Shown here: positions 1 through 24,064 of the stretch, piece by piece
How the letters are laid out: each line of letters begins with the position of its first letter
Position numbering within the stretch: the first letter of the stretch is position 1
Virus record (IMG/VR): IMGVR_UViG_3300034012_001179
Coordinates: 1 to 24,064 of that record
Reading direction: 5' to 3' (one strand)
DNA from: a virus
DNA length: 24,064 nucleotides
Made by a program: the position numbers and the translations under genes
Notes under the pieces: generated by a model
Database searches by the model: none
What the model was told of the DNA's origin: nothing
Seen by the model: only the letters and a program-made list of their open reading frames with translations

Positions 1-111
1 TCTCTCTAACGTAAACATCTCGTACATCTCCATGTTGTCGATGTACTCATCATACACAAATAGATATTTAAGGTAGGCAGGAAAAGTGAATTTTCCTTGG
101 GGCGGAACGAG
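1..111 (-). CDS. Possible partial ORF running off the left edge
   Basis: An open minus-strand frame follows a TAA at 112-114 and continues past position 1. Its translation includes the stretch YDEYIDNMEMYEMFTLER, which is acidic and aromatic and looks more protein-like than the other frames here. No convincing Shine-Dalgarno sequence precedes its GTG or ATG candidates, so the start is unknown. If real, it would be transcribed away from the early genes, making 112-525 a divergent control region. The frame is short and could be chance. Confidence 0.25.
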
Positions 112-525
112 TTATGGTGCACCTAAATCACGACCCCCCGTCCCATTCACTTGCGCCAACAACGAGCGATCTGCGATGCTGGTTGCGGCCATGTCATGAC
201 CATGTGACCTCGAGCATGTGCCTGCTCATGCACTGTCATGGCGGGGAAAGGTTCATTGTCCGTCCCTTGTACCCATCGATAAAATCGATCAAGGGAGCGT
301 ATAGATATGGATATATCAATAACCCCATAGTCCGAATAGAAGTCATATCCCCATATATATATCTATACAGAACCCTATATCCCTATATACCTTTTAAGAT
401 TTAAGAGTACTTATCGAGCATAGATAAGGTATCGGAGTGTATTAGTGCTTTTATATACTAAAGTATAGTATGCAAGCATGAAAAGCATGTGATTATTCTC
501 TTACTAACCTTATATGGAGATACAC
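112..525. promoter_or_regulatory. AT-rich, palindrome-rich control region upstream of early genes
   Basis: No credible gene is seen here. The only long frame (from 114) translates to a low-complexity Tyr/Ile/Pro string over repeated CCCTATATA/CCCATATATA-type sequence. Visible structure includes the nested palindromes at 264-295, an A+T-rich tract at about 297-400, TTATC...GATAA around 410-426, and the palindrome TATACTAAAGTATA at 454-467. TATAGT at 464-469 could be a -10 box for the gene at 526, but no good -35 box is at standard spacing. An early promoter or operator region, or a replication origin, is plausible. Both are inferred from composition and position. Confidence 0.45.
264..295. repeat. 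Nested inverted repeat with two ATCGAT palindromes
   Basis: CCCTTG (264-269) pairs with CAAGGG (290-295). Inside, ATCGAT (275-280) pairs with ATCGAT (284-289) across an AAA loop, leaving five unpaired bases (TACCC) on the left arm. Each ATCGAT is itself palindromic. No T-run follows, so it is not an ordinary terminator. An operator or an origin-associated hairpin is possible. Confidence 0.5.
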
Positions 526-648
526 ATGAAAGCACTAAACGTGATTGGCAATGTCTTAGCCGTTTCCTTGCTTGGTTTCATTGCCTTTCATTTCATTGCA
601 CTAGTCGTCTTGTGCTTAGGCGCAAAACTCACCGGATTGATCGCCTAA
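526..648 (+). CDS. 40-aa predicted membrane peptide
   Basis: A 40-residue ORF with a GGAG Shine-Dalgarno (516-519) six bases before the ATG. The product is almost one transmembrane helix: from about residue 6 it runs through hydrophobic stretches such as VLAVSLLGFIAFHFIALVVL, with Lys at position 2 and a short Lys-containing C-terminal part. A single-pass inner-membrane peptide is likely. It is the first gene of the plus-strand early region. Possible roles are superinfection exclusion or interference with the host envelope, but nothing in the sequence chooses between them. An overlapping longer frame starting at 489 lacks a good ribosome site and looks like a shadow. Confidence 0.6.
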   Translation: MKALNVIGNVLAVSLLGFIAFHFIALVVLCLGAKLTGLIA

Positions 649-658
649 CTAACCACAT

Positions 659-673
659 GGGGCTAACCGCCCC
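659..673 (+). repeat. GGGGC-TAACC-GCCCC stem-loop
   Basis: A perfect 5-bp GC stem with a 5-base loop lies between the 40-aa and 240-aa genes. It is followed by TCTTAACCTCTGGAG rather than a pure U-tract. It may be a weak terminator or an RNA-processing or stabilising hairpin. Similar hairpins precede the Shine-Dalgarno sites of neighbouring early genes. Confidence 0.45.
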
Positions 674-697
674 TCTTAACCTCTGGAGATAGACATC

Positions 698-1420
698 ATG
701 GCAAACGGTTTCGTTTTTTATCGTGGCATTTCACCCATAGACAATGCACCAATCGTCGGCATTGCAGTCTTGAAATCTCGCAATATCAAGACGGGGAACA
801 TGGTGCAAACGTACATCATTCGGTCAGATATCCACCCTGTGGACGCTGTGGACTCTGGTGCTGATCAATCAATCTGTGGCAATTGTGTGCATCGTGGCAA
901 TGCTGCAGCTGGTCGCAAGCGTACTTGCTATGTTGACCACGGAAAATCAGTCAGTGCAATCTATAAAGCTTTTAAACGTGGCAGTTATTACGATTGCAGT
1001 CACGACCTTGCACATGCTGCAAGCATTATCAAGGGTCGCAAGGTCAGACTAGGCGCCTATGGCGATCCGGCCATGATACCTGCAGACATATGGCTAGCCT
1101 TACTCGAGTTTGCTGCAGATTGGACAGGTTACACACACCAATGGTCGCAAGCTTTTGCGCAGGCACATCGGGAAATATGCATGGCAAGTGCAGACTCAAT
1201 CGAAGATCGAGATTTAGCTCGTTCGATGGGGTGGCGCACTTTCCGCGTTATCCCGATCAATGCACCTATGCAGTTAGTACGTGAAATACCTTGCCCCGCT
1301 AGTCCGGAAGGTGGCAATCGTAAACAATGCATCGATTGTGGCGCATGTGACGGTGCGCTAAAGCCTTCAAGCGTATCGATTGCAATCGTCGCGCATGGTA
1401 AGGCTGCATCCCATGTCTAA
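698..1420 (+). CDS. Conserved phage protein with Cys motifs (DUF7227-like)
   Basis: 240 aa, with GGAG (685-688) nine bases before ATG. The N-terminal part is a beta-rich stretch with SRNIKTGNMVQTYII. Next comes a Cys cluster (SICGNCVHRG, then CYV), then RLGAYGDPAMIP and TGYTHQW. Near the C-terminus lie Cys residues in EIPCPAS and a CIDCGAC motif. This architecture matches a phage and mobile-element family of unknown function that I recall as DUF7227, related in layout to the mycobacteriophage gp88 group. No search was run. Six or more cysteines in CxxC pairs suggest zinc or an iron-sulphur cluster. The alternating helix-strand pattern around residues 110-190 could be a TIM-barrel-like fold, but that is speculative. 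A role in early host takeover or nucleic-acid chemistry is unproven. Confidence 0.8.
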   Translation: MANGFVFYRGISPIDNAPIVGIAVLKSRNIKTGNMVQTYIIRSDIHPVDAVDSGADQSICGNCVHRGNAAAGRKRTCYVDHGKSVSAIYKAFKRGSYYDCSHDLAHAASIIKGRKVRLGAYGDPAMIPADIWLALLEFAADWTGYTHQWSQAFAQAHREICMASADSIEDRDLARSMGWRTFRVIPINAPMQLVREIPCPASPEGGNRKQCIDCGACDGALKPSSVSIAIVAHGKAASHV

Positions 1421-1505
1421 CCGTCTTAAACAAGCTTTGATTGATTGGAGCATTGCCACCCTTTTCGGGGTGGCTTTTGCTCTCGCCGTTTTCTTCAACC
1501 TTTGA
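1413..1505 (+). CDS. Possible 30-aa membrane peptide
   Basis: ATG at 1413 overlaps the end of the 240-aa gene and opens a 30-residue frame. It has a charged N-terminus (MSNRLKQALIDW) followed by one hydrophobic helix (TLFGVAFALAVFF). That composition is typical of a small membrane peptide, and the overlap suggests translational coupling. Against it, the terminator-like hairpin at 1455-1478 lies inside the frame, so the region may be only a 3' untranslated hairpin. The two readings are not exclusive. Confidence 0.35.
   Translation: MSNRLKQALIDWSIATLFGVAFALAVFFNL
1455..1478 (+). terminator. Terminator-like hairpin GCCACCC/GGGTGGC + TTTT
   Basis: A perfect 7-bp stem GCCACCC-TTTTCG-GGGTGGC is followed by four T. 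It sits 35 bases after the stop of the 240-aa gene, as expected for an intrinsic terminator. It overlaps a possible 30-aa ORF. Genes continue downstream on the same strand, so termination would be partial or followed by a new promoter. Confidence 0.55.
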
Positions 1506-1512
1506 GGATCAT

Positions 1513-1686
1513 ATGACTATCTTAGAAAAACCAGATGAAGGTATAGCAGTGCGCGTATTCGAGAATCAACGCGGCCAATGGGTTGTTCAGCTGATCGATA
1601 CAGACGCTGATCAGATTTTCCCGACAATGAAATTGTTTCAGACTGAAGCGTTAGCCCTTGCCTACGCTCAAAGTATCGTCGCATAA
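1513..1686 (+). CDS. Small phage protein of unknown function (57 aa)
   Basis: ATG at 1513 was chosen because GAGG (1504-1507) lies five bases upstream. An upstream TTG at 1441 in the same frame has no such site and reads through the hairpin at 1455-1478. The 57-aa product begins MTILEKPDEGIAVRVFEN and has alternating beta-like segments (GQWVVQLIDTDADQIF), ending in a helix (EALALAYAQSIVA). It is soluble and mildly acidic. No family was recognised. It belongs to the run of small early genes that share a CT-rich/GGAG leader. Confidence 0.6.
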   Translation: MTILEKPDEGIAVRVFENQRGQWVVQLIDTDADQIFPTMKLFQTEALALAYAQSIVA

Positions 1687-1725
1687 CCAGCGCTCGAGTC
1701 CCTTTAACCTTTGGAGTAAACCACC

Positions 1726-1875
1726 ATGATTGAAGAAACGAAACCAGTCACACTCGAAGATTGTGCCATTGACCCATTCGAAGACGCGTACGTAAAGCAC
1801 AAAGACGAGCACACAGTCACACTGATAGTCAATCGTGAGATTTGGGACATGCTTGAGTCATTCTGCAAGTCCTAA
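1726..1875 (+). CDS. Small acidic phage protein of unknown function (49 aa)
   Basis: A 49-aa ORF with GGAG (1713-1716) nine bases before ATG, inside the leader CCCTTTAACCTTTGGAG. The product is acidic (IEETKPVTLEDCAIDPFEDA), with a predicted beta strand HTVTLIVNREI and a C-terminal helix. No domain was recognised. Its ribosome site, its spacing between neighbours and the repeated leader make it a likely real gene despite its size. A hairpin with T-tracts follows it. Confidence 0.6.
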   Translation: MIEETKPVTLEDCAIDPFEDAYVKHKDEHTVTLIVNREIWDMLESFCKS

Positions 1876-1896
1876 CCCGCTAGCAATGCCCATGAG

Positions 1897-1927
1897 AGCC
1901 CTTAAACGGGCTTTTACGGGCTTTTCT
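1897..1927 (+). terminator. Weak terminator-like hairpin after the 49-aa gene
   Basis: AGCCC (1897-1901) pairs with GGGCT (1908-1912), followed by TTT. The arm ACGGGCTTTT then repeats as a direct copy, ending in a second T-rich tract (TTTTCTCT). The stem is short, so termination is probably partial. It fits the hairpin-then-GGAG pattern seen between the early genes. Confidence 0.4.
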
Positions 1928-1950
1928 CTACCCAACTGGAGTCAACCTAC

Positions 1951-2151
1951 ATGGAAGAACGTCAAATGCCTTCATGGATCGATCTGATTGACCATCAAAT
2001 CCAGCCCGATAAATGGTTTCGTCCCGTCGATCAAGTCTGGCGTGAACATGGTTGGAAACCACCATCGACTGAATGCCCAGAGACTATGCGGAAACACAAA
2101 GCCTTCCGCACCTGGTCGCATTACACACCCGCGCGGGAGTCCCAATCATGA
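1951..2151 (+). CDS. Small phage protein of unknown function (66 aa)
   Basis: A 66-aa ORF with GGAG (1938-1941) nine bases before ATG. The sequence is rich in Trp, His, Pro and Arg (PSWIDLIDHQIQPDKWFRPV, VWREHGWKPPS, RTWSHYTPARESQS). It is soluble, with no recognised domain. It ends in an ATGA overlap with the next gene, which points to translational coupling and begins the four-gene string up to 2799. Confidence 0.55.
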   Translation: MEERQMPSWIDLIDHQIQPDKWFRPVDQVWREHGWKPPSTECPETMRKHKAFRTWSHYTPARESQS

Positions 2152-2336
2152 GTAAGAAGCAATTAAAAGACATTGAAACCCAAGCCATGATCGATAAGTG
2201 GCAGGAAGAACTAGCAAGGCATGTCGCTTACTTGCCTATCCTATGCGAGCAGGCAGGGGTTGATGAGCATGAGTTGCATAGAGCTATCGAGATTCACTTC
2301 TATGTTCGCAGTATGAGCAAGGGAGCTATGCAATGA
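2148..2336 (+). CDS. Small helical phage protein of unknown function (62 aa)
   Basis: Start at 2148 rather than the longer in-frame 2073. The ATG overlaps the previous stop as ATGA, and the sequence before it is the coding sequence of the upstream gene in another frame. The 62-aa product is mostly helical (KKQLKDIETQAMIDKWQEEL, then ILCEQAGVDEHELHRAIEIH). The ILCEQAGVDEHELHRAI segment resembles a small helix-turn-helix-like pair, but is too short to call. It is coupled at both ends by ATGA. Confidence 0.55.
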   Translation: MSKKQLKDIETQAMIDKWQEELARHVAYLPILCEQAGVDEHELHRAIEIHFYVRSMSKGAMQ

Positions 2337-2632
2337 GCAGAGAAGCTATGCAAATGGCGCTTGATGCGCTTGAGAGCAATCCTGCGACTCATGCGGGTCT
2401 AATTAGTAGGAAGCAGGCAATAGCTGCACTGCGCCAAGCACTTGTCGATGCCGACGACATGAGCCAAAAACGTGTCGATGGAACGGTGAAATGTAAACAT
2501 GAATGGGTTGGGCTGACTGATGATGTTGTGTTTGAGCTAGCAGACACAAACCTTTACGAAGGTGGTAAGAATTTTGGTGTGCTTGCCTTTGCAAAAGCCA
2601 TTGAACAAGCCCTAAAGGAGAAGAACACATGA
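2333..2632 (+). CDS. Conserved phage protein, MALDALE...WVGLTD...FAKAIEQAL type
   Basis: 99 aa. The N-terminal helix MSREAMQMALDALESN is followed by KQAIAALRQAL. The C-terminal half has HEWVGLTDDVVFELADTN and FAKAIEQALKEKNT. This two-part layout is common in small proteins of phages from Gram-negative hosts, where the ends stay constant and the middle varies. No function is known to me. It overlaps the upstream stop (ATGA), and its own stop overlaps the next start. Confidence is high that this is a real gene; its function is unknown. Confidence 0.75.
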   Translation: MSREAMQMALDALESNPATHAGLISRKQAIAALRQALVDADDMSQKRVDGTVKCKHEWVGLTDDVVFELADTNLYEGGKNFGVLAFAKAIEQALKEKNT

Positions 2633-2799
2633 GAAAGCTACTCAACCGGCTAGCAAGAACAGATGACTTTGTGATGATTCACTCTAGTGAACTGGAAGCA
2701 ATCCTTGACTATGTGGAGGACATGGAACAAAGGATAAGTATCGTCAGGGAACAATTGCAGTATCTGGTTGCAGAATCTGTAGAACCTGATGAGGAATGA
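2629..2799 (+). CDS. Small coiled-coil-like protein (56 aa)
   Basis: A 56-aa ORF starting in an ATGA overlap with the previous gene, with AAGGAGAAG just upstream as ribosome site. The product begins MRKLLNRLARTDDFVMIHSS, then has a long charged helix (ELEAILDYVEDMEQRISIVREQ), ending acidic (EPDEE). It is probably a small oligomerising protein. No family was recognised. It is the last gene before the strong terminator at 2805-2846. Confidence 0.6.
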   Translation: MRKLLNRLARTDDFVMIHSSELEAILDYVEDMEQRISIVREQLQYLVAESVEPDEE

Positions 2800-2804
2800 A
2801 GTAT

Positions 2805-2846
2805 GCCCCCTAGCGTAGCCACAAAGCGCAGCGCAGGGGGGCTTTT
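2805..2846 (+). terminator. Strong intrinsic terminator closing the first early string
   Basis: GCCCCCT at the left arm pairs with AGGGGGC at the right arm, and the stem is extended inside by GCG/CGC pairing. TTTT follows at 2843-2846. It sits six bases after the stop at 2799. No T-run exists in the opposite orientation, so it should act on plus-strand transcripts only. Confidence 0.8.
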
Positions 2847-2847
2847 A

Positions 2848-3072
2848 CTACCAGAGATAAAGCGTCATATCACTCAACTCTAGCTTGTTGACTGAAGGCT
2901 TTTCATAGCCAATAACACCTTTGCACATTGAGCAAATGCGCCTGGCACCGTGGGAGTCATACACTTTTCCAGACTTGCGCATACCGCCCGTCGAATACAT
3001 TCGACATGCTGTATCGGTGCCAGTCCAGATATGCGCTGCCGCGCTTCGCTTTTTGAAAAAGTAATATTGCAT
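2848..3072 (-). CDS. Isolated minus-strand CxxC protein (74 aa)
   Basis: Start at 3072 was chosen because AGAGG lies six bases upstream of this ATG. The longer frame to 3108 has no such site. The product contains HIWTGTDTACRMYSTGGM, then GARRICSMCKGV, giving one Cys plus a CxxC and several His that could bind a metal. This resembles small Cys-containing phage and plasmid proteins I have seen, with function unknown. It is the only minus-strand gene inside the early arm, between the terminator at 2805-2846 and the structured stretch at 3073-3544. It is therefore probably transcribed separately, perhaps as an acquired single-gene cassette. Confidence 0.5.
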   Translation of the reverse strand: MQYYFFKKRSAAAHIWTGTDTACRMYSTGGMRKSGKVYDSHGARRICSMCKGVIGYEKPSVNKLELSDMTLYLW

Positions 3073-3308
3073 ACAAACCTCTGAAAGCTGACTGGAATAC
3101 AACCTCACCCGTAAAAAAACAGGTAATGCGCTCGCTCTCGTTTGTCTAGGCTACAGATTTGCATCTGCTCTCAGGTCTGGCCCCGATGCTCACCAGTTGT
3201 ACCTATCCAGGCTGGCTTGCAAGGAGAACCCCAAGATTAGCCACGTTTATTCCTTTGGTCGCGGCACCGAGGGAGGGCTGGGTTATGGCCCCGTATGCCA
3301 TCGCCGCT

Positions 3309-3389
3309 GAAAACAAAAAAGCCACTTACTGCTGCTCCTAGTAGCTGTCCCTTGGGGGTAAGTCAAGGGTAGAAGCATGAGTAAGTGGC
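3309..3389 (-). terminator. Minus-strand terminator-like hairpin with a large structured loop
   Basis: Read on the minus strand, GCCACTTACT (3389-3380) pairs perfectly over 10 bp with AGTAAGTGGC (3330-3321). TTTTTTGTTTTC follows at once (3320-3309). The 49-base loop contains an internal CCCTTG/CAAGGG hairpin. This has the form of an intrinsic terminator for a short minus-strand RNA starting nearby, or a switchable terminator in the leader of the gene ending at 2848. Confidence 0.45.
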
Positions 3390-3410
3390 CTTCCGATTGT
3401 TGACAGCTAC
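3321..3410. repeat. Interleaved inverted repeats (pseudoknot-capable)
   Basis: Two perfect inverted repeats are interleaved. GCCACTTACT (3321-3330) pairs with AGTAAGTGGC (3380-3389), and GTAGCTGTC (3341-3349) pairs with GACAGCTAC (3402-3410). A third hairpin, CCCTTG (3349-3354) with CAAGGG (3364-3369), lies between. The two long stems cannot nest; they form a pseudoknot or mutually exclusive structures. Confidence 0.6.
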
Positions 3411-3481
3411 GACAACAAGCGAATCTTACTGGAAAACATGGCATTGCCATTTGCCAACCCGACGAACGGTTGATTATTAGC

Positions 3482-3510
3482 TATGTACATATGTTCCTAG
3501 TGTGTATAAT
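3482..3510 (+). promoter_or_regulatory. Probable promoter -10 box with adjacent palindrome
   Basis: TATAAT at 3505-3510 is a perfect sigma70-type -10 hexamer, 35 bases before the first ATG of the recombination operon. The palindrome TATGTACATA (3482-3491) occupies the expected -35 region, where no good TTGACA match exists. That arrangement suggests an activator or repressor site. The call rests on one strong hexamer and position. Confidence 0.45.
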
Positions 3511-3544
3511 CCCTATCGTTGTACTTAACCAAAGGAGAAACAAC

Positions 3545-3790
3545 ATGGATTACAAGCTAGATGAATCAGATCGGTATGAGTTAAGAAACAAGATCGCCTG
3601 GTTGCAATACCGTCTTGCATCAAGTTCTATGAACCTATGCAGCGACGGTCTTGGTCTTACTCATCACAACATGGATTACTTTGAAAAGATTTTCCAAGAC
3701 TTAGAAGACCTCAAGACCATCGTCAAAGTCATTAGAAGCCGCGCTGATCGCAAGAAGATCACAACCTGCTTTGATGAGGAGGCAGCATGA
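3545..3790 (+). CDS. First gene of the recombination operon, unknown (81 aa)
   Basis: Start at 3545 was chosen for AAAGGAG just upstream. The longer frame to 3470 would translate through the promoter-like region. The 81-aa product is helical: YELRNKIAWLQYRLASSSM, then FEKIFQDLEDLKTIVKVIRS, ending acidic (DEEAA). A small helical-bundle or coiled-coil protein is likely. No family was recognised. It overlaps the next gene by ATGA, and cotranscription with the exonuclease and annealing genes suggests an accessory role in phage DNA metabolism. Confidence 0.65.
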   Translation: MDYKLDESDRYELRNKIAWLQYRLASSSMNLCSDGLGLTHHNMDYFEKIFQDLEDLKTIVKVIRSRADRKKITTCFDEEAA

Positions 3791-4140
3791 TTCCAGAGAT
3801 CGTAAAACGCACTATTGCTCAGGCAATTAAGTTGCTTGACGCATCAGGTTGCAAATACAAGGTCATTGATCAGGATGGCAATGAGTATGGCGTACTCACT
3901 GTCTCTGAGCCAAAGAAGGCAAGCAAGTCTTACAAGCACCCACCAGGAACGATGCACAGGTTTTATTACCCGCTCATCAAAGACATGCAACCTGGCGATG
4001 TTGTTGTTATTAAGAACTTTGATTTCGAACCAAGAGCGTTGCAAGGTGCGGTGACTGCATGGGCCTCTGAGCACTGGGGAAAGGGTTCTTACAAAACCTG
4101 CATGGTCGGCCCTGATGTTGAAATTCTTCGTTGTTCTTAG
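3787..4140 (+). CDS. Conserved phage protein of unknown function (117 aa)
   Basis: 117 aa. The N-terminal part reads IAQAIKLLDASGCKYKVIDQ followed by DGNEYG. A Lys-rich linker comes next, then YYPLIKDMQPGDVVVI and a C-terminal ALQGAVTAWASEHWGKGSYK, ending DVEILR. This layout, with a short alpha-beta start and a C-terminal helix-turn-helix-like GAVTAWASEHWGKGSY segment, recurs in phage proteins near recombination genes. DNA binding is plausible but not shown. It overlaps the upstream gene by ATGA and lies eight bases before the exonuclease start. Confidence 0.7.
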   Translation: MIPEIVKRTIAQAIKLLDASGCKYKVIDQDGNEYGVLTVSEPKKASKSYKHPPGTMHRFYYPLIKDMQPGDVVVIKNFDFEPRALQGAVTAWASEHWGKGSYKTCMVGPDVEILRCS

Positions 4141-4148
4141 GAGGCAGC

Positions 4149-5039
4149 ATGACTAGCTTTGACACTGAATCAAGACGCAAGGCGATCTGGGCTACTGATG
4201 CCCGAAAGATCGCTGATGGCAAGGCAGCAGACGTTTACTTAGAGAAGATCGGCCAGACAGAGCGTGAAGACATAAGCCACATTGAAGCAGTGCAGTGGGG
4301 TTTGAAGCTGCAAGATGTCATTGGCCGTGAGGCTAGCGCCAGGCTAAAGATGGAACTCAAAGAAGCTGACTATGAGCTATATCACCCTGAGCATTCATGG
4401 ATGGCATCTCACTTTGATTTCATCTCTGCTGATGGCACGACACTGGTCGAGGTGAAGAACTACAACCAATCAAAGAGGAATCAATACGATGCAGATATTG
4501 CACTTATGCCTGCGGCCGACAGAGCGCAATGTATTCATGAAGCTACGGTACATCGGGTACAGCGTGTCGTACTTGCGGTGCTCTTTGGGGGACAAGAACT
4601 GGTACTTATCGACACGCAAGTATCAGACGCTGAGAAAGACTCGCTCATACAACTGGAAGCTGAGCTATGGGGCTCAATACAGGCCAAGCAGCCTCCAAGC
4701 GCGACTACGGTGGACGCAGCAAAGAAACTCTACCCCATATCCACTACGGCTGGGGTTCTAGCTAATGCTCAGTTAGAACAAGCCTGCCAGCAACTGAAAG
4801 CGATTAAGGCCAACATCAAACAGTACGAAGAAGCTGAGGAAAAGCTACAAGGCTTTATCCAAGGGCAGATGAAAGAAGCAGGCTCACTCGTCACGTTCGA
4901 TGGCAAGGTGCTTGCAACATGGAACTCAGCCAAAGGTTCCAAGCGCTTCGATCCAAAGCTACTGCAAGCAGAGATGCCTGAAGTGTATGAGCGTTACATC
5001 GTTGAACAACCTGGCTCACGGAGGTTTTTAGTCAAATGA
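4149..5039 (+). CDS. YqaJ-type 5'-3' exonuclease (lambda Exo-like)
   Basis: 296 aa. ATG at 4149 follows TAGGAGGCAGC; the in-frame 4131 start lacks such a site. Features in order: RRKAIWATDARKIADGKA near the N-terminus, WGLKLQDVIG (about 50-59), HSWMASHFDFISADGTTLVE with Asp90, then Glu101-Val-Lys103 as the PD-(D/E)XK core. Next is HEATVHRVQRVVLAVLFGGQ with His135/Gln138. The C-terminal half is a long helical region (LEQACQQLKAIKANIKQYEE). The family degrades one strand of double-stranded DNA to leave 3' overhangs for annealing. The annealing protein follows with a 4-base overlap, the classic two-gene recombination pair. Gln55 replaces the Glu of the canonical early motif, which I recall as normal in this phage subgroup. 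Confidence 0.88.
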   Translation: MTSFDTESRRKAIWATDARKIADGKAADVYLEKIGQTEREDISHIEAVQWGLKLQDVIGREASARLKMELKEADYELYHPEHSWMASHFDFISADGTTLVEVKNYNQSKRNQYDADIALMPAADRAQCIHEATVHRVQRVVLAVLFGGQELVLIDTQVSDAEKDSLIQLEAELWGSIQAKQPPSATTVDAAKKLYPISTTAGVLANAQLEQACQQLKAIKANIKQYEEAEEKLQGFIQGQMKEAGSLVTFDGKVLATWNSAKGSKRFDPKLLQAEMPEVYERYIVEQPGSRRFLVK

Positions 5040-5884
5040 GCAATCTAGTCGATCCAACCAAACTTGATCAGTCAATCATTGATTCAATCGTACTTCGAGG
5101 TGACTTGAGTGGACTCAAGGAAGAACAACTCACTGGATACTACAACTACCGCTGCCAGCAAGTCGGACTCGATCCTTCTGCGAAGCCGTTCGATCTTCTT
5201 GTCTTGTCAGGAAAGAAGGTCTTGTATGCGAATGCTGGGGCCACACAGCAACTCAGCAATCTGCATGGATTGTCCACTGCGATCACTAACAGGGAGCGAG
5301 TTGAGAATGTGTATCTTGTATCTGTCAGATGCACTGGCAAAGATGGACGAAGCTCTGAAAATCAGGGAGCAGTTGACATCTCAGGTCTTTCTGGTGAAAA
5401 GCTAGCCAATGCCTTAATGAAGGCTACAACCAAAGCGATACGCAGGACTGTACTTGCTCATTGTGGACTGGGGATGCTTGATGAAACTGAACTCGACACT
5501 ATCCCGACTAATCAATATCAGAAGGTCGATATGCCGGTTGCTACGCCTCTACAACCGCTTGCTGAGGTCATTGAGGGTAAGTACAAGGTATTAGTTCCTG
5601 AAGGCGATAAGAGCAAGGTTTACAGCTCTCACCAGGATGAAATGCAGTGGCAGGATAACTTCTTTGGTTTGATCGGCAAGATCGCTAACTCTAAGAAGAT
5701 GACAACTGAGGAGAAGAACGCCAAATTGGCGTCACTCTTTCGGGTCAACCACGAAACCATCGATAACTTTGGCGGGGTTGCAGCCATTGCATTCAAGAAG
5801 CGCTGTCACGATCATGCGGTCGAGGGTTTTGTCGCAAAAAAGATCGTGACTCTGGATGCGGAGGAAGACGTAGTGTTCGATTGA
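5036..5884 (+). CDS. RecT-like single-strand annealing protein
   Basis: 282 aa, overlapping the exonuclease gene by ATGA. The N-terminal half has YYNYRCQQVGLDPSAKPFDL (about 40-60) and KKVLYANAGATQQL, then a beta-strand pair (VYLVSVRCTGKDGR). The signature SGLSGEKLANALMKATTKAI leads into RRTVLAHCGLGMLDETEL. These match the RecT/Redbeta-type annealing proteins found in many phages. They coat single-stranded DNA and pair homologous strands, acting with the upstream exonuclease. The C-terminal part (about 180-282) is variable and acidic at its end (DAEEDVVFD), as expected for a partner-binding tail. The family call is strong; the exact subfamily is uncertain. Confidence 0.82.
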   Translation: MSNLVDPTKLDQSIIDSIVLRGDLSGLKEEQLTGYYNYRCQQVGLDPSAKPFDLLVLSGKKVLYANAGATQQLSNLHGLSTAITNRERVENVYLVSVRCTGKDGRSSENQGAVDISGLSGEKLANALMKATTKAIRRTVLAHCGLGMLDETELDTIPTNQYQKVDMPVATPLQPLAEVIEGKYKVLVPEGDKSKVYSSHQDEMQWQDNFFGLIGKIANSKKMTTEEKNAKLASLFRVNHETIDNFGGVAAIAFKKRCHDHAVEGFVAKKIVTLDAEEDVVFD

Positions 5885-6075
5885 CGCAGACGCAGGCAGT
5901 GCTTGAGCGTTTGCAGCAAGGAACGCTCACGCAATTGCAAGCCTATGCAGAGATTGGTTCAACAAGACTTGCAGCCAGAGTCGAAGAACTAAGAAAACAA
6001 GGTCACACCATCGTGACACACACGATTAACCGTAATGGCAAATCCTTTGCCGAATATCAACTAGTGAGGAAATAA
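5881..6075 (+). CDS. Helix-turn-helix protein (HTH_39-like, 64 aa)
   Basis: TTG start at 5881 overlapping the previous stop (TTGA), translation MTQTQAVLERLQQG. The pattern matches small phage winged-helix proteins: a first helix (TQAVLERLQQ), TLTQLQAYAEIG, the recognition helix STRLAARVEELRKQGH, then a beta wing (IVTHTINRNGKSFAEYQL). I recall this family as HTH_39. It binds DNA, perhaps as a regulator of this operon or as a replication accessory. The use of TTG may keep its level low. Confidence 0.75.
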   Translation: MTQTQAVLERLQQGTLTQLQAYAEIGSTRLAARVEELRKQGHTIVTHTINRNGKSFAEYQLVRK

Positions 6076-6335
6076 TGGCTTACGAACAGCAACAAGGCAG
6101 TGGCGTACTTTTCACCGTGAAAGAGAAGAAGTCTGACAAGGCACCAGACTGGTCAGGTAGTTTCACCTGCGATCAGGCTTACAAGCCAGGTGATGTGATC
6201 AAACTGTCAGCATGGACAAAACGCAGTGCTTATGGCGATCTGATCTCGATCAGGGTGAATAACTTCGTACCAGGTCAGCCTGCAAGGCAAGGCCGTGAGG
6301 TGAGCTATCAAGACGATGACAGTGTGCCGTTCTGA
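6075..6335 (+). CDS. Small SSB-like protein with acidic PF tail (86 aa)
   Basis: 86 aa. ATG overlaps the previous stop. A single beta-rich domain contains SGVLFTVKEKKSDKAPDWSG, then KPGDVIKLSAWTKRSAYGDL and ISIRVNN. A flexible linker follows and the last residues are DDDSVPF. That terminus closely resembles the DDDIPF tip by which bacterial SSB recruits repair enzymes. Its place after the exonuclease, annealing and HTH genes fits a single-stranded-DNA-binding or SSB-mimic role. The fold could also be a DUF736-like small beta domain. The tail is seen directly; the function is inferred. Confidence 0.6.
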   Translation: MAYEQQQGSGVLFTVKEKKSDKAPDWSGSFTCDQAYKPGDVIKLSAWTKRSAYGDLISIRVNNFVPGQPARQGREVSYQDDDSVPF

Positions 6336-6544
6336 TGTTATGCCCTAAGTGCGCCGAACGTGGTGAGCACAACGATACGATCATCCTAGAGACACGCCGG
6401 TATGGTGGTAAGAAGCCTGCTAACTCTTGGGTGACACGCAGGCGGCGTTGCGTCGCTTGCTTGCATCGATTCACCACCACAGAAGTCATTAAAGGCGCTA
6501 ATGACAAGGTATGGGACGCTGCATTGCGGGAGGACATGGCATGA
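6335..6544 (+). CDS. NrdR-like zinc-ribbon protein without ATP-cone (69 aa)
   Basis: 69 aa. Cys3-x-x-Cys6 and Cys39-x-x-Cys42 flank RRRRC and RFTTTE, which matches the N-terminal zinc ribbon of NrdR (CPxC...RRRRCxxCxxRFTTYE). NrdR is the transcriptional repressor of ribonucleotide-reductase genes. Full NrdR is about 150 aa and carries an ATP-cone that senses dATP/ATP; that domain is absent here. The insertion between the Cys pairs is longer than in bacterial NrdR. It may bind NrdR boxes without nucleotide control, or have another DNA-binding job. ATG overlaps the previous stop (TGATG). Confidence 0.75.
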   Translation: MLCPKCAERGEHNDTIILETRRYGGKKPANSWVTRRRRCVACLHRFTTTEVIKGANDKVWDAALREDMA

Positions 6545-6861
6545 CAAAACTGACAGAATCCCACATGAAGGTGCTTAAGTATCTTTCCAAGCGAAAGACT
6601 GAAGCCACCTTCAAAGACATTCAACTACAAACCAGGCTTGGCATTCCGACAACCAAGTACGTTATTCGTGCACTGCTTCATGATGGATACATCAAGAAAC
6701 GATCAGAGAGGCTCAATCGCGTAACGGAACGGTTCTATACCTTTGCCAGTTGGGAGCCAGTACCGAAAGAACCTGTTAAGAACCCTGTCAAGTTCACTAA
6801 GACGCGTATTACGATAGAACCTAAGTTCTTCAACAATCCGTTTAGTGTAGGTGCTTCATGA
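6541..6861 (+). CDS. Winged-helix DNA-binding protein (106 aa)
   Basis: ATG at 6541 overlaps the previous stop (ATGA) and is chosen over 6511, which lies inside the zinc-ribbon gene. The N-terminal 60 residues form a winged-helix pattern: ESHMKVLKYLSKRKTEATFK, LQTRLGIPTTKYVIRALLHD, then GYIKKRSERLNRVTERFYTF as the wing. The C-terminal tail is Pro/Lys-rich and basic (EPVKNPVKFTKTRITI). A MarR- or DprA-like winged helix of phage type is likely, acting as a transcription regulator or replication factor. No specific family was identified. Confidence 0.7.
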   Translation: MTKLTESHMKVLKYLSKRKTEATFKDIQLQTRLGIPTTKYVIRALLHDGYIKKRSERLNRVTERFYTFASWEPVPKEPVKNPVKFTKTRITIEPKFFNNPFSVGAS

Positions 6862-7073
6862 GTGAGATGACCAGGGAAGAGATGCAGGCCAAGATGGAAA
6901 CACTCTATGCGTTAACAAGAGAGTTACGAGCCATGCTGGCAAGAACTGATCACAAACTCAAAGTCAGGGAAATGTTCATTCATGCCTTACTCGATCCTGA
7001 TGCTTTTGGCTATGCCGTAGAGAATACCGTCAGGGAAGAAGCCTGGAAAATCCTACAAGGAGAGCGCGATTGA
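6858..7073 (+). CDS. Small helical protein of unknown function (71 aa)
   Basis: 71 aa. Starts in ATGA overlap with the previous gene and ends in TTGA overlap with the nuclease gene. The N-terminal half is a long helix (REEMQAKMETLYALTRELRA), followed by MFIHALLDPDAFGYAVENTV and a final helix. No family was recognised. Its place between a DNA-binding protein and a nuclease suggests a DNA-metabolism accessory role. Confidence 0.6.
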   Translation: MSEMTREEMQAKMETLYALTRELRAMLARTDHKLKVREMFIHALLDPDAFGYAVENTVREEAWKILQGERD

Positions 7074-7384
7074 GCAAGCTAGGTAAAGACCGAGGTGCTA
7101 GTTATGAGCGCGAGGTCTGTAATGCGCTTACAGAGCGTTTAGGAACCAAGGTGACGCGTGTACTAGGGCAAGCAAGAGATGGCGGCTCAGATATCGATTT
7201 AGGCCCGTTTATGATCGAATGCAAGCGTCGTAGGAAGATAGCGCTCTATGAATGGATGGAGCAAGCCAAAGTCTCATCCAAGGGTGAGAAGGTGCCTGTA
7301 GTTATTTGCAGGGCTGATGGCAAGGAGAGTCTAGTGATCTTCAGACTTGACGATGCGATCACGCTCATGCAGAATGAATTGTGA
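7070..7384 (+). CDS. PD-(D/E)XK nuclease, Holliday-junction-resolvase-like (104 aa)
   Basis: 104 aa. TTG start at 7070 with AAGGAGA upstream, overlapping the previous stop. Motifs: Glu13 in GASYEREV, Asp41 in GGSDIDLGPF, Glu50-Cys-Lys52 in MIECKRRRK, and Gln65 in EWMEQA. This is the order seen in Hjc-type and related small endonucleases. Such enzymes act as dimers on branched DNA, and the gene lies in an operon with the exonuclease and annealing protein. Resolving recombination or replication junctions before packaging is a reasonable role. A restriction-type or VRR-NUC-like enzyme is the alternative. It is the last gene before the terminator at 7476-7503. Confidence 0.8.
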   Translation: MSKLGKDRGASYEREVCNALTERLGTKVTRVLGQARDGGSDIDLGPFMIECKRRRKIALYEWMEQAKVSSKGEKVPVVICRADGKESLVIFRLDDAITLMQNEL

Positions 7385-7411
7385 CTCCGCTGAATCTGCC
7401 AGTAGGTTAAG

Positions 7412-7440
7412 CGCTTGAGGCAAGCGAGCAGATAGCCTCA
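7412..7440 (+). repeat. Short hairpin(s) between the last plus gene and the terminator
   Basis: CGCTTG (7412-7417) pairs with CAAGCG (7421-7426) around AGG. The overlapping TGAGG (7416-7420) can instead pair with CCTCA (7436-7440). No T-tract follows. It may be an RNA-stability element in the 3' untranslated region. Confidence 0.3.
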
Positions 7441-7475
7441 TCACGTTGTCTCCCCCTGTGAGTAAGTGGATTTTG

Positions 7476-7503
7476 CCCCGTCCTAGCGACGGGGTTTTCT
7501 TTT
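7476..7503 (+). terminator. Strong plus-strand terminator at the convergent junction
   Basis: A perfect 7-bp stem CCCCGTC-CTAGC-GACGGGG is followed by TTTTCTTTT. It lies about 90 bases after the last plus-strand gene. On the minus strand the same hairpin is followed by CAAAATCC, so it should act only on plus-strand transcripts. It overlaps the last codons and stop of the converging minus gene. Confidence 0.85.
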
Positions 7504-7638
7504 CGCAGTCTTTGCGGATTCTCGAAAATTCTTGGCGGTGGGGGAGCCTTTACTACCTGGCTTTCTCATTTTCTCGCCAGAGCCTGCTGCAATGCGAGCA
7601 CGTTTGGCATGAATTGCTGCGTACAGCCCTTGTTTCAT
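7483..7638 (-). CDS. Small conserved basic phage protein (KQGLYAAIHAKRARIAAGSG type, 51 aa)
   Basis: 51 aa. ATG at 7638 is preceded by GGAGGT and directly follows the stop of the upstream gene (TAGATG). The sequence MKQGLYAAIHAKRARIAAGS continues with GEKMRKPGSKGSPTAKNF. It belongs to a very widespread but uncharacterised group of tiny phage proteins with this KQGLYA-HAK-GSGE-MRKPGSKG pattern. It is strongly basic, so it may bind DNA or be packaged in the virion. Its last codons and TAG stop fall inside the hairpin that terminates plus-strand transcription. It is the last gene of the late operon. Confidence 0.8.
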   Translation of the reverse strand: MKQGLYAAIHAKRARIAAGSGEKMRKPGSKGSPTAKNFRESAKTAKRKPRR

Positions 7639-7884
7639 CTAACACCTCCAACGTCTGCGAGCAGCCTTGCCTCTAGGGCCAGACCATGATCGTGATCGAG
7701 CGCAGAAACTCTTCTTCCTGGACTTTTCTCTTGGCGTTGAAGGGTTAGGTGCAGGCGCTTGCAGATTGGAGCCTGTAGCCCTGTTATAAGCCTTCCTACC
7801 AGCCTCTGTCATGCCACCACCTTCAGCTACTGACTGAAAGTGCCTACCCTTACCACGCGTTGTCTTTGCAATCGGGTTTGCCAT
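7639..7884 (-). CDS. Small conserved Cys-containing phage protein (DUF6321-like, 81 aa)
   Basis: 81 aa. ATG follows AGGT with good spacing. The features GRHFQSVAEGGGMTEAGRKA, YNRATGSNLQAP, then KSRKKSFCARSRSW and a C-terminal RRRWRC match a conserved family of small phage proteins I recall as DUF6321 (GRHHQSVAQGGGMT...SFCAR...RWNC). It is basic, with two conserved Cys. The function is unknown; virion or DNA association is suggested by its place among late genes. It overlaps nothing and is tightly spaced between the endolysin and the last gene. Confidence 0.75.
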   Translation of the reverse strand: MANPIAKTTRGKGRHFQSVAEGGGMTEAGRKAYNRATGSNLQAPAPNPSTPREKSRKKSFCARSRSWSGPRGKAARRRWRC

Positions 7885-7886
7885 GC

Positions 7887-8354
7887 TTACCTCATCATCA
7901 ATGCTTCAGCTTCTCGACGCTTAGTCAGTCCTGGTAGCACCCTGCCTGCAGCCTTGTTCCACTTGCGACACTCCACTGCTGCACCTTCCCAGTCATTGGC
8001 ATCGATACGTTTCTTGAAGGTCGAGATTCTGTAGTTGCCTAGCCCGCAGTTATACGCCCAACTGATGACTGCAGCAATACGTCTAGGGCTTGCAGAAAGA
8101 AGCCTCGGTGAGAGTTTTACCAGCCCGGATACGAAGTGCCTGACATGTTCCTGAAGGGCAGTCTCAGCCTGTTCTTTTGACCAGACAGTGTATTGCCTAA
8201 TATCACGACCAGTAGAACCATAACCGATAGTCCAAGGGTCGCCACCAGTACCGGGGTCAGGATAAGCACAGCAATCGCCGTTAGGAAGGCGTTTAGCATA
8301 GCCTTCAAAGGGCTTGATGAGTACGTTGATGGCAAGCTCAATCGCTTCATTCAC
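7887..8354 (-). CDS. Endolysin, GH24 lysozyme (155 aa)
   Basis: 155 aa, the usual length for a T4/P22-type lysozyme. GTG start at 8354 overlaps the upstream stop (GTGA). Glu17 in KPFEGYAKRL, Asp33 in AYPDPGTGGD and Thr42 in WTIGYG are the expected catalytic Glu/Asp/Thr set. The Asp-Thr distance is a few residues longer than in T4 lysozyme. ISWAYNCGLGNYRISTF, KWNKAAGRVLPGL and RREAEALM complete the family pattern. It cleaves the glycan chains of peptidoglycan. There is no signal peptide, so release should depend on a holin, and the holin-like gene lies immediately upstream. Confidence 0.9.
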   Translation of the reverse strand: MNEAIELAINVLIKPFEGYAKRLPNGDCCAYPDPGTGGDPWTIGYGSTGRDIRQYTVWSKEQAETALQEHVRHFVSGLVKLSPRLLSASPRRIAAVISWAYNCGLGNYRISTFKKRIDANDWEGAAVECRKWNKAAGRVLPGLTKRREAEALMMR

Positions 8355-8830
8355 TTGTACTTCTCTATGCTGCGCCCAACAAACCAGAAGGTGAGAATCA
8401 TGGTGAAGAGTCCAAAGTCATCTTCATCCCAACACTTCACGATTACTTCATGCCACGGTGCATTGCTTTGAAACGCAAGAACAAGCGAAGCCGCCTTGAC
8501 GGCAGCGTACATGCCAAATATCGCCCAGGTGATTCCAGGGCGTACCAAGGCAGAGATTCCAGCCACAAACCAACCTGCTGCTTGAGCCGTTTGACTCTGT
8601 TCTTCAAAGGCCGCTTTGATGGTATCAAGTTGCTGAACACTGTAGTCCACATACTTTTCTTCCATCTTAAAAGTGCCGCGCATCTTCTCAAGATCGGTCT
8701 GCAACTGAAACATGTTCAGTTCATGCTGACGTTCATTCTTTTTATCGAGGAACTTCAACACCTCTGGTGCTAGCCTGAACAGGCCACCAAAGATACTTCC
8801 AAGCAAACCACCTGATAGCAGGTCAAACAT
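8351..8830 (-). CDS. 3TM holin-like membrane protein (159 aa)
   Basis: 159 aa. It has an N-terminal Gly-rich hydrophobic helix (LLSGGLLGSIFGGLFRLAPE), a charged coiled-coil section (about 25-80), then two predicted membrane segments (GWFVAGISALVRPGITWAIF and the following helix). A final segment is FGLFTMILTFWFVG. The pattern GG-F-RLAPEVLKFLD...RP-TW matches the GTA/3TM holin family. Holins form membrane lesions that let the endolysin reach the wall. It starts in a TAATG overlap and ends in a GTGA overlap with the endolysin, a standard lysis cassette. Confidence 0.8.
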   Translation of the reverse strand: MFDLLSGGLLGSIFGGLFRLAPEVLKFLDKKNERQHELNMFQLQTDLEKMRGTFKMEEKYVDYSVQQLDTIKAAFEEQSQTAQAAGWFVAGISALVRPGITWAIFGMYAAVKAASLVLAFQSNAPWHEVIVKCWDEDDFGLFTMILTFWFVGRSIEKYK

Positions 8831-9003
8831 TACTTGTTCAGAATCTGGTCAATGCGTGTATGCGCCTTGTCGGCGGTCATATGCAGATGCTCCACCTTAG
8901 CCTTGAGTTCCGCCAGGTCTGAACGAATAGCCACATAAGCACCAAACGCACCAGCAGCAGCACCAATGAGAGCCTGAATAACGACTGACATTGAGACTTC
9001 CAT
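8830..9003 (-). CDS. Small membrane protein with coiled coil, lysis-associated (57 aa)
   Basis: Start at 9003 is favoured because it directly follows the upstream stop (TAACATGG). ATG at 8991 with GGAAG upstream is an equal alternative (53 aa). One N-terminal membrane helix (VVIQALIGAAAGAFGAYVAI) is followed by an amphipathic helix (SDLAELKAKVEHLHMTADKA, then RIDQILNK). This N-in membrane helix plus coiled coil is the topology of small spanins or holin partners. Its place just before the holin and endolysin supports a lysis role. No family-level identification is possible. Confidence 0.65.
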   Translation of the reverse strand: MEVSMSVVIQALIGAAAGAFGAYVAIRSDLAELKAKVEHLHMTADKAHTRIDQILNK

Positions 9004-9004
9004 G

Positions 9005-9361
9005 TTATGAATTCCCGTTGCCTGGCGTAAAGTAAGCCTCTGCCGTACCTGATTCAGCAATGATAGCCACATACAAAGGAACGGTTGGACTACATTGGCC
9101 TGGTATCGTGTACGTTCTGATGTCGTCTTGAATGCTGATTAAAGCATACTGAGCCGTTGCGCTTGGCGCGGCTACAGTCACAGCAGGATCGGTTGTTGAC
9201 ATCCTAAAATACACTGGAGCGCCCGCACCAGAAGGGGCATGATTAGCTACCAGTAATTGGTTGCAAATCGTGTCTGGTGTAATCGTTACCACTTGCGAGG
9301 TGGTTGTTGCGGAACCTTGATAGGTCTTGCCACCAGGCTCAAAAGGATTAACGGCTGCCAT
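9005..9361 (-). CDS. Beta-rich virion-type protein (118 aa)
   Basis: 118 aa. ATG at 9361 has GGGAG upstream inside the preceding gene. It is a Thr/Ala/Pro-rich beta-strand sequence: MAAVNPFEPGGKTYQGS, VVTITPDTICNQLLVANH, PVYFRMSTTDPAV, YTIPGQC, and an ending AEAYFTPGNG. The start NPFEPGG and the TPGxG ending recur in small phage head- or tail-decoration proteins. A beta-sandwich virion protein is likely. It is placed between membrane and lysis genes, like other late small structural genes here. Confidence 0.65.
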   Translation of the reverse strand: MAAVNPFEPGGKTYQGSATTTSQVVTITPDTICNQLLVANHAPSGAGAPVYFRMSTTDPAVTVAAPSATAQYALISIQDDIRTYTIPGQCSPTVPLYVAIIAESGTAEAYFTPGNGNS

Positions 9362-9494
9362 TCTTGCTCCCCCATTGCTGCGCTGCAGTCATGGTGCCAT
9401 AGCACTTGGCACCGTTGGTGAACTTAGGCTGGAAGTTTGGGGTGACCTGTTTGGTCGTGCCTTGGCTAGGCTTTAGCACCACCTGTTTGCTCAC
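9348..9494 (-). CDS. Small overlapping protein (48 aa)
   Basis: This gene fills the gap between its neighbours and overlaps both: its start lies inside the 3' end of the upstream membrane gene, and its stop lies 14 bases inside the next. Using GTG at 9494 gives 48 aa, beginning MSKQVVLKPSQGTTKQV and ending MTAAQQWGSKNGSR. GTG at 9479 is a shorter alternative. Neither start has a strong Shine-Dalgarno. The middle holds TPNFQPKFTNGAKCYGT. It is basic and soluble. The otherwise seamless operon and protein-like composition argue that it is real. Confidence 0.55.
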   Translation of the reverse strand: MSKQVVLKPSQGTTKQVTPNFQPKFTNGAKCYGTMTAAQQWGSKNGSR

Positions 9495-9714
9495 TACTTT
9501 CGTCATCGTCATCATGCTTTGTTTCCTTCATCAAGGATGGTAAAAACACTGTGATGGCAAAGATAAGCAATGCGGCGATCCGCTCATAACTCGGCCCCCA
9601 CATTGTCCAGCAAGCTAAGGCAAAAGTCATCGACAACGCCAAGATTGTCAACACCCTCGCCACCACTAACTTCAAACTAATGCGTACTACCTTCAATAGA
9701 AGATTCGAATCCAT
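9466..9714 (-). CDS. Two-helix membrane protein, possible holin (82 aa)
   Basis: ATG at 9714 was chosen because GAGG lies seven bases upstream; the in-frame start 12 bases further up lacks this. The first membrane segment is around residues 17-38 (ARVLTILALSMTFALACWTM), the second around 44-60 (RIAALLIFAITVFLP). The tail is charged and acidic (KETKHDDDDESSEQ). Two helices with a hydrophilic tail is class II holin topology, so this and the 3TM protein are both holin candidates; one may be an antiholin or accessory. No family match was recognised. Confidence 0.65.
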   Translation of the reverse strand: MDSNLLLKVVRISLKLVVARVLTILALSMTFALACWTMWGPSYERIAALLIFAITVFLPSLMKETKHDDDDESSEQTGGAKA

Positions 9715-9734
9715 GTTCAGCCTCATGGGGTTAA

Positions 9735-9758
9735 TTAAGGTTATCTAGTCTACCTTAA
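9735..9758 (-). repeat. Inverted repeat TTAAGGT...ACCTTAA
   Basis: A perfect 7-bp AT-rich inverted repeat with a 10-base spacer lies in the 40-base gap after the gene ending at 9755. It is the longest gap in this part of the late operon. It overlaps the last four bases of that gene and has no T-run. It could be an operator or a processing site. Confidence 0.35.
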
Positions 9759-9964
9759 CTATCTTCATCTTCGTCTTCATCCATAAAGCCTCTACCCCAG
9801 TCAGCATCACTAGCTTTCAGGCGTATGGCTTCTAACTTCAATGCTCGATCAATAATCTTCGACTTATCGGTAAGGCTTGCTTCAGGGTCTGCCATGACTT
9901 CAGCCAAGAGTTTGCTTATCGCAGCCTCTAAGTCAGGGTTTATGCCCGACTGCTTACGCTTCAC
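9755..9964 (-). CDS. Small conserved late protein, possible terminase-small-like (69 aa)
   Basis: 69 aa, GTG start overlapping the previous stop (GTGA). The helical core PDLEAAISKLLAEVMADPEA is followed by SLTDKSKIIDRALKLEAIRL, then KASDADWGRGF and an acidic tail (MDEDEDEDS). The pattern TDKxKIxDRALKxEAxxxK...DxxWGxGF is conserved in small phage proteins of late operons. Some carry small-terminase annotations, but I cannot confirm that, and no large terminase gene is adjacent. Role unproven. Confidence 0.65.
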   Translation of the reverse strand: MKRKQSGINPDLEAAISKLLAEVMADPEASLTDKSKIIDRALKLEAIRLKASDADWGRGFMDEDEDEDS

Positions 9965-10140
9965 CGCATCATGCGACGCTTGGGCTGACGCTCAGGCATC
10001 TTGTTCATAGGCTGGCGACCTAGCGCACGTTGCGCTGCAAGCGAACCTGCAACCTCATTGCGTCCCGCTTCAGCGGCTTGCGCTTCCTGACGCTTCATCT
10101 CTTTATTGCCTTCAGTTTTCATCATGCCATCGTAGTTCAT
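9961..10140 (-). CDS. Small basic Met/Arg-rich protein (59 aa)
   Basis: 59 aa. ATG at 10140 overlaps the upstream stop as ATGA, and its own stop overlaps the next GTG start. The composition is very basic and Met-rich (NYDGMMKTEGNKEMKRQEAQ ... ERQPKRRMMR) with a helical Ala/Glu/Arg middle. Such peptides in late operons are often packaged DNA-binding proteins. No family was recognised. Confidence 0.6.
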   Translation of the reverse strand: MNYDGMMKTEGNKEMKRQEAQAAEAGRNEVAGSLAAQRALGRQPMNKMPERQPKRRMMR

Positions 10141-10319
10141 CGCATACCTCTCTTGGTTTTACGCGCTGTGGAATAGGCTATTGCAGCAGCCTGCTTGACT
10201 GCCGCTCTCTTGCTAGCAGGTCGGCTTGTGCCAATCTTGCCACTATCTTTGAATTTACGCACCATCTCACCAATGTTTCCGGAAATAGTCTTCTGGCTAC
10301 TACCCTTCTTAAGGGGCAT
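10137..10319 (-). CDS. Small conserved basic protein, DUF6496-like (60 aa)
   Basis: 60 aa. ATG at 10319 with AGGAGGTG upstream, preferred over GTG at 10325. The sequence MPLKKGSSQKTISGNIGEMV continues to VKQAAAIAYSTARKTKRGMR. This matches a tiny basic phage family I recall as DUF6496 (MPLKKGSSQKTIS...KQAVAIALSxA). The usual members are shorter; this one has an insertion of about 15 residues in the middle (RKFKDSGKIGTSRPA). The function is unknown. It starts inside the end of the 891-aa gene. Confidence 0.75.
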   Translation of the reverse strand: MPLKKGSSQKTISGNIGEMVRKFKDSGKIGTSRPASKRAAVKQAAAIAYSTARKTKRGMR

Positions 10320-12984
10320 TTCCACCTCCTAGCAATGAACCTACAGGTTGCGCTGCAACGCCACCAGCAGAACCGGCTGCAATGGCTCTAAAGATGCGAG
10401 TAGCCGCTTCAACACGGCGATCAGGATCGACAACACGGTTAATAACTTGCACTTGCCTGCGCAATTGGTCAATCTCTTTAGCGCTTACTAATGCAGAACC
10501 TTCAAGTGCCGGTATGACATTGCGCTCAAACACATCTTTGAGTTTTTCTGGGGCGACGCGAGACAAAGCCATTTCGAGGGCACTCAGGAAGTCTTGCTTA
10601 GTACGTCGATCAGTTCCTAAGTAAGACGCAAGCCTGCGAGTTTCTTCAATAGACTTTGAACCTGTCAGCATAGACTCAATAGTTTGCGCAGGATTGTCGG
10701 TTCCTAATACCTTCTGCACTGCCTGTTCTGGCGTAGCTACCGCTTCAGGCATTGCAGCCTTAGCGCGTTTTTCAGCCTCAGACATAATTGCTTTACGCTG
10801 GCTTTCCACTTCGCCTGCACTAGCTTTGCGCTGCGCTTCGAGTTCACGGGCAAGACGCTGCGCTTCAGTTTCTCCTGCTTGCAGCCTTCCCGCCGCTAAT
10901 TTCTCTGCGCCAACCATAGCTTGAGTGGCTTCTTTCTCTCCAGCCTTTTCTATTCTTCCTGCTTCAGTAGCAGCCTTTGTTTGTACGCCAGTTGCTTTTG
11001 CTTGAGCAGTTGCCGGTAGCCCACCCATCTCTGTACGCAATGCTGTTGCTAGTTTTTGCCTACGTCCTGCAACAGATTCTGCGGTGCCAAGGCTGCTTGC
11101 AAACGTATCAATGTCCTGGCGTAACTGCGGGAACCTCTCTAACCAACTACGGTTAGCAAACGCAAAGTCTGCAATTTGTTTGCCGCTCTTTTGCTGGATT
11201 TGATCGGCAACAAACTGTCTTGCAAGTTGTTCTACTTGCTGAGCATTGCCACCGGCAAGTGCAATAGCTTCATCCACCGTATCGCGTGTCTTGAAGATTT
11301 GAGAAGGCAAGTCTGATGCAAAAGTAGAAAACTTACTGAAATCAAAATCTTCACGACCAGTCAATGCTTTGCCAAACTTACTCTTAAACTGACTGATAGG
11401 TTGGCTATCTATCTTGTACTGATCTAACGCTTTGCCAAAACCTGGGACAAACTCACGCTGTATGTTTTCAACAATCTCTTTAAGTTTTCCAGCTTGTTGC
11501 TGACCAATAGCATCAAAGCCTTCAGCAGGTAACCCAGCAGCACGATCACCAAGGAAGCGGCGAAGATACTCTAGCGACCTAAAGCTAACCTCCCGATCTA
11601 CAACGCTACCATCTTCAGCCACTGTGCGGCCAGTAATAGCGCTCTTCACACGATTTAATTGATCGCGTATCTGCGGCAGGTTGACGTTAGACATCTTGGT
11701 ATCAGGATTGCGCAAGATGTCATTGATGAGTTCTACGCCTGACTGAAACGCTGTAGTCTGTTTGATTCTTGAGCCAGCCTTTTCTTTGGCCTCTGCTTCT
11801 GCGAATGCGCCACCCATGTTTGCATCTGCCGCTGCTTGTCTCTGTGAGCGCAAGCCTTGCAAACGCGTGTCAATTAAGTTTCTAGCTTCTGCACCAATAT
11901 CGGCAATGTTTGCCGGTTGACCTACAGCGCCAAGACCACCTCTCGCCTGCACTACACGCTGCTCACCTGTTTGTCTTGCACGGCTAGCCACTTCGCGCAA
12001 TCTTGCAACACGCTGGTTAGCTTCAGAAAGAATACGTTCCGCTTCCTTCTGGCCTTGGCTGATAATGTCATCTGCACGTTTCTGCGCGGCCTGACGCAAC
12101 ATAGGCTCTTGATTGCGAGCCTCTGCCATGATGCGATCTGCTTCATTGCGAGCATTAATCAAAGCCAAGCCAGACCTTTCTTGCTGGGCTTTTTCTAACT
12201 TCATCATGGCTGCTTCAAACTGACTCTGCAAACGTCCTACTTGTTGCTCTGCTGCGCCCATAATGCTTTGTGCCGCCGAGTTAGCATCGCCTTCAGCACG
12301 TTGAAAATCTGCTTGCAGTTGTTGTTGCTTAGCAATAATGTTTTGCCTTGCTTGATCGTATACGCGAGTCTGAGCACCTATATCTGCGACATCTCTATTG
12401 CCACGCAACTTGCCCTGCAATCGCTGCGCCGTTGCTTGTCTTGCAATGGATTCAGCAGAACTGCTAGGCATGAGCACAGATCGAGCAGCAGTTGATGCGT
12501 CTTGTACATAGCCAGTTGGTGCCATACGGCCAACCATACGGCCAAGAAAACGACCTGACTCTGGAACTACAATCTCTGCTCCTAGACGGGCTAACTCCTG
12601 CTCGGTCTTGCCGCCACCCATTAACTCCGCGCCTTGAGCTGCCGCTTCGCCGCCAACACCACTCAACATACCAGCGCCAGCAGAAGCTAATCGAGCACCC
12701 CTCATGACATTGCCAGCAGCCATCAGTGGAGGGCCAAGAGGTGCGGTCGGTGGAAATGCTGATGCAGCCATTCCTCCATAAGTAAGAATATCTGGAGCAA
12801 TAAAGCCTAAAGCTGCGCCAGTGGTTCCAGCACCTATAAATTCTCTGCCACGTTCCATAAGTGATGGAGGTTTAGGTTTTGCCGGTTCTTCTAGTGTAGG
12901 AACGCTTGAAGCAGGTAAATCATCTTTAGGCACTGAAGTGCCACGCAATGAATTTGGAAGGTCATCTTCAGGCACAGCAGCCAT
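10309..12984 (-). CDS. Large coiled-coil virion protein, possible ejection/internal protein (891 aa)
   Basis: ATG at 12984 with GGAGG upstream (TAATG overlap) is preferred to the frame at 12999. The first 45 residues are Pro-rich, then a Gly/Ala hydrophobic stretch at about 50-115 (REFIGAGTTGAALGFIAP). A long coiled coil at about 170-345 follows (EQQVGRLQSQFEAAMMKLEK and similar heptads), then a mixed central domain (GLPAEGFDAIGQQQAGKLKE). A second coiled coil covers about 665-745 (RLARELEAQRKASAGEVESQ) and a Gly-rich C-terminus closes it. Size, place and helical content fit internal virion or ejection proteins of podoviruses such as T7 gp15/gp16. No lytic transglycosylase motif is visible. 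Structural role likely; the exact job is inferred. Confidence 0.65.
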   Translation of the reverse strand: MAAVPEDDLPNSLRGTSVPKDDLPASSVPTLEEPAKPKPPSLMERGREFIGAGTTGAALGFIAPDILTYGGMAASAFPPTAPLGPPLMAAGNVMRGARLASAGAGMLSGVGGEAAAQGAELMGGGKTEQELARLGAEIVVPESGRFLGRMVGRMAPTGYVQDASTAARSVLMPSSSAESIARQATAQRLQGKLRGNRDVADIGAQTRVYDQARQNIIAKQQQLQADFQRAEGDANSAAQSIMGAAEQQVGRLQSQFEAAMMKLEKAQQERSGLALINARNEADRIMAEARNQEPMLRQAAQKRADDIISQGQKEAERILSEANQRVARLREVASRARQTGEQRVVQARGGLGAVGQPANIADIGAEARNLIDTRLQGLRSQRQAAADANMGGAFAEAEAKEKAGSRIKQTTAFQSGVELINDILRNPDTKMSNVNLPQIRDQLNRVKSAITGRTVAEDGSVVDREVSFRSLEYLRRFLGDRAAGLPAEGFDAIGQQQAGKLKEIVENIQREFVPGFGKALDQYKIDSQPISQFKSKFGKALTGREDFDFSKFSTFASDLPSQIFKTRDTVDEAIALAGGNAQQVEQLARQFVADQIQQKSGKQIADFAFANRSWLERFPQLRQDIDTFASSLGTAESVAGRRQKLATALRTEMGGLPATAQAKATGVQTKAATEAGRIEKAGEKEATQAMVGAEKLAAGRLQAGETEAQRLARELEAQRKASAGEVESQRKAIMSEAEKRAKAAMPEAVATPEQAVQKVLGTDNPAQTIESMLTGSKSIEETRRLASYLGTDRRTKQDFLSALEMALSRVAPEKLKDVFERNVIPALEGSALVSAKEIDQLRRQVQVINRVVDPDRRVEAATRIFRAIAAGSAGGVAAQPVGSLLGGGNAP

Positions 12985-14444
12985 TATTCGTACCTCCATT
13001 CTCCATTACGAAACACGATTGGTTTGCCAGACTTAGACGTTGACTTCTGCCCTTCTTGCGGCCCTGTTTGCGCAGGCTGAGATGGCGTTTGCATCATAAC
13101 TGGCGGTGCTATTTGATACGGATCAAGTTTCTCACCCTGCCTTAAACCAGTGTCCATTCCAGGCGTTACTTTGATAGCTGGCAATCCTGTATACACTTGT
13201 CTGTATAGATCAACTGTATCTTGAACACCTTTAGACATAATGTCTAACTTCTCTTTAATTACTTCTGGCGTATCTCCAGGCTGCGGAACCGAACCATAGT
13301 TACGCATTGCTTCGGATGAAGTAACAGACAATCCAGAAGTGTTTGCATAATATTTATTTCTCATTCTATTGATCTTGACCATAAACTGACGAACATCGGG
13401 GTCAGCTTCAGTCTGTAAAACTTGACTTGGAATTTCTCCTTTTTCTGAAAGGTACGATATAAGCCTTTCATTTCCAATCTTTTGTACTAGATTTGGTTTT
13501 TGCAAATCTGCGCGAACATCATTGATGTCTGCTAGCAATACATTATCTGAAACGTATTTCTTAACAGCTTCAGCGCCAGGTTTAACAGAACCCTGTTGCT
13601 GTTTAATTTGAAGCATTTCACGCTGAAACGCCATGCGTTCTTGTGCAAGTTGAGCCTGTTGTTGCATACGCTCTCTAGCCATTTCAGCCTGTTGCTTCAG
13701 TTGAAGCATCGTCTGCGTAGCACGATCAGAACCTTCTACCGCTTTGTTAAGTGCTTCACTGGCTTGCTTGTACATGCCTTGGCGCATTGCAGCAGCAGCA
13801 ACACTGTTTAGTGTTTCCGCCTCTAGTATCTTTAACTCACCCTCTGCCGCCTTACGATCTGTCTGCAACAATCCCATAGCGCGATTGAATCGCTCTAGCG
13901 TTTGCCGATTGTTTTCCTTGATAGCCTCTACATTCTTTGTAAAGACATCGAGTTCACGCTTGTAAACGTCTTGCCTGCCTTGCCTAAATCCTTCTACAGC
14001 GCCGTTAAGAGCTGCCATAGCAGCCATCCCTGACCGCTTGCTAGCACCACCAGTAAGGAAGCCAGCAACAATGCTAAGGCCAAGTACGTTTCGGATGTCT
14101 TCCAGGTTTGCAGAGCTTGGCTCAAATGCTGGAATCTCTTTTTGACGATACTCAGGTGACTCGACAAGTTCTCGTTCTTGCGCAGCGAAGACATCACCGA
14201 TCTCTTTACCACGCGTAGCCATACCCGTGCGTTTTGCAGCAATGTCCGCTTGCGACGTTTCAGCTTCTGCACGTTGAGCCTCCATTAATCCAGGAAGTTG
14301 CTCTTCAGCAATCGTGCCACGCGCTATCCTGCTTTGCATACCTTGTTCTGGCGCCTGAGCCTCAGCAGGCTTTCGGCCATACACAGCGCCCATAGCCCGT
14401 GAGATCGGGTCGCCAGTCGTACCAAGTGCGTCTTGCAGTGCCAT
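12984..14444 (-). CDS. Helical virion protein, possible ejection protein (486 aa)
   Basis: 486 aa, ATG three bases after the upstream stop and overlapping the downstream start. The N-terminus reads GDPISRAMGAVYGRKPAEAQ. A Gly/Ala hydrophobic segment lies at about 118-150 (LGLSIVAGFLTGGASKRSGM), then GAVEGFRQGRQDVYKRELDV. A long coiled coil runs about 155-300, including AEMARERMQQQAQLAQERMA. The C-terminal part ends KPIVFRNGEWRYE. A hydrophobic Gly patch next to long helices is typical of proteins that insert in or cross the host membrane during DNA ejection. No enzyme motif was seen. Confidence 0.6.
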   Translation of the reverse strand: MALQDALGTTGDPISRAMGAVYGRKPAEAQAPEQGMQSRIARGTIAEEQLPGLMEAQRAEAETSQADIAAKRTGMATRGKEIGDVFAAQERELVESPEYRQKEIPAFEPSSANLEDIRNVLGLSIVAGFLTGGASKRSGMAAMAALNGAVEGFRQGRQDVYKRELDVFTKNVEAIKENNRQTLERFNRAMGLLQTDRKAAEGELKILEAETLNSVAAAAMRQGMYKQASEALNKAVEGSDRATQTMLQLKQQAEMARERMQQQAQLAQERMAFQREMLQIKQQQGSVKPGAEAVKKYVSDNVLLADINDVRADLQKPNLVQKIGNERLISYLSEKGEIPSQVLQTEADPDVRQFMVKINRMRNKYYANTSGLSVTSSEAMRNYGSVPQPGDTPEVIKEKLDIMSKGVQDTVDLYRQVYTGLPAIKVTPGMDTGLRQGEKLDPYQIAPPVMMQTPSQPAQTGPQEGQKSTSKSGKPIVFRNGEWRYE

Positions 14445-14446
14445 GA

Positions 14447-15469
14447 TTAACCTCTCGGTGGCGGCGTCTTAGAAGTGGCTTCCGGCGTTGCTACATTGCC
14501 GTAGATGGTGCGGTATAGATTAGTCAATGTCGTATTCAGCATGTCACGCGTCGCTTGGTCAGCAGCATAGCCAGCACGAATAGCCGCAGCCTGGTACTGA
14601 TCGCCAATCCCAGCAATCTTGATCCCTTGGTCAATCAAGTCTTGAGCACCGCGCTGTTGCATTTCTTGCATACGCGCTTGCTGTTGCTGCTGCGCAGTAC
14701 CACTAGTCAAACCGCGCTGTGCAAGCTGTTGCTTTTGTCTTGCATCAAGCGCTGCCATTTGCTGTTGTTGTACTGGCGTTAGTTCACCACGCTGACCACG
14801 AGCAATCATCTCTTGGCCTAAAGCACGGTTAGGCGCACCAATCTGAGATAACTCTTGTTGCATCCTGCGAGCCTGCTGACCTGCCTGCCTTGCTTGATAA
14901 ATAGATGCTAGCGTTCCAAGACCGGCCAATCCTTCTCTAGTGCCAAGCACTTGTTTTGCGCCAGTCTTAAGCATGTCTTCAAAGCTACGCCCAGGCGCAG
15001 CACCTTGGTCTATTGCCTCTTGCTTAAAGTCTCTTACCTGTTGCGGCCCAACAAATTCATTAGGCATTGCAGCCATTTGAGGCGCAAACGATCTAGTCAT
15101 TGCTGGCTCAAACTGTGGTTGAGTTTGCGCTGACTCCATCGTATCGGCAGGTGCTGAGTAAATAAATGCGTTACTCATATCAATGGGTTGAGATACAGTT
15201 TCCGGCGAAAAGACCTGGTTATCAAACCCTTGCTGTTCAGCAGGAGCCATGTCTTCATAACCGCCAAGAAAGTCGCCGTTCTCAAACTCAGGCAACCCAG
15301 TATTAGGATTCATGGTGCCAGCGCCACCTCTAGACTTTAGTAGTGCAGCCTCTTGCGGTGTGATGTGAGCCAAGATAGTATCTTGCCCACGCCCCTGCCT
15401 GCGTAGCATCTCTGCTAAGGCTTTGAGATCGAGGCCACCACCGAGAAGTGCGGCAAGTTGTTTAGCCAT
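14447..15469 (-). CDS. Virion protein with TPQEAALLKSRGG motif (340 aa)
   Basis: 340 aa. The N-terminal region has HITPQEAALLKSRGGAGTMN followed by PNTGLPEFENGDFLGG. This is a recurrent signature of large phage virion or ejection proteins, often seen as HINPxEAxLLKxxGGSGTxNPxTGLPxF. A Pro/Met/Gln-rich middle follows, then a helical and Gln-rich section (LTPVQQQQMAALDARQKQQL), with a C-terminal helix (NTTLTNLYRTIYGNVA). The signature is well recognised but its biochemistry is not known to me. Genes directly up- and downstream are also large structural-type proteins. Confidence 0.65.
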   Translation of the reverse strand: MAKQLAALLGGGLDLKALAEMLRRQGRGQDTILAHITPQEAALLKSRGGAGTMNPNTGLPEFENGDFLGGYEDMAPAEQQGFDNQVFSPETVSQPIDMSNAFIYSAPADTMESAQTQPQFEPAMTRSFAPQMAAMPNEFVGPQQVRDFKQEAIDQGAAPGRSFEDMLKTGAKQVLGTREGLAGLGTLASIYQARQAGQQARRMQQELSQIGAPNRALGQEMIARGQRGELTPVQQQQMAALDARQKQQLAQRGLTSGTAQQQQQARMQEMQQRGAQDLIDQGIKIAGIGDQYQAAAIRAGYAADQATRDMLNTTLTNLYRTIYGNVATPEATSKTPPPRG

Positions 15470-15471
15470 GA

Positions 15472-18400
15472 TTAGATTCCTAACAAACGACGTAATTTCA
15501 ACGATCTAACGTTCCACACTGGTTCCTGTTTCTCTTCAGGCGTACCCTCTATATCACCTAGATAGCCTTCTGACAAGCCTGGTCTAACAGGAAGTAAGGA
15601 TGCAGTCTCTTCTACCCTGCTTCCAGGCGGTACAGGTGTTCGTACTGTCTTCGGACTTACTGTTAACTTTTGCTCTACCGTTACTGGTGGCGTCTCTACA
15701 ACCGACTCCGGTGGCGTGTACGGTGGAGGCTCAATAGGAGGTGGTGGAGGCGTTTCAGGTACGGTTGGTTTTTCTAACTCTTGAATAATCTGTTGTAGCA
15801 ATTGATCTTCAGGCGTTAGTTCTACAGGAGGCGGCTCTACAGAAGGCGGTTCTGGCTGCGTAGGCTCAGGTTCTTCCGTATTGATCTGAGGCGTAGGCTG
15901 AGGCGTAACCTCTGGTTGCGTGGTTACCTCTGGCTGAGGCGTTACTTGCGTAACAGTTTCTGGCTGAGTCTGTGTAACGGTTTCTGGCTGAACCTGTGTA
16001 GCAGTATCAGTTGCAGTCTGCGTTCCCGTCTGTGTTTGCGTACCAGTCTGTGTAGAGGTATCAGTACCGGTGGTTACTGCCGTGCTTGTATCTGTAGCCG
16101 TACTATTCGCAGTAGCCGTGTTATTGGTTGTATCAACTGCGACACTCGTTCCAGGCGTAAGCGAAGTGCCTGTCGTTGCATCCACTGATGGAACGTTAGT
16201 AGCACCGCCATCTTGCGTCAGCACCAATGAAGTTCCATCACCATTGTCTTGCAAGACAATACCCGTTACTTCCGTCGCTGGCGGCGGGGTTTGTGTCACG
16301 GGAGGCGTTGAGACTATCTCCGGTTCTGGAGTTACGGTTGGCGTAACGACAGGCTCCTGAACAATTTCTGGCGTCAGTGTTACCTCTGGTGTGGTAACAA
16401 CTTCTGAAATGGCCTCTTGCTCAGGCTCCGGTGTCGGAATGACTTCAGGCGTAGTAGGAGGAGTGGGCGTCGGCTGAACAATTGTTTCAGTAACTGGCGT
16501 GATCGAAGGAACTACAGTTGTTTGCCCTGGTGTTAAACCATTAGCAGGAACAATGGTTAATGCACCCGTGCTATCAATGACAGATGCTTGATTGTTATTT
16601 GCATCAACCGCAACAACTACTGCCGTATTGGTTGTATCAGGAGCCACCTCGAAGGAAGGTATGTCAACGCCAGTTGTTTGAAGCGTACCAAGGTTGTCAG
16701 GTGTTAGATCAACCTCTGGATTGACTGTTGAGCCACCTGGTAGGGTTGTTCCCGTTACTGTTAATGATGCGCCAGGAGGAGCAGCAACACCACCAGGGAC
16801 TTGTACGCCAAAGTTGTTTTGCACTGCTGTAGCTAACTCTTCGCCCGTGTTAATAGCAGCAGCAGTCTTGCCGCCAATGACAGCGCCAAGCACTGCTTTA
16901 CCTCTAGCAGCATTGGCGTCACCAGAGATTGCATATTCAGTTAAGCCTTCTTCAAACCCTTCAGTAAGGGGTTCTAGCAATGTACGCGCAACGACATTGT
17001 TAGCGCCTGGTATTAAGCCAACAGCAGCAGTAACCAAAGCTGCAACACCAGCATCCTGCCTAGCCATGCGAGCCAGTTCTTGCGGCGTAGCATTAGGATT
17101 GGTTACCTTAAGTTCATCAATTTTCTGCAAGGCTTGAGCGCCAGCAGACTCGGCAGCATTAAGTGCCATCGAACCAAGGAACTGAGCCACCTTGCCGCCT
17201 GGTAGCAACAAAGAAGGCAATTCTTGAATTAACTCTGAACCAAGTATGGCCGCAGCACCGGCAGGATTGTTAAGCGTAGCGCTGGCAATAGCTCTGGCAA
17301 TCTGCTCTGTTGTTGCATTAGGATCGCTTGCGACGCGATAGATTTCATCAACAAAGGCTTGCGACTGTTGGTTAACAGTCTCTGGCCGCATAAGCTCGCC
17401 AGACGTTTGAATAGCCTTGAATTGATCTATAGCGCCTTGCGAGTCAACGCCTAACTGCTGGGCAGTCGCAGAAATAGCCGCGCCCAACTCTCCAAGTCCA
17501 GCCTGTGCCGTGCCGGTTAAACCACCAGCAACTTCATTAACCCTGGTGTAAACGCTTTTAGTTTGGCTTACGATGTTGCCACTGCCATCAATCGTAGCTG
17601 TATCACCTGTTGCTTTATCACGTTGCGTTATCGTGCCATCAGCATTCTGCGTAACAACTAGATTTCCTACAGGCAGGACATTAGTGTCACGCTCTGTGCT
17701 GATGCTTAGGCTTGCAAGATCATTGGCAGTTAACTGCTTGCCAATTAGGTTGGGGTCACCGGCATACAGAATGCCTTGATATACCGCATTGGCAGGCAGT
17801 GCTTCAACCGCACCAATGACGTTAGGCGCATCAAGAAACACACCTCCACCCGCAATCGTGCTTGCCTCACCTGTAGGTAGCAATTGCGTGATCTTGCCTG
17901 TATTAATGTCTCTGAGATAGATGGTTCCGTTCGGGCCTTGATAGCGTTCAGTAAGCGGATACAGCTCTCTAGCAGCAGCCTCTGCCGCAGTAATTTGCTG
18001 CGCACCTTGCATAGCCTGGTTAGTAGACTGAGCCTGATTAGCCGCTTGTTCTTGCGCCACAATGCCGAGCACATCGTCTTGTGCAGCGCCGCCCGTCGTA
18101 TCCATGCCGACATCTGGCGTTGTGCCTATACCACCTGTTGTTGCACCAACAGTTGTCGTGTCGGTTGTCGCACCGCCGCCAATAGTTGTTTGAGTGCCTG
18201 CAACTTGGGCAGGCGTTTCACCTTTGTTAATTGCAGCGGTAGAACCACCAATAAATCCTTGAATGGCAGATTGCGTGACATCACCGCCTGTAGCTAACGC
18301 TTGAGCAACACTGGTTGCCGCTGATACTAAACCACTATCAAGTACCGTATCACCTGTTAAGGAAGTGCCAGATAATGTTTGCTGCGCACCATTAGCAATG

Positions 18401-19416
18401 ACTGAGTTAATAACGGCATTGCCTACATCACCGCCAGTAAGCGCTGCGGTTGCACCCGAACGAACAACGTTATCAACAAGCGAGTTGCCGGTAAGTCCGC
18501 TTGTTAGCTGACCAACACCAGCGCTGATAGCCGCGTTTTTAATAGCCGTTTCAGGGTCTGCACCAGCAGCAACGCTTGTAGCTGCATTGATAACAGCGCC
18601 ACCAATTGCAGTAGCAGTTGCTCCTGTAGCGCCAAGTGCCGTACCGATGACTTGAGCAACCCCAGGGAATGCTGCCGTTCCAACGGTAACAAGCAGGGGA
18701 AGAACAGTTTGCAGCGCACCGCCATCAACTTGAACATCAGTCGTGGTCGCTCCAGTTGCTGGATCAAGATACTCATATCGAGTCATCTTTCCAGTCAAGC
18801 CACTTTGATCATCAGCCTTGCGAACAATATCAGTTGGGTTTAAGACCGCATACGTTTTGCCATCAATGGTTATATCGTTGTACGCAACCGTATCACCTTG
18901 CTCGCCTGCTACGGTATAAGCGGCATTCTGTACTGCTTGCTGTATAGCGCTAGATGTCGCTACAGACGGGGCTGGCGTAGCAGGTGTTTCAACCACCGGC
19001 GCAGGCGTAACAACAGGAGCCGGCGCAGGAATTGGAGTAGGAATAACGGCGGCAGGTTCAGGTGTAAATGTCTCTCTTGGCCTTGCCCCAACTTGCGCTT
19101 CTGTATCTTGATACAACAAATCCATGACTTGCTGATCAACTGTAGGTTCAGGTGGTGGCGTGTAAACAGGTGCTGGTTCAACGTAAACAGGAGCCTGAGA
19201 AACAGGCTCTTGATAAGTAGGCTGAGGATCAGTCGCCGGAATGCCTAGCAAATCATAAACTTCTTGCACTGCATTACCAGGGTCTACTGAAGCAATCCAG
19301 CTTTTAATCTGAGAAGGCAATACACCACGATCTAATGCGCTGGCAACGTAACCAATCTTTGTTCCAAGATCGGCTTCTGTATTCCAACTAGTACCAAAGA
19401 AATTAACGATAGCCAT
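15472..19416 (-). CDS. Giant low-complexity virion protein (1314 aa)
   Basis: A short helical N-terminus (TKIGYVASALDRGVLPSQIK) is followed by a Pro-rich linker (about 60-160). From about 230 to 420 come repeated Gly/Ala-rich hydrophobic units (GVAQVIGTALGATGATATAI; units such as TGGDVGNAVINS recur). A module around 480-525 (GPNGTIYLRDINTGKITQLL) and a Glu-rich patch at about 811-855 (LEPLTEGFEEGLTEYAISGD) follow. About 960-1250 is Thr/Pro/Gln low complexity. The last residues are basic (NVRSLKLRRLLGI). Gly-zipper hydrophobic repeats plus flexible linkers suggest a protein that extends across the host envelope, an ejection-type role. No catalytic domain was recognised. Confidence 0.6.
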   Translation of the reverse strand: MAIVNFFGTSWNTEADLGTKIGYVASALDRGVLPSQIKSWIASVDPGNAVQEVYDLLGIPATDPQPTYQEPVSQAPVYVEPAPVYTPPPEPTVDQQVMDLLYQDTEAQVGARPRETFTPEPAAVIPTPIPAPAPVVTPAPVVETPATPAPSVATSSAIQQAVQNAAYTVAGEQGDTVAYNDITIDGKTYAVLNPTDIVRKADDQSGLTGKMTRYEYLDPATGATTTDVQVDGGALQTVLPLLVTVGTAAFPGVAQVIGTALGATGATATAIGGAVINAATSVAAGADPETAIKNAAISAGVGQLTSGLTGNSLVDNVVRSGATAALTGGDVGNAVINSVIANGAQQTLSGTSLTGDTVLDSGLVSAATSVAQALATGGDVTQSAIQGFIGGSTAAINKGETPAQVAGTQTTIGGGATTDTTTVGATTGGIGTTPDVGMDTTGGAAQDDVLGIVAQEQAANQAQSTNQAMQGAQQITAAEAAARELYPLTERYQGPNGTIYLRDINTGKITQLLPTGEASTIAGGGVFLDAPNVIGAVEALPANAVYQGILYAGDPNLIGKQLTANDLASLSISTERDTNVLPVGNLVVTQNADGTITQRDKATGDTATIDGSGNIVSQTKSVYTRVNEVAGGLTGTAQAGLGELGAAISATAQQLGVDSQGAIDQFKAIQTSGELMRPETVNQQSQAFVDEIYRVASDPNATTEQIARAIASATLNNPAGAAAILGSELIQELPSLLLPGGKVAQFLGSMALNAAESAGAQALQKIDELKVTNPNATPQELARMARQDAGVAALVTAAVGLIPGANNVVARTLLEPLTEGFEEGLTEYAISGDANAARGKAVLGAVIGGKTAAAINTGEELATAVQNNFGVQVPGGVAAPPGASLTVTGTTLPGGSTVNPEVDLTPDNLGTLQTTGVDIPSFEVAPDTTNTAVVVAVDANNNQASVIDSTGALTIVPANGLTPGQTTVVPSITPVTETIVQPTPTPPTTPEVIPTPEPEQEAISEVVTTPEVTLTPEIVQEPVVTPTVTPEPEIVSTPPVTQTPPPATEVTGIVLQDNGDGTSLVLTQDGGATNVPSVDATTGTSLTPGTSVAVDTTNNTATANSTATDTSTAVTTGTDTSTQTGTQTQTGTQTATDTATQVQPETVTQTQPETVTQVTPQPEVTTQPEVTPQPTPQINTEEPEPTQPEPPSVEPPPVELTPEDQLLQQIIQELEKPTVPETPPPPPIEPPPYTPPESVVETPPVTVEQKLTVSPKTVRTPVPPGSRVEETASLLPVRPGLSEGYLGDIEGTPEEKQEPVWNVRSLKLRRLLGI

Positions 19417-19417
19417 G

Positions 19418-19756
19418 TCACAACCCCAGGCGATTGATGATGGATTGATGAATACTTAAATGGCCTTGCAACCATTCATAGAAATCATCTTCTTGGTTCC
19501 AATCGGTATCAAACAAGTCAAACGGATTCTCAAGACTGAGCCTGTTAGCAAGCACTTCATGCTCTTGGTAGTGCGACCAGAGCCAGTCATCAAGATCATC
19601 AAGATCAGCATCCGCTAACGGATACTGAGGTATGACAATATCTTGGTCTAGCAACTGTATGTAAAACGTACGATGCTGCTGCGCGTTTTCAAAGATCATT
19701 TCTCTCAAACCATCAGAGTCACCAAAGACTACGTTTGAAAGATTGTCCAGGTTCAT
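19418..19756 (-). CDS. Helical protein with repeated HxxxH motifs (112 aa)
   Basis: 112 aa, ATG overlapping the previous stop (ATGA). It is strongly acidic, with three similar helical units: REMIFENAQQHRTFYIQLL, LDDWLWSHYQEHEVLANRL and FYEWLQGHLSIHQSIINRLG. The second and third carry WL..H...H (HYQEH and HLSIH); the first has a single His. Acidic linkers (ADADLDDLDD, LFDTDWNQEDD) separate them. The repeats look like tandem copies of one helix motif, and paired HxxxH could bind a metal. A small tail or connector component is likely from its place. I recall similar phage proteins without a function. Confidence 0.6.
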   Translation of the reverse strand: MNLDNLSNVVFGDSDGLREMIFENAQQHRTFYIQLLDQDIVIPQYPLADADLDDLDDWLWSHYQEHEVLANRLSLENPFDLFDTDWNQEDDFYEWLQGHLSIHQSIINRLGL

Positions 19757-20418
19757 ACCGCTACTTTACGAATAGCTCTTGCAATCAATGATTGATTTTT
19801 AGCATTGTTGGCCTGACTCCCATCAGGGAAATCAATCCGTGTTGCAGTAGTTAAACCTACCCCAGGGTTGGTGCTTGTCCATGTTCTTAAATTGGTAGCG
19901 AAGGCTTCTGATCCACCCGATTGAAACGCTGCAACGCTAGTCTGTGCAGGCGTTCCTGTTGTGTAGTTGGAACCCCGTGAAGGGACTGAATATGGATTAG
20001 AACCGTTTGTCGTGACGTTAGATGCCGTAGTTGGTTTAAGGTTGTAGTAGCAAATCTCTAACTCATAAAGCGCAGGCAGATACCAATCTGAATAGCCGTT
20101 GATCGTTAACGCTGCACACCATTGAGCAGCGGGGTAGGTTGAAGAATCAAGCTCTGCTGTATTCGTTGCACCGTCATAAGTAGACAAACCTAAAGAATCT
20201 GATGTAGCTGAAGTTTTGTAATTAACCGATGCGTTTTGACCTGACGCCTTCGGGGAGACTAACAGGTAGTAAGTGTTACCACCAAAGGCTATTTGCCCTG
20301 CGTAGTAACCACCCTGCCAGAACTCACCAATGGCTGTTGGGCCTTGCGTCCTTGTGCCAATACCAAATGATCCAAATCCTTGGGCAGAGCCGCTACCTAA
20401 TGATTGGATGATAGGCAT
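19753..20418 (-). CDS. Tail protein with Lcl/DUF1566-type lectin-like domain (221 aa)
   Basis: 221 aa. The N-terminus (SLGSGSAQGFGSFGIGTRTQ) is Gly/Ser-rich, followed by a beta-rich body. The diagnostic run is QWCAALTINGYSDWYLPALY, then ELEICYYN. Further on are RTWTSTN, TRIDFPDGS and the ending IARAIRKVAV. This is the DUF1566/Lcl (Legionella collagen-like C-terminal) pattern, a C-type-lectin-like fold in bacterial and phage surface proteins. It most likely forms a receptor-binding or virion-surface element. It sits next to fibre genes. No reverse transcriptase or template repeat for a diversity-generating system is in the window. Confidence 0.75.
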   Translation of the reverse strand: MPIIQSLGSGSAQGFGSFGIGTRTQGPTAIGEFWQGGYYAGQIAFGGNTYYLLVSPKASGQNASVNYKTSATSDSLGLSTYDGATNTAELDSSTYPAAQWCAALTINGYSDWYLPALYELEICYYNLKPTTASNVTTNGSNPYSVPSRGSNYTTGTPAQTSVAAFQSGGSEAFATNLRTWTSTNPGVGLTTATRIDFPDGSQANNAKNQSLIARAIRKVAV

Positions 20419-20981
20419 TATGCGAACCTAGTCTGTGAAGCCAAGACCGTGAACGTAGCTGATCCAGTCTTGATGATGGAGTAAGAGTAAACGTCAATCG
20501 AACTAGCATTACCTGCTGTTGGAGCAGTACCACCCAACCACTTAGGAGTTACTGACGAACCATCAACCTGTACGGCAGAGTTGTAGTAAGCAGTGCCTCC
20601 ATTAGTCACTAGAAAGGCACAGGTTAAGACTTCGCCTGTAGCCATTGCAGTATTCAGTGAAGTACCAGAAGAGGCTCTAAAGTTGACTGTGAAGTTCCCA
20701 GAGGCATTCGTTGTGTAGTACAAGACACCTTGGGTTGTTGTGTCAAAGTTAATCGTACCTGTAGCTGCTGTAGCAGAGACTGTGATGGTCTCAACCACGC
20801 CTTGTAGTTTTGCACCGATCTGAGATGAGGTAGATGCTAGTGCTAACTGTTTAGCAAAGGTTACTGCCTGTGCGGAAGAGAAGGTAAGTGCTGTAGTACC
20901 TGCTGTCTTGATCTCTAGGATGTCTGTGTTGTCAGACGTAATAGATGTTCCAGCGGTAGCAGCATTAAGGACGTTAGCCAT
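20418..20981 (-). CDS. Tail-fibre or virion beta-protein (187 aa)
   Basis: 187 aa, ATG at 20981. Thr/Ala/Ser-rich beta-strand composition: NVLNAATAGTSITSDNTDIL, LTFSSAQAVTFAKQLALAS, VVETITVSATAATGTINFD, GNFTVNFRASSGT, ending FTVLASQTRFA. This profile is common in neck/tail decoration and fibre proteins of podoviruses and cyanophages. It overlaps its upstream neighbour by eight bases and is coupled downstream by TAATG. No catalytic motif was seen. Confidence 0.65.
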   Translation of the reverse strand: MANVLNAATAGTSITSDNTDILEIKTAGTTALTFSSAQAVTFAKQLALASTSSQIGAKLQGVVETITVSATAATGTINFDTTTQGVLYYTTNASGNFTVNFRASSGTSLNTAMATGEVLTCAFLVTNGGTAYYNSAVQVDGSSVTPKWLGGTAPTAGNASSIDVYSYSIIKTGSATFTVLASQTRFA

Positions 20982-21336
20982 TGTTTACCTCAACCCAGTT
21001 AACGGTTGACTCATCCCAACTGTACATCTTTCCATCTGTAGGCATTGCTACTGGCGCTTCCCACTGTGCATCAGCGTTAAGTAGCCAACTAGCAAAAGGC
21101 TTAGGCGGTACGAAAGCGTCTATATCTTCGCGGTAGGTGTAACCAATACCTGCGTAGTTCTTACGCATGTTGCCGTTGTAGCTTGTCTGCTTCCAAGTAC
21201 CACCGAGAATCTTTTCTAGGTGTGCAGCTCCGATATGCTCTTTCTCAACACCGGAAGCGTCAGCGGTATCCTTGTTGTCAACCACGACAACTTGCAGCAC
21301 CACACCATTTTCATCAATACGGGCAAAGTGACTCAT
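20974..21336 (-). CDS. Conserved phage tail-region protein (120 aa)
   Basis: 120 aa, ATG in TAATG overlap with the oxygenase gene. It begins MSHFARIDENGVVLQVVVV, then YAGIGYTYREDIDAFVPPKP, FASWLLNADAQWEAPVAMP and MYSWDESTVNWVEV. This family is frequent in cyanophages and freshwater phages, next to fibre genes, where it is annotated as structural or unknown. The GIGYTY, PKPFxSWxLN and WDESTxNWV runs are its hallmark. A fibre accessory or assembly role is plausible. Confidence 0.75.
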   Translation of the reverse strand: MSHFARIDENGVVLQVVVVDNKDTADASGVEKEHIGAAHLEKILGGTWKQTSYNGNMRKNYAGIGYTYREDIDAFVPPKPFASWLLNADAQWEAPVAMPTDGKMYSWDESTVNWVEVNNG

Positions 21337-21938
21337 TACGCCTCCAACTTTAATCCGGTTAAATCCATTTCCTCCCCAACAACACCGACAGGGAAGGTAT
21401 TAAACGATAGTGAGATTCTTGTGTCATCGCCTTTGATCTCAGGAACCATATGCGTCAGGCTTGACGGAAACAGAATCAGCTTTCCTACTGTGGCTTCAAA
21501 CCACCAAGACTCAGAGTTGTACGGGTTCCACTGCTCTGGCGGGAACTTGATCTGCTGCCAACCGTCTTTGTAAAAGTAAATCCTGTCATCAGCGTTTGTC
21601 TGCACATAAAACACACCTGAGATGTAGCTATTAGGATGTGCGTGTTTGTGGTGGTATTGCCCTGGCTCACTGTAATTACACCAGCTTTGCGTGACTCTCA
21701 GACTTACATTGTGCTTAGGATTCACTGTGGACTTAAAGTATTCCGATACAGCATCCTCAATAAACGAACGTAGGTTTGTCAGTACAGGGCTACGAAGTAC
21801 GAAATTATCAGTGCTTGTGGTGTTGCCTTGATTAGGCCTTGTCTGTAGCTCACGGATGAAGAACAACTCCTCATCGCTTAATGGGCGACCGAGTTCAGCA
21901 AAGCCTACAGGTGTCGGAAAGAGATTATGCAATTGCAT
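21336..21938 (-). CDS. 2OG-Fe(II) oxygenase-family protein (200 aa)
   Basis: 200 aa. ATG at 21938 with AAGGA upstream; the TTG two codons earlier is not needed. Pattern of the TIGR02466 / 2OG-FeII_Oxy_5 family: LFPTPVGFAELG at the N-terminus, then HHKHAHPNSYISGVFYVQTN with His99/His101, then LFPSSLTHMV (His163), and RISLSFNTFP with Arg174. The proximal His, distal His and Arg about 11 residues later fit iron and 2-oxoglutarate binding. The family hydroxylates proteins or small molecules. Phage copies commonly lie near tail fibre genes, so modification of a virion or host surface component is a reasonable guess. The substrate is unknown. Confidence 0.85.
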   Translation of the reverse strand: MQLHNLFPTPVGFAELGRPLSDEELFFIRELQTRPNQGNTTSTDNFVLRSPVLTNLRSFIEDAVSEYFKSTVNPKHNVSLRVTQSWCNYSEPGQYHHKHAHPNSYISGVFYVQTNADDRIYFYKDGWQQIKFPPEQWNPYNSESWWFEATVGKLILFPSSLTHMVPEIKGDDTRISLSFNTFPVGVVGEEMDLTGLKLEA

Positions 21939-22179
21939 CTTCAATTTCCTTTTGCTTGATGCCCATCTCTTCTAACTGTTCAGGTAGCCAAATCGTAGGG
22001 ATTGAATCTTCAAACTCCTTGATCTTGTCTATCACCCAATATACTTCTTCGATACTCGGACAAGGTCTAGGATCATCCCAACGTGTGAATACGTTGTTAG
22101 AGATTTCCCACTTCGCACCGGGGCGTAGTAGGTGCATAGCTGTGTCTATTCCCAGAAACTTATAAACTTTTGTAGTCAT
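21925..22179 (-). CDS. Conserved phage protein with WEISN...RWDDPRPCPS motif (84 aa)
   Basis: 84 aa. ATG lies just after the upstream stop. The core is GAKWEISNNVFTRWDDPRPC, then PSIEEVYWVIDKIKEFEDSI and PTIWLPEQLEEM. I recall this motif set from cyanophage and freshwater phage proteins that sit beside fibre and oxygenase genes; no function is established. The adjacent oxygenase start overlaps its 3' end by 14 bases, so the two are translated together. Confidence 0.7.
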   Translation of the reverse strand: MTTKVYKFLGIDTAMHLLRPGAKWEISNNVFTRWDDPRPCPSIEEVYWVIDKIKEFEDSIPTIWLPEQLEEMGIKQKEIEDAIA

Positions 22180-22180
22180 G

Positions 22181-23845
22181 TTATTGATTGATTTTGATGA
22201 TTACGATACCGGAGCCGCCTGCGCCTCCTGCATATCCTAAAGCGCCACCACCGCCACCACCCCCGGTATTTTCTGTTCCAGCAGTCCCCGCACCAGATGC
22301 TGAACCATTACCACCGCCGCCCTTTTGTGAAGTCGTGCTTGTTCCTCCACCTAAACCAGCAGTTCCGGGCGTCCTAGTGTCGCATCCACCGCCACCCCCA
22401 CCAGCGTAGTAAACAGTAGATCCAGAAATTGTTGAAAGCTGCGCCAATCCTCCATTACCAGCAGCAAGCGGTGAAATCGTGGCATTTGCACCTGCTCCAC
22501 CTGCACCACCACCGCCACCGCCTTCACGTTGTTGATCGGTTCCTACGGCTGCATTACCACCACTAAATCCTTGATAAGCGACTGCTGGAGCGCCATTCCC
22601 TCCGGCTGAAGGTTGAGACGGAGTATTTCCGGCTCCACCGGGACCACCTCCTCCATTGGCGTTTCCACCTCCGCCGGAACCCCCGCTCCCTCCGTTATAC
22701 GGAGCAGTAGTAGTTCCTCCGCTCCCGCCACCATTTGATGTAATGGTTGAAAACGCTGAGTTGTTTCCAACTGTATTTGCAGGAGTTGAAGCGCCAACTG
22801 TAATAGCGTAATTACCTGCACCATCGCCGCCTGTGGTAGATACAGCGAAACCAGTTCCAGTTCTAAATCCACCTGCACCACCACCGCCTCCTAAACTACT
22901 GCCACCACCCCCACCACCCGCAACCACAAGGTAGTCAACAGAGGTCACACCAGTAGGACATTTCCACGTAGTCGTGCCTTTGAACACAAAGACGGTTTGG
23001 CTAGGTACGGTGTACTTTAGGATGACGATACCGGAGCCGCCTTGAGCGCCAGTTGCCCCACCTGCGCCAGTACCCCTGCCACCGCCACCACCGCCGGTAT
23101 TAACACTACCTGCTGTAGCCGCTCCACCCGAACCTGTAGAACCAGCACCGCCACCACCAGTACCGCCAGATCCAGCTGTGCCATTAAAACTACCGCCACC
23201 ACCGCCGCCAGCATAAGTTACGGACGAACCTGTAATTGTTGATGCCTGACCTGTTCCACCGTCACCGGCTTTATTAGGAGATGTTGTCGCTGGTCCTCCA
23301 GTGCCGATTGGCGCTGTGTTTTTAGCGCCACCTCCCCCACCCCCGTTATAAACAGCAGGAGATGCCTGCGCTACGCCGGGGCCACCATCATTACCTTGCC
23401 CTGAAGTACCGGGCGCTCCAGCCGTAGTGTCTACACCACCGCCGCCACCTGACCCACCTGATCCACCCGATGTTGGTACATTTCCTCTACCACCGCCGCC
23501 GCCAGTTGAGGTAATAGATGAAAATATAGATGATTGACCTTGCGTACCTAAAGAATCAGAACCAGCCCCTCCCGACCCAACGGTAACCGTGTAATTGCCA
23601 TTTCCATCACCGCCAGTGGTTGAAACAGCTAAACCTGTTCCAGTTCTAAAACCACCGGCTCCACCACCGCCGTAATTTGCACCACCCCCACCACCAGCCA
23701 CTACCAAATACTCCACCTCTGTCACCCCAGCAGGGCAAGTCCACGTAGAGGTAGCTGTAAAGGTTTGGATGACGGTGTAGCCACCACCGCCTCCTCCTGA
23801 ACCAGCAAAGGCAGCAGCAATCATTGCACTTAATGCACCAGCCAT
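22181..23845 (-). CDS. Glycine-rich adhesin with tandem domains (554 aa)
   Basis: 554 aa. There are two successive copies of one roughly 260-residue unit. Each begins with TFTATSTWTCPAGVTEVEYL or FKGTTTWKCPTGVTSVDYL, continues LVVAGGGGG and GGFRTGTG, then long Gly-rich blocks, and ends GSGIVILKY or GSGIVIIKIN. The Gly-rich domains resemble the polyglycine-II sandwich of the T4-like phage S16 gp38 adhesin, which binds host outer-membrane receptors. The N-terminus (ALSAMIAAAFAGSGGGG) is a short hydrophobic segment, probably the fibre attachment. The tandem copies imply an internal duplication. Host-recognition role likely; receptor unknown. Confidence 0.8.
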   Translation of the reverse strand: MAGALSAMIAAAFAGSGGGGGGYTVIQTFTATSTWTCPAGVTEVEYLVVAGGGGGANYGGGGAGGFRTGTGLAVSTTGGDGNGNYTVTVGSGGAGSDSLGTQGQSSIFSSITSTGGGGGRGNVPTSGGSGGSGGGGGVDTTAGAPGTSGQGNDGGPGVAQASPAVYNGGGGGGAKNTAPIGTGGPATTSPNKAGDGGTGQASTITGSSVTYAGGGGGGSFNGTAGSGGTGGGGAGSTGSGGAATAGSVNTGGGGGGRGTGAGGATGAQGGSGIVILKYTVPSQTVFVFKGTTTWKCPTGVTSVDYLVVAGGGGGGSSLGGGGGAGGFRTGTGFAVSTTGGDGAGNYAITVGASTPANTVGNNSAFSTITSNGGGSGGTTTAPYNGGSGGSGGGGNANGGGGPGGAGNTPSQPSAGGNGAPAVAYQGFSGGNAAVGTDQQREGGGGGGAGGAGANATISPLAAGNGGLAQLSTISGSTVYYAGGGGGGCDTRTPGTAGLGGGTSTTSQKGGGGNGSASGAGTAGTENTGGGGGGGALGYAGGAGGSGIVIIKINQ

Positions 23846-23846
23846 A

Positions 23847-24064
23847 TTAGGTCACTCCTGCACCAGAGACATACCATGTATCCGTAGCAACCTTAAGTAA
23901 GGTAGCCATTCCTTTTGTCGCCACTGTCCTGTTACCCGTAGCACCATTGGCAAGCTGAAAGGTAACACCAGCACCAGAGATCGTAAGGTTTCCAGAGTTG
24001 TTATTAACGACAAGGATCGTTGTACCCACATCAATCGCCGTAGTTGCGTTTGTGTTTACCGTAA
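23847..24064 (-). CDS. Partial tail-fibre-type protein (5' end beyond the window)
   Basis: The frame is open to the right edge, so the true start lies outside. 71 residues are visible: TVNTNATTAIDVGTTILVVN, LTISGAGVTFQLANGATGNR, then MATLLKVATDTWYVSGAGVT. This is the C-terminal beta-strand repeat style of phage fibre proteins (TxxDVGxTxLVxNN...GxxT). Its stop lies one base before the adhesin start. The N-terminal part should show a virion-anchoring domain. Internal GTG and ATG codons in the frame are not credible starts. Confidence 0.65.
   Translation of the reverse strand, partial: TVNTNATTAIDVGTTILVVNNNSGNLTISGAGVTFQLANGATGNRTVATKGMATLLKVATDTWYVSGAGVT

Follow-up and report, generated by a model that had tools for sequence, protein, structure and literature searches.

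The phage genome analysed here almost certainly carries, on the minus strand at positions 3315–3417, a gene for a small RNA, and the fold predicted for its transcript from sequence comparison is a pseudoknot. This RNA of about 103 nt is probably free-standing and trans-acting, recognised by its shape in the early phase of infection, and neither an antisense RNA nor a switch for the next gene. The window is the entire IMG/VR virus record IMGVR_UViG_3300034012_001179, 24,064 bases in length.

Structure of the predicted RNA gene

Two perfect inverted repeats were read from the sequence, one of 10 bp (3321–3330, GCCACTTACT, complementary to 3380–3389, AGTAAGTGGC, at 10/10 positions) and one of 9 bp (3341–3349, GTAGCTGTC, complementary to 3402–3410, GACAGCTAC, at 9/9 positions). 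The repeats are interleaved, with a hairpin CCCTTG/CAAGGG between them, and A6 at 3315–3320 corresponds to T6 on the minus strand, directly past the 10-bp stem. All of these had been located exactly to the base in the original prediction. It had overlooked an 8-bp stem (P2b, 3333–3340/3370–3377) that prolongs the 10-bp stem past a 2x2 internal loop, a hairpin of 5–6 bp (P0, 3413–3418/3397–3402) that holds one arm of the 9-bp repeat in its loop, and a minus-strand -10 box at 3423–3428. The 9-bp pairing (P1) would connect the P0 loop with a bulge of the long terminator hairpin formed by P2, P2b and P3. The minus strand of 3300–3420 has a fold energy of -53.4 kcal/mol (z = -6.9) with the pseudoknot left out of the count, better than all 200 dinucleotide shuffles, and the plus strand folds more weakly (z = -3.7). 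The predicted elements, all on the minus strand, are as follows.

3315..3417, minus strand: predicted small RNA gene of about 103 nt; 5' end predicted near 3416–3417 from the promoter position, 3' end in the T6 at 3320–3315; covariance model (CM) match at 3315–3424, minus
3423..3428, minus strand: predicted -10 box TAAGAT (sequence)
3445..3450, minus strand: likely -35 box ATGGCA with a 16-nt spacer; weak in the window phage, TTGACA/TTGCAA-like in many relatives
3397..3418, minus strand: hairpin P0 (3413–3418 with 3397–3402), whose loop bears the P1 5' strand (sequence; covariation between subfamilies)
3402..3410, minus strand: P1 5' strand GUAGCUGUC, the loop side of the 9-bp repeat (sequence; covariation)
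3341..3349, minus strand: P1 3' strand GACAGCUAC, in the bulge between P3 and P2b (sequence; covariation)
3380..3389, minus strand: P2 5' strand, outer stem of the terminator hairpin (sequence; covariation)
3321..3330, minus strand: P2 3' strand (sequence; covariation)
3370..3377, minus strand: P2b 5' strand, partner 3333–3340 (fold; covariation); a U.G pair here would be A.C on the opposite strand, which fixes the RNA strand
3333..3340, minus strand: P2b 3' strand (fold; covariation)
3349..3369, minus strand: hairpin P3 (3364–3369 with 3349–3354) with a variable loop (fold; covariation)
3315..3320, minus strand: T6 tract, predicted end of the intrinsic terminator (sequence); also seen in relatives retrieved through protein neighbourhood, a selection in which T6 played no part

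Among 136 distinct upstream regions, the mean best promoter match to TTGACA/TATAAT scores 9.1 of 12, versus 6.7 for shuffled sequences. In most cases 11–13 nt separate the start of the -10 box from P0, and a TTGACA-like box lies 16–18 nt further upstream. Since the promoter is phased to P0, transcription is predicted to start close to the first nucleotide of P0. Two features of an sRNA gene are found, a promoter of its own in phase with the 5' end (on sequence evidence) and an intrinsic terminator at the 3' end. The P0 loop measures 7–9 nt, 8 nt being the commonest class.

Covariation of the helices and the pseudoknot

The comparative evidence shows that all predicted helices, including the pseudoknot, are kept through compensatory changes. 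In alignments, the P1 arms co-vary between relatives (GTAGCTGTC/GACAGCTAC, GTCGAAGTC/GACTTCGAC, GTCGTTGTC/GACAACGAC, GTGAGAG/CTCTCAC and others), so that the sequence of P1 drifts while the pairing persists. Shuffles, slides and own-versus-foreign comparisons served as nulls. An alignment of 11 sequences (A3), made with MAFFT and with no use of structure for fitting, has compensatory changes in 5 of the 9 P1 pairs with 98% of cells paired, and the covariation score of its whole structure was reached by none of 500 shuffles. A larger alignment (A5) contains 88 CM-aligned sequences, one row being an antisense chance match; the nested helices were fitted there, and P1 was not in the model. Both-sided changes occur in 34 of its 36 pairs, including 7 of the 8 P1 pairs, and 93.8% of cells are paired versus 36–49% when slid. 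G.U pairs are frequent on the minus strand, for example U.G at one P2 pair in 40 sequences of A5; the RNA strand is fixed because these pairs would be mismatches on the other strand.

The 7-nt loop of an RNA finds its exact complement within the same RNA in 82 of 87 relatives, versus 14 of 7038 foreign comparisons, with 31 different loop sequences represented. The 87 sequences had been picked with P1 present, and the test was therefore repeated on 58 loci chosen solely by P2 and the T-run. P1 pairing is in place in 56 of these, and a loop complement of at least 7 nt is found in 52; foreign comparisons in this set give such a complement in 12.9% of cases, many of them between close relatives. 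The two loci lacking P1 pairing, L390 and L435, look like chance pattern matches. The P0 stems also co-vary among the 58 loci (GTTGC/GCAAT, ATTGC/GCAAT, AATTC/GGAAT, ACTGT/ACAGT); the first search patterns partly constrained P0, yet it is variable and still paired in this set. The RNA pseudoknot on the minus strand, as originally predicted, is borne out by the compensatory changes. Changes of this kind in both stems among related phages, which the prediction had named as its support, are very strongly present, both in the own-loop complements and in the P2-selected loci.

Relatives and distribution

Relatives were retrieved with the protein encoded at 5036–5884, which follows the RecE-like exonuclease gene in the recombination operon and whose matches in named phages are all distant. 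This query yielded 78 loci. The RNA gene is present in 31 of the 40 recombination-operon relatives with more than 2.3 kb of upstream sequence, and it is kept in every such relative with a full-length match of at least about 66% identity. The nine without it comprise seven distant relatives (48–53% identity), plus L086 (70%/155 residues) and L088 (64%/148 residues), both of which match partially. The RNA gene lies 1.2–2.3 kb upstream of the 5036–5884 homologue and would be transcribed away from the operon. A second query, the minus-strand gene 2851–3072, retrieved 11 loci, three of them with the RNA gene, and the RNAs of two (L008 and L009) are identical. Because 8 of these 11 loci are without the RNA, gene 2851–3072 was rejected as an obligate partner. 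It encodes a small cysteine-containing protein with a CSMCKG motif, for which no match was found in Pfam or PHROG; its 11 IMG/VR relatives are mostly in loci without the RNA.

The family set was enlarged with two DNA patterns and the CM, and the resulting counts are lower bounds. The structural scan gave at least about 160 distinct RNAs in at least 158 loci, a few chance cases included. Uncultivated environmental phages with the gene number well over a hundred. Among the 50,697 public phage records of INPHARED, blastn detected it in MW202484 alone, a metagenomic podovirus from Manatee Spring. The 16 positive virus records searched whole have one copy each, antisense echoes set aside. In bacterial genomes, the 5' pattern matched 111 stretches, and the CM applied to 100 loci gave one convincing case (L321), in a beta-proteobacterial MAG; a scan of 369 genomes of the same class detected no further RNA gene. 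A second, weaker CM match of 44 bits was observed in this MAG (G001) at a contig edge (C22:16-107), perhaps on another phage contig.

Genomic context and subtype exchange

The neighbours of the RNA gene in the window are early genes, namely a RecE-like exonuclease gene (PHROG 434) at 4149–5036, a RusA-like resolvase gene at 7070–7384 and a gene for an SSB-like protein (weak match). RusA, Erf and regulator genes lie near the RNA gene in other phages. Of 103 unique loci, 62 have their closest downstream ORF (60 aa or longer) on the same strand as the RNA gene, and 41 have it on the opposite one. The first conserved downstream ORF is on the same strand in 75 of 93 loci, at a median distance of 479 nt, and on the opposite strand in 18, and these ORFs are of differing gene families. 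In 29 of the 93, a conserved ORF on the same strand lies no more than 400 nt downstream. In the window, a same-strand ORF (2848–3108) lies 207 nt behind the RNA gene.

RNA subfamilies are swapped, like allelic cassettes, beside one flank that is 92–97% identical. Loci L055 and L058 share 97% identity in the promoter-side flank, but their RNAs are of different subfamilies and 68% identical; flank and RNA disagree likewise, on the other side, between L032 and L029, L030 and L040. This disagreement between flank and RNA body indicates that the gene keeps its position as subtypes are exchanged.

Several further features were observed around the gene. The adjoining block 3113–3310 is strongly conserved (94–96% identity in L057 and L120, 87% in L063 and L228) and has no stable reading frame, with a one-base insertion in L120 and a one-base gap between the window and L063. 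It contains a small palindrome, CAGATTTGCATCTG, both arms of which are altered in L057 and L063. Methylophilales phage MEP301 and MW202825 contain weak matches to the block, which is rare (three contigs by exact 27-mer) and possibly a second structured element. Between the divergent promoters, 3429–3545 and the corresponding regions of relatives contain short repeats of variable copy number, of the GGCAAAC type or the GGCTCGCTAA type. The motif TTCCTAGTGT, next to the plus-strand TATAAT at 3505–3510, is nearly invariant and is likely an operator or early-promoter element. In L101, a 748-aa terminase-large-subunit-like ORF located 1.6 kb downstream of the RNA has an apparent intein in the ATPase region (ends ...VVHN-C).

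Proposed role of the RNA

In the model that we favour, host RNA polymerase would initiate at the sigma-70-type promoter immediately before P0, and transcription would halt at the terminator consisting of P2/P2b and U6. The RNA would form a compact knot in which the P0 loop of 7–9 nt pairs with the bulge between P3 and P2b. It may then act in trans early in infection, its shape being recognised either through binding of a host or phage protein or through self-assembly by loop-bulge pairing. We infer this trans, shape-based action, at slightly better than even confidence, from the free-standing gene, the stiff fold, the drifting helix sequences, the lack of a conserved open seed and the varied neighbours.

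The original prediction proposed a conditional terminator, in which the 9-bp stem would break the 10-bp stem. The 10-bp stem with its T6 does have the form of a terminator, and the conditional part did not hold up. The two stems have no nucleotide in common, so P1 and P2 can coexist; they are conserved together, the promoter directly precedes the structure, and no one gene consistently follows. The better fit is a free-standing small RNA. That the RNA is nonetheless a conditional terminator or leader for the gene behind it appears quite unlikely: the same-strand ORF of the window and the prevalence of same-strand first conserved ORFs would suit such a role, but only 29 of 93 loci have one within 400 nt, the first conserved ORF is on the opposite strand in 18, and the families differ. 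Since most conserved downstream ORFs are on the same strand, read-through control may occur in some phages. It is very improbable that the locus works as a DNA element, a cruciform or replication origin at which transcription is merely activating, a proposal made for the lambda pO region. Its location in the early recombination/replication region would agree with this, as would the importance of the pO promoter in lambda replication (PMC12197685), but the one-strand G.U pairs, the phased promoter and terminator and the pseudoknot covariation argue that the RNA itself is under selection.

A U-tail terminator with a free-standing promoter is typical of trans-acting sRNAs, and pairing is the mode of most known phage sRNAs (PMC12197685). 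An antisense RNA of this type would target an mRNA of the host or of a phage and use the knot for scaffolding and stability. We nevertheless consider an antisense function rather doubtful, because the single-stranded J1/2 and L3 are variable, the sole long loop is internally paired, and 9-mer complementarity to the own phage is no higher than to foreign phages, as compared over about 9 kb of phage DNA per phage. A homo-oligomer, in which loop and bulge pair between molecules into dimers, rings or cages as in ROOL and GOLLD, is likewise a minority possibility. Covariation is the same for intra- and intermolecular pairing, and the covarying loop-junction pairs of ROOL and GOLLD, once thought to be tertiary contacts, proved to be intermolecular by cryo-EM (PMC12286853). 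An 8-nt P0 loop with 7 nt paired resembles known kissing loops, and in some members the 2–3 nt between P0 and P2 leave little room for an intramolecular fold; against this, the RNA is small, and the 5–9 nt found there in most members seems enough. Less likely still is the fuller proposal that these are widespread, uncatalogued phage RNAs of about 100 nt that self-assemble by intermolecular loop-bulge pairing, with swapped subtype cassettes each recognising only its own kind.

A free-standing RNA acting in trans would join, as another family, the few phage RNAs that are apparently recognised through their shape. The compact pseudoknotted RNA appears to be maintained by many environmental phages as a standing gene, yet Rfam 15 and nearly all of the named phage records searched lack it. 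The exchange of subtypes in the manner of cassettes gives a hint of a role in specificity, in phage-host or phage-phage conflict. At about 103 nt, the RNA is short enough for synthesis, probing and structure solution, and a CM is now available for finding members.

Comparison with known RNAs

Neither the window nor the loci of 12 relatives matched any Rfam 15 family at the gathering cut-off, the ROOL and GOLLD models included, and a permissive search with the RNA element gave chance-level matches only. No tRNA or tmRNA was found, and topic searches of the open-access literature turned up no account of the present RNA. PreS, VpdS, sar, OOP and c4 are likewise small non-coding RNAs encoded by phages, and several have an intrinsic terminator and a promoter of their own; they act by base pairing with mRNA, whereas here no target in the own phage was seen and the main loop is internally paired. 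ROOL and GOLLD are also phage-borne non-coding RNAs with covarying loop-junction pairing, but they are several hundred nt long and often near tRNA genes, whereas the present RNA of about 103 nt lies near recombination/replication genes.

HDV-like ribozymes have the strand order P1, P2, P3, P1', P2', a P1 of about 7 bp and a J4/2 with the catalytic C before P2'. The present RNA shares this order and the P1 length and differs in its extra P0 hairpin, in the position of P2b directly after P1' and in having no Rfam match. An HDV-like ribozyme was rejected, as P2b' directly follows P1' and leaves no J4/2 with a catalytic C. The present RNA resembles the pRNA of phi29 in being a small phage RNA whose loop pairing could be intermolecular. 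It differs from pRNA in that 7–9 bp are formed from loop to bulge, again with no Rfam match.
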